From Helicobacter apodemus (GTDB lineage Bacteria > Campylobacterota > Campylobacteria > Campylobacterales > Helicobacteraceae), in assembly GCF_000765745.2 (NCBI RefSeq), contig NZ_JRPC02000001.1:87648-151647 (forward strand): 64,000 nt of DNA, given 5' to 3'. The position numbers and the translations under genes are program-made. The notes below the pieces were generated by a model that did not search any database, was not told the DNA's origin, and saw only the letters and a program-made list of their open reading frames with translations. Below, piece after piece: positions 1 through 64,000 of this stretch (position 1 is its first letter; every line of letters begins with the position of its first letter).

Positions 1-127
1 ATGCCCAGAAAATTTAGTGGATTCTCAAGGAGCTATGATTAAAGAAATTATGGAAAACATAACAACCTTAAAAGTCCCGCTAAAATGTAGTGTCAATAGC
101 GGTAAAAATTGGGGAGAGTTAAAATAG
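1..127 (+). CDS. polA: DNA polymerase I, C-terminal end (partial)
   Basis: This is the last 41 codons of a gene that starts before the window; the frame begins at base 2 and stops with TAG at 125-127. The translation contains IKEIMEN, then LKVPLKCSV and ends SGKNWGELK. That is the usual close of bacterial DNA polymerase I: a helix with the ImEN motif, a strand L-VPL-V, then GxNWgE. The protein would act in Okazaki fragment processing and repair. The identification rests on this short tail alone, so it is probable, not certain. Confidence 0.7.
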   Translation, partial: CPENLVDSQGAMIKEIMENITTLKVPLKCSVNSGKNWGELK

Positions 128-557
128 CTACAATAAAGTAGGGATATTTAAAACATTGAATCCTAAGACTCATTTAAACCTAAGATAAAACACAGGTTAA
201 ATTTATCTTAAATCCCAATCAAGTGAAGTTCAATGAAAACTATTTTATGGTTTTCCATCTTAAAGCTTCAAAAGAGGCTTAAGATTACCACAGAGAGATT
301 AAGAGCAACGCCCCAAAATACTATTTACTTAAAACACAAAAAATCCATAAAACCTTATAATTTGCATAAACTAAAAATTCTAGTGTTGTATTGCCCCAAA
401 ACTCAAAATAAGGGGATTAACTTTATCAAATAACATCAAAGCCATTATGAAGTTTGATGGAACAGCATTACAAAATCAAGCATAGACATCTAAAAGTAGT
501 TAAGTAAATTAAGAAAAGAAATTTATGGAGATAAGATTCCCCAAAAGGGGAGAGGAA
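128..557. other. Gene-free gap after polA
   Basis: This AT-rich stretch of 430 bases holds no convincing gene. The only open frame of size (66 codons from 233) has no Shine-Dalgarno site and a lysine/asparagine-rich composition expected from AT-rich noncoding DNA. A perfect 9-base inverted repeat, TAAGATAAA at 181-189 and TTTATCTTA at 202-210, could form a weak hairpin with a 12-base loop. Confidence 0.6.
129..134 (+). promoter_or_regulatory. -10-like box (TACAAT) just after polA
   Basis: GCTACAAT directly follows the polA stop codon. The 16-base string at 121-136 is identical to 6243-6258 upstream of mnmH, where it is well placed as a promoter. No convincing gene lies downstream here, so it may be chance or may drive a short RNA. 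Confidence 0.25.
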
Positions 558-580
558 TTAGAAGCTATATTTAGCTTCTA
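538..580 (-). terminator. Possible terminator of the porin gene
   Basis: Two adjacent inverted repeats lie at the 3' end of the porin gene. The first is a perfect 9-base stem, TAGAAGCTA (559-567) with TAGCTTCTA (572-580), overlapping the last codons and stop. The second is TCCCC-AAAA-GGGGA at 538-551. There is no long U tract on the minus strand after either stem, so termination is only suggested. Confidence 0.3.
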
Positions 581-1967
581 CGCGGAATTTACCTCTTTTT
601 TGATCATCTACATTTTGACCGTTAGAGTCCTTTAAACCAGTATCAGTTTGTAGGTAAGCATAGTAGCTAGAGAGTGTTAAGTTTTTACTATGTTTCCAGC
701 TAATCGTTGGAGTGATTTCTGTAAATTTAATTTTTTGTGTGTCTTTAACTGAACTCGTAGAAAGTTTATTTTGACCATAAGCAAACTCTAAACCTAGATT
801 TAAGCGATTATCGATAAATCCATAATTTCCAGCCGCATAGAAAACATTAATATCTTGATCTGTTTGAATTCCGCGAACACCATAACTTTGTAATGCTGAA
901 GTGCTAATACCTGTTGCAGCATTATCCCACCACACTTTTCCTGCTCTTGAGACATTGCTTCCTTCATTTTCAAGTGCTACTGCGGTGCCATCTGCGAAGT
1001 TTGTGATATAACCTAAACGCACATCAAGAGGAAGCTGATAATCTTGTGTAAGATTTGCCCCTACTTCTAAGGCTAAAATATCATTGGCTTCTTTAATATT
1101 AGCGTGTTGTTTTCTATCTGCCACTTTACCATAATAGGTAGCAAAAATAGAATCTTTATCATTATTAATAGCTGCATAAGTATATTGTGCTTTTGCTCTT
1201 AAAAGACTATTTTTCCAAGAAAGCTCTCCAAATACGAGGGCATCTACTGCACTATCGATATAAAATCCCCAAAGCTGTCCTCCAAAGTTACCATAATCGG
1301 TATCAAGATTATAAATACCTGCAACCGCATAGAGATTTTTATCAATAGAATTATCAGTTGTTAAATTGGTTTGAGCAATACCATTTCCTACTGGAACATC
1401 ATTCCTTGCTTGAATTGTTGCTTCATTAACCATCCAGCTATCAAAAGCTGTTGCTACTAAAGTAAGATTAGGCACATCATTATTAAGCACTAAGATACCT
1501 GTTCCTCTATCGCCATCAGGAGCATAAGTAATAGGAGTATCAAGAGGTTGCTTACCAATCTTTACTGTTGTAGCTGTGTTATCAGGAGTGATGGTTGCGT
1601 AGAAACTTCTAACACCAAATTGCCCATCAGCACCCGCACCTAAGCCAGTCCCTGCAAAATTAATATCTGAAGTACCTTTCCCGTGATTAACATTATTAGA
1701 CTTGTTATACCATATCCCTAAATTAAGAGCAACATTATTAATAGCAGGTGTTTTAAAATCCGCTACTGCTCTCCATTGATGTGCTGCACTACCTCTACCG
1801 CTAACCCCAAATTGATTTTTATTGTATCTATCATCGGTATAGCGGTATCTTAAATAACCGCTAACATCCACACCTTTAATAGCTTCCTCTAAAGGCTGTG
1901 CGAAACTTGAAGTTGATAAAGCACCAAGTGCAATACTCGCTGCCAAACTTAATTTTAAAAATTTCAT
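558..1967 (-). CDS. Major outer membrane porin (Campylobacter MOMP family)
   Basis: The 469-residue product begins with a typical signal peptide (Lys3, hydrophobic ALGALST stretch, likely cleavage after SFA at residue 23). It then reads QPLEEAIKGVDVSGYLRYRY, the N-terminal pattern of Campylobacterota major porins, and ends in a beta strand closing with Phe (KYSF), as expected for BAM-dependent barrels. The body is rich in alternating aromatic/polar strands with Gly/Asn/Asp loops. It should form the general diffusion pore for small solutes in the outer membrane. The start has AAGGAGAT six bases upstream and a TACAAT -10 box about 35 bases upstream. Slightly longer than C. jejuni PorA. It is monocistronic. 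Confidence 0.85.
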   Translation of the reverse strand: MKFLKLSLAASIALGALSTSSFAQPLEEAIKGVDVSGYLRYRYTDDRYNKNQFGVSGRGSAAHQWRAVADFKTPAINNVALNLGIWYNKSNNVNHGKGTSDINFAGTGLGAGADGQFGVRSFYATITPDNTATTVKIGKQPLDTPITYAPDGDRGTGILVLNNDVPNLTLVATAFDSWMVNEATIQARNDVPVGNGIAQTNLTTDNSIDKNLYAVAGIYNLDTDYGNFGGQLWGFYIDSAVDALVFGELSWKNSLLRAKAQYTYAAINNDKDSIFATYYGKVADRKQHANIKEANDILALEVGANLTQDYQLPLDVRLGYITNFADGTAVALENEGSNVSRAGKVWWDNAATGISTSALQSYGVRGIQTDQDINVFYAAGNYGFIDNRLNLGLEFAYGQNKLSTSSVKDTQKIKFTEITPTISWKHSKNLTLSSYYAYLQTDTGLKDSNGQNVDDQKRGKFRVEAKYSF

Positions 1968-2002
1968 TAGATCTCCTTGTATTTTTTGAAATTACAAGCT
2001 TG

Positions 2003-2008
2003 ATTGTA
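2003..2008 (-). promoter_or_regulatory. -10 box of the porin gene
   Basis: On the minus strand GCTACAAT lies about 35 bases upstream of the ATG, giving a leader of about 29 bases. There is no recognisable -35 box, as is usual for sigma-70 promoters in Campylobacterota. The same GCTACAAT form occurs upstream of ctpA and mnmH. Confidence 0.4.
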
Positions 2009-2204
2009 GCAAATTTAAAAGCAAAAAATCAAGTTATTTTGCCCTGCATTGCTACAATATCTTAAAATTCTTAAAATCCTATCAATTTTATGGGCTAAAA
2101 ATTTATGGGCTAAGCTAAAAAGTTACTTAAAATTTTCGATACTTAAAATATAGAGACTTTAAAAATTTAAAAATTTTTTAAACACAATTTCAAATTCAAA
2201 ACTA

Positions 2205-2210
2205 TACAAT
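2205..2210 (+). promoter_or_regulatory. -10 box of the fumarase operon
   Basis: TATACAATATAAAG lies 28-35 bases upstream of the alpha subunit start, after an A/T-tract-rich stretch of the kind that replaces the -35 box in this phylum. Inferred from sequence and spacing only. Confidence 0.35.
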
Positions 2211-2237
2211 ATAAAGCAAAAACATTAAGGAGAAATT

Positions 2238-3083
2238 ATGCGTGATATTTCTTGTGATACCATCACACAAGCGGTTAAAGAGTTATGTATTCAAGCTTGT
2301 TGTGTGGTTACTAAAGATATGTATGAGGCTTTTAGTAAAGCAAAGGAAAAAGAGCAATCCCCACTTGGCAAAGATATATTAGGGAAAATCCTAGAAAATG
2401 CGGATATTGCTAAAAAAGAAATGATGCCTATTTGTCAAGATACAGGAATGACGGTAGTCTTTGTAGAAATCGGGCAAGAAGTACATATTATCAATGGGTA
2501 TTTAGAGGATGCTATTAATGAGGGAATAGCACAAGGCTATACGCAAGGCTTTTTGCGTAAATCTGTCGTTAAAGATCCTATCTATCATAGGGATAATACG
2601 CAAAATAACACTCCTGCTGTAATTCATACTAAAATAGTCCCCGGAGATAAGCTCAAAATCAAAGTTGCTCCCAAAGGATTTGGGAGTGAAAATAAAGGAA
2701 TCTTAAAAATGCTTGTCCCCGCCGATGGATTAGAGGGGGTTAAAAAAGTGTTTTTAGAGGCAGTAGAAAATGCAGGTCCTAATGCCTGTCCTCCCTTAGT
2801 CGTAGGAGTGGGTGTGGGAGGCACTATGGAAAAATGTGCGATTTTAGCCAAAGAAGCAGCTATTAGAGCTGCAGATAGTAAGAATCCTAATCCTGAATAT
2901 GCCAAACTTGAAGAAGAACTTGTAGAGCTTGCGAATAAAACTGGAGTAGGTCCTCAAGGGCTTGGGGGAAACACCACCGCCCTTAAAGTTAATATAGAAG
3001 TCTATCCTACACATATTGCAGGATTGCCTGTGTGTATCAATATCAACTGCCACGCCGCAAGACACGCAGATACAGAATTATAA
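2238..3083 (+). CDS. Class I fumarate hydratase / tartrate dehydratase, alpha subunit
   Basis: This is the iron-sulfur subunit (281 aa) of an oxygen-sensitive hydro-lyase, expected to interconvert fumarate and malate in the (partly reductive) TCA cycle. Three cysteines that ligate the [4Fe-4S] cluster are visible: Cys66 in PICQDTGM, Cys184 in NACPPLVVG and Cys271 in NCHAARH. The start has AAGGAG eight bases upstream. The beta subunit follows after 9 bases, so the two are cotranscribed. Length and split organisation match the FumA N-terminal/TtdA family. Fumarate versus L-tartrate specificity cannot be decided from sequence; a central-metabolism fumarase is more likely in this phylum. Confidence 0.85.
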   Translation: MRDISCDTITQAVKELCIQACCVVTKDMYEAFSKAKEKEQSPLGKDILGKILENADIAKKEMMPICQDTGMTVVFVEIGQEVHIINGYLEDAINEGIAQGYTQGFLRKSVVKDPIYHRDNTQNNTPAVIHTKIVPGDKLKIKVAPKGFGSENKGILKMLVPADGLEGVKKVFLEAVENAGPNACPPLVVGVGVGGTMEKCAILAKEAAIRAADSKNPNPEYAKLEEELVELANKTGVGPQGLGGNTTALKVNIEVYPTHIAGLPVCININCHAARHADTEL

Positions 3084-3092
3084 AGGAAACTT

Positions 3093-3656
3093 ATGGCAAC
3101 GATTAAACTCACTACCCCCCTTACCAAAGAAAAGGCTAGAACACTAAAGGCAGGAGATAATGTCCTCATTAGTGGAAGTATCATCGCTGCAAGAGATGCT
3201 GCCCATAAGGTGCTTACAGAAACACTGGCTAAGGGAGAGAAACTTCCTGTTGAATTCCATAATGAAATCATCTATTATTTAGGTCCAAGTCCTGCTAATC
3301 CTGATAAAAATCAAGCGGTTGGGGCTGCTGGTCCTACAACAAGTGGCAGAATGGATAAATACACGCCTACTATGTTAGAATTAGGCATTAGCGGAATGAT
3401 TGGCAAAGGTTACCGATCTAAAGAAGTTATTGAAAGCATTATCAAAAATGGAGCCGTTTATATGGTAGCTATTGGTGGAGCTGGAGCACTTATCTCAAGA
3501 AGTATCAAAAAATATGAGGTTTTAGCCTATCCTGAATTAGGTCCTGAAGCAGTGGCTAGACTTCAAGTAGAGGACTTCCCCGCTATTGTAGCTATTGATT
3601 CTCAAGGAAATAACTTCTACCAAGCAGGACAAACACCCTTTAGAACACTTGATTAA
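3093..3656 (+). CDS. Class I fumarate hydratase / tartrate dehydratase, beta subunit
   Basis: This 187-residue partner of the preceding gene corresponds to the C-terminal domain of FumA/FumB or to TtdB. Family signatures visible are LISGSIIAARDAAHK near the N terminus, YYLGPSPA, AAGPTTSGRMD (residues 79-89) and MIGKGYRSKEV. The domain completes the active site and binds the carboxylates of the substrate. It starts 9 bases after the alpha subunit stop with an AGGAAA ribosome binding site. No clear terminator was seen after the stop. Confidence 0.85.
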   Translation: MATIKLTTPLTKEKARTLKAGDNVLISGSIIAARDAAHKVLTETLAKGEKLPVEFHNEIIYYLGPSPANPDKNQAVGAAGPTTSGRMDKYTPTMLELGISGMIGKGYRSKEVIESIIKNGAVYMVAIGGAGALISRSIKKYEVLAYPELGPEAVARLQVEDFPAIVAIDSQGNNFYQAGQTPFRTLD

Positions 3657-3835
3657 TCGCTTTAAAGTAGGGGCTACTCCTCTATGAAGCTAGTAAATCT
3701 TTAGGATAATCCACTAGAGTTAGCCATTATTCTAACATTTAATAAATTTGATTTTAAACCATACTTAGCCAATAATACTTGCTATTAAAGGATTTAGTGT
3801 TTTTAAAATACTATATAGGGAGATAGGGGGTGTAT

Positions 3836-3934
3836 TTTGGTATAGGAGTTCTTTTCATTTGAAAGGTTAAAAATCTCCTCGTGTGAAACATTGAAACCTA
3901 ACCTTTATTTAATTTCTTTCTCCCTATACCAAAG
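3836..3934. repeat. Long imperfect nested inverted repeat
   Basis: Outer arms 3836-3848 (TTTGGTATAGGAG) and 3921-3933 pair over 13 bases with one extra base; inner arms 3862-3869 (AAAGGTTA) and 3899-3906 (TAACCTTT) pair perfectly. Together they would fold into one hairpin of about 99 bases with internal loops. It could be a structured RNA, a bidirectional processing element or a miniature repeat. No function is assigned. Confidence 0.45.
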
Positions 3935-4174
3935 GCGTATAATTTGTATGATCAATAAATAGCGTAAAATGCGTATATATATTATACACAAACATATAAT
4001 TTATACATTTGTATAATTCATTCTATCTTAGCTTCATTAAAATAATAGTTTGAGTTTTAAAATACTCTAATTTAAAGCTCAAAATGAAATTTGGATTTTC
4101 AAAATATCGCAAAATACCTTTAAAAGTGTATTAAACAGCGTTTAAGGCACTCATAAAATCATTACAATTTAAAG

Positions 4175-4285
4175 CTACTCTATCACGAACCCTGTAATTT
4201 CAAAGTTTTGCCCTCTAAATTCTATGGTTTTATAAATCTTGTGTCGCTAAAAAACTTCAATTTTGTGCGTTTTTAAATATTTCAT
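4175..4285 (-). pseudogene. Possible decayed small coding sequence
   Basis: An ATG at 4285 opens a frame of 36 codons with one internal TAG at codon 13. The rest reads as plausible protein ending FEITGFVIE and stops at 4175. Just upstream in another frame lies a short peptide-like run ending NDGNMYCWA. There is no Shine-Dalgarno site and no family is recognised. It could equally be chance in AT-rich DNA. Confidence 0.15.
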
Positions 4286-4513
4286 ATATTATTTATCAAG
4301 CCCAACAATACATATTTCCATCATTAATGCTTACACCAAAAGATAGCTTAAAATTAAGGATAAAATCCCTTTGTCTAATAATAATTAAAAGGCTTAAAAG
4401 CAATAATCTTAAATAATATCTTGTGTGATTCCTATAGTCCTCTTGCATTGCTACCAACGCAGAATAAAACCTTTACTAATACCCATTAAGACAGGTTACT
4501 AGTAGAGTTTAAA

Positions 4514-5791
4514 TCATCGGTAAGCGATCTCTCCGTGTAAAGATTGGTCTAGTCCATTTTCTTCTTGGTTTTCTTCTACGCGCAAGACAACAAAACAACT
4601 CATTATCTTTAAAATAACATAACTCACCACTGCAGAGAGTAGAAAACACGCTAAAATCGCTATTATTTGCACAAAGAGTAGGTTAAAATCCCCACTATAA
4701 AATAATCCTTCTCCTGCAGCTTCTTCGCTAACAATAGCATTAACAGAACTTGTAGCAAAAAGCCCAGTAGCAATACCTCCCCAAATGCCCCCTATTCCGT
4801 GCAAACCAAAAGCATCTAAGGTATCATCATAGCCTAATTTACTTTTCAAAAAACTAATCGCAAAAAAGCAAATAGGTGAAGCTAAAAACCCTATAACAAT
4901 ACTTGCAAAAGGTGTTACAAATCCTGCTGCAGGAGTGATAGCAACAAGTCCTGCTACAATCCCTGTAATACTTCCTAAAAGTGTTGGTTTGCCATATTTT
5001 GTCCATTCTATAATCATCCACGATAGCATTGCCCCTGCCACTGAAAAATTTGTGGTGATAAAGGCATTAACAGCGACAGAATTAACACTTAAAGCACTTC
5101 CAGTATTAAATCCTAACCAACCCATCCAAAGCAAGATTGCTCCGATAAATGAAAGGGGCAAACTATGGGGCAAAAGCCCTCTTTTAAATTTCCTCTTTCC
5201 TAACATAATACAACCTACAAGCCCAGCAACCCCAGCTGCAATATGGACTACCCCTCCCCCAGCAAAGTCTAAAGAGCCAATTTTCATAAGCCAACCTTCA
5301 CCCCATACCCAATGGGCCAAAATATCATAGGCTAAAGCACTCCAACATAAGATAAAAATCAAAAGCACACCAAATCTCATACGCTCCACTAAGGAACCTG
5401 TAATAATTGCCGCTCCAATTACTGCAAAAAGCATTTGAAAAAAGACAAAAAGTTTTTCGGGTATATTTCCTACATAAGAATAATTCGTATCAATTAAAAA
5501 GATATGATTGAGACCCCCTAATATCCCTCCTTTATCCTCACCAAAAGCTAGGGTATAACCTAATATAATCCATTGCAAAGCAATCAAGGCATAAAGCATT
5601 GTGCTATTTAATATCGTGCTTAAGGTATTATTACGATTTACCATTCCTGCATAAAACAACCCCAAAGCTGGTGTCATTAACAAAACTAATGCGGATGAGG
5701 CAATTACAAAAAGAGTATCTACTGCAGAAATTTCCTCTTCTACCCCAAAAACAAAACCACCACTTAATAACAATATCCATAAACTTTTCAT
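4514..5791 (-). CDS. amt: Ammonium transporter
   Basis: This 425-residue integral membrane protein is of the Amt/Mep/Rh family and moves ammonium across the inner membrane. About eleven hydrophobic segments are visible after a signal-like N terminus. Family marks include LGLFYAGMVNR in the first helix, the pore histidines in AHWVWGEGWL and in LHGIGGIWGG, and the C-terminal LDQSLHGEIAYR, the cytoplasmic tail contacted by GlnK. It lies 9 bases downstream of glnK, the standard arrangement in which the PII protein blocks the channel when nitrogen is plentiful. Confidence 0.93.
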   Translation of the reverse strand: MKSLWILLLSGGFVFGVEEEISAVDTLFVIASSALVLLMTPALGLFYAGMVNRNNTLSTILNSTMLYALIALQWIILGYTLAFGEDKGGILGGLNHIFLIDTNYSYVGNIPEKLFVFFQMLFAVIGAAIITGSLVERMRFGVLLIFILCWSALAYDILAHWVWGEGWLMKIGSLDFAGGGVVHIAAGVAGLVGCIMLGKRKFKRGLLPHSLPLSFIGAILLWMGWLGFNTGSALSVNSVAVNAFITTNFSVAGAMLSWMIIEWTKYGKPTLLGSITGIVAGLVAITPAAGFVTPFASIVIGFLASPICFFAISFLKSKLGYDDTLDAFGLHGIGGIWGGIATGLFATSSVNAIVSEEAAGEGLFYSGDFNLLFVQIIAILACFLLSAVVSYVILKIMSCFVVLRVEENQEENGLDQSLHGEIAYR

Positions 5792-5800
5792 CTATTCTCC

Positions 5801-6148
5801 TTATATAGCATCAATCCCTTCTTGTCCTGTGCGTATCCTAATAACATTTTCTAAAGTAGAAAGAAGAATTTTTCCATCTCCTGTATTCCCTGTATTGAGG
5901 GTTTTTTTAGCGACTTCTATAATATCCTTTACAAGAATCTCTTTAGCGATAATCTCTATACGAATCTTAGGGAGTAAATCAATAGTCATCTCACTCCCTC
6001 GATAAACTTCGGTTTTACCCTTTTGATTCCCTGCACCCATAACATTACTTACAGTCATTCCTTTAATCCCTCTTTGCGCCAAAGATTCTTTTAAAGTATT
6101 GAGTTTTTCAGGACGCGTAATAATCTCAACCTTAAAAATTTTTTCCAT
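5801..6148 (-). CDS. glnK: Nitrogen regulatory protein PII
   Basis: This small trimeric signalling protein senses 2-oxoglutarate and ATP/ADP and, next to amt, most likely gates the ammonium channel. Visible motifs are the N-terminal IITRPEKL strand, GIKGMTVSNV, the T-loop KGKTEVYRG with its conserved Tyr49, LPKIRIEI, GDGKI and the C-terminal IRIRTGQEG. I chose the ATG at 6148 over an in-frame one 24 bases upstream because AAAAGGAGAT is ideally spaced before it and the family begins at this point. It is the first gene of the glnK-amt operon. Confidence 0.92.
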   Translation of the reverse strand: MEKIFKVEIITRPEKLNTLKESLAQRGIKGMTVSNVMGAGNQKGKTEVYRGSEMTIDLLPKIRIEIIAKEILVKDIIEVAKKTLNTGNTGDGKILLSTLENVIRIRTGQEGIDAI

Positions 6149-6173
6149 AAAATCTCCTTTTTTGGAATGCAAA

Positions 6174-6179
6174 ATTATA
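6174..6179 (-). promoter_or_regulatory. -10 box of glnK-amt
   Basis: TTATAATTTTG on the minus strand lies about 27 bases upstream of the glnK ATG, leaving a leader of roughly 20 bases. No NtrC/sigma-54 type GG-N10-GC element is obvious. Confidence 0.4.
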
Positions 6180-6250
6180 AAAAATTAAAACTTAACTTAA
6201 AATAAAAAACTATTTTATAAATTTAAGTTTTTAATTATAAATAAAATAGC

Positions 6251-6256
6251 TACAAT
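6251..6256 (+). promoter_or_regulatory. -10 box of mnmH
   Basis: GCTACAAT lies 24-30 bases before the mnmH ATG, divergent from the glnK promoter. It is part of the 16-base string shared exactly with 121-136. Confidence 0.35.
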
Positions 6257-6279
6257 AACAAATTTTATTAAGGGATGAT

Positions 6280-7272
6280 ATGCTTCAAATAGTTTCTACA
6301 CAAGAATTTTTGTCTTTATCGCTTATCCTTGATGTAAGGTCTCCTAATGAATACCATAACTCCCATATTTCTAATGCTTTAAACTTTCCTGTTTTAGAAG
6401 ATTCACAATACCAACAAATTGGCACTCTCTACAAACAAAATCCCTTTAATGCAAAAATACTAGGTGCTAGTATGATATGTGAAAACACTGCCAAACATCT
6501 TTTAAGGTTAAAAGAGCTTATCACTCCCTCTAAGCCCTTTGGCATCTATTGTGCAAGGGGTGGAATGCGAAGTCGCTCCTTTGGGCTTGTTTTAGACAAT
6601 ATTGGTTACCAAGTTTGTTTGTTGCAAAGTGGTTATAAAGGCTATAGAAAAGTCGTTACACAATCTTTAGATACAACCCCAAAGCACCACTTCCTAACCT
6701 TAATAGGACAAACAGGAAGCGGTAAAAGTGAGCTTATAGAGGCTTTTACAAATTCTTTAAATATCGAAAAACTCGCGAAACATTTAGGTTCTAGCTTTGG
6801 TCATATTTATGGGATTCAGCCCAATACTAAAAGCTTCCAAAACGCTCTTTTTACAAGATTAAAAGAGCTAGAAAACGCTCCCTTTGTGTTAGTAGAGGGT
6901 GAGAGTAAAAGACTTGGCAGTGTTATTTTGCCCTCTAAACTCTATGAAGCCTACCAAAAATCGCCTAAGATTCTTATCATCTCTCCACTTCAAGAGAGAA
7001 TTGAACGGATTTTAAAACAATATGGTAATATTTCTGAAACCCTCTTTTATCAAGCTATGCAAAAAATTGCACCTTTTATGAAAAAAGAATTTTGGGAAGA
7101 CGCTAAAGAAGCTTTTGCAAAAGGCGATTTGCCAAAAGTTGCAGAGATTTTACTATTACAATATTATGATAAAGTCTATAAAAAAGAATCTTATAATCAC
7201 AGCTTAGCTTTTAAAAATACGCACGATACCCTACAAGAGATTTGCGAAATTGCTAAACTCTATTATCCTTAA
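6280..7272 (+). CDS. mnmH: tRNA 2-selenouridine synthase
   Basis: The enzyme replaces sulfur by selenium in the wobble 2-thiouridine of tRNAs, using selenophosphate. It has an N-terminal rhodanese domain (DVRSPNEYHNSHI at 18-30; catalytic Cys91 in YCARGGMRSRS) followed by a P-loop domain (Walker A GQTGSGKS at 143-150). This two-domain order is specific to MnmH/SelU (YbbB). The length of 330 residues is a little shorter than the E. coli enzyme. Its presence implies a selenophosphate synthetase elsewhere in the genome. The gene is followed closely by prfB and probably cotranscribed. Confidence 0.9.
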   Translation: MLQIVSTQEFLSLSLILDVRSPNEYHNSHISNALNFPVLEDSQYQQIGTLYKQNPFNAKILGASMICENTAKHLLRLKELITPSKPFGIYCARGGMRSRSFGLVLDNIGYQVCLLQSGYKGYRKVVTQSLDTTPKHHFLTLIGQTGSGKSELIEAFTNSLNIEKLAKHLGSSFGHIYGIQPNTKSFQNALFTRLKELENAPFVLVEGESKRLGSVILPSKLYEAYQKSPKILIISPLQERIERILKQYGNISETLFYQAMQKIAPFMKKEFWEDAKEAFAKGDLPKVAEILLLQYYDKVYKKESYNHSLAFKNTHDTLQEICEIAKLYYP

Positions 7273-7306
7273 AATATGATAGAATTTGAAAAAAATGGAG
7301 AATGTT

Positions 7307-8398
7307 TTGGATACTTACGAATATGGAGAATTACTCAAAAACCTAGAAATTAAAGTGCAAAATATCCAAAAGATTTTGCAACCTAATAAACTGGAAGCAA
7401 GAATTAAAGAAATAGAAAAACTAGAACAACAAAAAGAATTTTGGGAAGATGCCAAAAGAGCTGGAGAGTTGCAAAAAGAAAAGAAACGATTACAAAGACA
7501 ATTAGAAAAATGCCACACCGCCTTAAATGCGTTAGCAGATTCTAAGGAACTTTTTGAAATCTCACAAAATGATGAGGAAACCCTGCAATTACTCTTTGGG
7601 GAATCTAAAGAGTTAGAACAACAAATTAAAAATGCAGAAATTGAAGTTATGCTAAATGATGAGCTAGATGGCAATAATGCGATTTTTACTATCACTCCTG
7701 GAGCGGGTGGGACAGAATCACAAGATTGGGCAAGTATGCTTTATAGGATGTATTTGCATTGGGGAGAACGTAGAGGATTTAGAGTTGAGCTTTTAGACTA
7801 TCAAGAGGGCGATGAAGCAGGGATTAAAGATGTAAGTTTTCTTATCAAAGGTGAAAATGCCTATGGTTATGCAAAAGTAGAAAATGGTATTCATCGGCTT
7901 GTTAGAATCTCCCCTTTTGATTCTAATGCTAAACGGCATACAAGCTTCGCTTCTGTCTCTGTTAGCCCCGAGATTGATGATACTATTGATATTATTGTAG
8001 AGGAAAAAGACCTACGCATTGATACCTATCGTGCTTCAGGAGCTGGGGGACAACATATCAATAAAACAGAATCTGCTATTCGTATCACCCATATCCCCAC
8101 AGGAATAGTCGTGCAATGCCAAAATGATAGAAGTCAGCACAAAAATAAAGCCATAGCCTTAAAAATGCTAAAATCAAAACTCTATGAGTTAGAGCGTCAA
8201 AAACGCAATGAAGTAAGTGCTAATCAAGAAAAAAGCGAAATTGGCTGGGGGCATCAAATTAGAAGCTATGTCTTAGCTCCCTACCAACAAGTTAAGGATT
8301 TACGCTCTCAAATTGCCTATAACAATGTAGATTCTATCCTTAATGGGGATATTGATGAAATCTTAGAGGGGGTTTTAATCCATATTAATTCTGCGTAA
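7307..8398 (+). CDS. prfB: Peptide chain release factor 2
   Basis: RF2 releases finished proteins at UGA and UAA codons. The stop-recognition tripeptide SPF (202-204) marks it as RF2, and the GGQ motif (247-249, in [14 protein letters not shown]) catalyses hydrolysis. I choose TTG at 7307: GGAG lies six bases upstream, the length of 363 residues matches my recollection of H. pylori RF2, and the protein then begins (M)DTYEYGELL as in that family. Earlier in-frame starts (TTG 7286, ATG 7295) have no ribosome binding site. There is no programmed +1 frameshift: the frame is continuous. The 3' end overlaps the convergent TPR gene by 24 bases. Confidence 0.9.
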
Positions 8399-10759
8399 AA
8401 GATGGCTCGTATCTATCTTAAAATCAAAATAATCAGATTTTTGCTCACTATCACCAATAACTGTAAATTGTGAATTAGCCGCATTAAAATTTTTCTCTTG
8501 CAAATATAAAAGTCCATTAGCCACACGCGTTTCATAATTAGTTGGTGCTTCTAATTTAGAAAGCTGCAATAAAGCAGCAGCATTTTCTGTATGCCCCGCA
8601 CCAATAGCCGCAACAGCTGCTAAAAATAAGGTTTGCGTATCATTTTCTTTCAAATCATCAATGAGGTTATTATAAAGCGTAAAAGCCTTTTCAAACTCTT
8701 GGAGATAAATATAAGTCAATGCTAAAGCCTGGGTAACTCCACGCACATCTTTTCTCTCTGAAATTAAACGATAATCTAAATCTTGTTGCACATAATGCAA
8801 TGTCCCCACAATATGCCCTACTTTAATATACGTCTCTCGGACAATAGAGGGTCCATAGTAAATTAAATCCTTATTGAGATTTTTATCTTGGTAATAACTT
8901 TGAAGCTTCAAAGAAAGTGTTTTTGGGTCATCATAATAATTAAGTGCTAAGAGCTCTAAAAGATTGCTTAGAGGATCTGTTGGCTGAAGATTCTTTAGAT
9001 GATGAGAGGAATTTATAAGTAAGCTTTGATCTCCTAATAATACCCCTTGGACAAAATTTAAAGCATAATAAATCAATATATTACTAGAGCTTTGTTCTAA
9101 AAATCCTAAAGATGCAGGAGAGCCATCACGAACAAAATTTAAAAGCACTTGCAAAAACTGCATTTCTTCCTTACTGCCTTGAAAATTCACAACTTCTTTT
9201 CCTACATCACTTTCAAGTCTTGAAAAATCTCTATGCGTAAGTTTTGCAGTTGCAAGTGCAAAAACCCCTACTTGAACATCTTTAGGGTTAAGGTGAAAAG
9301 AGCGGATAAAATGCTGGTAAGATTTATCATAATCTCCCATTTGTGCGTAATTTAAACCTAAATTATAATGCAAAATTGCGTGATTTGGGTATTGTGCTAC
9401 AGCACTTTGCAAAATATCATTAGCAATTCTTATATCCCCGCTTAATATTTCTAAAATGGCACTGGCAATATTGCGATTAACTTTAGAAATAGTTTGCCCT
9501 CTTAAAAGCACTTCTTTAGCTTCTTGCAAGTTTTCAATAGAGATATTAATTCCTCCTTCTTGAATAACATATAATGCCTCTTTAGCGTCAAATACCTTAT
9601 AAGGAGCGTAATAAAATAAAATTTCATAAGCATTAAGTTTAGATCCTCCAAACTCATTCCAAAAACGTTTTTGTGCAATATTTACATCAAAAAAATCATC
9701 CCTTAGAATGACCTTAATAGGATAAGGGTTTTTATTTATCATCTCTTGGTTATCCGCATAAGGTTTTAGAAAACTCACTGCTTGATTAAATCTAGCTAAC
9801 TTCAACTTCACTAATGCAGAAGCCATATCTACTTCTAAAGTATTACCCGATTCATCAATAATCTGTGCTAAAAATTTATCCGCTTGCTGGTATTCACCAA
9901 TTCTTGCATAAAGCAAAGCAAGATTAAACCATTCTTTAGACTCTAAAGAATCATTATCTAAATAAGCAATAGCTTTTCTATTACTATTAAAATAACTATA
10001 CAAAGCTGCTAATAAACGATTATTTTGTTGCTTATAATAAGGTGTGTTTTGGTGTGTTAAAGGAGATATTGCTTCGATATAATTACCCTGATAATAATGA
10101 ATAAGTCCGTATAAATAAGAGTGAATGGGTAAATTCGCAGCGTAAGGAAGATAGGTTTGAGCAAGTTGTAAATAATACTGGTATTGCAAAGGCTCCTTTA
10201 AATATAAGGAAGAAACAGCAGCATTTAAGGCACTAATAACTCTATATTCTCCTACATCAATAGCAGTTTGAAAAGATTTTAAAGCTCCTTTATAAGCCTC
10301 TTGTTGCATTTGTACCACACCTAAATTATAACTTGATAATCCTTCAGAATAACTAGCAATCCTACCATATAAATCAAGAGCTTCTTCTTTGTTGCCATTC
10401 ATATAAAGAAAATTTGCCTTGCCAATAAGATCTTCTAACTCTCCCTCATCAACAATAATCTCTCCTCCACCTTCAATAGAAAATTGCGGAGGAGAAACTA
10501 TGGCCTCTTCTTCTTGTGATGGCATTGCCTCTTCTTTAGAGAACAAAGATCCCATTATAAAAATAAAGGCTACTATCAAAACACCAAGCAATAAAGCAAG
10601 TATAACACTAAGTTTTTTATGGGTATTAAAAAAATGTAAAATCTTTTCAATTTTTGTTGTGGGCTTTTTTTCTTTGGACTTTTTGTCTAAAATATCACGG
10701 ACAATATCAAAATCATCATCAAGTTGAATAATATTTTCTTTTGACTCTTCTGATGGCAT
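8375..10759 (-). CDS. TPR-repeat inner membrane protein of unknown function
   Basis: The 794-residue product has an acidic N-terminal tail, one transmembrane helix at about 51-72 ([16 protein letters not shown] core) and a long alpha-helical region with tetratricopeptide repeats, for example around [20 protein letters not shown] and [20 protein letters not shown]. The topology predicts most of the protein in the periplasm as a protein-interaction scaffold. A large protein of this kind next to serS is also found in H. pylori (HP1479/HP1480, from memory). It starts 4 bases after serS and is cotranscribed with it. No enzymatic motif was seen. Confidence 0.75.
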
Positions 10760-10763
10760 AATA

Positions 10764-12041
10764 TTACCTCAAATAAGTTTCTAACACAGAGGGGATAAGA
10801 ATACTCCCATCTTCTTGTTGATAATTTTCCATAATAGCCACTAATGTCCTACCAACAGCTAAAGAAGAACCATTTAAGGTATGCACAAGGATATTCTTTT
10901 TCTTAGAATCTTTATAGCGGATTTTTGCTCTCCTTGCTTGAAAATCCCTTGTATTAGAAATAGAGCTAATCTCACGATAACAATTTTGACCAGGTAGCCA
11001 CACTTCAATATCAATAGTATTACTTGCACTAAATCCTAAATCTCCCCCACATAGTCGCATAAGCCTATGAGGTAATTTTAAAGAAGTTAGCAAATCCGAT
11101 GCACAAGCCACCATCCTCTCTTGCATCATCTCACTATCATTAGGAGTGGTGATAGCCACCAATTCCACCTTATCAAATTGGTGTTGTCTTATAATACCTC
11201 TTGTATCACGACCTGCACTTCCCGCTTCTTTTCTAAAACAAGGAGTATAAGCACTCATCATCAAAGGCAAATCTTCCTCACTTAATATTTCATCACTATA
11301 AAGATTTGTCAATGGCACTTCAGCAGTAGGGATAAGGTAGAGTTGATGCCCTTTAGTGTTCTCTTCATCTTCAAAATCAGAAATTTTAAAAAGATCATTT
11401 TCAAACTTTGGTAGTTGTCCTGTGCCAAATAATGCTTCCTTATTTACAATTACTGGTGTTGCCACCTCACTAAAGCCCCTTTTAGCGTTAAAATCTAACA
11501 TATAATTAATTAAAGCTCTCTCTAATTTTGCCCCCATTCCCATAAAAACACTAAAACGACTCTTTGCTAATTTCACGCCCCTTTCAAAGTCAATCCAACC
11601 ATTTTGTGCTGCTAATTCCCAATGCTCTTTAGGCTTAAAAGAAAAGTTTTTAGGCTCTAATATCCTTTTAATCTCTATATTTTCTTTCTCATCTTTACCC
11701 AAAGGTGTTTTTTCATCAGGAATATTGGGGATATTAGTGGAGAGTTCTTGTAGCTTATACTCCCATAATTCTACCTCTTGAATCTCAAGAGTAATCTTAG
11801 ATTTTAGCAAATCACATTCTTTCTTCAAATCCTTAATATCTTTGCCCTCTTGTTTATATTGTGCAAAAAGCTTAGACTTTGTATTTTGTGTTGCTTGCAG
11901 TGATTCTAAAGCGATCTTTTTTTGCTTATATTGCAAACTCACTTCTTTAAGACACTTTAAAAAATTTTCATCAATATTGCGTTTTGAGAGCTTTTGTATC
12001 GTCTCATCAAAGTTATTTATAAGCAGTTTTAAATCAATCAT
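10764..12041 (-). CDS. serS: Seryl-tRNA synthetase
   Basis: This class II synthetase of 425 residues charges tRNA-Ser. The N-terminal coiled-coil arm that grips the long variable arm of the tRNA spans roughly residues 20-110 (Lys/Glu-rich heptads). The catalytic core shows motif 2 ([20 protein letters not shown], ending in HQFDKVE) and motif 3 ([20 protein letters not shown]). [14 protein letters not shown] contributes to serine binding. It is the first gene of an operon with the TPR protein, preceded by a TATAAT box. Confidence 0.95.
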
Positions 12042-12068
12042 TTACTCTAATCCAAAAATAAATGGCTT

Positions 12069-12074
12069 ATTATA
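12069..12074 (-). promoter_or_regulatory. -10 box of serS
   Basis: GGTATAATAAG on the minus strand sits 28-33 bases upstream of the serS ATG, in the short gap after the polysaccharide locus. Consensus TATAAT with a G two bases before it. Confidence 0.45.
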
Positions 12075-12117
12075 CCTTAAGAGCTACTAAAAAAATAATA
12101 AAACAACCCCTCTAGTT

Positions 12118-13206
12118 TTATCTGAAAAATCGCTGAATCCTCTCGCAAACATAGGCTATCTCCTCATTTGTAAGTTGCGTAAATGAAGGAAGCCAAAGCC
12201 CCTTTTTGCCTATCATATTTGATACCTTATGTTCTCCTGAAACTCCATAAGCAACTTGTTTGTTAATGGGTCCATACATCAATCTTGTTCCGATATGCTC
12301 TCCTTTAAGATAATCTTGTAACTCATTGCGTTTATCTAGTAGCACTTCATAAAACCAAGGCGTTGTATGCTCTATATCTTGTTCTATAAGCCTTATACCC
12401 TCTATACTCTCTAAGCCGTTTTTATACAAAGTATATATTTCTTTTTTTCTTACAATTCTAGATTCTAGCTTCTTCATTTGCTCTATACCCACACATGCTT
12501 GTAACTCTGTGAATTTGAAGTTATAGCCTATGCTATTGTGGAAGTCATTACCACCGCCACTTCTCCCAAAATCCTTTAACTTCCTTAAAGTTTTAGCGAT
12601 TCTATCATCATTAGTAATCAATGCACCACCTTGCCCAGTAGAAATAATCTTAGGTGCAGAAAATGAAAAACTACCCACTAGCCCAACACTTCCTATATGC
12701 TTACCATTTGGATAAAAAGAACCTAAAGATTGTGCTGCATCTTCAATCAACACTAGATTATTTTCTTGGCATAGCTTTTCAAATGCTTCAATACCCACTC
12801 TTGGATACCTGCCATTTGCACTAACTAAAATCAAAGCTTTCGTTTTAGAGGTAATGGCTTCTTTTACCTTTTGTATATCCATACACAAAGTATCCTCTTC
12901 TACATCTACAAATACAGGCTTTGCACCAAAAAGCTTAACAGAATTTGGGGTTGCTATCATCGTGTAATTTGGCACTATTACTTCATCTCCAGCCTCCACA
13001 CCAGCAGCTAAAGCTGCTAATGTTAAGCTAATAGTCCCATTATTTACAACTATACAATGCTTTGTTTTTGTATAATCCGCTATCATCTCCTCAAACTGCT
13101 CCGTTCTTTTAAACTCTGTTAAGAATCCTCCCTCATCCATATAAACACACAAAGCTTCTTTTTCCTCCTTGCCAAACCAAGGTTTCATCTGCATAATAAA
13201 ATCCAT
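12118..13206 (-). CDS. DegT/DnrJ/EryC1/StrS sugar aminotransferase
   Basis: This PLP-dependent enzyme of 362 residues transfers an amino group to a nucleotide-linked keto sugar. Features are VVNNGTISLTLAALAAGV (phosphate-binding region), IEDAAQSLGS (Asp156 contacts the PLP ring nitrogen) and Lys186 in SFSAPKIISTGQGG, which forms the Schiff base. It keeps the lysine, unlike the ColD-like enzyme in the same locus. The GDP-mannose-derived pathway here suggests a 4-keto-6-deoxymannose (perosamine-type) substrate, but the exact sugar cannot be read from sequence. The start has AAGGAG six bases upstream. It is the last gene of the co-directional cluster. Confidence 0.8.
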   Translation of the reverse strand: MDFIMQMKPWFGKEEKEALCVYMDEGGFLTEFKRTEQFEEMIADYTKTKHCIVVNNGTISLTLAALAAGVEAGDEVIVPNYTMIATPNSVKLFGAKPVFVDVEEDTLCMDIQKVKEAITSKTKALILVSANGRYPRVGIEAFEKLCQENNLVLIEDAAQSLGSFYPNGKHIGSVGLVGSFSFSAPKIISTGQGGALITNDDRIAKTLRKLKDFGRSGGGNDFHNSIGYNFKFTELQACVGIEQMKKLESRIVRKKEIYTLYKNGLESIEGIRLIEQDIEHTTPWFYEVLLDKRNELQDYLKGEHIGTRLMYGPINKQVAYGVSGEHKVSNMIGKKGLWLPSFTQLTNEEIAYVCERIQRFFR

Positions 13207-13215
13207 TTAAACTCC

Positions 13216-13772
13216 TTATAGTAATTTTTGTGCTTCCACATTTAAGCTAATTAAAATCCCATTTTCTTTATCCATATGCGGATAATACGCCTGTGAGTGG
13301 TCATCATAATTTTTATGTATCCTCTCTCTCCAATCATAAGGCTTGACATCACTAAATCCATTTTCTTCTAGCACTGCTTTTAAAGAATCGAAGTTATACA
13401 TAGTCTTGTGATAAATCACCCTCTCTCCCTCTTGGGTTTGTATTTCCATCCTGCCATAAAGGGGTCCTAGAATCTTGGATAAATCCGCACTCTTTTGATA
13501 CGCTAAAATGAGCTTATCAAAATCAGGCACTGCTAAACGCAATACCCCCCCCCCGCTAATACCCTACGCCACTCTTGCAAAAGAGCTTTTACTTCAATCC
13601 TATCAAAATATGCAAGGGAATGGCTACTATAGATTAAATCAACACTTCCATCCTCAAACATATCTAATTTATCAATACTTGTTTTATAATGAATATGTGG
13701 CATATCGCATAAATCAACATTAATAAAACCTGGTATATTCCTATGCCAACATCCTAAATTAAGCTTCACCAT
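13216..13772 (-). CDS. SAM-dependent methyltransferase, phase-variable, out of frame here
   Basis: One gene is split by a tract of ten G (13545-13554). The first part (from 13772) reads VKLNLGCWHRNIPGFINVD (SAM-binding loop) and DLIYSSHSLAYF, reaches WRRVLAGGG and stops 4 codons after the tract. The second part (to 13216) continues with LRLAVPDFDKLILAY. With eleven (or eight) G the frames join as VLAGGGVLRLAVPDFD, the usual beta-5 region of this fold, giving a 185-residue protein. The gene is therefore OFF in this sequence. It would methylate a sugar of the surface glycan. The 5' end overlaps the acetyltransferase by 14 bases. Confidence 0.85.
13545..13554 (-). repeat. Poly-G tract (10 G) inside the methyltransferase gene
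   Basis: Ten consecutive G on the coding strand. Slipped-strand mispairing would change length; 11 or 8 G restore the frame, 10 and 9 G give early stops (TAG, TGA). Confidence 0.9.
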
Positions 13773-14298
13773 ATTTTATTCCATCCTTATAAATTGCTTT
13801 TTCTAACTCTAAAATATTCCTACTTCTCTCACTCATTCTTTTTGCGGGAATACCAAAATAGATTCCAAAAGGCTTTGTTGGTTGCATAAGTAGGCTCATA
13901 GCACCCACAGCCACCCCTTCAGCCAAATACGCCCCGGGCAAAATCACTGAATTTACCCCCACAACACTATGTCTTTCAAAAATAATTTTGCTTTTTGTAA
14001 CTTTTTGGTATTTTTCATCCACTAAAGGCACGACTAATCCCTCTCCTTTAAAATCCGATGATTCCGTAAAAACTTTTACGCCCGATGATACGCTTGAAAA
14101 ATCTCTCATCTCTATACCCGCCCCACCATTTAAAAACACATAAGAGGCTATATGCACATAATTCCCTATACAAATATCCCCCGATAAAATGCAAAAACTC
14201 CCTATACGGACATTGCTTCCTAGGGAGATTTTATCAGGATGATAAATAGGCGTAAGCCTATCTATTAACACATTCTCACCTAAATTTCTAAAATTCAT
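13759..14298 (-). CDS. Left-handed beta-helix acetyltransferase, phase-variable 5' end
   Basis: This hexapeptide-repeat acyltransferase (NeuD/WbbJ/CysE-like fold) has isoleucine-rich hexads such as ISLGSNVRIGSFCILSG, ICIGNYVHIAS and VVGVNSVILPGAYLAEGVAVGA, and closes with FGIYFGIPAKRM. It would O- or N-acetylate a glycan sugar. The ATG at 14298 has GGAG nine bases upstream. However, in-frame codons upstream encode FYSREELLA, the normal N terminus of this family. The likely full start is the ATG at 14360, overlapping the cupin stop (TAATG), and the two are separated by a 12-G tract that is out of frame here (10 or 13 G needed). As sequenced, only the shorter form is available. Confidence 0.8.
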   Translation of the reverse strand: MNFRNLGENVLIDRLTPIYHPDKISLGSNVRIGSFCILSGDICIGNYVHIASYVFLNGGAGIEMRDFSSVSSGVKVFTESSDFKGEGLVVPLVDEKYQKVTKSKIIFERHSVVGVNSVILPGAYLAEGVAVGAMSLLMQPTKPFGIYFGIPAKRMSERSRNILELEKAIYKDGIKYGEA

Positions 14299-14326
14299 AG
14301 CTAATAACTCCTCTCTTGAATAAAAT

Positions 14327-14338
14327 CCCCCCCCCCCC
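14327..14338 (-). repeat. Poly-G tract (12 G) at the 5' end of the acetyltransferase gene
   Basis: Twelve G on the coding strand, seven codons after an ATG at 14360. With 12 G that frame ends at a TAG after the peptide DFIQERSY. With 13 or 10 G it runs into FYSREELLAM and the acetyltransferase. Confidence 0.85.
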
Positions 14339-14359
14339 GCACACTCCTATCTACTGCCA

Positions 14360-14758
14360 TTAGAATCTCCTCCTATCTCTATCTGCCCCTACATAAGGTC
14401 CATTTTTAACCTCTAACACTTGCGTATTATCCTCTAAGATGGTATAGCCATGCCCTCCTCGTAGCATTACTAGAACATCCCCCTCTTTAGCGATAATCTC
14501 CTCTATAAAAACTTCATTAACATCATACACTCTAGCACTAATGGCACCTTGCTTGATATATAAGACTTCTTGCGTCCAAAATACCTTTCTTTCCACCTCA
14601 TTGTGGATATGTGCTAAAAGCTCCTTTCCCTCATCATAGCACCAAGTCCCCACTTGAATAAACTCATCATCACTAGAGAAGAATCGCAATCCCTCTCCCC
14701 ACTCTTTTGCACTAATATGCTTTGCTAGGGTTATCCCATCTTTTGTTATTTTTTTCAT
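14360..14758 (-). CDS. Cupin-fold protein of a polysaccharide locus
   Basis: The 132-residue product is a single cupin barrel: metal-type histidines in ELLAHIHNEVERKVFWTQEVLYI, then IEEIIAKEGDVLVMLRGGHGYTI. Similar small cupins sit in capsule/LPS loci, where they may act as sugar isomerase/epimerase or binding proteins; no activity is assigned. It lies 9 bases after the RmlC-like gene with a clear AAGGAG site. Its TAA stop overlaps an ATG (TAATG) that opens the long form of the acetyltransferase, so translation is probably coupled. Confidence 0.65.
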   Translation of the reverse strand: MKKITKDGITLAKHISAKEWGEGLRFFSSDDEFIQVGTWCYDEGKELLAHIHNEVERKVFWTQEVLYIKQGAISARVYDVNEVFIEEIIAKEGDVLVMLRGGHGYTILEDNTQVLEVKNGPYVGADRDRRRF

Positions 14759-14767
14759 TGTATCTCC

Positions 14768-15289
14768 TTAATAATAATCCCTATCCGATAAGATAGGCTT
14801 TTTACAATTCCATTCAATCCCAATTACTTTGTCATTCCACGCATAAGTAAATTGATGAGGGGCATCAAAATATTCCCCCTCATAGGCAAGTTTATAGTGA
14901 TAAACCGCATTTTGGCTTCGCACATAATAAGCATTCCCCATATTAGGAGGGAGAAGAATCATCTTTTGCTTTTCTTTATGGATTTCAAAGCCTTCCCATT
15001 GAAGATAAGTCGGGCTATCTTTGCGGCAATCTACCACCACCTGAAAAATGCTTCCATACACACAAGTAACATATTTCCACGATTTATTATCGCCGTGTAT
15101 TCCACGCAAGACATTATGGTGAGATTGTGAAAATTTATCGTGTTTGAAATGTAGGTTATGTGGTAAGAGATTTTCTATTCTTTCTTTTAAAAATGAAGTC
15201 CAAATATCCCCGCGTCTATCTTGTGAGATAGTAGGGGTTATGATATAAACGCCTTGTATTTTTTGGCTCTCTTTAATTATAAATTCCAT
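14768..15289 (-). CDS. RmlC-family nucleotide-sugar 3,5-epimerase
   Basis: This 173-residue dTDP-4-dehydrorhamnose 3,5-epimerase-type cupin has the N-terminal IQGVYIITPTISQDRRGDIW strand pair. The catalytic His is in HHNVLRGIHGD, followed by the strand VTCVYGSIFQVVVDCRKDSPTY and the tyrosine-rich NAYYVRS. With GDP-mannose dehydratase and GDP-fucose synthase-like genes around it, the substrate is more likely a GDP-4-keto-6-deoxy hexose or heptose (as with the C. jejuni heptose-modifying epimerases) than dTDP-rhamnose, since rmlA/B/D are not here. The ATG overlaps the fcl stop (TAATG). Confidence 0.75.
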   Translation of the reverse strand: MEFIIKESQKIQGVYIITPTISQDRRGDIWTSFLKERIENLLPHNLHFKHDKFSQSHHNVLRGIHGDNKSWKYVTCVYGSIFQVVVDCRKDSPTYLQWEGFEIHKEKQKMILLPPNMGNAYYVRSQNAVYHYKLAYEGEYFDAPHQFTYAWNDKVIGIEWNCKKPILSDRDYY

Positions 15290-16392
15290 TATGCAACCTC
15301 CAAATTATCGTTGCATAAGAATCTAACTAAAGAGGTATTACCCCCCCCCCCGCTAGAGGCTATATACCATTCATACATCATTTTTACTCCTTGCTCTAGT
15401 GTTATTTGGTATTTCCAACCTAGATTATTCATCCTTGAACAATCTGTTTTTTTAAGCATCATTCCATCTGGTTTTTGGGTATTAAACACAAACTCTCCCT
15501 CAAAACCCACGATTTCTTTGATGATTAAAGCAATATCTGCAATGCTATAATCTACGCCTGAGCCAATATTAATATGCGTATTCCTAATAGGCTTATGAGA
15601 ACATAAATCTTTAAAATCCACATTTTGCATTACAAATACACACGCACTTGCCATATCTTTAGAGTATAAAAGTTCTCTCCTTGGCTTCCCACTACCCCAA
15701 ATCTCTACAGAATCTTTTTTAATACCAAACTTTGCTAAATATTCCTCTGCACTCTCCCAATCTTTGAGATTTAAATCTTTTAAAATAGCCTCTCTTTTGT
15801 TTTGATGCAGTAGTTTTGCTAAATGCATTTTTCTAAGCAATGCCGGGATAAGATGGGATTTCTCTAAATCAAAATTATCATTTTCTCCATAGAGATTAGT
15901 TGGCATTACAGAAATAAAATTTGTCCCATATTGCAAATTATAAGACTCGCACATTTTTAATCCCGCAATTTTTGCAATCGCATAAGGCTCATTAGTATAT
16001 TCTAACTCACTACTTAAGAGAGCATCTTCACACATAGGTTGTTTGGCGTTTTTGGGATAAATACAAGTGGAACCTAAAAACAAAAGTTTTTTTACCCCAT
16101 TGACATAAGAAGCGTGAATCACATTATTTTGAATACTCAAATTTTGGTAAATAAATTCTGCCCGATAAGTATTATTTGCTAGGATTCCACCCACTTTTGC
16201 AGCACTTAAAAAAACATAATCTGGCTTTGTTAAAGCAAAAAACTCTGCTACCTCACTTTGGTTGGTTAAATCTAACTCTTGGTGTGTTTTAACGACTATA
16301 TTAGTATAACCTCGCCTTTGGAGCTCTTTGATAATCGCACTCCCTACAAGTCCTCTATGTCCTGCAACATAGATTTTAGAATCCTTTTTCAT
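15289..16392 (-). CDS. fcl: GDP-L-fucose synthase-like reductase/epimerase with a phase-variable tail
   Basis: This short-chain dehydrogenase of 367 residues has VAGHRGLVGSAI (NADPH-binding loop), AAKVGGILANN, the catalytic GSTCIYPK and YAIAK (Tyr-xxx-Lys), and WGSGKPRREL. It would perform 3,5-epimerisation and 4-reduction of GDP-4-keto-6-deoxymannose or a related GDP-sugar. It has a longer insert before WGSG than E. coli Fcl. The normal C terminus (MMYEWYIA) is followed by a poly-G tract encoding Gly348-351 and 16 further residues. In this 11-G state the stop overlaps the next ATG. Confidence 0.85.
   Translation of the reverse strand: MKKDSKIYVAGHRGLVGSAIIKELQRRGYTNIVVKTHQELDLTNQSEVAEFFALTKPDYVFLSAAKVGGILANNTYRAEFIYQNLSIQNNVIHASYVNGVKKLLFLGSTCIYPKNAKQPMCEDALLSSELEYTNEPYAIAKIAGLKMCESYNLQYGTNFISVMPTNLYGENDNFDLEKSHLIPALLRKMHLAKLLHQNKREAILKDLNLKDWESAEEYLAKFGIKKDSVEIWGSGKPRRELLYSKDMASACVFVMQNVDFKDLCSHKPIRNTHINIGSGVDYSIADIALIIKEIVGFEGEFVFNTQKPDGMMLKKTDCSRMNNLGWKYQITLEQGVKMMYEWYIASSGGGGNTSLVRFLCNDNLEVA
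15341..15351 (-). repeat. Poly-G tract (11 G) near the 3' end of fcl
   Basis: With 11 G the frame reads through to a stop that overlaps the start of the RmlC-like gene. With 12 G a TAA follows the tract at once; with 10 G a TAG follows after four codons. The tract alters only the tail and the distance to the next gene, not the catalytic domain. Confidence 0.9.
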
Positions 16393-16393
16393 T

Positions 16394-17314
16394 CTACTCC
16401 TTAAAATAAATAGGTATTTCTGGATTGGAGGGGTGATTAGGATAATCTAATCCCTCTAATATACCCTCTACTACTTTTTCTTTAGAAAATGGAATTTCTC
16501 CTTTTTTCATATAACTAACCTCCAAAGTTGTGCCAAAAAATAATCCTTGTGAGTAGAAAATCTTTCCATGATTATTAAAATGAAGATGTATAGGTTCATA
16601 ATACTCATTAATCTTTTCTAATACTTTCAATCGCCTTTTAGCACCCTCATCCTCTTCAGGATTACATCCATGAAATTCAAAAATTACTTGCGTAAAATAT
16701 TCTGCCACTAAAGCTAAATCTACCTGCTCTAAAACTTCCCATTCTGCATTTTCAATATCAACTTGCAAGATGTTTGCCATCTTCTTCAAATGATTGTCTT
16801 CAATAATAGAAGATAAAGAAATACAATTCTCACCCACTCCTACAAAACGCTTATGGAAAGCAATATTGGGATGATTATAGGGACATTGTTCTATACTTCC
16901 ATCATATTCAACAACTTGATAACCCCTCTGTGCCATTTCTAAATCCCAAGGGGAACTCTCACTAACACCTAATGAAATGGCTTTTACTTCATTCAAAGGG
17001 ATTCCCCCCCCCCCCGAAGAACACAAAAGGTTAGGCTTATACATCACATATCCTCCATCACCTTTGCCACCTACTCTAACTAAATCTTCATAAGCCACTT
17101 TGATAGGCTGTAAAATTTCTAAATATTTTTGGATATTTTCCAAACATTGTTGGTTATGATTAATACGGACATAGTTCCTATCTCTATCTTGCAAAAGCAA
17201 TAATAAAATTTGCTTATCTTCCTCTTTTATAAGAGAATGAATAATAATATTAGACATTAAAAGATTGTAATGAATTTGCGTATTTTGCCTTATAGCCTCT
17301 TCAAGTTTTTTCAT
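16394..17314 (-). CDS. FkbM-like methyltransferase, phase-variable, in frame here
   Basis: This 306-residue protein has a helical N terminus (1-70), then DLVRVGGKGDGGYVM and AISLGVSESSPWDLEMAQRG (nucleotide-binding loop). VDIENAEWEVLEQ near residue 185, with the Asp-Ile-Glu typical of FkbM-type methyltransferases, follows, then IFEFHG. Proteins of this sort occur in Campylobacter capsule loci. A 12-G tract encodes Gly101-104 between the GGYVM motif and the SAM loop; it is in frame, so the gene is ON. Any tract change not divisible by three would truncate the protein near residue 105-110. The substrate is unknown. Confidence 0.7.
   Translation of the reverse strand: MKKLEEAIRQNTQIHYNLLMSNIIIHSLIKEEDKQILLLLLQDRDRNYVRINHNQQCLENIQKYLEILQPIKVAYEDLVRVGGKGDGGYVMYKPNLLCSSGGGGIPLNEVKAISLGVSESSPWDLEMAQRGYQVVEYDGSIEQCPYNHPNIAFHKRFVGVGENCISLSSIIEDNHLKKMANILQVDIENAEWEVLEQVDLALVAEYFTQVIFEFHGCNPEEDEGAKRRLKVLEKINEYYEPIHLHFNNHGKIFYSQGLFFGTTLEVSYMKKGEIPFSKEKVVEGILEGLDYPNHPSNPEIPIYFKE
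17004..17015 (-). repeat. Poly-G tract (12 G) inside the FkbM-like gene
   Basis: Twelve G encode four glycines and keep the frame open. This is a mid-gene on/off tract in the ON state. Confidence 0.9.
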
Positions 17315-17316
17315 AA

Positions 17317-17508
17317 CTACTCCTTAAATAATAAGATTTTAAAATGAAAGTCCTTAGTCCAATCCTTGCAAGATTGGCAACATTGAAAAACAGCAGAAAA
17401 AGAAGTTCTTAAGAAAATAAAATATATTTGTAGAATAATAAAAGCAGTAAATAGTAATTCGACAAATAAATATCTAATTAATATATATCTATTTAATCCC
17501 CCCCCCCC
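17317..17508 (-). other. Poly-G tract (11 G) with a cryptic 59-codon open tail
   Basis: The tract at 17498-17508 closes the fusion gene with VLGGGD and TAA. With 12 (or 9) G the frame would stay open for 59 more codons (17496-17320), encoding a hydrophobic run (LLFTAFIILQIYFIF) followed by FQCCQSCKDW. It would stop at TAG 17319-17317, two bases before the ATG of the FkbM-like gene. No ATG, GTG or TTG lies in that frame, so only a tract change could express it. With 10 G it stops after two codons (IK). Confidence 0.7.
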
Positions 17509-19580
17509 AACACTTCAGCAAGCAAGAGGATAGAATCTTTAATATCTACTTGATGATTCCCTACGAAAAACCCATTTTTATGCAAATGCTGTGCATTTTT
17601 GAGTATTCCAAACACTTCATAATCAAAAAACCGCATTACTTCATTTTGCGTAAAATCCCCAGTAACAATAGGGCGACATTCTATATTGTTAGCTTGAAGT
17701 TTTTGGATTACCTCTTGGCGATTAAGTGTAGAATTTTTTCGGATAATCAGTGAAAAGCCAAACCACGAACTAGAAGATATTTCTTTTTGTATCATAAAAT
17801 CCGGATGGTTTTGAAAATATTGCTTAAAAATCTTTGCATTCTCTCTGCGATGTTTTAAAAAATTTGGCAATTTCTTTAACTGCTCTATCCCAATAGCACC
17901 GCTCATTTCTACTGGACGAACATTATATCCGGGCAAGACAAAGCGAAAAGATTCACTAAAGCTATCCTCGCTTTTAGGGGCTATCTTATTATCTTTTGGT
18001 AAATTTCTAGTCCAACCATGCGCTCTTAAACAAAGTAAAATATGATAAAGCTCTTCATCGTCTGTTACGACAAGCCCTCCCTCCATCGTCGCCATATGGT
18101 GGGAAAAAAAGGTAGAAAATGTCCCCATAATCCCAAATGTACCTGCTTGCTTACCCTTATATTCCGCCCCCATAGATTCACAATTATCCTCTAATAGCAA
18201 AATATCTTTATTCCCAATAATTTCTTGAATCTTGTCAAAATCATTAGGATTCCCAAGTAAATTCACTACCATAATCATTTTGGTCTTTTCACTAATGGCA
18301 CCACTTAGAGCCTCTAAATCATAATTGAGCGTTTCTAAATCAATATCAACAAACTTCAATTTCAAACCATATTGATATAAAGGATAATAAGTTGTAGCCC
18401 AAGAAACTGCTGGGACAATAACCTCATCACCCCTTTGTAGTTTATGCTTACTTGTATAAAATAGGGCAGCAGTTGCAATTAAATTTGCAGTAGAACCCGA
18501 ACTTGTCATTACCGCATATTTAGCACCTACATAAGCAGCAAAGTTTTTTTCAAACTCCGCAACCCTCGTCCCCATAGTAAAAATATCACTCTTTATAACC
18601 TCCTCTATAGCTTGTAATTCTTTATAATCCCAAGTTGATGAAGCTAAAGAATAATATTGCATCGTTACTCCTTTTAAAAAATATTTGTAAGTCTTTTCTA
18701 TACCCTCTTTTAAACTTGTATTAGAACTCCAACCAAATTCTTTTAAATGGGTAATATCAACAAGTTTTTGTGCCATTCCTTCTGGCTTTTGTGTATTATA
18801 AACAAAATCTCCTTTATAACCTATAACCTCCGCTATAGCTTCATAATACTCTGTGATACTAAAATCTTCACCCCTGCCAACATTAAGAACCTTTGGCATT
18901 CTCTCAAAGTTTTTTAAAGCATAATATACAAAATCTGCCAAATCCTCCACATACATAAACTCTCTTCTAGCTTTTCCGCTTCCCCAAATCTCCACTTCCT
19001 TAGCTCCACTCTTTTTAGCACTATGTATTTTTGCAATCACTGCTGGAAGCATATGGGCTTTATTAATCTCAAATTTATCGTATTTACCATATAAATTGCA
19101 AGGTATGGCTGTTTTATAAAGTTTATTTTTAGAATCTAAAATATATTCACAAAGCTTGGTAGAAACAATCTTGGCTAACGCATAACCCTCATTGGTAGGC
19201 TCTAATCCTCCATTTAGAATCAAATCTTCACTTAAAGGATTTTTGCCTTCTTTAGGATACATACAAGAGCTTGCGATATTTAAAAACTTCTCGACCCCAC
19301 ACTCTAAAGCAGCCATTATAATATTCAAACCCATAGAAACATTTTGGCTTAAAAATTCAACAGGATTTGCAATATTTGCACTAATCCCACCTACAAGCCC
19401 AGCACAATGCACAATAATATTAGGTTTATGTCTTTTAAGATAAGCCAATACTTGTGTTTTATCTAATAAATTTAATTCCTCTCTTTTAGGGGCTAAAATC
19501 TCATAAAATTGAGCTTCTTTGTATTCTACAATATTACGCCCAACCATTCCGGTAGAACCTGTAATTAAGATTTTATTCAT
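17493..19580 (-). CDS. Fused ColC/WbcJ-like reductase and ColD-like 3-dehydratase
   Basis: This 695-residue fusion has two enzymes. Residues 1-306 are a short-chain dehydrogenase of the WbcJ/ColC/Fcl type ([38 protein letters not shown]). Residues 307-695 match GDP-4-keto-6-deoxymannose 3-dehydratase (ColD): [23 protein letters not shown], and [15 protein letters not shown], where His494 (His188 counted from Met307) stands in place of the PLP lysine, then [12 protein letters not shown] and [15 protein letters not shown]. Together these make GDP-L-colitose from GDP-4-keto-6-deoxymannose. There is no stop between the parts, yet AAAAGGAG and ATG are retained at the junction. It ends in an 11-G tract. 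The start overlaps gmd by 8 bases. Confidence 0.88.
18660..18675 (-). promoter_or_regulatory. Internal ribosome binding site and ATG of the ColD part
   Basis: AAAAGGAG (18668-18675) lies five bases upstream of an ATG (18662-18660) that begins the ColD-like domain exactly where free-standing ColD begins. Translation could start here as well as read through from the upstream domain. Confidence 0.65.
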
Positions 19581-20712
19581 AATACCTCATAATGGTATAT
19601 CCACCTTCTTGTAAATACTTATCTTTATTCATTAGCTTCAAATCACTTCGCATCATATCACAAACTAAATCCTCTAAATTAAATTCACGATTCCAACCAA
19701 GCTTTTCTTCAGCCTTACTAGGATCACCTAAGAGCAAATCTACTTCTGTAGGACGAAAATATTGGGGATCTACACAAACTAATTCTTGCCCGATTTTAAG
19801 ATGCGATAAATCAAGATGATGTTCTTTAGCCTTATGAAAATCTAGCTTTGCAATAACACCCTTTTCATCAATCCCTTTCCCTACAAACTCTAAAGCAATC
19901 CCACAATACTCAAAAGCAAGTTTTACGAAGTCTCTTACCATTGTTGTTTGACCTGTAGCAATCACCCAATCTTCTGGATCTTTGTATTGTAAAATCATCC
20001 ACATCATTTTTACATAATCTTTAGCGTGTCCCCAATCCCTTTTAGCATCTAAATTCCCAAGATAAAGCTTCTCTTGCAAATTAAGGGAAATTTTAGCAGC
20101 AGCCCTTGTAATTTTTCTTGTTACAAAAGTTTCTCCACGCACTGGAGATTCGTGATTAAACAAAATCCCATTACAAGCAAATACATTATAAGCCTCCCGA
20201 TAATTCACGGTAATCCAATACGCATACATTTTAGCCACAGCATAAGGAGAACGAGGATAAAAAGGAGTTTTTTCATTTTGGGGAATCTCTTGGACTTTAC
20301 CATAAAGTTCCGAAGTAGAAGCTTGATAAATCCTACATTTATCAATAAGTTTTAAAAACCTTACCGCATCTAAGATTCTAAGCGTTCCTATACCATCGGC
20401 ATTAGCCGTATATTCTGGTGTTTCAAAACTAACAGCCACATGACTTTGAGCAGCAAGATTATAGATTTCATCAGGACAAATATCAGCAATTAATCGCGTA
20501 AGATTCATAGAATCTGTCATATCTCCGTAATGCAAATAAAAATTATTATGCTTGCAGTGATGCCCCTCAAAGAGATGATCAATCCTATCCGTATTAAAAA
20601 GAGACGCCCTCCTTTTAATTCCATGCACCTCGTAACCCTTACTTAGTAAAAACTCCGATAAATACGCCCCATCTTGTCCTGTAACACCCGTAATTAACGC
20701 TACTTTAGCCAT
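19573..20712 (-). CDS. gmd: GDP-mannose 4,6-dehydratase
   Basis: This extended short-chain dehydrogenase of 379 residues converts GDP-D-mannose to GDP-4-keto-6-deoxy-D-mannose, the branch point for colitose, fucose, perosamine and 6-deoxyheptose-type sugars. Seen: [19 protein letters not shown] (NADP-binding), the Thr-Glu and YxxxK catalytic residues in STSELYGK and [12 protein letters not shown], and [20 protein letters not shown]. It is preceded by a TATAAT box and overlaps the ColC-ColD fusion by 8 bases, so it heads the modification operon. Confidence 0.95.
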
Positions 20713-20751
20713 TTTTTCCCTTTTTAATAGTTTCTAAAATTTATTTTCTAC

Positions 20752-20757
20752 ATTATA
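20752..20757 (-). promoter_or_regulatory. -10 box of gmd
   Basis: GGTTATAATG on the minus strand lies 40-45 bases upstream of the gmd ATG in the 286-base gap that separates it from manC. This suggests that gmd and the following genes have their own promoter. Confidence 0.45.
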
Positions 20758-20998
20758 ACCTAATAAATGATAATAGCTATCCATTTCTAAAGGACTTTCA
20801 CGACCCTCTTTACAACAAATTTTAAAACCAAATCCAAATAAGAATCTTCTCATTTTTATCAACTTTTGTTGCTCCTCAATAAAACTAATATACCTTTAAC
20901 TTACCAAAACACCAATAAAGCAAATAAAATATCTTAGAATTGCGATAATAAGGCACCTAATTAATGCCTCTTAAATGCATCTCTATATTCTATAGCCC

Positions 20999-22384
20999 TC
21001 AACTTCTCCCATATATATCTTCAAGCCGAACAATATCATCCTCGCCGGTATATTCACCCACTTGTGCTTCAATTAAAACTACAGGGATTTTACCTTCATT
21101 GCTCAATCTATGCACTTCTCCCATTTTAATATAAGTAGATTCATTAGGACGCACTAACTTTTTCTCATTACCAACTTGCACACTCGCACTACCACTTACA
21201 ACAATCCAATGCTCATTACGGTGAAAATGTTTTTGCAAACTTAGAGATTTACCCGGTTTTACAATAATTTTTTTAATCTTATACCCTGCAGAATCTTCTA
21301 AAATCGTATAACTTCCCCAAGGACGATGTGTGGTTAGATGAGTTTTACAAATTTCACTATCCCCTAAATGCTCTACTAAAGCCTTTACTCTTTGACTCTC
21401 ACTCCTCTTACCCACCAATAAAACATCCCCTGTATCAATCACCATACAATCTTCTATGCCTAAAAGTGCTATCAACTTATCTCTATGGCTAATAATAAGA
21501 TTATTTTTAGAATTTAATGGTAAAGAATTGCCTAAAATAACATTCCCATCCTTACCTTTAGGTAATTCTTCATAAAGTGTATCAAAACTCCCTACATCAC
21601 TCCAACCTATATCGCAAGGAAGCACTTTAACACATTTTGATTTTTCCATTAAAGCATAATCAATACTATTTGAGGAAATCTCTTCCATTGCTTCTAAAGG
21701 GATTCTCCTAAGATTTTTATCCTTAGTAACCTTAGTATATGCAGCTTTACACTGATTAAAAATATCCGGACTATACTTTTGCATTTCTTGTAATAAAACT
21801 TCAACCCTAAAGCAAAATAAACCCGAATTCCAAAAATAATTGCCTTTTGTTAAAAAATCTTGTGCTATTTCTAATTTAGGTTTCTCAATAAAAGATTCTG
21901 CATTAAAATCCTCTCCCATCTGGATATATCCAAATCCTGTATGAGGAGACTTTGGGGTAATACCAAAAGTTACCAAAGAGCCATTACCTGCTAATTCTTT
22001 AGCTTTTTGTAAAGCTTCCCCATAAGAATCCATATTTTTAATCAAATGATCACTTGGAGTAACAAGCACAATTTCATCTAATGGTAAATCCAAACACGCT
22101 AGGGTAATAGCTGGTGCTGTATTTTTAGCTATAGGCTCTAAAAGATAAGAAATGTTTGTAGGGAGTTTATGTGCTTTTATCTGCTCTATTTTATCTAATG
22201 CTAAAAAATATTGCTCGGCATTACAGACAACTAAAGCTTTATCACAAAGAGCAAAATTGCGTTTCAAGGTAAGCTCAAAAAGAGATTCTCCATTAAAAAA
22301 TGAAACAAATTGTTTTGGCATAAACGTTCTGCTTAGAGGAAAAAGTCTTGTTCCACTGCCGCCACAAAGAATTACATTTGTCAT
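20999..22384 (-). CDS. manC: Mannose-1-phosphate guanylyltransferase / mannose-6-phosphate isomerase
   Basis: This bifunctional enzyme of 461 residues supplies GDP-mannose to gmd. The N-terminal nucleotidyltransferase domain has VILCGGSGTRLFPLSR, MPKQF and SFIEKP. The C-terminal cupin (type II phosphomannose isomerase) has RPWGSYTILED, LSLQKHFHRNEHWIVVSG and NESTYIKMGEVHRLSN. Complete length. It is followed by a 286-base gap before gmd and preceded by a barrel protein gene at 30 bases. Confidence 0.95.
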   Translation of the reverse strand: MTNVILCGGSGTRLFPLSRTFMPKQFVSFFNGESLFELTLKRNFALCDKALVVCNAEQYFLALDKIEQIKAHKLPTNISYLLEPIAKNTAPAITLACLDLPLDEIVLVTPSDHLIKNMDSYGEALQKAKELAGNGSLVTFGITPKSPHTGFGYIQMGEDFNAESFIEKPKLEIAQDFLTKGNYFWNSGLFCFRVEVLLQEMQKYSPDIFNQCKAAYTKVTKDKNLRRIPLEAMEEISSNSIDYALMEKSKCVKVLPCDIGWSDVGSFDTLYEELPKGKDGNVILGNSLPLNSKNNLIISHRDKLIALLGIEDCMVIDTGDVLLVGKRSESQRVKALVEHLGDSEICKTHLTTHRPWGSYTILEDSAGYKIKKIIVKPGKSLSLQKHFHRNEHWIVVSGSASVQVGNEKKLVRPNESTYIKMGEVHRLSNEGKIPVVLIEAQVGEYTGEDDIVRLEDIYGRS

Positions 22385-22414
22385 AATGCTCCTCTAAATA
22401 ACTTTAAATTGAAT

Positions 22415-23107
22415 TTAAAATTTGAAGTTAAAGCCTAGATACACTCCACCTGTAGTTTGTATAGGTCTAACATCCTCACTTAATACATCTGTTTTTTGCC
22501 CACCTACATTAAAGCTTAATTTTAAATCTCTTGTCTTATATCTAATCTGCTCTAATTTAACACCTAATTCTACTTCTGCTTTAGCTATTTCATATAAAAG
22601 TCCTATTTTAGTCCCATACATAAATCCATCAAAGGCACTTGGTAGAGAAAAAACATCCCCAAAGAAATTAGACTCTGTATTAGCGCGTAGAAAAGAATAT
22701 CCACCATATACGCCTAAAACACCGCGTATATTCTCAACAAGGATAGGTGTAAAGTCATAACCAGCAATCACTCTATGTGCTCGATATTTAGTTTCTACTG
22801 AGATATTATCTATTAGGTTTCCAGCAACCGTTACAGGCACTTTACCCGTATCTTTTATTTTAGATTGATGGTAATAACCAATATAGGCTCTATGTTTAGG
22901 AGATAATCTATACCCAGCTCTTAATCCAAGATTTGATACATTATTTCTAACATTTATACCAAAATCGTCTTGTTGAAATTTTGTCTTTCCATATCCTGCA
23001 TCTGCACCTAGAAAAAATCCTTGACTTTCATTAGCTAGGACATTTATACCAAATACCACAATGAATAAACCCAATACAATACTTAATTTATTTGAAAACT
23101 TCATCAT
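22415..23107 (-). CDS. Small outer membrane beta-barrel protein
   Basis: The predicted product (230 residues from the ATG at 23107) has a signal peptide (KFSNKLSIVLGLFIVVFG, cleavage near VLA-N). It then has about eight amphipathic strands beginning FFLGADAGYGKTKF, and a final strand YLGFNFKF ending in Phe. This fits the OmpA-like/opacity-type eight-stranded barrel class. I prefer 23107 to the ATG at 23122 because GAGGA is well spaced before it and the signal peptide then starts normally. Function unknown; possibly a surface or structural protein. Confidence 0.7.
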   Translation of the reverse strand: MMKFSNKLSIVLGLFIVVFGINVLANESQGFFLGADAGYGKTKFQQDDFGINVRNNVSNLGLRAGYRLSPKHRAYIGYYHQSKIKDTGKVPVTVAGNLIDNISVETKYRAHRVIAGYDFTPILVENIRGVLGVYGGYSFLRANTESNFFGDVFSLPSAFDGFMYGTKIGLLYEIAKAEVELGVKLEQIRYKTRDLKLSFNVGGQKTDVLSEDVRPIQTTGGVYLGFNFKF

Positions 23108-23149
23108 AAAACCTGTCCTCATTACAAATAAGAAAACAACCTAAAAAGG

Positions 23150-23260
23150 TTACCTTATTCCTCCACTTCTATGTGCGGGATGCTGATACTCTTTCTTTTC
23201 ACACGCACTAAAAACAAAAACTGAAGCCACAAGCCCGATTAAAATCAAATACTTTTTCAT
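23150..23260 (-). CDS. Small lipoprotein (36 residues)
   Basis: A short gene with AAGGAT upstream encodes a lysine-led signal sequence (KKYLILIGLVASVFVFSAC) whose lipobox FSAC puts the lipidated cysteine at residue 20. Only 16 residues follow (start EKKEYQHPAHRSGG). The product would be a tiny membrane-anchored lipoprotein. It lies 42 bases before the barrel gene on the same strand, so they may be cotranscribed. Function unknown. Confidence 0.7.
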   Translation of the reverse strand: MKKYLILIGLVASVFVFSACEKKEYQHPAHRSGGIR

Positions 23261-23287
23261 TATTTATCCTTAATATAATTTATACTC

Positions 23288-25495
23288 TTACAATCTTACA
23301 ATCTTAGCACCAAAACCACCTAATTTTGGTGGAGCATCTAAAAATTCCACAACCTTTGGATGTTGCTTTAGAAAATCTCTTACCACACTTGATAACCGAC
23401 CTGTTCCAATACCGTGATAGATTAATACTTCATCAAGTCCAGCTATTAAACTATTAGAGATGAACTCATCAAGTTTTTCTAAAGCTTCTTCTACTCTCAT
23501 TCCATGTAAATCTAGGGATACATTAGCATTTTGAGGCATTTTCACATCAACTTTTACTTTGGGTGTATCTAAAATATTTCCACTACTATGTTTTAATTCA
23601 TTTAATGGCACTTTTAGTTTTATCCCATCATCAAGTTGCACTACTGCCATTTGTCTTTGAATGCTGATTATTATTCCTTTGGAACAACCATATTTTACCC
23701 TATCTTTTATTTTAAATTCCTTTATTTTCTCTAAAGATTTCTCTTCATAATCCTTTTTAATTTGATAAAAAATTTTATTGGCATTATTCATCTGGCGATG
23801 AATCTCTTGAGAGTTTTGCGATTTTACTGCTTTCTTTGCTTCATTAATTGCTTGATAATAAAGCATTTCTAAGGCATTCATTCTCTTTTTGTAGGCTTTT
23901 TGCATTTCCTCTTCTTTTTCTTTTAATCGCAACCTCTTATACTCTAAATCTTTTTGTTTTTGCTGCACTTCTTCTATTTCCCTTTGAAGTTTCATCTCTA
24001 AATGCGAAGAATGTTCAATTAACACATTAAGCTTTTCTTTATCTTCTCCATAAACTTTTTTAGCTTCATTAATCAAGATTTTAGGTATCCCATAACGCAA
24101 AGCAGTTTCAAAAGCATAACTCTTACCAATTGTACCCTCAAGAAAACTAAAGGTTGGCATTTCTTTCTCTTCATCAAAAAGTGCAGCAAGGAGTTGCACT
24201 TTTGGATTCCCCGCCATTAATGCTGCAAGCCGTTTATGGTGTGTAGTAATAATAATCTTATTCTCTTTCTCCATTAAATATTCCAAAAGCACCTTAAACA
24301 AACTTGCTGCTTCATCACTATCTGTGCCTAATTCAATCTCATCAATACCAATAATTCCGCCTTTTTGGTGAAGCATTTGAGAGAATTCAAGCATTCTCCC
24401 ACCAAAGGTGGAAATATCATTCTTACTATTTTGGGGATCCTCTAAAATAAGGTGAATAAATTTAAACACATCCACATTAGATTTAAGAGCATTTATCGGC
24501 ATAGGAAGTAAATATTTTGCAAGAAAAACTACACTTAAAACCGACTTTAAAAACATCGTTTTACCCCCTGCATTCACTCCCGTTAAAATTAAAACATTTC
24601 CTTTAAAATCAAGATTAATAGGCTTAGGATCTTTTAAAGCAGGATGCTTAAATTCACAAATTTGAATATTTCCTGCATTACCCTTAGGGGATAAAAACTC
24701 TAATCCCCTATCTTTAGCAAACATTAAACGCGCTTGGTAAGAATCAAATCTATCAAATTCTTTATTAATAAATTTCAAAAATAAAAAATGTTTCGTAAAA
24801 AGCGAAGAGATTTCCTTGCAGATTTTAAAAAGCTCCTCTTCTTTTTGGTTGTTTAAGTGATTAAGCCTATCTTTTAAACCTATAATGCTTTGGGGCAATA
24901 CATAAAAAAATCCTGTGTTAGAGCGATGGATAATTTGCCCTTTTAAAACATAATGGAATCCTGCTTTAAGCAATAAACATTCTTCATTATTGATAAGGTG
25001 AATTTGTCTATCAACCAAATAAGGGGCAAGCTTATTTTGGAATAAGATTTGATGCATTTGGGAAGAAATTTCTTTTTTAAGTTCTAAAATTTTCTGACAC
25101 AACCCATCAAACTCTAAATAAACACCTTGTTTGATCACACCATTGTTTTCAAAAGCCTTAACACATTCCAATAAAGACTCTGGAATTAAAATATTATCAA
25201 ACCATTCTCGTAAAATTCCCTCACATTTTAGGGTTTTTAGATACATAAAATAGCGAATGATTTTTATAAATTCAAAAATTTCATCAAGCTTTAAATAACC
25301 AAACTTTTTCAATAATTGCAATTGAGTTTCTAAGGGTTTAACGGCTTGAGGAGGTGTAAAAAGAATAGATTCTAAAGCTTGAATATAACGCAAATGGTTT
25401 TTGCAATCACCCTCTAAAAATAAGGCTTTAGGACGCGATAAAAACGCTTCATAATGCTTAATAAAATCAACTAAATCAAGCTGTTTAATCAACAT
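23288..25495 (-). CDS. mutS2: MutS2-family ATPase/endonuclease
   Basis: MutS2 has a MutS-type ATPase (Walker A LTGVNAGGKTMFLKS; IGIDEIELGTDSDEAASLF), then a long coiled coil (about 510-600, Glu/Lys-rich). A C-terminal Smr nuclease domain follows (LDLHGMRVEEALEKLDEFI, EVLIYHGIGTGRLSSVVRDFL). In H. pylori the homologue suppresses recombination and repairs oxidative damage; in other bacteria it acts on collided ribosomes. I take the ATG at 25495 (735 residues); a GTG four codons earlier is possible and neither has a strong ribosome site. It overlaps the preceding gene by 11 bases. Confidence 0.9.
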   Translation of the reverse strand: MLIKQLDLVDFIKHYEAFLSRPKALFLEGDCKNHLRYIQALESILFTPPQAVKPLETQLQLLKKFGYLKLDEIFEFIKIIRYFMYLKTLKCEGILREWFDNILIPESLLECVKAFENNGVIKQGVYLEFDGLCQKILELKKEISSQMHQILFQNKLAPYLVDRQIHLINNEECLLLKAGFHYVLKGQIIHRSNTGFFYVLPQSIIGLKDRLNHLNNQKEEELFKICKEISSLFTKHFLFLKFINKEFDRFDSYQARLMFAKDRGLEFLSPKGNAGNIQICEFKHPALKDPKPINLDFKGNVLILTGVNAGGKTMFLKSVLSVVFLAKYLLPMPINALKSNVDVFKFIHLILEDPQNSKNDISTFGGRMLEFSQMLHQKGGIIGIDEIELGTDSDEAASLFKVLLEYLMEKENKIIITTHHKRLAALMAGNPKVQLLAALFDEEKEMPTFSFLEGTIGKSYAFETALRYGIPKILINEAKKVYGEDKEKLNVLIEHSSHLEMKLQREIEEVQQKQKDLEYKRLRLKEKEEEMQKAYKKRMNALEMLYYQAINEAKKAVKSQNSQEIHRQMNNANKIFYQIKKDYEEKSLEKIKEFKIKDRVKYGCSKGIIISIQRQMAVVQLDDGIKLKVPLNELKHSSGNILDTPKVKVDVKMPQNANVSLDLHGMRVEEALEKLDEFISNSLIAGLDEVLIYHGIGTGRLSSVVRDFLKQHPKVVEFLDAPPKLGGFGAKIVRL

Positions 25496-25856
25496 TATTA
25501 AAGACACAATCTTTTAGCGGAACAACCATTCTAAAATATGGGGTATTTTCCTTACCCACTAAAGTTAAAGTTCCACTTACAAAATTAAAAACTTCACTAT
25601 TAGCTTCAAGGGTTTTTGCACCTATTTGGCACTCAAGATTTTTACCTTGTAAAAAGATCTGCGCTAAAGAAGTTAGCTTATCATCACTTTTATCTTGAAT
25701 TATTGTAAAAACTCCAATACCCATAGCAATCACAACTAAAAATCCTGCTATAAAAATTTTTCCCTTAGCACTAATAATATTATAAGAAGCTAGTAACTGC
25801 AAAAGTAAAAACAACAAAAAACCTAGCAAAACGACAATCAATCCATACTTCAACAT
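25485..25856 (-). CDS. Conserved small membrane protein between murC and mutS2
   Basis: This 123-residue protein has two transmembrane helices (about 4-25 and 33-53) and a C-terminal beta-rich domain (LECQIGAKTLEANSEVFNFVSGTLTLVG is its core, with two cysteines). The same gene order murC-small membrane protein-mutS2 occurs in H. pylori (HP0623-HP0622-HP0621, from memory). Function unknown. The ATG overlaps the murC stop (TAATG), so it is translationally coupled. Confidence 0.7.
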   Translation of the reverse strand: MLKYGLIVVLLGFLLFLLLQLLASYNIISAKGKIFIAGFLVVIAMGIGVFTIIQDKSDDKLTSLAQIFLQGKNLECQIGAKTLEANSEVFNFVSGTLTLVGKENTPYFRMVVPLKDCVFNNVD

Positions 25857-27190
25857 TAAATTCCACCCCTTAATTGATAAGTCAAATTCCCCGCATTAAA
25901 CCCAATAGCGATCCCTTCTTGTATCTTGCTAATGGGTTGTTGGTTTTTATATAAAATCAAAGAATTTCCATCCCTTTGAATACGATCTGCAAAAATAGGA
26001 CTATAACTTTTAAAAAGCCAAGAAAAATCAATCTCCCTTTTTGTCTCACCCACAGAATAAACAGGTAAAATCACAAGCTCATCAACACCCCTAAAGCATT
26101 CTACAAAATCCTCTAAATTATCACAGATTCTAGAATATTTATGGGGTTGCCAAATCGCACAAATTTTATTTTTCTTTGTTAATTCTTGGTATTTTTTAAG
26201 TGCTTGCAGTGTTGTTCTTATTTCTGTTGGATGATGTGCATAATCATCAATAATAATGCAATTGCCAATCTCTAAAACATCAAAACGTTTCTTAATCCCA
26301 ACAAAATTCTTGATATTTTTACGAATAGTCTCTAAATCCACAGAATCTAAAACACTCAAAATAGCTAAAGAGGCATCTAATGCGATATGTTCCCCAATAC
26401 CATAAACTTCAAAATAACCATAATCTTGTTGGTTATGGAATAATCTAAATCTCGTTGTTGGTTGATTGTTGCATAAAGAATATTCAATCTCACAAATTTC
26501 TTTAGAAGGATAAAGACGCACACACTCTAACTCTAATCCCCCTAAAAAACTATCTTCAGCATTAATAACACGTCTTTTAGCCAATCCTAAAAAATCCTCA
26601 TAGGCTTGATAAAACATCTTTAAATTATGCCCATAAGCTTCCATATGTTCTGGCTCGGCATTAGTTACAATGGCACAATAAGGGTTACAATTTAAAAAAC
26701 TCTTATCCGATTCATCAGCTTCAAAAACAACCTTCTCACTCTTTAGTGCCCGTGTATTAGAATGAAACTCCTTACTTTCTGCACCAATTAAAGCACTACA
26801 ATCTTGTAAAATGGCACTCAAAATCGCTGTAGTAGTGCTTTTACCATGCGCCCCTGCAACCGCATAAACCTGCTTTTCTCTCAAAATCAAAGATAAAGCT
26901 TCTTTGCGGGATAAAATCTTAATACCCCTTTTTTTTGCCTCTTGTATTTCTATATTATCCTCTTTGATAATTGCTGAATGGATTACTAACTCTGGATCTT
27001 TAAAAGATTGAATGCTATGAGGAATTGTTACTTTAATGCCTATTTTTTTTAACTCTTTTGTCATAGCACCCTCTGCAATATCTGAACCACTTACTTCTAT
27101 ACCTTGTGCATACAAAAATCTAGCTAGTGCAGAAATTCCAATCCCTCCGATGCCGATAAAATGAACGCTTTGTGGCATTTTTATAGACAC
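25856..27190 (-). CDS. murC: UDP-N-acetylmuramate-L-alanine ligase
   Basis: This peptidoglycan precursor ligase of 444 residues adds L-alanine to UDP-MurNAc. Motifs: HFIGIGGIGISALARF (UDP-binding), GAHGKSTTTAIL (ATP P-loop), EADESDKSFL, and IDDYAHHPTEIRTTL. The GTG at 27190 has AAGGA seven bases upstream and overlaps the preceding gene by 10 bases; an ATG four codons later is an alternative without a ribosome site. It stands apart from a dcw cluster, as is usual in Helicobacter. Confidence 0.94.
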   Translation of the reverse strand: MSIKMPQSVHFIGIGGIGISALARFLYAQGIEVSGSDIAEGAMTKELKKIGIKVTIPHSIQSFKDPELVIHSAIIKEDNIEIQEAKKRGIKILSRKEALSLILREKQVYAVAGAHGKSTTTAILSAILQDCSALIGAESKEFHSNTRALKSEKVVFEADESDKSFLNCNPYCAIVTNAEPEHMEAYGHNLKMFYQAYEDFLGLAKRRVINAEDSFLGGLELECVRLYPSKEICEIEYSLCNNQPTTRFRLFHNQQDYGYFEVYGIGEHIALDASLAILSVLDSVDLETIRKNIKNFVGIKKRFDVLEIGNCIIIDDYAHHPTEIRTTLQALKKYQELTKKNKICAIWQPHKYSRICDNLEDFVECFRGVDELVILPVYSVGETKREIDFSWLFKSYSPIFADRIQRDGNSLILYKNQQPISKIQEGIAIGFNAGNLTYQLRGGI

Positions 27191-28305
27191 TGCTTAATCC
27201 TTAATAAAGATTCCCTAATAATTTCCTCTTCATAAACAAGTGCTAAGCGGACATACCCACTACCGGGATTAATACCCCTATCAACTCTTGATAAAAAGCT
27301 TCCTGGAAGCACTAAAATATTTTCTTTTTCTAAAAGTTTTTTACTAAAAGCCAAGTCATCGCCTACATATAACCATACATAAAAGGTCTCCTTAGGAACT
27401 TCAACACCTAAAATCTCCTCTGCTAATTTTAAGTTTTTGGCATACTGCCTTTGAAAATATTGCGTATGGGCTTCATCACTCCACGCTAAAGCAGCTGCTT
27501 CTTGAAGAGGCAAAGGAGAGGCACAACCTACATAGGTTCTATACCGTGCATAATCTTTTAAAACCGCACTATCTCCGGCGATAAATCCACTCCTAAGCCC
27601 CGGAGCACTCGAACGTTTAGAAATAGAATTTAACGCCAAAACATTTTTAAAGCTTGTATTACCTACCGCTATGCTAGCTTCTAAGATAGAAGATGGCTTT
27701 AATCCTGTGTAAATCTCGCTATAGCATTCATCATTTAAGATTAAAAAATCATATTCTAACGCCCATTGCACCCATAATTTTAACTCTTCTAAAGTTAAAC
27801 TACTTCCTGTTGGATTGTTAGGAAAATTCAAAATAACTAAATCACATTCTTGCATTTGCTCTTTGGTTAATTGAGGTTTAAAAGCATTTTCTTCTAAGAG
27901 ATTCATATAAATGGTTTTTGCCCCTGAAGCAATCGCAGCACCTTCATAAATTTGATAAAAGGGATTAGGATGGGCAATAACTTTAGAATCCTTGCCAAAG
28001 AGATAAAATTGTGGAAAATTAAATAAAACCTCTCTTGTCCCAAAACTAGGAACAATCTCCTCTAAACGCAAATTTACATTAAATCGCTTATGGATAAAGC
28101 CCTGCAAAGCTACTTTTAAGCTCTCCTCCCCACCTGTTTTAGGGTATTTATTGAGCAAGGGTGCATTATCCCCAAGGGCTTTGGTAATAAAATCGGGGGT
28201 TTTAAATTGTGGCTCCCCAACACTTAAAGAAATTCTTTGTCCTGTTGTAGAAATAGATTGAATGAGAGTATTTAATTTTTCAAAAGGATAAGGCTGAAAA
28301 TCCAT
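27181..28305 (-). CDS. PLP aminotransferase, probable succinyldiaminopimelate transaminase
   Basis: This class I/II aminotransferase of 374 residues has LNFPNNPTGSSL, NDECYSEIY, and the PLP lysine in NSISKRSSAPGLRSGF. The SKRSxxxGLRSGF form and the position beside murC match the gene annotated in H. pylori as the DapC-type succinyl-DAP transaminase (HP0624, from memory), which would supply meso-diaminopimelate for peptidoglycan. The substrate is inferred from context. It is 1 base downstream of the helicase gene. Confidence 0.75.
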   Translation of the reverse strand: MDFQPYPFEKLNTLIQSISTTGQRISLSVGEPQFKTPDFITKALGDNAPLLNKYPKTGGEESLKVALQGFIHKRFNVNLRLEEIVPSFGTREVLFNFPQFYLFGKDSKVIAHPNPFYQIYEGAAIASGAKTIYMNLLEENAFKPQLTKEQMQECDLVILNFPNNPTGSSLTLEELKLWVQWALEYDFLILNDECYSEIYTGLKPSSILEASIAVGNTSFKNVLALNSISKRSSAPGLRSGFIAGDSAVLKDYARYRTYVGCASPLPLQEAAALAWSDEAHTQYFQRQYAKNLKLAEEILGVEVPKETFYVWLYVGDDLAFSKKLLEKENILVLPGSFLSRVDRGINPGSGYVRLALVYEEEIIRESLLRIKQCL

Positions 28306-28306
28306 T

Positions 28307-29869
28307 TTACTTCCTTTTAGAATTTCTTTTAGTCTTTGTAGAATTAGAGACTTTATGAGTCTTCTTTGCTTGACCTACTTTTCTTTCTTTTTGATTTTGT
28401 TTTTTACTATAATCGTTTTTTTTAGGATGATCTGGTTTTTGTTTTTTATAAGTAGCTTTCTCTTCTTGTCTTAATTCTCTTTGGAATTTTTGCAAATCCT
28501 TTTTTCTCAAACCAATCTTATTAGGACCTAAAACTTTCACTTCTTCAAGCAACATTGAAAGTAATTTACAAACTAATTGAGTCATATCCGCACTACTTCT
28601 TACCTGCTCATAAAGACGCAAAGCCTCATCACTAATTGGGTATTTTAAGATTTTTTCTATCCATTGCGTATCTTTTTTGCTAATGGTATCTTGAATATTA
28701 GGTATTTCATAAAGCTCAATGGTAGCCTTAGTATTTTCTTTTATCCTACGCAATTCTTTAAACTCTAAAGGTGTTGCAAGTGTAATAGCGACCCCTTTTT
28801 TGCCTGCTCTACCTGTCCTACCTATACGATGGACATAAGATTCTGGATTTAGGGGAATATGGAAGTTAAAAACATGGCTAACTCCACTAATATCAAGCCC
28901 ACGCGCTGCAATATCTGTCGCAACTAAAATATTACTCTTAGAATCTTTAAAGGCTTTAATAGACCTATGTCGCTCCCTCTGCTCCATATCTCCGTGCATT
29001 GCACACGCCTTATATCCACGCTCTATTAGCCGCTTAGCTAAAATATCGGCTTCTTTTTTCATACGCGTAAAGATAATAGCTTTAGAGGGCATCTCACTAT
29101 CAATTAAACGCACAATAGCTTCTTCGCGTTCTGCATCATTAATAATATAATACCGCTGTGAAATATCTTCATTAGTAGTGTTTTCTGGTGTGATTTTAAT
29201 AAATTTTGGATTATTAAGAATCTTTTGGGCTAAATGCTTAATAGGAATAGGCATAGTTGCTGAAAAAAGTAAAGTTTGATGGTCTTTATAGAGATATTGA
29301 AAAATCTCTTCAATATCGTCTAAAAATCCCATATCAAGCATTTCATCAGATTCATCTAACACAACAACGCGTGGAGAAAAACTTTTTAACTTATGATTAC
29401 GAAGATAATCTAATAATCTTCCCGGAGTTGCGATAACAATTTGTGGCTTTTTATCTAAGAGTTCTAATTGTTTAAAAACAGATTGTCCCCCAACAAAGCA
29501 AACCGTGCGGACTTTGTTATATTTGCCTAATTGAAAAATTTCATCACTTACTTGCATAGCAAGCTCTCGTGTGGGGGTGATAATTAATGCTTCAATACTT
29601 CCATTATGTTTTAAACTATTAATTAAAGGTAGCCCAAATGCTGCAGTTTTTCCTGTCCCTGTTTGAGCCTGTGCTATCACATCAAGCCCATCTAAAATAG
29701 CTGGAATAGCTTCTTTTTGAATAGGGCTTGGCTGAATAAAACCCAACTCTTTAATACCTCTTAATACACTTTTTTTAAACCCAAAATTCAAAAAGTCTGA
29801 AACCTCATCAACAAAATCTTTTGCCATAGATTTTTTACTACTTTTTATTTTATTTACCTTGTTTTCCAT
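28307..29869 (-). CDS. rhpA: DEAD-box RNA helicase with a DESD motif
   Basis: This 520-residue ATP-dependent RNA helicase shows a Q motif (IQPSPIQKEAI), Walker A AQTGTGKT, PTRELA, motif II DESD (172-175) in place of DEAD, SAT, and the C-terminal ARGLDI and HRIGRTGRAGK motifs. A Lys/Arg-rich tail (about 455-520) would bind RNA. It corresponds to H. pylori RhpA, which works with RNase J in the RNA degradosome. A TATAAT box stands about 35 bases upstream. Confidence 0.9.
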   Translation of the reverse strand: MENKVNKIKSSKKSMAKDFVDEVSDFLNFGFKKSVLRGIKELGFIQPSPIQKEAIPAILDGLDVIAQAQTGTGKTAAFGLPLINSLKHNGSIEALIITPTRELAMQVSDEIFQLGKYNKVRTVCFVGGQSVFKQLELLDKKPQIVIATPGRLLDYLRNHKLKSFSPRVVVLDESDEMLDMGFLDDIEEIFQYLYKDHQTLLFSATMPIPIKHLAQKILNNPKFIKITPENTTNEDISQRYYIINDAEREEAIVRLIDSEMPSKAIIFTRMKKEADILAKRLIERGYKACAMHGDMEQRERHRSIKAFKDSKSNILVATDIAARGLDISGVSHVFNFHIPLNPESYVHRIGRTGRAGKKGVAITLATPLEFKELRRIKENTKATIELYEIPNIQDTISKKDTQWIEKILKYPISDEALRLYEQVRSSADMTQLVCKLLSMLLEEVKVLGPNKIGLRKKDLQKFQRELRQEEKATYKKQKPDHPKKNDYSKKQNQKERKVGQAKKTHKVSNSTKTKRNSKRK

Positions 29870-29902
29870 AAATTTTAACCAAATTCCTAAATATATTCTT
29901 CA

Positions 29903-29908
29903 ATTATA
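29903..29908 (-). promoter_or_regulatory. -10 box of the helicase operon
   Basis: GTTATAATTG on the minus strand, 34-39 bases before the helicase ATG, in an 87-base gap that separates the two operons. Confidence 0.4.
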
Positions 29909-29956
29909 ACACAACATTCGCAAACAAACCCTACTTTAAGCCAATAAACTTTTATC

Positions 29957-31387
29957 TCAAAAGACAACAATTTTAGGATTATTAATGCCTTTAAAACTTT
30001 TTATTTCCGTAATTAATTCTTGTAAATTTGTCCATAAAGATTTTTTGTCAATATAAATAGTATCAAATACAAAATCTCGCATCATACTTGAGAACATAAT
30101 TTGTTTATAGGCGATCTTGACACAATGAAATTTTCCCTCTCCTAAAATCTTCATCTTCATATCCATTGTGTCTTTTTCATTAGTGCTTAGAATAAGAAAA
30201 AATTTTTTAGCACTCTCTTTAAGTTTTTGGTAATAAAGATAGATATTTTTATCACCCTCACTTAATCGCTCTTTATTCAACCTGTCTAAATATTGTTCCA
30301 TAAAACTAATAGATACTGGGGCTAGCTGATTTTCTGGATACTTAAAATAACAATTTTTCATAGCTTTAGACTGCAAAGATTTTTGATAAATCTTATTATC
30401 TAAAATCGTAATACAAATATCTAACCCATTTTTGATTTTTTTATAAAGCATTTTATGGACTTTTTGAAAAGATTTTTGAAAACCTTGATGATAACCTTTA
30501 TAAAATGCCGCTTTAATAACACTTAGATTGGATATTCTTTGGGAAATAATTTTGTTTTCTTCTGCTAATCTTTGTAATTCTCCTTCAAGTTTTTCTTGCT
30601 TTTGTAATATTTCTTGAGGTTTTTTTGCTAAAGATTCTAATTTACGCACAATTGCCGCTAATTCTGTATTACAAGCTTGGATTCTTCGCTGAATTATTTT
30701 TAAAGTATCTTTTGCATTTTCTAAGGCAGCATTTAATGCTTGATAATGTAATTGATACTTAATAAAATACTCTAAAAAAAGATTCTCAACATTTACCTTA
30801 TGATCGAAGTCTGATAAAAAGTTTTCAAGCCTTACAACTACACTTAATTCCTCGATAAAATCATCTTTTTTAAGTGTTTTATCATTAAAAAGAAGATTAT
30901 CCAAAGCCTTAAAAACAAATCTTTTGGTATAAATAAATTCTAATAAGACTTTTTGCTCTACGATACACAAATCATTTAGAAAACTTACGGCTAGAAAATG
31001 TTGCTGAAAATACCTTTTAATGACACTATCAATACTAAGGGTTAAAGGTATATTTTTAATTGCATCATAATTAGTAGTTTTATAAATTTCTGCAATAGCT
31101 AAATCACGTTTATTACTTTGGATTGCTTCTAATTGTTCATCTGTTTGGTTACGCCAAAAATCTGATTCACTAATAAAAGTACTTCCATCAAACTCTTGAA
31201 ATTTAGAGGCTTTGCAATCTGCAATTTGATTGTTCTCATCACAACGAAACTCTACAAACATACCCTCCATAGGGATAACTTTCTTATCGTGCCAAGCCTC
31301 TTTGGTAAATTCAAAAAGCATTTTAGAGGCATTAATGACCACCCCTTTACCATTACTACTAAAATATCTAACTATTCTACCATGCAT
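29957..31387 (-). CDS. Conserved protein: cold-shock-like domain plus coiled coil, unknown function
   Basis: The 476-residue protein begins with a small beta-barrel resembling a cold-shock/S1-like nucleic-acid-binding fold (GRIVRYFSSNGKGVVI at 3-18, then a strand EGMFVEFRC). It continues with helical segments, including a strong coiled coil at about 220-290. A mixed C-terminal domain ends NNPKIVVF. No transmembrane segment and no enzymatic motif was seen. In H. pylori a similar protein (HP0248, from memory) also lies next to the rhpA homologue, which hints at an RNA-related role; this is inference. Its start overlaps plsC by 16 bases. Confidence 0.65.
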   Translation of the reverse strand: MHGRIVRYFSSNGKGVVINASKMLFEFTKEAWHDKKVIPMEGMFVEFRCDENNQIADCKASKFQEFDGSTFISESDFWRNQTDEQLEAIQSNKRDLAIAEIYKTTNYDAIKNIPLTLSIDSVIKRYFQQHFLAVSFLNDLCIVEQKVLLEFIYTKRFVFKALDNLLFNDKTLKKDDFIEELSVVVRLENFLSDFDHKVNVENLFLEYFIKYQLHYQALNAALENAKDTLKIIQRRIQACNTELAAIVRKLESLAKKPQEILQKQEKLEGELQRLAEENKIISQRISNLSVIKAAFYKGYHQGFQKSFQKVHKMLYKKIKNGLDICITILDNKIYQKSLQSKAMKNCYFKYPENQLAPVSISFMEQYLDRLNKERLSEGDKNIYLYYQKLKESAKKFFLILSTNEKDTMDMKMKILGEGKFHCVKIAYKQIMFSSMMRDFVFDTIYIDKKSLWTNLQELITEIKSFKGINNPKIVVF

Positions 31388-32076
31388 ACATTTTTTCTCT
31401 CTTGATAAATCTTTAAATACTCTTGCTGCATTTGTTCTCTTAAGCTTTCATACCAATTCTCTTCATTAGGCGTAAATGCAGGAAGATATTTTATACTAAA
31501 GGGATGATTATCAAACTTCATAGAACCTATATCTAAACAATCTCTAGTTCCACAAAAAATGATAGGCTGAACCTTTAGATGAAAATGCTCAATTAAAAAT
31601 TTAGCACCGCTTTTAAAGGGTAAGAATTTCTCTTTTCCCAAAGATCGAGTCCCCTCTGGAAAGATACATAAAACCCTCCCTTTAGACAATCTATCTTTAG
31701 CCTCTTTAAGTAAAAATACACTCTCTCTCTTACTTTCACGATTAATTAAAATCATCTTAGGAGCTTTGAGGGCATGTCCATATAAAAAAGGCTCACCCAA
31801 CTCTTTCTTTGCAATCCAACATAAATCATTAGGGTGAAATGCTTCAAAATAAACTACATCCATAAAGCTTTGATGATTCATCACTAAAACTTGTGCAGTT
31901 TTATCTAATTCTCCTATTATTTTAGCACTAACCCCAAAAAGTTTAAAAAAGGCAGAAGCGGTAACCCTCCTCACCTTTCTATGGTATTTAGGGAATAGAT
32001 ACATAAATAAAATGCTCCAAGGTATTACAAGCAACACATAAAGCACTGCACTAAAAGCCCTAATCTTGGATATCAT
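31372..32076 (-). CDS. plsC: 1-acyl-glycerol-3-phosphate acyltransferase
   Basis: This 234-residue inner membrane enzyme makes phosphatidic acid from lysophosphatidate. An N-terminal hydrophobic segment (about 8-28) is followed by the catalytic NHQSFMD (N67-H68-x4-D73) and the acceptor-binding FPEGTRS (139-145). It overlaps the gene before it by 17 bases and the one after by 16, so it sits inside a tightly packed operon. Confidence 0.9.
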   Translation of the reverse strand: MISKIRAFSAVLYVLLVIPWSILFMYLFPKYHRKVRRVTASAFFKLFGVSAKIIGELDKTAQVLVMNHQSFMDVVYFEAFHPNDLCWIAKKELGEPFLYGHALKAPKMILINRESKRESVFLLKEAKDRLSKGRVLCIFPEGTRSLGKEKFLPFKSGAKFLIEHFHLKVQPIIFCGTRDCLDIGSMKFDNHPFSIKYLPAFTPNEENWYESLREQMQQEYLKIYQERKNVCMVE

Positions 32077-33361
32077 TTTTTCTTACCCACCCAATACGTT
32101 CATCTTCTAACATTACCTTATAATAATCCCTAACATCGGATAAAACTTCTACTTTCATTGGTTCTTGCGTGATTAAAATAATCGTGGAGTTAAAAGTCGG
32201 CTGAATATGTATCGCAGTATTTACCTTTAAAACTGCAGAGGTTCTAACTGAAAGTAAGAAAAATAAAAGCACTAAAAGAAGAATCCCTAAAAGCATAAAA
32301 ATCCATTTTCGTTTATAAAAATACAAACCAAAAAATATAAGCGCTAAAAAAACTATCAAAGAAACTTGATAAAATTGGATATTATTTTTAGGCTTTATAT
32401 CGCTCTGTGTGCTAACGCGTTCATCTTGTGGAATATTATCGACTTGCAATTCAATATATTGAGATTTTTCTGTATTGAAATATTCAAAAGAGATAACCCC
32501 TAAGCTCTTTGGCACAATCGCATAATAAAACGCAACAGCCTCTTTATAATCCCCACTCTTACTTTCAATACCTTGTTGGTAAGATTGCAAATAAAAGTCA
32601 AAAAGATTCCCTAAATTGCTTTGTAATTGCAAAACAACAAGATTGTGCCCAGAATCATAATTAGTAATTTTAGAATCTAAAATTTTTAAATCTTTAGCTA
32701 GGACTTGAGAATATCCGCCTTTTCGCTCTAACTTAATGGCTCTACCAGTGATAAAATCTGTGCTCTCTTGAAATTCCCCTTCTATAGTATTAACCATAAC
32801 TTCAACTTTAGGAATAGTAAAGTTAGGTTGATTAATTTTAAAATAAAAGGTATTACTAAGACTAGAATCTTGATTTAAAGTCCAGGTTTCTTTTGGGTTT
32901 AATACTTCAACACTCGCATTATCTAAAATAAATTTTGTTTCAATGGTAGAATATTGACTTAATACCAACAACTTCAAAGTAATAGGAATAATTTGATGAA
33001 CATACAAAATACTATAAGGAGGATTCACTATATCTAAATAAACATTTTTAGTAATAAGATTTTGCTTTGTTGCCTCTTGGAGTTTTAATTTTTCCTCTTC
33101 ATAAGCTTCTTGTTTATTTTTTTTCTCATTTTCTTGGCTTTCTTGTGAGGTATTAAAATCCAAAGGAGAAGAACTTTCTTCTATCACCACTTCAGGTAAA
33201 ATATTTTCTCTTGTTATATTCCCCTCAACCAAAATAACATCTTTAGAGGTTTCTTTCTGCGTAATAGTAGAATTAAAAGTATTATCTTTAGAGGTGGGAA
33301 ATACAAACCCATCTTTAGCAAATAATTGAAGTACTAAAATACTATAGAAAAAAAATTTCAT
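32060..33361 (-). CDS. Membrane protein with C-terminal SH3-like domain
   Basis: This 433-residue protein has an N-terminal signal sequence, a low-complexity Glu/Lys-rich stretch (about 60-95) and a beta-rich periplasmic region with BatD/oxygen-tolerance-like strands. Two adjacent transmembrane helices (about 330-350 and 353-372) follow, then a short C-terminal SH3-like domain (VKVNTAIHIQPTFNSTI and WVRKNDIQD). The fold suggests binding to cell wall or protein partners. A similar gene lies between plsC and ctp in H. pylori (HP1349, from memory). Function unknown. The start overlaps the purQ stop by 4 bases. Confidence 0.6.
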   Translation of the reverse strand: MKFFFYSILVLQLFAKDGFVFPTSKDNTFNSTITQKETSKDVILVEGNITRENILPEVVIEESSSPLDFNTSQESQENEKKNKQEAYEEEKLKLQEATKQNLITKNVYLDIVNPPYSILYVHQIIPITLKLLVLSQYSTIETKFILDNASVEVLNPKETWTLNQDSSLSNTFYFKINQPNFTIPKVEVMVNTIEGEFQESTDFITGRAIKLERKGGYSQVLAKDLKILDSKITNYDSGHNLVVLQLQSNLGNLFDFYLQSYQQGIESKSGDYKEAVAFYYAIVPKSLGVISFEYFNTEKSQYIELQVDNIPQDERVSTQSDIKPKNNIQFYQVSLIVFLALIFFGLYFYKRKWIFMLLGILLLVLLFFLLSVRTSAVLKVNTAIHIQPTFNSTIILITQEPMKVEVLSDVRDYYKVMLEDERIGWVRKNDIQD

Positions 33362-34017
33362 AAAATTTCTAAAAATCCCTCTAACATCTTTAATCCGGCA
33401 GTGCCACCCAAAACTTCCTCCACAGCCCTTTCAGGATGAGGCATAAGCCCAAAAACATTTTTATTTTTATTACAAATCCCAGCAATATTTTCTAAAGAAC
33501 CATTAATATTTTGAGTATATTTTAACAAAATCTGTCCATTTTCCTTTAATTGTTCTAACCCTTCTTTATGAATATAATAATTTCCTTCAGCGTGGGCAAT
33601 AGGAATATTAATAATTGCTTTTGTGCAAAAATTTTTCAAAAAAATATTATGGGTATCCACAATCTCTAAATCTACATTTTTTGAGATAAAATGCAAATTT
33701 TCATTATGCTTCATAGCACCAGGTAATAATCCACTCTCTAAAAGTATTTGGAATCCATTACACACTCCAAGCACATAGCCACCATTATTTGCAAAATCTA
33801 TAACAGAGTGCATAATAGGTGAAAACCTTGCAATGGCTCCACTTCTTAGATAATCTCCATAACTAAAGCCACCAGGAATTATAACTAATTTGGTATGCTT
33901 AGGCAGTGCCCTCTCTTGATGCCAAATAATTTGACTTTTAACACCTAAAAGAGAGAAAGCATATTCCATATCATATTCGCAATTAGTCCCTAAAAATTGT
34001 AAAATCGCTACACCCAT
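33358..34017 (-). CDS. purQ: Phosphoribosylformylglycinamidine synthase, glutaminase subunit
   Basis: This class I glutamine amidotransferase of 219 residues supplies ammonia for step 4 of purine synthesis. Seen: IIPGGFSYGDYLRSGAIARF, the nucleophilic Cys in GVCNGFQILLE, and the His/Glu pair in MPHPERAVE. It works with PurS (just upstream) and a PurL encoded elsewhere. It is 1 base from purS. Confidence 0.94.
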   Translation of the reverse strand: MGVAILQFLGTNCEYDMEYAFSLLGVKSQIIWHQERALPKHTKLVIIPGGFSYGDYLRSGAIARFSPIMHSVIDFANNGGYVLGVCNGFQILLESGLLPGAMKHNENLHFISKNVDLEIVDTHNIFLKNFCTKAIINIPIAHAEGNYYIHKEGLEQLKENGQILLKYTQNINGSLENIAGICNKNKNVFGLMPHPERAVEEVLGGTAGLKMLEGFLEIL

Positions 34018-34018
34018 T

Positions 34019-34255
34019 TTATAGCTTTATCTGGTAATCTTCGATGACCGTATTTGCTAAGAGAGTGTCACACATAAGATGCACCTGTTTTTTTACCTCT
34101 TCTACTTCTTTGCTATCTATTTCTAAAATAATAGCTTTACCCACATTCACTTCTTGAATATTTGTATGCCCTAAAGACTCTAAAGCATTATGTATAGCCT
34201 TACCTTGAGGATCTAAAACACCATTTTTTAACCGCACAATCACTTCAACTCTCAT
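34019..34255 (-). CDS. purS: Phosphoribosylformylglycinamidine synthase, PurS subunit
   Basis: This small 78-residue subunit bridges PurQ and PurL. The family sequence is clear: [20 protein letters not shown] and [19 protein letters not shown]. The start overlaps the purC stop by 4 bases (ATGA). Confidence 0.93.
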
Positions 34256-34974
34256 AAACTTAGCAAAATCCTTTTTAATATTTCTTCATAAGCCATTTTT
34301 ACATTACCCAAATCCTCTCGGAATCTATCTTTATCTAATTTCTCTTTTGTGTTTTTATCCCAAAAACGACAAGAATCAGGCGTAATTTCATCCGCTACTA
34401 AAATTTCCTTTTCCTTATTTAAACCAAATTCTAATTTAAAATCCACCAACATCAAATCTCTGCTATCAAAGAACTCACGCAAGATTTCATTAACCTCACG
34501 AGCAATTTTTCTTAAATATTCTAACACTTCTACAGATTTCACACAATTTAAAATCAAAGCGTGTTCATCATTGATAAGCGGATCACTTAAAGAATCATCT
34601 TTATAATAAAACTCCACTAAGGTAAAGGGTAGCTTTTCTCCCTCTTTAATCCCTAATCTTTTCGTTAATGATCCTGTTGCGATATTTCTTACTACAACTT
34701 CAATGGGAATAATTTCAACAAATTGACATAACATTAGATTATCTGCTAAAGTTTCTTTGTAATGCGTCCTAATACCCTTTGTCTCTAAAAGTTTAAAAAT
34801 TTCAGAAGAAATTTTACAATTTAAAGCACCTTTTCCCTCTTCATTCCCTCTTTTTTGGGCGTTAAAGGCAGTCAAATCATCTTTAAACTCTGCTAAGAGG
34901 AGGTTTTCATCACTAGTTTTATAAAGCTTTTTTCCTTTTCCTTCATATAATTTTTCTTTTTTCTCTACTTGCAT
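34252..34974 (-). CDS. purC: SAICAR synthetase
   Basis: This purine-pathway ligase of 240 residues joins aspartate to CAIR. Motifs: [13 protein letters not shown] (ATP loop), [36 protein letters not shown] and [12 protein letters not shown]. The order purC-purS-purQ is a standard pur operon; ctpA lies 12 bases upstream on the same strand. Confidence 0.95.
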
Positions 34975-34986
34975 AAACGCATTCCT

Positions 34987-36273
34987 CTACTTTTGAATAA
35001 TCGTTAAAGTCTTTAATACATCAATAGCACTTTTAAGTTGAATATCATTCATAATTTGGGTAGAAGATATTTCATTTTCTTTTGATTTTGCCTTAGTATT
35101 GTCTTTAGGATTAATTTTTTCTAATTCACCCTCTAAATGTTTCTTTAAATCTGCCTCTTTAATGCTAAATCCATTTTCATCATTAGGAACCACACCAGGT
35201 AAGACTTCAATATCAGGTGTTACCCCTACAGCCTGTATCGTGCGACCACTTGGCAGATAATAACGAGCAATCGTTAAACGCAAAGCTTCTTTCTTCTCAG
35301 TAGGCAATACAACTTGCACACTTCCTTTACCAAAAGTTGTCTCTCCTATAAGGATTCCCCTTTTATGGTCTTGCAATGCTCCTGCTACAATCTCACTTGC
35401 ACTTGCGCTCCCATTATTAACAAGCACTACTAAAGGGATTCTTGCATAAGGAGTTCTTGAAGTAGCCTCATAAACAATATCCTCATCTTTTACGCGTCCT
35501 TTTTGTGAAACTATGGTGCCCTCTTTAATAAATAAATTACTTAGCTCCACAGCTTGATTTAAAAGCCCACCAGGATTATTTCTCAAATCTAAAACTATTC
35601 CATCAATTTTTTTAAATTTCTTTAGTTCTTCTTCAACCCTTTGTGCCACCCTTTTATCAAAAGAAGTTACTCGCACATAAACATAATCCGTATCCTCAAT
35701 TTTTTTTGCATAAACTGATTCAACTTTGATATTATCTCTTACAATATCAAAAACTAAAGGTTTAGGATTATCTTTTCTAACAATGGTTAATTGGACTTTT
35801 GTATTAGGCTTTCCACGCATTTTATTGACAGCATCATCTAAGCTCATACTCAAAGTGCTTTCATCATTGATTTTTAAAATAATATCACCACTCTTTAAAC
35901 CTGCTCTATCACCCGGACTACCCTCAATAGGAGCGATAATAGTAATTCCCCCATTTTTCAAAGAAATAGTAATACCTACCCCACCAAACTCTCCATTAGT
36001 TTGTATCCTAAGCTCTTCAAATTTTTTCTCATCTAAATAGGCAGAATGTGCGTCAAGATTGCTTAAAAGCCCTTCAATAGCTTTATTAACAATCTCATCA
36101 AGTGTTAATTCATCAACATAGTAATTCTCAATCGTTCCAATGACTTTTCTTAATTTATTATAAGAATCTAGACGTGAATTTTCTGAATCTTTAGATGCTG
36201 CTAAAACCTGAACGCTAAGCCCAAAAAACAATATTGTTAAAATCATTTTAAAACAAGTTCGTGTGATCTTCAT
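34987..36273 (-). CDS. ctpA: Carboxyl-terminal (S41) protease
   Basis: This periplasmic processing protease of 428 residues has a signal sequence (1-25), a PDZ domain at about 92-170 (EFGGVGITISLKNGG, SPGDRAGLKSGDII) and the S41 catalytic core with Ser291 in NNGSASASEI and Lys316 in ETTFGKGSVQ. RLTIARYYLPSGRTIQ follows. It would trim or degrade periplasmic proteins. It is the first gene of the operon, divergent from recA, with a GCTACAAT box upstream. Confidence 0.92.
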   Translation of the reverse strand: MKITRTCFKMILTILFFGLSVQVLAASKDSENSRLDSYNKLRKVIGTIENYYVDELTLDEIVNKAIEGLLSNLDAHSAYLDEKKFEELRIQTNGEFGGVGITISLKNGGITIIAPIEGSPGDRAGLKSGDIILKINDESTLSMSLDDAVNKMRGKPNTKVQLTIVRKDNPKPLVFDIVRDNIKVESVYAKKIEDTDYVYVRVTSFDKRVAQRVEEELKKFKKIDGIVLDLRNNPGGLLNQAVELSNLFIKEGTIVSQKGRVKDEDIVYEATSRTPYARIPLVVLVNNGSASASEIVAGALQDHKRGILIGETTFGKGSVQVVLPTEKKEALRLTIARYYLPSGRTIQAVGVTPDIEVLPGVVPNDENGFSIKEADLKKHLEGELEKINPKDNTKAKSKENEISSTQIMNDIQLKSAIDVLKTLTIIQK

Positions 36274-36308
36274 TCTCTCAACCTAAAATTTTAATTTATT
36301 AACTAGCA

Positions 36309-36314
36309 ATTGTA
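36309..36314 (-). promoter_or_regulatory. -10 box of ctpA
   Basis: GGCTACAATTG on the minus strand, 36-41 bases upstream of the ctpA ATG, in the 174-base region shared with the divergent recA promoter. Confidence 0.35.
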
Positions 36315-36405
36315 GCCTATCATCTCTGAAATAAACATAATTTTATTTTTTAAATACATAAAACAAGATGCAGAAGTAAAAATATATTTTTTATGTTATT
36401 TTAGA

Positions 36406-36411
36406 TACAAT
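36406..36411 (+). promoter_or_regulatory. -10 box of recA
   Basis: GATACAATTT lies 37-42 bases upstream of the recA ATG. No LexA-type operator is visible, in line with the lack of a classical SOS response in this group. Confidence 0.35.
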
Positions 36412-36447
36412 TTAAATTTTAAACCTAAGATAAAAATGGGAGAAAAA

Positions 36448-37479
36448 ATGGCATTGGATGAAAGTAAGCAAAAAGCCATAGAACTTGCCATCAAGCAAAT
36501 TGATAAAGCTTTTGGCAAAGGTGCTTTAATTAGACTTGGGGATAAACCCGTTGAAAAAATTGATTGTATTAGCACAGGTTCTTTAGGATTAGATATTGCA
36601 CTTGGTATTGGAGGCATCCCAAAAGGGAGAATCATTGAAGTTTATGGTCCTGAAAGCTCTGGTAAAACAACACTTGCATTACAAATTGTTGCAGAATGCC
36701 AAAAAAATGGAGGCATTTGTGCCTTTATAGATGCTGAACATGCTTTAGATGTTACTTATGCAAAACGTTTAGGTGTAGATATTGAAAATCTCCTTGTATC
36801 TCAACCAGATTTTGGAGAACAAGCTTTAGAAATCTTAGAAACACTTACAAGAAGTGGGGGTGTAGATTTAATCATTATTGATTCTGTAGCAGCACTCACA
36901 CCAAAAAGCGAAATTGAAGGGGATATGGGCGACCAACATGTAGGACTTCAAGCAAGATTAATGAGTCAAGCACTAAGAAAAGTTACAGGCATTATCCACA
37001 AAATGAATACCACCGTTATCTTTATTAACCAAATTCGTATGAAAATTGGAGTAATGGGCTATGGAAGTCCAGAAACGACAACAGGTGGGAATGCTTTAAA
37101 ATTTTATGCGAGCGTTAGAATTGATGTAAGAAGAATTGCAAGTTTAAAACAAGGAGAACAAAATATAGGAAATCGCGTTAAAGCAAAAGTTGTAAAAAAC
37201 AAAGTTGCACCTCCTTTTAGAGGAGCAGAATTTGACATTATGTTTGGAGAGGGTATTAGCAAAGAGGGAGAATTGATAGATTATGGAGTAAAGCTTGATA
37301 TTGTCGATAAAAGTGGTGCTTGGTTTAGCTATGGAGATAAAAAACTAGGGCAAGGCAAAGAAAATGCTAAGATATTCTTAAAAGAAAATCCAGAAATCTC
37401 TCAAGAAATAGAGGAAAAAATTAAATCCTCTATTTCTATCTCTGATGATTTATCCAATACTTCAGAAGATGACGAATAA
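36448..37479 (+). CDS. recA: Recombinase RecA
   Basis: This 343-residue strand-exchange protein has Walker [10 protein letters not shown] (67-75), [34 protein letters not shown] (Walker B), the L1/L2 loops ([36 protein letters not shown]) and an acidic C terminus. I choose the ATG at 36448, which gives [11 protein letters not shown] and has GGGAG six bases upstream; the earlier ATG at 36436 lies inside that site's leader. It starts the run recA-eno-divIC-like-AMIN-aroK. Confidence 0.96.
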
Positions 37480-37511
37480 GCCCTAAATAATCTAAAATGT
37501 AAGGAGAAATA

Positions 37512-38792
37512 ATGACTTTTATTGATGAAATTTATGCGCAAGAAGTTTTAGATAGTCGAGGGAATCCTACTATTAAAGCAACTATTATTTTAAGTGATGG
37601 TAGTGTAGGAAGTGCTATTGTCCCTAGCGGTGCAAGCACGGGAAAAAGAGAAGCTTTAGAATTAAGAGATGGGGATGAGCGTTTTTTAGGCAAGGGAGTT
37701 TTAAAAGCTTGTGAAAATATACAAACAACTATCTATGACACCATTAGCGGATTAAACCCTTATGAACAAACTAGGATTGATAATCTCTTAATACAAGCAG
37801 ATAATACAGAAAACTTCTCTAACTTAGGGGCTAATGCAATACTTGGTGTTTCTATGGCTGTTGCTAGGGCTGCAGCAAAAAGTCTAAATATACCACTTTA
37901 TCGGTATTTAGGCGGAGCTAATGCTTTAACACTGCCTATCCCAATGCTTAATATTATTAATGGAGGAAGCCACGCTGATAACACTGTAGATTTTCAAGAA
38001 TATATGATTATGCCTCTTGGTTTTGATACTTTTAGTGAATCACTAAGGGCTAGTGCAGAAATCTACCAACATTTAAAAAAAATCCTCAACCATTCTAAAC
38101 ATATTACAAGTATTGGTGATGAGGGCGGATTTGCTCCCAATCTTAAAAACAATGAAGAGCCTCTACAAATTATTTCTGAAGCCATCAAAAAGGCTGGTTA
38201 TAAGGAGGGAGAGCAAATATTCCTAGCTCTTGATGTGGCAAGCAGTGAATTTGTTAATCAAAAAGGCATTTACTCTCTCAAAGGTGAGGGAAAGGAACTT
38301 TGTGCAGAAGAACTTATTGAATACTATGAGAAGCTTATCGCAAAATATCCTATTATCTCTATAGAAGATGGCTTAAGCGAAGATGATTGGGAGGGCTGGA
38401 GAAAACTTACGCAAAAATTAGGGAGCAAGATTCAACTAGTAGGTGATGACTTATTTGTAACAAATGCTAAAATACTTGCAGAGGGTATTGAACAAAATAT
38501 TGCAAATGCCATTCTTATTAAACCTAACCAAATTGGAACTATCACTCAAACAATGGAAACCATACGTTTAGCACAAAGAAATAACTATAAATGTATTATG
38601 AGCCACAGGAGTGGAGAGAGTGAAGATGCTTTTATAGCAGATTTTGCTGTAGCACTTAATACAGGAGAGATTAAGACAGGTTCTACCGCAAGGAGTGAGC
38701 GAATGGCAAAATACAATCGCTTATTAACCATTGAAAATGAACTTCCTCATTCAATCTACTTAGGAAAAACACTCTTTAAGATGCTAAAATGA
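37512..38792 (+). CDS. eno: Enolase
   Basis: This 426-residue enzyme interconverts 2-phosphoglycerate and phosphoenolpyruvate and is often part of the RNA degradosome. Signatures: [59 protein letters not shown], the metal ligands in [10 protein letters not shown] / [11 protein letters not shown] / [10 protein letters not shown], and [22 protein letters not shown] is well placed. The next gene starts inside its last codons. Confidence 0.96.
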
Positions 38793-39034
38793 AAAATAAG
38801 ACTATAAACTATCAAGGAATATTCCATTTGCTCCCTTTTTTTAGCCTTGTGCTAATAGTCTGCATTGCAGGAATTTACATTGGCAATTTGCTTTTTGGTA
38901 GCAACTCTTTAAGTATCTTATTAGAACTTCAAGAAAAGAAAGAAAAAATACATCAAGAAGTGAATTTTTTGACAAACCAAAACGCAAACTTACAAAAAGA
39001 ACTTTTTGAATTAAAAGGCTTAGAACCACAATGA
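38789..39034 (+). CDS. FtsB/DivIC-like septum protein
   Basis: This 81-residue bitopic protein has one transmembrane helix (about 15-35, [20 protein letters not shown]), then a coiled coil (42-78, [18 protein letters not shown]). This is the architecture of FtsB/FtsL/DivIC, which recruit the septal peptidoglycan synthase. Similar small genes follow eno in H. pylori and Campylobacter. The start overlaps eno by 4 bases (ATGA). Confidence 0.65.
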
Positions 39035-39747
39035 AAAGAATTATTTTACTATTTGCCCTAACTTCATTATTGGCTAATGAAGCACAAAAACTACCAAATA
39101 TACCAACACTAAATATCGATTCAGATCCCACCCCAACAATAGATACAACCAATAATACAGGAAATACTCAAACATCACAACCTTTACGCAACCCCTTTGA
39201 TGCTTTAGTAACCCCAAAATCAAGCGGACAATTATCAAATTTACCGGATCTTAATTTATTTACAAAAACAGAAATTACCTTACCATCAACTGCAAGAAAG
39301 ATCAAAAAAATAACTATAGACTATCAAAATCTTGATGGTTCTATCACAACCTTTGAAAAAGTCTTAGATGGTAACATAGATTGGCATCTTCCTCTAATCT
39401 TAGCACAAGAAATCCAATTACCTAACACCCAAGCAGTCGCGAAATCAAACTTCACTTTAGGTGATTCTTTTAGTTTTGATATTAACAAACAAAAAGTTAT
39501 ATTAAAAACCTCCTTCACTCTCATAAGAAACTTCACTCTTACCTCACCTACTCGTCTTATACTAGACTTTAAAAGTATTGCCAATAAACCACTCACCGAA
39601 TCCTTAACAACCAATCTCCCTGTTATTACAGAAGTTACTTTAGAGACGCATTTAGATTTTTATCGCATTACCCTAAGCCTTGATGGGCAATACAACTATT
39701 CTATCAAAAGCGATAAAGAAGAGGCATTAGAAATTGACTTATATTAA
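39031..39747 (+). CDS. AMIN-domain periplasmic protein
   Basis: This 238-residue protein has a signal sequence ([14 protein letters not shown]), a Pro/Thr/Asn-rich linker (about 25-75) and a C-terminal AMIN-type beta domain (SFSFDINKQKVILKTSF, TSPTRLILDFK, VTLETHLDFYRITLSL). AMIN domains bind peptidoglycan or secretin-type assemblies. Start overlaps the preceding gene by 4 bases and it is overlapped by aroK by 14, so all are cotranscribed from recA. Confidence 0.65.
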   Translation: MKRIILLFALTSLLANEAQKLPNIPTLNIDSDPTPTIDTTNNTGNTQTSQPLRNPFDALVTPKSSGQLSNLPDLNLFTKTEITLPSTARKIKKITIDYQNLDGSITTFEKVLDGNIDWHLPLILAQEIQLPNTQAVAKSNFTLGDSFSFDINKQKVILKTSFTLIRNFTLTSPTRLILDFKSIANKPLTESLTTNLPVITEVTLETHLDFYRITLSLDGQYNYSIKSDKEEALEIDLY

Positions 39748-40225
39748 CCTTGTGTTAATTGGTTTTATGGGTAGTGGAAAGAGTAGCGTTGCAAAATCAC
39801 TTTACCAAAAAACTAAAAAGTTGATTTTAGATAGTGATAAAATCATTGCAAATAACGAAAACTTAAGTATCCCAGAAATATTTTCCTCCAAAGGAGAGGA
39901 CTATTTTAGAAAATGTGAAAAAGATTTTTGTTATTTTGTAAGCAAAAATATTCAAAACTGCATTATTGCAACAGGGGGAGGAATGCCTCTATTTTGTGAT
40001 GTTAAAATAATGGGAAAAGTTTTCTTTTTGCACTTAGATTTTGATAATATCCTCTCTAGACTTTCCAAAAAAGAAATCCAAAAACGTCCCCTCTTTGAAA
40101 ATAAAAATCAAGCTTTAGAGCTTTATTTAAAGCGATTAGAAACTTACAAAAGCAATGCTGATATTATAATTAATGCTAACCAAAGTCTAGAAAAAATCTC
40201 TCAAGATATTTTAGAATCTTTATGA
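39734..40225 (+). CDS. aroK: Shikimate kinase
   Basis: This 163-residue P-loop kinase phosphorylates shikimate on the way to chorismate. Walker A GFMGSGKSSVAK (10-21), DSDKIIANNENLSIPEIF (shikimate-binding Asp), ATGGGMP and RPLF are seen. The start must be the TTG at 39734: no ATG lies before the P-loop, and GAGG stands nine bases upstream, inside the AMIN gene. Confidence 0.92.
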   Translation: MTYINLVLIGFMGSGKSSVAKSLYQKTKKLILDSDKIIANNENLSIPEIFSSKGEDYFRKCEKDFCYFVSKNIQNCIIATGGGMPLFCDVKIMGKVFFLHLDFDNILSRLSKKEIQKRPLFENKNQALELYLKRLETYKSNADIIINANQSLEKISQDILESL

Positions 40226-41316
40226 AAAAGCCCCTATTTATTCGCTTTAAAAACACAAAAACTGGTGGTGCAGAAATTTATCTCTCTAGGATAGCACAAG
40301 CCATTTATGATAAAAATCCCTCTATTTTTTCAAGCGGTGATTATTCCCAAGATTCCAAACTTTTTGTAAAAATTCCAAGATTTTTTCCCTCTTTTTTAGC
40401 TTTTCTTTATTTCTTGTATTCTTATGAAAAATTCCACAAATCTCATCCAAACTTTCTTTATTTTAGCCTTGAGAGGGTTTTACACTGCGATATTTATCGT
40501 GCAGGAGATGGTATCCACAAACAATGGTTAGCGATAAAAACCCACAATAAACCTTTTAAAAAATTCAAAAGCTTCTTTAACCCTATGAATATTCTCTATA
40601 CTTTTATAGAGCCAAAACTTTTCAAAAATGCTAAAAAAATTATTGCTAACTCCCAAATGATAAAGGATTCTCTTATTGAATACTTTCATATCCCTCCCCA
40701 TAAAATTGAAGTTATTTATAATGGTATTAAAATCCCAAAGGCTATTAATAAAGGTAAAGCTAAAGAATCACTTATCCATAAATTTCCTGTTTTAAAAGAA
40801 AAAATATTCATTCTTTTTGTAGGAAGTGGATATGCTAGAAAAGGACTAAAAGAAGCCCTTATTATGCTCTCAAAAGTTACTTCCAAACAATGGCATTTTC
40901 TCATTATTGGCAAAGACAAAAAGATTACATATTATCAAAAACTAGCTCAAACATTATCTTTAGAAGATAATGTTTTATTCCTAAACGCACAAGAAAACAT
41001 AGTATCCTTTTATCAAGCAAGTGATATTTTCTTATTCCCTACAACTTATGAACCTTGCTCAAATGCTACTTTAGAAGCAGCAAGCTATGAAAATGCCATC
41101 ATAACCACTAAACAAAATGGGGCGGGAGAACTCTTTTTAAGCGATACCATTTTAGAAAACTCTAAAGATATTTTAAGGGGTTGTGAAATTTTAAATACAC
41201 TTTTAGAAAATCAACAACTCCTCTCTACAACACAGAAAAAATGTGCAAAAGCAGTCCAACACCTAACCCTACAAAACCATTTAGAAAAAACATTAGAGGT
41301 TATAAAAAACCTATGA
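40222..41316 (+). CDS. GT4-family glycosyltransferase (WaaG-like)
   Basis: This 364-residue two-domain (GT-B) glycosyltransferase has a KTGGAEIYLSRIA donor-side loop at the N terminus, CDIYRAGDGIHKQWL, IIANSQMIKDSL, EVIYNGI, LFVGSGYARKGLKEAL and the retaining-enzyme EX7E motif in ATLEAASYENAIITT. YRAGDG and its pairing with waaF suggest addition of a hexose to the LPS core. The exact sugar is unknown. It overlaps aroK and waaF by 4 bases each. Confidence 0.8.
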   Translation: MKKPLFIRFKNTKTGGAEIYLSRIAQAIYDKNPSIFSSGDYSQDSKLFVKIPRFFPSFLAFLYFLYSYEKFHKSHPNFLYFSLERVLHCDIYRAGDGIHKQWLAIKTHNKPFKKFKSFFNPMNILYTFIEPKLFKNAKKIIANSQMIKDSLIEYFHIPPHKIEVIYNGIKIPKAINKGKAKESLIHKFPVLKEKIFILFVGSGYARKGLKEALIMLSKVTSKQWHFLIIGKDKKITYYQKLAQTLSLEDNVLFLNAQENIVSFYQASDIFLFPTTYEPCSNATLEAASYENAIITTKQNGAGELFLSDTILENSKDILRGCEILNTLLENQQLLSTTQKKCAKAVQHLTLQNHLEKTLEVIKNL

Positions 41317-42338
41317 ATATCCTTATTAGAATCCCTAATTGGCTAGGTGATGCAGTAATGGCAACTTTTGCAGTGGAGATTCTTTATCAAACTTATCCAG
41401 AAGCTCATTTTTATTTAGTCGGGAGTGAAGTTAGCTGCGAACTTTTTAGCCATTACCCTAATACCACGCTTTTAGTGGATAATAGTAAAAAGCAAAGATT
41501 TAGAATATTTCACTTATATACTTTAGCTAAGAAGATTCCCCCTTGTGATATTGCTTTGACCTTCCAAAATAACTTTTTATCTGCTTTATTTTTATTTTTT
41601 AATAAAGCAAAAGAGCGGATAGGATACAACAAAGAAATACGTTCCTTCCTACTTACTAAAGCCCCCAAAAAACAGGCAAATTTACACGAAGTTTTGCATT
41701 TTAGCTCCCTTATAAAAACACTTATCCCAAATACCAACCTAAGCCCAAAATTGTATTTAAGAAAGCCTCCTTTAGATATTACATTACCCAAACATTGGCA
41801 AAATCAAAAAATAGCGGGTATCAATGCAGGTGCAGCCTTTGGCAGTGCAAAACGTTGGAAAGAGGAATATTTTGCAGAAGTTATCGCCTTTTTGTTAGAT
41901 AAAAATTTCAAGATTATCCTTTTTGGTGTCACATCTGAAAACGCTATTAATGAAAAAATCCTCTCTTTTTTACCACCTAACCCTACAAATATTTTAAATT
42001 TAAGTGGACAAACAACCATTCAAAGCCTTATGGCTTATATTCAAAAACTCCATCTATTGATAACTAATGATAGCGGTCCTATGCATATTGCAGCAGCATT
42101 TGAAATCCCAACTTTAGCAATCTTTGGTCCAACTAACGAACAAGAAAGTGCACCTTTTAATGCAAAAAATGCCCACATTATCTCCTTAAAAACACTCCAT
42201 CAAGCCCTCTACTGCCAACCTTGTAAAAAAAGAATTTGTCCCCTCTCTAAAGATTCTAAGGGCTTTCACGCCTGTATGATAGACTTAAAACCCACTTTTA
42301 TCATCAAAAAACTTCAATCCCTTATAAGTAATATTTAA
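41313..42338 (+). CDS. waaF: ADP-heptose:LPS heptosyltransferase II
   Basis: This GT9 glycosyltransferase of 341 residues adds the second heptose of the LPS inner core. It begins MNILIRIPNWLGDAVMATFA (the acceptor-side glycine-rich loop) and contains GINAGAAFGSAKRW, LITNDSGPMHIAAAF, IFGPTNEQESAPF and the Cys-rich end CQPCKKRICP. The ATG at 41313 (ATGA overlap with the previous stop) is right; a longer frame from 41241 lies inside the upstream gene. Confidence 0.9.
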   Translation: MNILIRIPNWLGDAVMATFAVEILYQTYPEAHFYLVGSEVSCELFSHYPNTTLLVDNSKKQRFRIFHLYTLAKKIPPCDIALTFQNNFLSALFLFFNKAKERIGYNKEIRSFLLTKAPKKQANLHEVLHFSSLIKTLIPNTNLSPKLYLRKPPLDITLPKHWQNQKIAGINAGAAFGSAKRWKEEYFAEVIAFLLDKNFKIILFGVTSENAINEKILSFLPPNPTNILNLSGQTTIQSLMAYIQKLHLLITNDSGPMHIAAAFEIPTLAIFGPTNEQESAPFNAKNAHIISLKTLHQALYCQPCKKRICPLSKDSKGFHACMIDLKPTFIIKKLQSLISNI

Positions 42339-42366
42339 TTAAAATAATCTCTAATAGAGGTATGAA

Positions 42367-43224
42367 ATGAGAACAATACAAATAGGGCACTCTCCAGATG
42401 CCGATGATATTTTTATGTATTATGCTATCGCATTTGGCTGGGTTGGAAGCTCCATAAATTTTCAAAACCAATCATTAGATATACAAACCCTCAATGAAAT
42501 GGCACTTAATGGAGTATTAGATATCTCCGCTATTTCTTTTGGTGTCTATCCGCTTTTATTTCAAGAACAATGCCTTCTAAGGACTGGAGTGAGTTTTGGT
42601 GAAGGCTATGGTCCCAAACTTATCAAAAAAAGGGGTGTAACCCTAAAGAAAAATTTTAAAGTTGCTTTAAGTGGGGCTCATACGACTAATGCCCTACTTT
42701 TTAAAATAGCTTATCCGCAAGCTAGAATCTCTTATAAAAATTTTTTAGAGATTGAAAAAGCCGTTTTAAGTGGTGAAGTTGATGCGGGCGTTTTAATCCA
42801 CGAATCCATTTTAGAATATGATTCTACTTTAGAAGTAGAAAAGGAAATTTGGGATATTTGGAGTGATTATAATCAAGAAGGACTACCCCTTCCTCTTGGA
42901 GGAATGTGTATAAGACGTTCTATCCCTCTAAGTTTAGCTATAGAATGTGAAGAAATCTTAACTAAAGCCATAGAAATAGCTTTAAGGCACAAAAATATTC
43001 TTTCTAAAATGCTCTTAGAGAGGAATCTTATTAGAGTGGATGCTCAAAAGCTAGAACATTATTTAAATCTCTATGCTAACAACAACTCTTTATCGCTCTC
43101 TAGCATACAAATAAAAGCCATCAATACACTTTTTAAACTTGGCTATGACAGAGGCTACTATCCTCAACCCCTTGAAGTTAATGACTGCCTTATTCCTATA
43201 GAATATAAACAATCCCGCTATTAA
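42367..43224 (+). CDS. mqnD: 1,4-dihydroxy-6-naphthoate synthase
   Basis: This 285-residue enzyme of the futalosine route to menaquinone has a periplasmic-binding-protein-like fold. It begins RTIQIGHSPDADDIFMYYAI and has ISFGVYPLLFQEQCLL, LSGAHTTNALLFKIAYP and DAGVLIHESILEY. Menaquinone is the respiratory quinone feeding the cytochrome bc1 complex encoded nearby. GAGG stands six bases before ATG. The 3' end overlaps the convergent tonB-like gene by 4 bases. Confidence 0.9.
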   Translation: MRTIQIGHSPDADDIFMYYAIAFGWVGSSINFQNQSLDIQTLNEMALNGVLDISAISFGVYPLLFQEQCLLRTGVSFGEGYGPKLIKKRGVTLKKNFKVALSGAHTTNALLFKIAYPQARISYKNFLEIEKAVLSGEVDAGVLIHESILEYDSTLEVEKEIWDIWSDYNQEGLPLPLGGMCIRRSIPLSLAIECEEILTKAIEIALRHKNILSKMLLERNLIRVDAQKLEHYLNLYANNNSLSLSSIQIKAINTLFKLGYDRGYYPQPLEVNDCLIPIEYKQSRY

Positions 43225-44054
43225 CGAATACTATAATAAATTTTAATTCTAATCTTTGTTGTTACACTTGGGTAAGGATAATCTTTATAAGCAATCTCTA
43301 TCGTATGTTTGCTGTTATTATCAAGCAGAGCATAACCGCTAGAGGTTAAAAGCTTCAAATCAGAAATATTACCATTTGGGTATAAATAAAATTCTACAAC
43401 ATTTATTCCTTGTTGCCCTGTCCTACCTGCTACTCGTGGATACTTCAAATAAGATTGTGTGATTTTACCTATTGCCTTTAAATTATCTTCTAAAAATTTA
43501 CGCTCTTCTAAACTTAGAGAATGCAAGTCTTCCCCATAGAGTTCTTCCATCTCTTTATTAGATTGACCAAAGGCATTTTTCCCAAGACTATAAATAGAGG
43601 GAGAGGAAGCAGCAGAGGGAGGGACAGGGTTACTTTTAGACTTTGATTCTTCAGCAAGAGTTGGAGGTAAATCTTCCTTTTTGGGATTTATTTCTACTTT
43701 TTGTGGAGCAGGTTTAGATTTTGCTGTTTTTAATTTCTTCTCTTTAGGTTTTACCTCCTCTTTTTTGATAACTGGTATATCCTGATTTAGAGGCTTTGTT
43801 GCAAGTTTCTCATTTTGTGGAGGAGCTAATTCTCCTTTAGAGGGTGGAACAAATTTAAAATCCCTAATATTAATACGTTCTTTTTCTTGACTTCCATGCT
43901 TTTCTAAATGCTGTAAATTTTCTTTTGGAAAATCCCAAACAAACCAAATAACAATTATTAAATGTAAAAAAAAAGATATAGAAAATGCAATAATACTTCT
44001 TGTATCAAAAGTTCTATTACTTCTTATATAATGACTTCTTAAATTTTTCAACAT
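43221..44054 (-). CDS. TonB-family energy transducer
   Basis: This 277-residue protein has an N-terminal signal-anchor (SIIAFSISFFLHLIIVIWFV, about 20-39) and a long Pro/Lys-rich periplasmic spacer (about 60-150, KPKEKKLKTAKSKPAPQK is typical). A C-terminal TonB domain follows (YPRVAGRTGQQGINVVEFYL, DLKLLTSSGYALLDN). It would carry energy from an ExbB/ExbD pair (not here) to outer membrane transporters. Which of the genome's TonB proteins it is cannot be told. Confidence 0.8.
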   Translation of the reverse strand: MLKNLRSHYIRSNRTFDTRSIIAFSISFFLHLIIVIWFVWDFPKENLQHLEKHGSQEKERINIRDFKFVPPSKGELAPPQNEKLATKPLNQDIPVIKKEEVKPKEKKLKTAKSKPAPQKVEINPKKEDLPPTLAEESKSKSNPVPPSAASSPSIYSLGKNAFGQSNKEMEELYGEDLHSLSLEERKFLEDNLKAIGKITQSYLKYPRVAGRTGQQGINVVEFYLYPNGNISDLKLLTSSGYALLDNNSKHTIEIAYKDYPYPSVTTKIRIKIYYSIR

Positions 44055-44108
44055 ATTATTTATCCACAGAAAAACAATTACTAAATACTAAAATGTAAGA
44101 TATATCAC

Positions 44109-44567
44109 TTATTTCTTACAATAAAGCTTTTCTTGTTCCTCTTGTAATAATCCTTCAAATTTTTTAATATTATATTTATCTACCATACTTACCCCATTTG
44201 GGCTTAATAAAACCAAATAACGTATCCCATAAGCTTCAAAAATGATAAGTTTTGTTTGAAACCCTAAACTCATAGTCGAAGTAACATTAATATCATTAAT
44301 ATTTTCTTTATTTTTAAAAAATTCCAATAAAGAATAACTCTTATGAGTAGATACACGATTCTTCACATACCAAAGAAAGATTAATAAACCCACTAGAATA
44401 AGAATTACTCCTACATACTGGAATAAATCTATACTTGCTAATGGAGGCTTTGCCATTTCAAAGGGAAAACTATCTTTCCCGTCTTGTGATTTATTTAAAG
44501 ATGGTAAAGAATTTTCCTGTGCTAATCCATTCAATAATAAAATAAAATAAAATAGCAAAATCCTCAT
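44109..44567 (-). CDS. FliO-like flagellar export protein
   Basis: This 152-residue protein has a signal-like N terminus, a linker, one transmembrane helix (about 52-69, VGVILILVGLLIFLWYVK) and a small cytoplasmic domain with MSLGFQTKLIIFEAYGIRYLVLLSPNG. This matches the FliO pattern (basic residues after the helix, then a lone beta domain). FliO helps assemble the FliP/Q/R export gate. Its start overlaps the fliN stop by 4 bases, supporting a flagellar role. Confidence 0.65.
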   Translation of the reverse strand: MRILLFYFILLLNGLAQENSLPSLNKSQDGKDSFPFEMAKPPLASIDLFQYVGVILILVGLLIFLWYVKNRVSTHKSYSLLEFFKNKENINDINVTSTMSLGFQTKLIIFEAYGIRYLVLLSPNGVSMVDKYNIKKFEGLLQEEQEKLYCKK

Positions 44568-44923
44568 ACTGTGCTGATACTTTCCCTTGTAAGATAATAA
44601 ATAATAGCATTAGAATCTAAAATTTCATTAACACGAATCGCAAGATTCTTTTCATAAACCATTACTTCTCCTTTGCCTATAATTCTTCTGTTAATGAATA
44701 TTTCTACACTCTCTCCTGCAGGTTTTTGCAAATCAATAATAGAACCTTTTTCAAAACGTAAAATATCCAATAATGGGATTTTTGTTGCACCTAATTCTGA
44801 ACAAAACACCACTTCCATATCTAAAAGCCCACTATAATTCTCCATAATTCCCTCAAGATAACGCGCTAAATCTTCTTGCTTGGGAACTTGAACTTTTGCT
44901 AATGTAAATTCATCTGCTGACAT
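44564..44923 (-). CDS. fliN: Flagellar motor switch protein FliN
   Basis: This 119-residue C-ring component has a C-terminal SpoA domain: LLDMEVVFCSELGATKIPL, LRFEKGSIIDLQKPAGESV, IFINRRIIGKGEVMVYEKN, LAIRVNEIL. It controls the direction of rotation together with FliM/FliG. It heads the operon fliN-fliO-tonB and has a TATAAT box about 30 bases upstream. Confidence 0.9.
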   Translation of the reverse strand: MSADEFTLAKVQVPKQEDLARYLEGIMENYSGLLDMEVVFCSELGATKIPLLDILRFEKGSIIDLQKPAGESVEIFINRRIIGKGEVMVYEKNLAIRVNEILDSNAIIYYLTRESISTV

Positions 44924-44951
44924 TTTATCCCTTTTATTTGATTAAAGAAGT

Positions 44952-44957
44952 ATTATA
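44952..44957 (-). promoter_or_regulatory. -10 box of fliN
   Basis: GGTTATAATAC on the minus strand, 29-34 bases upstream of the fliN ATG. It resembles the sigma-70 promoter form seen before gmd and the helicase gene. No sigma-28 or sigma-54 pattern is evident. Confidence 0.45.
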
Positions 44958-45006
44958 ACCTAATCTAAGAATAAAAACAAAACAAGGATTAAAGAATAAA
45001 GGAGTA

Positions 45007-45033
45007 TTAAATACTAGCAATGCTAGTATTTAA
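45007..45033 (-). terminator. Terminator-like hairpin after petC
   Basis: A near-perfect palindrome with 13-base arms (TTAAATACTAGCA and TGCTAGTATTTAA) around one base lies 2 bases after the petC stop. On the minus strand it is followed by a pyrimidine-rich run (CTCCTTTATTCTTT). It fits a rho-independent terminator for petA-petB-petC. Confidence 0.6.
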
Positions 45034-45034
45034 A

Positions 45035-45874
45035 TTAATGGACATCACGCCAAATTTTACGTTTCCATAAATAAGCGACTACACCCATAATCACCATAAA
45101 AATCACAAGTTTATAACCCAAAGATTCGCGTTCAGGTTTTTTGCTATCTCCAACGCTCTCCATATAAGCTATAACTTGATCTTCTGCTTCTTTAGTTAAA
45201 CCAACTCTAGGCATAGCAGTTCCTGCTAAATGCTTCTGTGGATCATTGATAAAAGTATGCAAATACTCTATATCTCGACTTCTAATCATCATTGATAAAT
45301 CTGGAACTTTTGTCTCAAGATAAGTTTTCAAACCACCCGCTGCATAAATTTTGTCATATTTTATATCGTGACATCTTGCACAAGCATCAATAAATACTTC
45401 CTTATTACTCATACTTTTAGGTGCGATGCTTTGTAAATAAGCAACCATATCAGAAATTTCTTGATCACTCATCCAATTATAATTTGGCATTGGGTGATTA
45501 CCATCAAACTTATGAGTTTGCTTTGTTGCTACCGCTATATCTTTAATAACATTCCCTAAAAAATTCTTCTCATAAATAAAACCTGCACTAGAAAGATCCG
45601 GCGGAACCACCCCATAAGCAGCTAATGCATCAGTATCAGAGAAAGGAGATTCCACCCCTTCTTTCTTAATACTATGACAAGCTATACAATTCGCAAAGAC
45701 AAGTTCTTTTCCATTTGCAGCATTTCCATTAGCACTTATTGGTGTTAAATCCAAAAAATTATAATCAGCAGGAGTAACTTTTGGGTGCATTTGGCTATGT
45801 GCAAAAGGCTCAACTCCCCAATAAATAATCGCTGTAACAATAACGACAATGATTAAGGTTAAGAATTCTTTCAT
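45035..45874 (-). CDS. petC: Cytochrome bc1 complex, diheme cytochrome c subunit
   Basis: This 279-residue subunit has two heme c sites: Cys63-x2-Cys66-His67 (CIACH) and Cys165-x2-Cys168-His169 (CARCH). Methionines in HPMPNYNWM and GTAMPRVGL may be axial ligands. An N-terminal anchor (5-20) and a C-terminal anchor (255-271) hold it in the inner membrane. It takes electrons from the Rieske protein to a soluble or oxidase-bound cytochrome. The diheme form in place of cytochrome c1 is typical of Campylobacterota. It lies 2 bases after petB. Confidence 0.92.
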   Translation of the reverse strand: MKEFLTLIIVVIVTAIIYWGVEPFAHSQMHPKVTPADYNFLDLTPISANGNAANGKELVFANCIACHSIKKEGVESPFSDTDALAAYGVVPPDLSSAGFIYEKNFLGNVIKDIAVATKQTHKFDGNHPMPNYNWMSDQEISDMVAYLQSIAPKSMSNKEVFIDACARCHDIKYDKIYAAGGLKTYLETKVPDLSMMIRSRDIEYLHTFINDPQKHLAGTAMPRVGLTKEAEDQVIAYMESVGDSKKPERESLGYKLVIFMVIMGVVAYLWKRKIWRDVH

Positions 45875-45876
45875 TT

Positions 45877-47109
45877 TTACTCCTTAGCTATTTTATCTTC
45901 AATTTTTGTAATAATTGGCAACACAATAAGCAACAGAGCTAAAAATGATATAGAAGCAACAAAACCAATATAAGCATTAGCTCCTGTCGGAGGCAATTTA
46001 CCCCATATTGTTAGAATAATCATATCTGCTACTAATAACCAAAACCATACCATAAATGCTGGACGCTTATGCGCAGGAGCCACAACATTGCTCCTATCAA
46101 GCCAAGGAAGGAAAAGAAAAATAACATTAGCAATACCAAAAGCTATTAAACCTAAATCCGCACTAAAGAAAAATCCCCTTAAAACTTCATAACTCCATAA
46201 AAAATACCATTCTGGATAAATATGAGGAGGGGTTTTTAAATGATCGGCAGGATCAAAGTTAATAGGATCAAGGGCAAAACTATAATGATAACAAGTCAAA
46301 TAAAATAAAAATGCTAAGAAGAAACTTGCTACAAAGAAGTCTTTAGATAAAAACATCGGCCAAAAAGGAATGACTTTGGATTCTTTTTTATTCCCCGCTT
46401 TAAATTTTTCTGCCTCTTTTTCAAAATCAATTTCCTCGCCATACATATTATTCACATGAGGAATCCTTAAGGTATAAAAATGTATCACAATAACCGCCAT
46501 AATAGCCACGGGCAATAAAACAACATGAAGCATGAAAAATCTAGTTAAAGTCGCATCAGAAACAATGAAATTACCGCGAATCCAAATCACTAAATCAGGA
46601 CCAATCACAGGAATAGCACCAAAGAGATTGGTAATAACTGCTGCAGCCCAATAACTCATCTGTCCCCAGGGTAACATATAGCCACTAAATGCCTCTGAAG
46701 AAAATAGAATAAATAACAACATACCTGTAATCCAAATCATTTCTCTCCCGCGTTTATAAGAACCATAATAAATACCAACAAACATATGGATATAAATAAT
46801 CAAAAAACACACAGAGGCACTAACAGCGTGTAAATGTCTCCAAAGCCAACCATATTTCACTTCTTGCATAATCGTATAATTAACGCTATCAAATGCCAAT
46901 TTAGTATCGGGTTTATAATACATTAATAAAAATAATCCAGAAACTACCAAAATAGTAAATAAAACAACTAAAACTATCCCCATAGCCCAAAGAAAATTAA
47001 TATTTTTAGGTATCCAATATTCTGTCATTAAAACTTTTGTTAAAGTCCTTATTGCGATTCTTTGATCTAACCAATCAATAACACCATTTGCTTTTTGTAT
47101 TTGCGCCAT
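45877..47109 (-). CDS. petB: Cytochrome b of the bc1 complex
   Basis: This 410-residue membrane subunit oxidises menaquinol. It has about eight to nine transmembrane helices, paired heme histidines (WLWRHLHAVSASVCFLIIYI with H-x13-H spacing, and FMLHVVLLPVAIMAVIVIHF), GYMLPWGQMSYW and the Qo-site PPHIYPEWYFLW (the PEWY motif). The b6-like N-terminal and the C-terminal parts form one polypeptide. It sits between petA and petC. Confidence 0.95.
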   Translation of the reverse strand: MAQIQKANGVIDWLDQRIAIRTLTKVLMTEYWIPKNINFLWAMGIVLVVLFTILVVSGLFLLMYYKPDTKLAFDSVNYTIMQEVKYGWLWRHLHAVSASVCFLIIYIHMFVGIYYGSYKRGREMIWITGMLLFILFSSEAFSGYMLPWGQMSYWAAAVITNLFGAIPVIGPDLVIWIRGNFIVSDATLTRFFMLHVVLLPVAIMAVIVIHFYTLRIPHVNNMYGEEIDFEKEAEKFKAGNKKESKVIPFWPMFLSKDFFVASFFLAFLFYLTCYHYSFALDPINFDPADHLKTPPHIYPEWYFLWSYEVLRGFFFSADLGLIAFGIANVIFLFLPWLDRSNVVAPAHKRPAFMVWFWLLVADMIILTIWGKLPPTGANAYIGFVASISFLALLLIVLPIITKIEDKIAKE

Positions 47110-47119
47110 TTAAACCTCC

Positions 47120-47623
47120 TTATGCCTTACCAACTAACTTTAAATACTCAGGACCCTCTTCTCCTAATACCAATTTATCCCCATCAATTTTAAAAGGTGG
47201 AATTTTCATAGGGCTAGGTGGAGGACCAAAAGTATTTTTACCACATACATCAAATTTACCACCATGACAAGCACAATGAAATTCTGCGGAATTTGTATTA
47301 TAAGAGGGAATACAGCCAAGATGAGTACATATCTGAATCCCGACACTATAATTTATATCACCTACAACAACATCCCTATCTTCACATTTTTTCATCGCTA
47401 CGGTTTTTTTAATAATATACACAGGAGTTCCTCTATATTCAACTTGCCTATATTCACCCTCTTGCATACTGCTTAAATCTATAGTAGTAAAACCAGCGGA
47501 TACTACACTTGGCAAGGGATCCCAAGAAGATTTCATAGCAACTAGTGAAGCACCAACACCTACTGCTGCAATTCCTCCAAGAGTCATACCAAGAAAATCT
47601 CTACGATTGATATTTTCTGCCAT
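47120..47623 (-). CDS. petA: Rieske iron-sulfur subunit of the bc1 complex
   Basis: This 167-residue protein carries a twin-arginine signal-anchor (INRRDFLGMTLGGIAAVGVG) and a [2Fe-2S] domain with ligands in ICTHLGC (Cys99, His101; Cys104 disulfide) and CACHGG (Cys117, His120; Cys119 disulfide). It is exported folded by Tat and moves between cytochrome b and the c subunit. It is the first gene of petA-petB-petC. Confidence 0.95.
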   Translation of the reverse strand: MAENINRRDFLGMTLGGIAAVGVGASLVAMKSSWDPLPSVVSAGFTTIDLSSMQEGEYRQVEYRGTPVYIIKKTVAMKKCEDRDVVVGDINYSVGIQICTHLGCIPSYNTNSAEFHCACHGGKFDVCGKNTFGPPPSPMKIPPFKIDGDKLVLGEEGPEYLKLVGKA

Positions 47624-48016
47624 TATTGCCTCCTAACTCATAATTTAAACATAAAACCTATTATTTTAACACAAGAAAACTTTAATTACTGAATATTTTT
47701 CTAGTAATTTGAGAAAAAGTAAAATATTTTAAATCTTTAACAAAACCTAGCAAAAAGAAAGTAAGATTTTTACATTTACAAATTCTCCAATACAAATAAC
47801 AATATAAAAATTCCCAAAAAGCTTTAACAAAAAACAAAAATCTGCTTAAAAAAATCACAAACTATTAGTAAAAAACTTGAACTTGAATATAAAAATTGAG
47901 TGGTAAATCTTTTTATAAAAACTAATATGATTTCAAATATCCTAATGCATAAATATTCTTGTTGCTTTGTAATTCCAAAATAATGATTGGTGGTTTATGA
48001 TTTTTAAGGAGCAGTA

Positions 48017-48076
48017 ATGCTTACCACTAACAATTTTATACCAAATCTAATAGAAAAAAGTCTTATGAGAGATTAA
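48017..48076 (+). pseudogene. 19-codon frame with good ribosome site, possible gene remnant
   Basis: AAGGAG lies five bases before an ATG that opens 19 codons (start MLTTNNFIPNLIEK). After the stop, the same frame has another TAA, then 29 open codons (start VAIVNLTEQLNLNI). This could be a leader peptide or the 5' end of a decayed gene. No family recognised. Confidence 0.2.
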
Positions 48077-48192
48077 TTATAAGTAGCAATAGTAAATCTT
48101 ACAGAACAATTAAATTTAAATATTAATAAAAAACAATTCTTCCAAAAGTCAATAACAAGAATAGCTCCTCCATAAAAGAGCATAAAAGATAA

Positions 48193-48299
48193 GTTTATCC
48201 TACATAGGCAAGTATAACTCCTATCTTTGAATCTTTCTTTTCACAACAAAACCATTTTAAATGGTTTTATGATTTTCTATCTTGCCCGATAAGATAAAC
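48193..48299. ncRNA. Candidate structured RNA
   Basis: Nested arms: GTTTATC (48193-48199) with GATAAAC (48293-48299); GGCAAG (48207-48212) with CTTGCC (48281-48286); and a central hairpin AAAACCATTT / AAATGGTTTT at 48248-48268. The outer two helices enclose unpaired stretches, giving a rod about 107 bases long with bulges. Orientation is unknown. A 6S-like or other regulatory RNA is possible; no known family is identified. Confidence 0.25.
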
Positions 48300-48546
48300 A
48301 TTCACTGGTATTAAATAACCCACAACAAACCCGATATACTTCATCCTTAAATACTACAATTTTACCTAATGCTTGCCATAAATTCCCAGTCTTAAATCAT
48401 TTCAAAAAACTCCATTAGGAATTTCTTACACAAAAAGCAAGATTATCTCTACTCTTTGAAGTCAAATATATTGATAACTTCATATACTAATAAAAATAAA
48501 TTCAAACAAAATATAGCAGAAAAAAGAAGTAAAATCGCAATAAGAA

Positions 48547-48563
48547 AACTTATCGCGTAAGTT
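48547..48563 (-). terminator. Terminator-like hairpin after rplQ
   Basis: AACTTA (48547-48552) and TAAGTT (48558-48563) form a stem with the loop CGCGA at the rplQ stop; on the minus strand it is followed by TTCTTATT. A modest rho-independent terminator for the end of the ribosomal cluster. Confidence 0.4.
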
Positions 48564-48913
48564 CAGATTAATTCAATGATAGCCATTTGGGAAGCATCAC
48601 CTACCCTTAATCTTGTTTTGATGATTCTTGTATAGCCACCATTTCTATTTACATATTTTGGAGCAATCTCTTTAATAATCTTTTTCACAGACTCTTTATG
48701 TTGTAAATGTGAGAAAATTAAACGATGTGCCATAGAATCATTTTTCTTAGCCTTAGTAATAAGTTTTTCAAAGTAACTTTGTAGCTCCTTTGCCTTTGGA
48801 AGTGTTGTCTCAATTTTTCCACTTATAATTAAAGCAATAGATAAATTTTTTAACAGAGCTTTTCTATGAGAGGAGGTTCTGCCAAGCTTTCTATATCCGT
48901 GTTTATGTCTCAT
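48563..48913 (-). CDS. rplQ: Ribosomal protein L17
   Basis: This 116-residue 50S protein begins [20 protein letters not shown] and contains [19 protein letters not shown] and [21 protein letters not shown], all family hallmarks. It is the last gene of the alpha operon, 15 bases after rpoA. Confidence 0.96.
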
Positions 48914-48928
48914 TTCATATCCTTAATT

Positions 48929-49918
48929 TTAGTTAGAAAATTTTTTCTTAAGACGTAGGGCTAGATCTTTAGAAATTGGTTTATTCACTGGATAGCCTAA
49001 CTCATCAAGTTTCATTGTAATTTCATCTAAAGACTTTTTACCTAAATTTTTAATATTTTTAATTTGATCTTCACTTAATAACACCAATTCACCTAAATAA
49101 CGAATCCCTGACCTATCTAAACAATTAAAACATCTTGCACTAAAATTCAAACTATCGATACTTTGCAAGAGTGTTTTTATCTCAGGAATATCCTCTTCTC
49201 CATCACTAACCTCTGAAACTTCTATATTAAGCTCTGAATTAAAAATCGCCATTTGTCTATGCATAACACTTAACGCATTTTTAAAAGCAGTCAAAGGCTC
49301 TACTTGTCCATCGGTTTGAATATCAAAAATTACCTTTTCATAATTAGGATCATCTTCTAAAAGAATATTCTCTGTAGTATAAGTAACATTTGTAACGGGC
49401 GTAAAATATGCGTCTAATGCCATAAATCCCTCTGGAACATCTGGTCGTATATCTTCACTAGCTACATAACCAATTCCCTTACGAATAATGATAGAAAAAT
49501 TAAGTGATGCATCTTCATTAATAGTTGCCAAATGTGTATCTGGAGTAACAATATCAATGGTATCATTTTCCAAATCTGCACCTGTAATAACTCTTGGTCC
49601 AGTGAATTTATAATCTATAGTAATGCTTTCTTGATCATCTTTAGTTTTAAAACGAATCGCCTTAAGATTAACGATAAAATGTGAAACATCTTCCACTACA
49701 CCACGAATAGAATCAAACTCATGTGCCACTCCTGCTATTTTAAGTGCTATTGGGGCGCTACCAACAGAGCTTCCAAGCAATAATCTTCGCAATGGATGTG
49801 CTAAAGTAATTGCATATCCAAATTCAAAGGGATATGCACTAATTTGAACTCTATTTAAACCAATTTCTTTAACTTCAATCTTTGTTGGCACATGAGGAGA
49901 AATTTTGATACTTTTCAT
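48929..49918 (-). CDS. rpoA: RNA polymerase alpha subunit
   Basis: The 329-residue subunit has the N-terminal assembly domain (FGYAITLAHPLRRLLLGSSVGSA motif, the dimer helix) and the C-terminal domain (about 245-329) with CFNCLDRSGIRYLGELVLLS and IKNIKNLGKKSLDEI, which contacts UP elements and activators. The LNFSARCFNC form in place of LxLSVRxxNC is a small variation. It lies 20 bases after rpsD. Confidence 0.97.
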   Translation of the reverse strand: MKSIKISPHVPTKIEVKEIGLNRVQISAYPFEFGYAITLAHPLRRLLLGSSVGSAPIALKIAGVAHEFDSIRGVVEDVSHFIVNLKAIRFKTKDDQESITIDYKFTGPRVITGADLENDTIDIVTPDTHLATINEDASLNFSIIIRKGIGYVASEDIRPDVPEGFMALDAYFTPVTNVTYTTENILLEDDPNYEKVIFDIQTDGQVEPLTAFKNALSVMHRQMAIFNSELNIEVSEVSDGEEDIPEIKTLLQSIDSLNFSARCFNCLDRSGIRYLGELVLLSEDQIKNIKNLGKKSLDEITMKLDELGYPVNKPISKDLALRLKKKFSN

Positions 49919-49938
49919 ACTAACACCTTCTTTAAGTA

Positions 49939-50565
49939 TTATTTAGAATATAACTCGACAATGAGCCTCTCTTCAATAGGAATAACCACCTCTTCTCTCT
50001 CTGGTAATCGTGTAAAGATTCCAAAAACCTTTTCTACATCCACATCAACCCAAGGGACAATACCAGTTTGTTTAGTTAATTCAATAGCCCTTTGGACTTG
50101 GCGATTATTCTTAGTTTTTTCACAAATTTCAATCTTTTGTCCAATATGCACAAAAGCTGAAGGAATATCAAGTCTCTTACCATCTACTAATACATGCCCA
50201 TGCACCACTAATTGTCTTGCAAATCTTCTAGTAGTTGCAAATCCCATTCTATAAACAACATTATCTAATCTTCTCTCAATAAGCTTAATGAGATTCTCCC
50301 CCGTATTCCCTTGCAACCTATTAGCCTCAACAAACATTGCACGAAATTGTTTTTCAGAGACTCCATACATCATTTTTGCTTTTTGCTTTTCACGTAGTTG
50401 AATCCCATATTCAGAAATTTTACCTCTTCTTTGTCCGTGTTGTCCAGGACCATAAGGACGCTTATCTAATGCACTTTTTCCTGCCAATCTTCTTTCGCCC
50501 TTTAAGGCAAGACTAACACCAAATCTTCTCTCAATCTTTTCTACAGGACCTCTATATCTAGCCAT
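49939..50565 (-). CDS. rpsD: Ribosomal protein S4
   Basis: This 208-residue 30S assembly protein starts [16 protein letters not shown] without the N-terminal zinc cysteines, so it is the C-minus form. The S4 RNA-binding domain is visible at [20 protein letters not shown] / [18 protein letters not shown]. In many bacteria S4 represses its own operon; that is not shown here. Confidence 0.96.
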
Positions 50566-50574
50566 ATCTTCTCC

Positions 50575-50967
50575 TTAGACTCTTCTTCTTTTTGGAGCAC
50601 GACAACCATTGTGTGGCAATGGAGTAACATCCTTAAACCATAAAACTTTAATTCCCTCTATGCTTCCTAAACTTTTTACAGCAGTTTCTCGACCACTTCC
50701 TGGACCTTGTATTTTTACTCCAAGCTCTTTAATTCCGTGCTCTTTTGCCTTAGCTACAGCATCTTCAACCGCCTGTTGTGCCGCATAAGGAGTAGATTTT
50801 TTACTTCCTTTAAACCCTAATGCACCTGCGGTACTCCAACAAATAACATTACCCATCTCATCAGTGATTGTTACACTAGTATTATTAAATGCTGCAGAAA
50901 TATGTATAATACCCCTTGCTATATTTTTCTTAACTACTCTTTTTTTATTAATATTTCTCTTAGCCAT
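50575..50967 (-). CDS. rpsK: Ribosomal protein S11
   Basis: This 130-residue platform protein of the 30S subunit shows [50 protein letters not shown] and the basic end [12 protein letters not shown]. Nine bases separate it from rpsM upstream and from rpsD downstream. Confidence 0.96.
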
Positions 50968-50976
50968 TTTTACCCC

Positions 50977-51345
50977 TTATTTTGATGCACTACCAACAGT
51001 TTTTCTTTTACCTTTTCGTGTTCTAGCATTATTTTTTGTTGTCTGCCCACGAACAGGAAGTCCTTTACGATGTCTTAATCCACGATAGTTCCCTAAATCC
51101 ATAAGAGCCTTAATATCCATTGTAACTTTTTTGCGCAAATCACCCTCTACGATATGGTTTGTTTGAATTTCTTTTGCAATTTTTGAAATTTCATCCTCAC
51201 CAAGGTCTTGAACCCTTTTATCATAAGAAATATTTACAGCCTTTAAAATATCTCTTGCACTCTTTAAGCCAATACCATAAATATAGGTTAAAGCATATTC
51301 TATTCTCTTTTTTTTGGGTAAATCAACACCAGCAATTCTCGCCAT
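50977..51345 (-). CDS. rpsM: Ribosomal protein S13
   Basis: This 122-residue 30S head protein has [32 protein letters not shown] (helix-hairpin motif) and the tail [20 protein letters not shown]. It follows rpmJ by 12 bases. Confidence 0.96.
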
Positions 51346-51357
51346 TCTTATTCCTTT

Positions 51358-51471
51358 TTATCCTTGTCTTTGTTTATGTTTTGGATTCTCGCAAATTACT
51401 CGAATCACACCTTTTCTCTTAATAACCTTGCACTTGTCGCACATTTTTTTGACAGAGGGTCTAACTTTCAT
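51358..51471 (-). CDS. rpmJ: Ribosomal protein L36
   Basis: This 37-residue zinc-ribbon protein has ligands Cys11, Cys14, Cys27 and His32 (CDKC ... CENPKH), so it is the zinc-containing form. It begins [10 protein letters not shown]. It lies between infA (217 bases upstream) and rpsM. Confidence 0.95.
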
Positions 51472-51688
51472 AATCTATTCCCTACCTTAAAATATAAAAT
51501 CTCTCATTTAAGAATCTAAAATTTATTTTTGAATCGCTCTAAAAGTGCTTCCTAATTATTCATTAGACATTGAGTTTATAGTCCTCAAAAGGCTTATTCA
51601 TCACCCAAACGACTATGCAAACGCGATTGAAAAAATCACATTAAATTTGCAAATAAAGCCTAAATTATAGAAAAAATCCTATTAAAAT

Positions 51689-51907
51689 CTACTTATACCG
51701 AAAAGTAATTCTACCTTTATCAAGACTATAAGGGGTTAGTTCAATTTTCACCTTATCCCCTTGTAGGATTTTAATATAATGCATCCGCATTCTTCCTGCA
51801 ATATGGCATAAAATAATATGCCCATTCTCTAATTCAACCCTAAAAGTTGCATTTGGCAAAGCCTCACGAACAATTCCATCGACTTCAATCACATCATCTT
51901 TTGCCAC
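51689..51907 (-). CDS. infA: Translation initiation factor IF-1
   Basis: This 72-residue OB-fold protein blocks the A site during initiation. It begins [20 protein letters not shown] and contains [20 protein letters not shown] and the end [13 protein letters not shown]. It is 2 bases after map; the 217-base gap to rpmJ downstream holds no gene. Confidence 0.95.
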
Positions 51908-51909
51908 TC

Positions 51910-52668
51910 TTATTCCTTTGATAAAATTTCTGCTTTTCCATTCACTATTGCTACGGTATGCTCATAATGGCTACCGCGCATACCATCACTTGAAACGACA
52001 CTCCATTTATCCTCTAAAATCTTTGGTTGCCCTTCTTTTTGGCAAATCATAGGTTCAATGCAGAATACCATTCCTTCTTTAATCTTATCACCTTGTTTAG
52101 CTTTTTTGCCTTCTAGATAATTCGGTATTTCTGGTGCCTCGTGAGGTTTCCTCCCAATTCCATGACCACAAAAACCAAGCAAAGGCACATAACCATAATC
52201 CAAAATAAAATCCTCTAGCAAGCCACTTAATTCCTTGAAATGCATTCCTGCTTTGATTTGACTAATAGCAAAATAAAGTGCATCTTTAGAACAAGCAATA
52301 AGTCGCTCATCCTCTTCAGATATATTACCGATTCCGCAAGTAATAGCCGCATCACCAAACCAACCATTAAATTCCACACCAATATCAAGCCCTACAATAT
52401 CACCCTCTTTTAAGGTGTATCCATTAGGCACACCGTGGATAATCACCTCATTAACCGAAGTGCATACAGAACCACTAAATCCATATAATCCCTTAAAAGA
52501 AGGTTTTCCTCCACAAGAGCGGATAAACTTCTCCCCCATATCATCAATCTCTTTAAGCGTAATACCTGGTTTTAGTTGAGCTTTAAGGTGATTGAGTGTC
52601 TTAGCTACAATTTTACTTGCTGCTGCAATGGATTGAATTTCTGAAGCCTTACGAATCGCAATAGCCAT
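51910..52668 (-). CDS. map: Methionine aminopeptidase
   Basis: This type I enzyme (252 residues) removes the N-terminal methionine. Metal ligands are visible: Asp in [16 protein letters not shown] (two Asp), His in [20 protein letters not shown], and Glu residues in MVFCIEPMI and [10 protein letters not shown]. The ATG at 52668 overlaps the secY stop (TGATG), preferred over the GTG one codon earlier. Confidence 0.95.
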
Positions 52669-53927
52669 CACAAACCAACCGCACTTAGAGTTTTATATTT
52701 ATTCATATAAATTTGTGCTTCTATTTTTCTCATTGTATCAATAGCAACTTGCACGACAATTAAAACAGTAGTTCCCCCAAAATAAAAAGGGATTCCAGAA
52801 GCTTTTACTAAAATCCAAGGCAAAGTAGCAATGATAGCTAAATACAAAGAACCCCAAAAAGTTAATTTATTAGCAATACTTGTTAGAAAGTTTGCCGTTC
52901 CCTCACCAGGTCTAATGCCGGGTATAAAACCACCTTGTCTCTTTAAATTTTCCGAAATATCTTTAGCATTAAAAATAATAGATGCGTAAAAATAAGCGAA
53001 GAAAATCACAAAAAAGAACATCAAGACATTATAAAGATAACCATTAGGATTGAGATAATCTGCAATTTCAATCACAACACTATTAGAAGAGGATTGCAAA
53101 ATAGTAGCAGGAAACATCAAAATAGCAGAAGCAAAAATTGGAGGGATAACCCCGCTAAGATTCATCTTAATAGGAATATAATTCATTATCCTTTTATCTT
53201 GATTTTGCATTACTACCCTTCTTGAATAAGAGACTGGAATTCTCCGCTCTCCTAATTCAACAAAAATAATACAACCCACTGTTAAGATAATAATCACGGC
53301 AATAAATAATAAAGCAAACCAACTAATTTGATTAGTATTAACTAAATTAAATGTCCCAGCAATAGCACTTGGTATGCCAGAAACAATGCCAGCAAAAATA
53401 ATAAGACTAATACCATTTCCAACACCCCTTTGGGTAATTTGCTCACCTATCCACATTAATAACATTGTCCCACAAAGCATGGAAATAGCAGAAATAACAA
53501 TAAAAGTATTCATATCAATCATAATAGCACCATTGGCTCCCGTCCCTAAACTTCTTAAACCGATAGAGACCCCTATTGCTTGAATTAAAGTAATTACAAT
53601 TGTAAGATAACGAATAATTTGCATATACTTTTGCATGCCATCACGTTCTTTTTTCATCTTTCCTAAATTTGGAAAAGTAGCCGCTAAAAGCTCCATAATA
53701 ATAGAAGCCGTAATATAAGGCATAATCCCAAGTGAAATGATACTTAAACGTTCCACAGCATTTCCACTAAACATATTAAATAAGCCTAGTGCATTTGAAG
53801 CATTATTTTCAAAAAAAGATTTAATAACGATAGTATCAACTCCTGGCACAGGGACATAAGCTAAAACGCGATAAAGAAAAAGAAAGCCTAAAGTAATAAG
53901 AATCTTATTTACAATTACTTTATTCAT
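52668..53927 (-). CDS. secY: Protein translocase subunit SecY
   Basis: This 419-residue channel protein has ten transmembrane helices. Family sites include LGFLFLYRVLAYVPVPGVD near the N terminus, LGIMPYITASIIMELL, RGVGNGISLIIFAGIV and GFIPGIRPGEGTANFL. It forms the SecYEG pore. Its start overlaps the rplO stop by one base. Confidence 0.96.
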   Translation of the reverse strand: MNKVIVNKILITLGFLFLYRVLAYVPVPGVDTIVIKSFFENNASNALGLFNMFSGNAVERLSIISLGIMPYITASIIMELLAATFPNLGKMKKERDGMQKYMQIIRYLTIVITLIQAIGVSIGLRSLGTGANGAIMIDMNTFIVISAISMLCGTMLLMWIGEQITQRGVGNGISLIIFAGIVSGIPSAIAGTFNLVNTNQISWFALLFIAVIIILTVGCIIFVELGERRIPVSYSRRVVMQNQDKRIMNYIPIKMNLSGVIPPIFASAILMFPATILQSSSNSVVIEIADYLNPNGYLYNVLMFFFVIFFAYFYASIIFNAKDISENLKRQGGFIPGIRPGEGTANFLTSIANKLTFWGSLYLAIIATLPWILVKASGIPFYFGGTTVLIVVQVAIDTMRKIEAQIYMNKYKTLSAVGL

Positions 53928-54328
53928 TATTTCTGTCCGCTTGTTAAGATTCTCTTATCTTTAATTTTAGACACAAGGTTTCTAGCCTCTTTGCCTATTA
54001 ATTTAATTTTTGTGATATAAGAAGGAAATTTATAAACACTCCTAATGCTTTCAAAAGTAATTTCACTTAAATCATTGATGGCTTTAACCTTTTGGACATT
54101 AATAACATAAGGTTTAACCACTCTACTTGTAAAACCAATTTTTGGTAATCTTCTTTGCAAAGGTTGCTGACCACCTTCAAAGCCTCTTTTTTGTTTAGAG
54201 CCTGTCCTTGCAGTCTGTCCTTTACCTCCTCTTGTAGAGGTTTTACCCATACCACTGCCTTGACCACGTCCAACTCTTTTTATTTTCTTTACACTACCTT
54301 TTGCGGGTGCTAAATTTTCTAATGCCAT
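53927..54328 (-). CDS. rplO: Ribosomal protein L15
   Basis: This 133-residue protein has the glycine/arginine-rich N terminus [19 protein letters not shown] followed by [17 protein letters not shown]. In E. coli L30 (rpmD) would lie before it; here rpsE is directly upstream at 10 bases, so rpmD is absent. Confidence 0.95.
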
Positions 54329-54338
54329 TATTTCTCCC

Positions 54339-54779
54339 TTATACCTTTACTTTAGAAAGGGCATCAATAGTTGCACGAACAACATTATAAGGATTGTTTG
54401 AACCTAGAGATTTTGTCAAAATATCTTTAATCCCCGCCATTTCTAAAACTGGACGCACTGATCCACCTGCAATAACTCCTGTTCCCTCACTTGCTGGCTT
54501 AAGTAAAATAATACTTGAATTATATTTTTGCTGCACATCGTGTGCTATGGTTGTGCCTTTAATATTAATTTTAATAATATTTTTAAAAGCATCATCAATA
54601 GCCTTTTTAATAGCATCAGGAACTTCTTTTGCTTTCCCAAGCCCAAATCCAACCAAACCTTCTTTATTCCCTACTACAACTAAAGCATTAAAACGGAATC
54701 TACGACCCCCTTTTACTACTTTTGTTACACGTCCAATATTTACAACAACTTCTTTAAAATCTTCTCTATTGATTTCCAT
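54339..54779 (-). CDS. rpsE: Ribosomal protein S5
   Basis: This 146-residue 30S protein has the double-stranded RNA-binding-like N-terminal domain ([20 protein letters not shown]) and [15 protein letters not shown] and [20 protein letters not shown]. It is a little shorter than the E. coli protein at the C terminus, as is normal in this phylum. Confidence 0.96.
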
Positions 54780-54787
54780 ATTATCCC

Positions 54788-55144
54788 CTACAAACTAATT
54801 CCGCTCTCACGAAGAGAATCCGCAAAACTTGCAACAACTCCGTGATATAAATAACCATTCCTATCAAAAACTACTTCTGCAACATTTATCTTTTTTAAAT
54901 TATCCGCTAAAGCAATGGCGATTTTTTTCACATCTTCTTTATTGTTTTTTAAACCCATTTTCTTACCATCTATACTAGCTAAAGTTACGCCTTTAACATC
55001 ATCAATAGCTTGTGCATAAAAATATCTATTAGAACGAAAAATGCTTAATCTAGGAATATTAGCATTACCAAATATTTGGGAGCGGATTCTTAATTTTCTT
55101 TTTAATCTTAAACTTCTTTTTTTCTTAATAATCTTATCTGTCAT
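54788..55144 (-). CDS. rplR: Ribosomal protein L18
   Basis: This 118-residue 5S rRNA-binding protein has [37 protein letters not shown] and the end [20 protein letters not shown]. It lies 8 bases before rpsE and 9 after rplF. Confidence 0.95.
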
Positions 55145-55153
55145 AATCTATCC

Positions 55154-55690
55154 TTATTTTTTAGAAGTTTTTCCAGCTTTACGAATAATACGTTCATCAA
55201 TGTATTTCACACCCTTACCCTTATAAGGTTCTGGGGGTCTAAATTCTCTAATTTCCGCAGCAATTTGCCCAATTTGTTGCTTATCAGAACCTTTGATAAT
55301 CACTAAGTTTTTATCAACACTAATTTCAACACCCTCTGGAATATCATAATTAATAGGATGAGAAAAACCAAGTGCAAGTTCTAAAACTTTACCTTTAATG
55401 GATGCTTTATAACCAACACCATTAATTTCTAATTGCTTAGTAAAGCCCTCTGTTAAACCAACCACAATATTATTTGCTAAGGCTCTATAAGTTCCCCAAT
55501 AAGCTCTAGCTTGTGCATTCTCTCCATTAAGTGAAAAAGTTAATTCATTTTCTTTATGGGTAATACCAACACGACCATAAGTTTCTAACTCTTTGGTAAG
55601 TTTTGCACCCTTAAAAACTATTTTGCTTCCTTCAACACTAACTTGAATATTATTAGGAATGCTAATAGGCTTTTTTCCAACTCTTGACAT
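55154..55690 (-). CDS. rplF: Ribosomal protein L6
   Basis: This 178-residue protein is made of two homologous domains, beginning [20 protein letters not shown] and ending with [26 protein letters not shown]-type sequence is present as [12 protein letters not shown]. It lies near the sarcin-ricin loop and L7/L12 stalk. Confidence 0.96.
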
Positions 55691-55699
55691 TTAAAACTC

Positions 55700-56095
55700 C
55701 TACCAAATACTGCAAAGGGCTTCACCACCCACATTTGCTTTATATGCTTCATCATTTGCAATAACACCTTTACTAGTGCTAACAACAATAGTCCCATAAC
55801 CATTTTTGAAATGCCTTAATTCATTCTTGCCCTTATAAACGCGTCTTCCGGGTTTTGAAATACGGGTTATTTCGTTAATCACAGAATAACCTTTCTCATC
55901 ATATTTTAAAACAACATTAATGGATTGCTTCTTATTCTGCTCTATTACCTTATAACCTTCAATAAAACCTTTTGCTTGAAATACTTCTAAAATGGATACT
56001 ACAATTTTGGCATAATATAAAGTAGTAGTATCTAATCGCCTCATACTAGCATTTCGTATTCTTGTTAATGAATCTGCAATAATATCATTTACCAT
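55700..56095 (-). CDS. rpsH: Ribosomal protein S8
   Basis: This 131-residue 30S assembly protein has [17 protein letters not shown] near the start, [15 protein letters not shown] and the closing [20 protein letters not shown]. In E. coli S8 represses the spc operon; no such site was identified here. Confidence 0.96.
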
Positions 56096-56105
56096 ATTCT
56101 TCCCC

Positions 56106-56291
56106 TTACCAACTTGCTTTTCTAAGTCCTGGTATTAAACCTTCATTTCCCATCTTACGAAGGCAAACACGGCAAACACCAAAATCCCTATAAACAGAAT
56201 GTGGTCTCCCACAAATAGAACATCTCGTATAAGCTCTAACTTTGAATTTAGGCTTCCTATTAGCCTTTGCAATCATTGATTTTTTAGCCAT
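56106..56291 (-). CDS. rpsN: Ribosomal protein S14, zinc-binding form
   Basis: This 61-residue protein carries the zinc ligands Cys24, Cys27, Cys40 and Cys43 (CSIC ... CRVC), so it is the short, zinc-dependent form (type Z) and not the 101-residue C-minus form of E. coli. It overlaps rplE by 8 bases. Confidence 0.95.
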
Positions 56292-56838
56292 TTATTCTTC
56301 CTTTTGCAAAAGGTAAGCCAAAAGATTCTAAAAGTTTAAAGGCTTCTTTATCATTTGTTGTTGAAGTAACAAAAGTGATATTCATACCGTGGCTTACCAT
56401 AATATCATCATACACAACCTCTGGAAAAATTAATTGTTCATTGACGCCAAAATTATAATTTCCTCTACCATCAAAACCATTTCTAGAAATGCCTCTAAAG
56501 TCTTTAACCCTAGGTAAAGCAACAACGATTAATTTTTCTAAAAAATTATACATTTGATTACCCCTTAAAGTTACTTTTACACCCATTGGCATTCCCTCAC
56601 GGATTTTAAATCCCGCAACAGATTTCTTAGCAATGGTAATAACAGCCTTTTGTCCAGCCACTAAAGAAATAGTATCCGCAATATTTTGCATAATTTTAGT
56701 ATCTTTAGCGTATTCTCCAGCACCAACACTAATAACAATTTTCTCTAACTTAGGTAGTAACATAGGATTTTTGATATTTAATTCTTCTAAAAGCTTCTTT
56801 TTAATTTCATTTTTATAGGCGGCTTTTAATTGATACAT
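56284..56838 (-). CDS. rplE: Ribosomal protein L5
   Basis: This 184-residue 5S rRNA-binding protein has [52 protein letters not shown] and [11 protein letters not shown]. It lies 3 bases after rplX. Confidence 0.96.
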
Positions 56839-56841
56839 AGA

Positions 56842-57072
56842 CTATTCCTCCGCTTTTTTAACATTTGAAATATGAATAGGCATTTCCTTTTGAATAAAAC
56901 CGCCTTTTGGGTTTTTATCGCTTGGTTTAATAGCCTTTTTCACTACTTTACAACCTTCAACAAGAACCTTAGAAGTTTTAGGAAAAACACGCAAAATCTT
57001 TGCTTTTTTACCCTTATCATCTCCAGCAATAATCTCTACCATATCACCTTTTTTAATCCTGCATTTGACCAT
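56842..57072 (-). CDS. rplX: Ribosomal protein L24
   Basis: This 76-residue early assembly protein has a KOW motif in [20 protein letters not shown] and the end [16 protein letters not shown]. The ATG overlaps the rplN stop (TAATG). Confidence 0.95.
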
Positions 57073-57440
57073 TATAATACCTCCGGTGCTAAGGATACAA
57101 TTTTCATAAAATTAGCATAACGAATCTCTCTTCCAACGGGTCCAAAAATACGCGTTCCAATAGGCTCTCTTTTGCTATCTAAAATTACTGCTGCATTATC
57201 ATCAAATCGGATAAGTGCCCCATCTTCTCTATGCAATTCTTTTTTAGTGCGGACAACCACAGCTTTTACAACTTGTCCTTTTTTAACTTTACCATTTGGA
57301 AGTGCTTTTTTTACAGAAGCTACGATAATATCCCCAACGGTTGCATACCTTCTTTTACTTCCACCTAATACTTTAATACACATAACTTCTTTTGCACCAC
57401 TATTATCGGCAACATTTAATCGTGTAAAACTTTGAATCAT
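57072..57440 (-). CDS. rplN: Ribosomal protein L14
   Basis: This 122-residue protein begins [20 protein letters not shown] and contains [35 protein letters not shown] and [10 protein letters not shown]. It starts within the rpsQ stop (4-base overlap). Confidence 0.96.
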
Positions 57441-57703
57441 AATTCAACTCCTACAGATACTACTTTATGAAGTGTAAAAGCTTTTCTTTTAGATAATGGC
57501 TTACATTCAATAGCCTCAATCACATCACCTACTTTTACACTATTATTTTCATCATGAACAATATAACGTTTAAATCTTTTAACAATTTTTCTATATTTTG
57601 GGTGAATCACGCGTCTCTCGACTAAAACAGTAACACTTTTATCACCAGATTTAGTAGCAACCTTTCCTATAATAATCCTTTTATGTGGTTGTGTATCACT
57701 CAT
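57437..57703 (-). CDS. rpsQ: Ribosomal protein S17
   Basis: This 88-residue OB-fold protein has [39 protein letters not shown] and [19 protein letters not shown]. It overlaps rpmC by 4 bases. Confidence 0.95.
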
Positions 57704-57897
57704 GCTTCTACCCTCCTTTTGCTATTAAGAGCAGTTTTGATTCTTGCAATATCTTTTTTAGCTACCCTTATCTCATTAGAATTTGTAAGTTGCATAGTTT
57801 TTAACTTTAATCTTAATTCAAATAAAAGAGATTCTTTCTCTTTTAAAAGTTTTAATAACTCTGTGGTATCTTTTTGATTAATCTCAGTATATTTCAT
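57700..57897 (-). CDS. rpmC: Ribosomal protein L29
   Basis: This 65-residue helical hairpin protein at the exit tunnel has [20 protein letters not shown] and [15 protein letters not shown] choose the ATG at 57897, which has GAGAGG six bases upstream; a GTG two codons earlier lies within that spacer. It overlaps rplP by 14 bases. Confidence 0.92.
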
Positions 57898-58309
57898 TTT
57901 CACCCTCTCTAGTTACTATTTTTGTTTTAAAAGGGAGTTTGCTCTGTGCCAAAGATAAAGCATTTCTTGCTAAAGCTTCATCTACGCTACCCATTTCATA
58001 AATAATTCTACCGGGTTTAATATTCATAACCCATTTATCAACAGCACCTTTACCTTTACCCATACGAGTTTCAAGAGGTTTAGCGGTTAAAGGCTTATCA
58101 GGAAAAACACGAATCCAAACCATACCTGACCTTTTCGTCGCACGAGTCATAGCAATACGCGCTGCTTCAATCTGTCGTGAATCAATTCTACCATGCTCAA
58201 TAGCCTTAATCCCAAATTCACCAAATGCTAAGGAAGTTCCACGAGATGCTTTCCCTCTATTTCTTCCTTTCATTTGTTTTCTATATTTTGTTTTCTTTGG
58301 CATCAACAT
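57884..58309 (-). CDS. rplP: Ribosomal protein L16
   Basis: This 141-residue protein begins [19 protein letters not shown] and has [40 protein letters not shown] and [11 protein letters not shown]. It organises the A-site tRNA elbow region. GGGGG lies eight bases before the ATG. Confidence 0.96.
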
Positions 58310-58311
58310 AG

Positions 58312-59016
58312 TTATTTCCCCCTTCTCTTTCTTGTAGAGCGAGTTTTTTCTTCGCCCTCTTCAGTTTGCTTCTCTACTTGGATTCCCTTTTGTAAAACTT
58401 CACCTTTAAAAACCCAAACCTTTACACCAATATTTCCATAAGTCGTTAAAGCTTCAGCAAAACCATAATCAATTTTAGCCCTCAAAGTATGAAGAGGAAT
58501 TCTTCCCTCCATATACCATTCTGTCCTTGCCATTTCAGCACCTGCTAAACGCCCAGAAACCCTAACCTTAATACCTTTTGCACCGGATTTCATTGCACTT
58601 TGCATAACTTTTTTCATTGCTCGACGAAACGCTACTCTTCTTTCAAGCTGCGTTGCTACACTTTCAGCAACTAATTGTGCATTGCTTTGGGGCTTCTTAA
58701 CCTCTTTAATATTAATAAAGACATCTTTATTAACAATTTTTTTAAGAGAATCTTTAAGCTTCTCAACATCTGCACCTTTTTTACCAATGATAATTCCCGG
58801 TCTTGCAGCGACAACCGTTACGCGAATCTTCCTTGCGGTTCTTTCAACTAAAATATCACTTACACCTGCATAATAAAGCTCTTTTTTTAAAAATTTTCTA
58901 ATTTTATGATCTTCTGCAATATTTTGCGGAGCACTTGTAAATGATGGAAACCAACGGGATTCCCAATTTCTGTTGATTCCAAGTCTTAAACCAATTGGAT
59001 TAACTTTTTGACCCAT
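58312..59016 (-). CDS. rpsC: Ribosomal protein S3
   Basis: This 234-residue 30S protein has a KH domain ([20 protein letters not shown]) and the C-terminal [20 protein letters not shown] / [17 protein letters not shown], followed by a short Lys/Arg/Glu-rich tail. The ATG overlaps the rplV stop by one base. Confidence 0.96.
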
Positions 59017-59345
59017 TACTTATCCTTATTTTTTTGTGCTACTTCCACAAAAATATGTGAAGTAGGTTTTCGAATTGGAGTTGCTCTACCTCTTGCCCTT
59101 GGTATGAAACGTCTAAGCACAGGACCCGCATCTACCCTACAAGAAGAGACAACAACATTTTCAGCCTCATAACCACCATTAGCAACGGCAGAGGCAATCA
59201 CTTTAGAAATAACTCTTGCAGCCTTATTTGGCATAAATTCTAAAGAAGCAATTGCTAATTCAGCATTCATTCCTTGAATTTCTCTTGCAATTAATCGTGC
59301 CTTTGTAGGAGAGAGGCGAATATATCTTAATAATGCTTTACTCAT
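59016..59345 (-). CDS. rplV: Ribosomal protein L22
   Basis: This 109-residue protein has [20 protein letters not shown] and the tunnel-lining beta-hairpin [20 protein letters not shown]. It is where macrolide-resistance changes occur in other species; the loop here looks normal. Confidence 0.96.
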
Positions 59346-59354
59346 CCTAGCCCC

Positions 59355-59636
59355 CTACTTACCAATTTTCTTTTGGACACTTCCTTTGTGTCCTTTGAAA
59401 GTTCTAGTAGGTGCAAATTCTCCTAACTTATAGCCAACATGATTTTCTGTTACATATACAGGAACAAAAGCTCTTCCATTATGAACATTAAAAGTAAATC
59501 CGATCATTTCAGGAATAATTGTGCTTCTACGTGACCATGTTTTTATCGGTTTATTCTCTTTTGTTTCTTTTGCTTTGATAACTTTTTTCATCAAATGCGT
59601 ATCAACAAAAGGACCTTTTTTTATCGATCTAGCCAT
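59355..59636 (-). CDS. rpsS: Ribosomal protein S19
   Basis: This 93-residue 30S head protein starts [18 protein letters not shown] and has [19 protein letters not shown] and [14 protein letters not shown] sequence ([17 protein letters not shown]). Confidence 0.96.
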
Positions 59637-59646
59637 TTACTTTCCT

Positions 59647-60474
59647 TTATTTTTTTCTTCTTGAAATAATAAGCTTATCACTTGCTTTTTTTCTTCTTGT
59701 TTTATAGCCCTTTGCTGGCATACCCCAAGGAGAGACTGGATGCCCGCTAGAACCCGTTTTACCTTCACCACCACCATGTGGGTGATCAACAGGATTCATA
59801 GCACTTCCCCTTGTTTGAGGTCTAATGCCTAAATAACGATTACGTCCTGCCTTACCAATAGAGATATTAGCAAAATCTTCATTACCCACTACACCAATAG
59901 TTGCCATACATTCACCTAAAATATATCGCATCTCACCACTTGGCATTCTTAAAATAGAGTATTTACCCTCTCTACCCATAAGTTGAGCACTAGCACCTGC
60001 ACTCCTTGCAAGTTGTCCTCCGGCTCCAGGGTGCATTTCAATATTATGCACAACCGTTCCAATAGGGATATTTTTAACCTTCATCGCATAGCCCAAACGA
60101 ATATCTAGCCCACTCTCCGCAGAGATTACTTTATCACCCACATTTAAACCGCTTGGCTGGATAATATACCGCTTATCGCCATCTTGATAAGTAATAAGAG
60201 CAATTCTACAATTCCTATAAGGATCATATTCTATAGCACTTACCTTACCTTCAACATTAAATTTATTACGTTTAAAGTCAATAATCCGATAAAGCTTTTT
60301 AGCCCCACCCTCTTTATGGCGACTTGTAATGCGTCCATTATTGTTTCTACCTGCAGATACAGGAAGCTTTACTAATAACTTTCTTACACTAGGTTTAGCT
60401 GTGATATTTTCTGAGCTTAAATTACTCATAAATCTCCTGCTCGGAGTATAGGGTTTATAAGTTTTAATTGCCAT
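59647..60474 (-). CDS. rplB: Ribosomal protein L2
   Basis: This 275-residue core protein of the peptidyl-transferase centre has [25 protein letters not shown]-type [20 protein letters not shown], and the key histidine loop [13 protein letters not shown]. Ten bases separate it from rplW and from rpsS. Confidence 0.97.
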
Positions 60475-60484
60475 TTTTTACTCC

Positions 60485-60766
60485 TTAAACCGCTAATGAT
60501 TCAATTTTAGCACCTTCAGGAAGCTTAACATAAAACTTCTTGAAGTCATTTCTTTTACCAATAACACCACGAAACCTTTTAACCTTTCCTTCTTGTCTTA
60601 GAGAGTTAATCGATAAAGGGGTTACGCCAAAATATTCTTTAAAAACTTCTTTGAGTTGTGTTTTACTTATCTTTGGAGAGGTTTGCACCACCAAAACACT
60701 TTGTTCTTGTAGTTTTAAAGATTTTTCTGTATACATAATGGATTTTATATCTGTAATACTTGCCAT
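60485..60766 (-). CDS. rplW: Ribosomal protein L23
   Basis: This 93-residue exit-tunnel protein, the docking site for trigger factor and SRP, has [20 protein letters not shown] and VNSLRQ-type [20 protein letters not shown]. It lies 2 bases after rplD. Confidence 0.95.
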
Positions 60767-60768
60767 TT

Positions 60769-61383
60769 TTAATCCTCTTTAGTAATGGATTCAAAAAGTG
60801 ATTTTTCAATCACTATAGATTTAAATGTTGCTACCAAGTAAGCATTAAGCTCAACACCATCAATCAAATAACAATCCTTGATATTCCTAAATGCTAAAAA
60901 TGTTTTTTCATCAAAAATTTTTGATACCAAAAGAATATTCCTTTGATTTAATGTTTTAAACATAGCATAAGCATCTTTTGTTTTACCACTTTCTATTTGG
61001 ATTTTATCCACTACAAACAAACTACTATTATTAGCTTTTTCTTGTAAAGCATATTGCAAAGCAAGTTTTTTTTGTTTTTTATTAATTTTTAAATTGTAAT
61101 TTCTATTATTGCTTGGACCATGAGCCACACCACCACCTACAAATACAGGCGAAGTAATGCTTCCAGCTCTTGCTCTACCGCCGCCTTTTTGACTCCAAGG
61201 TTTCTTGCCACCACCACTGACTTTACCACGGGTTTTTGCTAAAGCATTATTAGTCCGCAAAGAGGCTAAAAATGACTTCACATAAAGATAAAGATTGTGA
61301 GAATTGATGGTTTTATAACTTTCTGGTAATTCTACTTCCCCACTCTTGTTTAAATCTTTATTTAAAATAATTGCTTTACTCAT
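60769..61383 (-). CDS. rplD: Ribosomal protein L4
   Basis: This 204-residue protein has the long tunnel loop [20 protein letters not shown] and [20 protein letters not shown]. In E. coli L4 regulates the S10 operon. Its KGGGRARAG loop looks intact. Confidence 0.96.
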
Positions 61384-61393
61384 TTCACAACCT

Positions 61394-61972
61394 TTAACCT
61401 ATAATCTTTAATTTGCCAAATGCACCATTAAAACCGGGAATAGACCCCTTTAAAACAAGCAAATTATGTTCTTTGTCAAAAGATACAACCTCATTTTGAA
61501 CGGTTACTTTTTCATTCCCATAATGCCCTGCCATTTTTTTACCCGGCTGAACGCGTCCTGGCCACTCACGATTCCCAATAGACCCCGGTCTTCTATGGAA
61601 TCTACTACCGTGTGCTGCAGGACCCCCTTGAAAATTCCAACGCTTTATAACGCCACTAAAACCTCTCCCTTTGGTATTAAAAGAAACCTTAACGCGTTTT
61701 GCACTCTCTAAGGAAGATAAATCCAAATCACCCGCTTGTGTATTACCCACTTCAAGCGTAGCAAATTTATTATATTCTTTATCAAGATTATATTTTTTTT
61801 GCTGACCTGCAATAGCTTTATTGAGTGATTTTCCTTGATGATAAGCAACAATAGCCTTTCCACCCTCTAAAACTTCACAGACTTTCATAGGTTTTATTTT
61901 TAATAAAGTTACAGGAATACTAGGCTTCGCAATCGTTCTACTCATTCCAATTTTTTCTGCTAAAAATTCCAT
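61394..61972 (-). CDS. rplC: Ribosomal protein L3
   Basis: This 192-residue protein has [39 protein letters not shown] and [16 protein letters not shown], the parts that reach toward the peptidyl-transferase centre. Ten bases separate it from rplD. Confidence 0.96.
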
Positions 61973-61981
61973 TAATACCCC

Positions 61982-62293
61982 TTATTTACCCATTGAACGG
62001 ACTTCAACATCGACCTCTGGTGCCATATCTAATTTTGTTAGGCTATCCACTGTTTCTGATGTCGCTGAAACTATATCAATAATCCTTGTATGAACACGAA
62101 TCTCAAATTGCTCTCTTGAATCTTTATTAATATGAGGAGATTTTAAGACCGTATAACGTCTTTTTTTTGTTGGAAGTGGAATAGGACCACGAATCTCTGC
62201 ACCTGTTCTTTTCACCGCCTCTACAATCGAAACAACCGACCTATCAAGGACGCGATGATCGTATGCTTTTAGCTTAAGTCTAATTTTTTCCAT
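61982..62293 (-). CDS. rpsJ: Ribosomal protein S10
   Basis: This 103-residue protein, also NusE in antitermination, begins [20 protein letters not shown] and has [20 protein letters not shown]. It is the first gene of the whole ribosomal supercluster, preceded by a TATAAT box. Confidence 0.97.
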
Positions 62294-62352
62294 AATATTT
62301 CCTTCAAAGAACTCACCAAAATTAAGCTTGATGTAATGTTTTGGAAGCTGAG

Positions 62353-62358
62353 ATTATA
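62353..62358 (-). promoter_or_regulatory. -10 box of the S10 operon
   Basis: AAGTATAATCTC on the minus strand, 60-65 bases upstream of rpsJ, leaving a leader of about 53 bases. The 174-base region to the divergent ATPase gene also holds the inverted repeat TTTCCTTTT / AAAAGGAAA at 62409-62428. Confidence 0.45.
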
Positions 62359-62467
62359 CTTATATTCTTGATTTTTAGCAATATTTTTTGAAGTTTTTTT
62401 ATATTTTATTTCCTTTTAAAAAGGAAAAGTATAAAATATATCACTCATTTCTTTATTAAGACTTATT

Positions 62468-63529
62468 ATGCTTTTAGAAAAAATATTACAATCCTACCCT
62501 AAGCCATTTTGCAAAAACAATAGAAACTTACCCCTACCTTTAAAAAATTTTAATTTTATTTATGGGGGCAAAGGGTTAGGCAAAACTAATCTCATCCTTC
62601 ATTATTACCAAAATATCCCTTCATTAAAAAAAATGTATATAAACTTAAAAGATGCGAGATTAAACCCTAATAAGGATTTTCAAGATATTCAATCCTTTTG
62701 CCAAAAAGAAAATATTGATCTCTTAATTATTGATAATTATGAACCATACTTCACACTCCCTAAACTTCCAAATCTCACACTTATTTCACAAATTCCCTAT
62801 GCAATAAAAAACTTTCATTACATACATATCCCTCCGCTTAGTTTTCAAGAATATCAACAAATCCATAAATACCATTTAGAAGACGCCTTAAGCCATTTTA
62901 TCAAATATGGCAATTTATGGGAAGGGGAATCTTATAATGATTACAACAAGGCACAATCCCTCCAAAACATTAACCCTAATCCAACAGATTTTTGCATATT
63001 AAAAAATCTCATTTTAAACCTTGGCTTAAAAGTTTCTTTGCACCAAATTTATTTAAAAATCAAAAAAGATACAAAACTCTCTAAAGATAGATTTTATGAA
63101 TACTGCTCCTTATTACAAAAAAGCAAAATGCTCTTTTGGGTGGAAAAATTTGAGCATAAACTATCCGCAAAAAAACTTTATTTTTATGATTTTACTTTGA
63201 AAAATGCCTTTAGTTTTGAGAGAAACTTCCATTCACTCTTTGAAAATATGGTATTTTTAGAGCTTTTTTATGGTTTAAAACAAGAAATCTTTTTTACCGA
63301 TAAACTCGATTTTTATCTACCAAATTCTTCTTTGGGAATCTTATGTATGCCCTTTATCCAACAACAAACTTTAGAACAAAAACTCCATAAAATAACTAAA
63401 GAGCGGGAATATTGTGATACATTCTTAATCCTCACACTTAACCAACAAGGTAAAGGAGAAAATTTAGGAACTCCCTATACCATACTACCTTTTAAAGATT
63501 TTGCTTTAAATGTAGCCCACTATACCTAA
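62468..63529 (+). CDS. P-loop ATPase of the AAA/DUF4143 type, unknown function
   Basis: This 353-residue protein has a P-loop GGKGLGKTNLIL (about 33-44), a Walker B-like LLIIDNYEP, and then a helical winged-helix-like region and a C-terminal part (FENMVFLELFYGL) similar to nuclease-like domains of ATPases of the AAA_14/DUF4143 class. A homologue stands beside rpsJ in H. pylori (HP1321, from memory). Its job is unknown; a role as the ATPase of a toxin- or stress-related system is speculation. Divergent from the S10 operon. Confidence 0.7.
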   Translation: MLLEKILQSYPKPFCKNNRNLPLPLKNFNFIYGGKGLGKTNLILHYYQNIPSLKKMYINLKDARLNPNKDFQDIQSFCQKENIDLLIIDNYEPYFTLPKLPNLTLISQIPYAIKNFHYIHIPPLSFQEYQQIHKYHLEDALSHFIKYGNLWEGESYNDYNKAQSLQNINPNPTDFCILKNLILNLGLKVSLHQIYLKIKKDTKLSKDRFYEYCSLLQKSKMLFWVEKFEHKLSAKKLYFYDFTLKNAFSFERNFHSLFENMVFLELFYGLKQEIFFTDKLDFYLPNSSLGILCMPFIQQQTLEQKLHKITKEREYCDTFLILTLNQQGKGENLGTPYTILPFKDFALNVAHYT

Positions 63530-63576
63530 AAGGCATTATTTTATTTATCCTTATCTCCAAATCCTTAACACATCCC

Positions 63577-64000
63577 CTACCACATATAATTAAACTTCCC
63601 ATATCCTGTATGCATAGTTGTATTCTTAGTCCAATTCATCCCATAATTTAAAGAGAAATAAAAAGCATCATTTAAAGGAATAACTAAAGTAGTCCCTAAA
63701 GCATATTCTAAATTATCTAATTTACTCTCTCCTCCTCCATAATACCCTATATTAGAATATCTCCCTTTAGGATTAGCAACATTAGGATTAATAGTCCAAT
63801 CTACTCCTGCATACACTAAAGTCTTAAAATATTTATTCCAATCACTATAAAAAGAAAGAGAGGTTTTAGTTTTAAATAAATTCATCTTATGGGTATAAGT
63901 TCTTCTTGTAATAGTATTAATAGCATTATTCATAGTATAAGCCTTAGAATATCCTCCATTATAACCTAAACCTATCTCTGGAGTTAAAGTATGCTTAGTA
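63577..64000 (-). CDS. Autotransporter-type outer membrane barrel, C-terminal end (partial)
   Basis: The frame is open to the window edge, so this is the last 140 residues of a larger protein. It consists of alternating strands (TPEIGLGYNGGYSKAY, TKTSLSFYSDWNKYFKTLVY, YALGTTLVIPLNDAFYFSLN) ending GYGKFNYMW, the layout of an autotransporter beta-domain with an aromatic final residue (Trp here in place of the usual Phe). It would anchor a secreted passenger in the outer membrane. The passenger lies beyond the window. Confidence 0.65.
   Translation of the reverse strand, partial: TKHTLTPEIGLGYNGGYSKAYTMNNAINTITRRTYTHKMNLFKTKTSLSFYSDWNKYFKTLVYAGVDWTINPNVANPKGRYSNIGYYGGGESKLDNLEYALGTTLVIPLNDAFYFSLNYGMNWTKNTTMHTGYGKFNYMW

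What the first reader, a model, noticed from the sequence alone, without database searches (positions are those of the whole stretch)
17317..17508. A 3' poly-G tract that hides a 59-codon hydrophobic, cysteine-containing tail
With the present 11 G the ColC-ColD gene stops at once. With 12 or 9 G the frame stays open for 59 codons through what looks like an intergenic gap and stops 2 bases before the next gene's ATG, right after its AAGGAG. The frame has no start codon of its own. The tail contains a membrane-like stretch (LLFTAFIILQIYFIF) and FQCCQSCKDW. A one-base change would thus add a possible membrane anchor and couple translation to the downstream methyltransferase. Roughly 60 codons without a stop in such AT-rich DNA is unlikely by chance.
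Basis: partly seen in the sequence, partly recalled or inferred. Interest (0 to 1): 0.78.

Follow-up and report, generated by a model that had tools for sequence, protein, structure and literature searches.

The report
Poly-G switch gating the next gene
A run of Gs at the very end of a predicted sugar-making gene sets whether that gene's reading frame stops at once or runs on to the start of the next gene, so it likely acts as an inherited on/off switch for the neighbour while the enzyme itself would stay intact.

Summary
In detail: an 11-G tract ends colC-colD; two frames stop at once and the third stays open for 59 codons, to 2 bases before the next ATG. Relatives keep the layout. 23 of 42 colD loci read carry a 3' G8-G13 tract (12 of 13 in this family, 11 of 16 in the family with Campylobacter bilis, 0 of 13 elsewhere). 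In all 22 with a visible next gene, one frame ends -17 to +10 nt from its start; in 22 of 23 the other two stop within 4 codons. Tail peptides diverge and only 2 of 23 are strongly hydrophobic, so the membrane-anchor idea fails; reaching the next gene is what is shared. The design recurs in series in other operons and once more in this window (15341-15351). Downstream starts are often masked by predicted hairpins (24 of 45 at z<-2, against 8 of 138 controls), which only a tail-frame ribosome would open. The finding's own junction lacks one, so distance or Rho polarity would act there. The precedent is a proposal for C. jejuni cj0045-cj0044. No expression data exist here.

The parts
17498..17508 (-). 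poly-G tract (G11) at the 3' end of colD: the frame selector
   Evidence: tract at the same place in 23 of 42 colD loci
17320..17496 (-). 59-codon tail frame, not the frame in use at present
17317..17319 (-). TAG stop of the tail, 2 nt before the next ATG
17489..17495 (-). early stops of the two other frames (TAA 17493-17495, TAG 17489-17491)
17493..19580 (-). colC-colD ORF, 695 aa: NAD epimerase domain plus DegT aminotransferase-fold domain; colD start ATG at 18663
   Evidence: Pfam PF01370 and PF01041; start read
17320..17325 (-). AAGGAG Shine-Dalgarno of the methyltransferase, read in frame as the last two tail codons
16394..17314 (-). downstream FkbM-type methyltransferase gene, 306 aa, the gene predicted to be gated
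   Evidence: PF05050
17004..17015 (-). second tract (G12) inside the methyltransferase gene: classical coding-region tract, now in frame
15289..16392 (-). Fcl-like NAD epimerase gene that ends in a second 3'-terminal selector
   Evidence: PF01370; NF047922 below its cut-off
15341..15351 (-). G11 tract of the second selector; the other two frames stop after 0 and 3 codons; now in the tail frame
15289..15339 (-). 16-codon tail NTSLVRFLCNDNLEVA and its TAA, which overlaps the next start (TAATG)
15310..15318 (-). 5' arm (TTATGCAAC) of the predicted hairpin over the next start, inside the tail
15289..15297 (-). 3' arm (GTTGCATAA) of the hairpin, from beside the ribosome-binding site into the start codon
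14768..15289 (-). dTDP-sugar 3,5-epimerase-like gene coupled to the second selector
   Evidence: PF00908

Best explanation
The tract is a 3'-terminal frame selector: in one of its three frames colD runs on through the gap to the next gene's start, in the other two it stops at once, and it likely switches translation of the downstream gene by phase-variable translational coupling rather than adding a membrane anchor. Shown by sequence: the three frames, the position of the stops, and recurrence of this layout across species and across different downstream genes. Shown: in the two short frames the enzyme ends about where relatives without a tract end. Inferred: slippage of the tract changes the frame in growing cells; ribosomes in the tail frame reach and open the next gene's start region and initiate there; ribosomes in the other frames leave upstream of it, so that the next start is little used and the bare RNA may be exposed to Rho. 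In most short-gap relatives, and at the second selector in this window, a predicted hairpin with its 5' arm in the tail and its 3' arm over the ribosome-binding site or start would be the lock that the tail-frame ribosome opens. At the colD-methyltransferase junction itself no such hairpin stands out, so distance and/or Rho polarity would do the gating there.
For:: 23 of 42 colD loci have the tract (12/13 own family f1, 11/16 family f11, 0/13 other families); in 22 of 22 loci with a visible next gene the tail stop lies -17 to +10 nt from its ATG; both other frames stop within 4 codons in 22 of 23 colD tracts, against 25 of 101 tracts followed by >130 codons in one frame (Mann-Whitney p 9e-9); tractless relatives end like the short frames (for example LAEVLK*), six of them with a stop overlapping the next ATG (offset -4); two lineages without an intact tract (L140, L147) sit in the tail frame; among the 120 proteins listed, one Campylobacter colD type occurs with the tail (41) and with other, shorter ends (13), another 4 and 4; H. 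winghamensis has a tail-frame protein (P0075) while genome G018 with the same tail is in a short frame; 43 coupled-tail tracts among 283, serial in one region (5 in L166, 4 in L165); downstream starts less accessible (0.328 against 0.510, p 6e-12); 24 of 45 at z<-2 against 8 of 138 controls (p 1e-10); 26 of 43 in the tail frame; after removing duplicate tails 24 of 41 (p 0.0008 against 1/3); translational coupling is documented in C. jejuni (PMC3167755, passages); rho is present in this genome.
Against: No expression, ribosome or mass-spectrometry data. The window's colD-methyltransferase start shows no more structure than chance (z 0.59; z -0.32; P(unpaired) 0.466). Gaps >125 nt have the hairpin in 1 of 11, shorter ones in 23 of 34. 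Gaps of up to 92 nt have some open frame by chance in 55-95% of shuffles, those of 102-104 nt in 40-45%, so the signal is in the joint pattern, and related loci are not independent. In f11, L141 and L148 have neither tract nor coupling, and L139 has a direct overlap without a tract. The methyltransferase has a good AAGGAG of its own. The 43-member class was found by a mechanical rule that required early stops, holds the colD loci again, and surely holds some chance or true-coding cases; one search counts one locus twice (L049 and L167:9934). In three genomes of another genus of f11 (g19) only L295 (114-codon tail, more like coding) met the rule and L321 met it loosely, in 30 loci read. The tract length in the draft assembly could be a sequencing error.
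Confidence: 0.7

Rival explanations
1. The tail is a functional C-terminal peptide (membrane anchor or cysteine motif) that relocates or modifies ColD.
For: The window tail has a 19-residue mean hydropathy of 2.33 and 3 Cys; the H. mesocricetorum tail reaches 1.71, has 3 Cys and shares FTAF; their alignment scores 39 against shuffled 16.8 +- 8.5.
Against: 2 of 23 tails are this hydrophobic; lengths 10-72; window against L149 codons 15 identical, 3 synonymous, 37 nonsynonymous. The tail ends follow the next gene's ribosome-binding site.
Confidence: 0.07
2. The tail is a degradation tag: the tail frame makes an ssrA-like C-terminus and removes the enzyme, so the switch acts on ColD itself.
For: Many tails end KAA or KVA, like the tmRNA tags ANNANYAPAYAKAA/AKVA and ANNVKFAPAYAKAA found in seven of these genomes. 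In one search, 10 of 15 TAATG/TGATG gene pairs with a tract of 8 or more G within 320 nt upstream end in [AV]A and 0 of 33 without. A few such ends are not part of a ribosome-binding site (L046, L146, and C118:60332 and C85:85728 in the own genome).
Against: Most KAA/KVA ends are the ribosome-binding site AAGGYTGCATAATG read in frame; tails before other genes end CNG, KEK, KE (window), KY, RL. L140 and L147 sit in the tail frame without an intact tract.
Confidence: 0.1
3. The G tract is a target or rheostat at RNA level (RepG-type sRNA pairing) and reading frame is incidental.
For: RepG controls tlpB-hp0102 through a leader G-repeat in H. pylori (PMC8295292, passages).
Against: Does not explain one frame open to the next start and two early stops in 22 of 23 loci. 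No Rfam family hit at gathering score in the window; RepG itself was not searched for.
Confidence: 0.05
4. Chance: an AT-rich gap with one frame open, plus a tract that happens to sit at the gene end.
For: For short gaps an open frame is common in shuffles; the window locus alone has 2.7%.
Against: Recurrence in 22 of 22 loci with different gaps and neighbours; early stops in both other frames; start-masking hairpins.
Confidence: 0.05

Closest known systems
Campylobacter jejuni cj0045-cj0044 3' tract (Kim et al. 2012, as described in review PMC8355987)
   Same: G tract at the 3' end of a gene; the longer ORF overlaps the next gene's start; the review says it may alter expression of the downstream gene
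   Different: One gene pair, and left open whether coupling raises or lowers output; here a layout found over many species, serial in sugar-nucleotide operons, with two early stops and often a start-masking hairpin. Whether cj0045 has those was not tested.
Classical coding-tract (SSR) translational phase variation
   Same: Unstable G tract, frame decides the product
   Different: Here no frame truncates the enzyme; the predicted target is the neighbour
Translational coupling with structure over the downstream start (C. jejuni dba-dsbI, PMC3167755)
   Same: Upstream translation through the junction needed; secondary structure of the junction matters
   Different: No slippery tract sets the upstream frame there, in the passages seen; here one does
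RepG / tlpB-hp0102 G-repeat (PMC8295292)
   Same: G-repeat length and an LPS gene of an operon
   Different: 5' leader, sRNA, graded; no frame logic
GeneTack frame-transition classes (PMC3711429)
   Different: Treats them as alternative classes in the passages seen; here one site would have both

Membership tests
SSR-mediated translational phase variation | tract of unstable length | tested here: met
   G8-G13 between loci; same gap seen in tail and short frames in database proteins; sequencing error not excluded
[quoted passage not shown]
SSR-mediated translational phase variation | off state truncates the gene's own product | tested here: not met
   short frames end about where tractless relatives end
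SSR-mediated translational phase variation | heritable switching of expression in a population | not testable with these tools
   no reads or expression data
Translational coupling | upstream stop within a ribosome's reach of the downstream start | tested here: met
   -17 to +10 nt in 22 of 22 loci, window +2, in the tail frame only
Translational coupling | downstream start masked by structure (common, not obligatory) | tested here: inconclusive
   met for the set (24/45 at z<-2 against 8/138) and for the window's second selector (z -3.02); not met for window colD-methyltransferase (z 0.59)
Translational coupling | downstream expression depends on upstream translation | not testable with these tools
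   needs reporters
cj0045-type 3' tract | tract at gene end, longer ORF reaches the next start | tested here: met
   description of cj0045 from PMC8355987
ssrA-like degron | C-terminus of the LAA/KAA/KVA type | tested here: not met
   window tail ends LLFKE; met in many relatives
Membrane anchor | conserved hydrophobic segment | tested here: not met
   2 of 23 tails above 1.6
RepG-type G-repeat control | cognate C/U-rich sRNA | not tested
   only a whole-window Rfam scan, no hits

The most novel reading that the evidence does not exclude
A distinct class of contingency element: a slippery tract at a gene's end leaves that gene intact in all three frames and instead decides whether its ribosomes plough open a hairpin lock on the next gene; arrays of up to five such locks in one sugar-nucleotide operon act as a heritable combinatorial code for surface sugars.
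Probability: 0.45. Interest if true: 0.86.

Novelty: new variant of a known kind. Interest (0 to 1): 0.72.

Why it matters
A tract is usually read as switching the gene it lies in. If 3'-terminal tracts switch the next gene, on/off calls in Helicobacter and Campylobacter surface-sugar operons may be assigned to the wrong gene, and some 'intergenic' tracts have a function. It would also show how an operon can vary single steps of a pathway independently without ever breaking the upstream enzyme. The predictions (three frames, one gap, one reporter) are directly testable.

Tried and rejected
Membrane anchor: hydropathy of 23 tails, not general. Peptide conservation: ten pairwise tail alignments; clear in close relatives; window against L149 39 against shuffled 16.8 +- 8.5, window against L048 14.0 against 8.6 +- 9.1. 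Degron: tmRNA tags match many tail ends, but mostly because the ribosome-binding site is read in frame; kept as a rival. Own promoter or terminator in the gap: 2 promoter-like sites against 2.7 expected, 0 terminators. RNA families in the window: none at gathering score. Hairpin at the colD-methyltransferase junction: looked for and not significant. Another genus of the Campylobacter bilis family (g19, three genomes): 31 G8+ places found and 30 loci read; L295 met the rule with a 114-codon tail that looks like coding, L321 loosely. The 12.9-kb C. jejuni 414 locus L041 showed no 3'-terminal tract by the rule. Structure prediction was not used: the question is about frames, and the ColD fold is assigned by Pfam.

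Full report
What is there. On the minus strand the 695-aa colC-colD ORF (17493-19580; Pfam Epimerase then DegT_DnrJ_EryC1) ends in G11 (17498-17508). The frame in use stops at once (TAA 17493-17495), a second frame stops two codons on (TAG 17489-17491), and the third is open for 59 codons and stops at 17317-17319, right after AAGGAG and two bases before the ATG of an FkbM-type methyltransferase gene. In shuffles of this gap some frame is open to the next gene in 2.7%, and one open frame with two early stops appears in 0.3%.

Relatives. colD was sought in the own family f1 (121 genomes, 13 with a match at E<=1e-100), in family f11, which holds Campylobacter bilis (153, 16 with a match), and across the order (398, 19 with a match, of which 13 lie in other families). 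These 42 loci were read: 12 of 13, 11 of 16 and 0 of 13 have a tract of at least 7 G at the colD end. The remaining own-family case (L158) matches only the first 256 residues of the query and its frame stops soon after, so its end could not be judged. Of the five f11 loci without a tract, L140 has an interrupted run (GGGGTGGG) and L147 none, and both continue in frame through a tail to a stop that overlaps the next start; L139 has a direct stop-start overlap; L141 and L148 show neither tract nor coupling. Of the 13 loci in other families, five have a stop overlapping the next ATG at -4 and in three more the ATG follows by 1-3 nt.

The shared layout. In the 23 tract loci one frame is open for 10-72 codons. 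In the 22 with a visible next gene it stops between -17 and +10 nt from that gene's ATG. The two other frames stop within 4 codons in 22 of 23 (exception L146), against 25 of 101 tracts followed by more than 130 codons in one frame (p 9e-9; the loci are related, so the p value is only a guide). The next gene differs: methyltransferase (window, H. mesocricetorum), an epimerase-like gene (L048, L145, judged from the protein start) or a gene with the start of the dTDP-sugar-epimerase-like protein (18 others). Eleven of 23 are now in the tail frame. Tails differ in length and sequence; only 2 of 23 are strongly hydrophobic; window against H. mesocricetorum gives 15 identical, 3 synonymous and 37 nonsynonymous codons. 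What is kept is an open frame to the next start, not a peptide.

Tract-length variants exist. A search with the ColD part scored 8000 candidates and found 6823 at E<=1e-150; the best 120 are listed. Of these 120, 51 have no G run at the end, 49 have a tail of at least 14 residues after one and 20 a shorter end. One Campylobacter type occurs 41 times with the tail and 13 times with other ends; another 4 and 4. H. winghamensis P0075 carries in frame the tail that is out of frame in genome G018. L136 and L045 share their gap with G8 (tail frame) and G9 (short frame). Some differences could be sequencing errors in homopolymers.

More of the same. Regions round all 76 G9+ tracts of the own genome, all G9+ tracts of G061 and G113 (37 and 35 places), 69 of 140 in G537 plus its colD region, 16 colD regions in all and 30 further loci gave 283 distinct G8+ tracts: 162 with <80 open codons upstream, 45 mid-gene, 43 with a coupled tail and two early-stopping frames, 20 all short, 12 mixed, 1 at an edge. 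The 43 include colD loci and two adjacent tracts of one gene (L163). They come in series: five in L166, four in L165, three in L169. In L166, the one region whose proteins were assigned, they sit on colD and Fcl-like epimerase genes and lead into dTDP-sugar-isomerase or further epimerase genes. The window has a second one at 15341-15351, now in its tail frame. 26 of the 43 are in the tail frame; 24 of 41 after removing duplicate tails (p 0.0008 against one third).

A lock on the next start. Downstream start regions are less accessible than those of 139 control genes (45 targets, mean P(unpaired) 0.328 against 0.510, p 6e-12). Against shuffles, 24 of 45 (one locus, L049/L167:9934, counted twice) have z below -2, against 8 of 138 controls (p 1e-10). 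Where present the stems are mostly near-perfect inverted repeats with different sequences at different genes, the 5' arm in the tail and the 3' arm over the ribosome-binding site or start: TTATGCAAC/GTTGCATAA at the window's second selector, TGCAACCTTTAGG/CTTAAAGGTTGCA (L150), TTATTATGCAGCC/GGCTGCATAATGG (L151), CATTACAGATC/GATCTGTAATG (L169). With gaps up to 125 nt 23 of 34 have z below -2, with longer gaps 1 of 11. The finding's own junction, with a 183-nt gap, has none beyond chance (z 0.59; -0.32).

Mechanism. I infer that ribosomes leaving the tract in the tail frame translate the gap, open the lock where there is one and stop at the next start, where they or others initiate; in the other frames they leave early and the next start stays masked or unreached, and the uncovered RNA may be cut off by Rho, whose gene is present. 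ColD would be made in every frame, since its short ends match tractless relatives. Coupling of this general kind is documented in C. jejuni for dba-dsbI (PMC3167755, passages).

What is known. The review PMC8355987 (passages) reports from Kim et al. 2012 that a tract at the 3' end of cj0045 may alter expression of cj0044, whose start the longer ORF overlaps, in either direction. That is the direct precedent; the paper itself was not held. PhasomeIt (PMC6321876, passages) sorts tracts into coding, promoter and intergenic. [quoted passage not shown] Searches for the combination showed, in titles and abstract starts, no report of hairpin-locked or serial 3' tracts; two searches listed only 20 of 93 and 20 of 2,983 papers, and the library lacks most subscription papers.

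Limits. Everything rests on sequence; the loci are related; the class was found by rule; three genomes of genus g19 gave one coding-like case (L295) and one loose case (L321) in the 30 loci read.

Noticed in passing
window 18661-18680: colC runs in frame through the ribosome-binding site and ATG of colD with no stop (LKGVTMQYY), giving one 695-aa ORF; in H. mesocricetorum colC (306-aa frame) and colD match as separate frames.
   Followed up: partly
window 13545-13554: C10 tract with 72 codons open before it and 108 after it in a different frame: the gene spanning it looks out of frame at present.
   Followed up: partly
window 14327-14338: C12 tract just upstream of, or at the 5' end of, the hexapeptide-transferase gene (13759-14298): looks like a classical 5' tract.
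   Followed up: no
L147: The colD tail has no G tract but contains a (GA)n repeat in frame, a possible substitute slippery repeat.
   Followed up: no
own genome C35:4431, C43:26861, C139:49049: Three large genes with the same sequence round a 3' G10-G12 tract and three short ends of 7-25 codons, without a coupled next gene by the rule.
   Followed up: no
L175-L181: tmRNA tags of seven genomes end AKAA or AKVA, the same ends as many colD tails; mostly explained by the ribosome-binding site, but not in L046, L146 and two own-genome loci.
   Followed up: partly
P0001: The database protein nearest the window protein is 700 aa and ends GGGNKINIY, so an allele with a different post-tract sequence seems to exist.
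   Followed up: no
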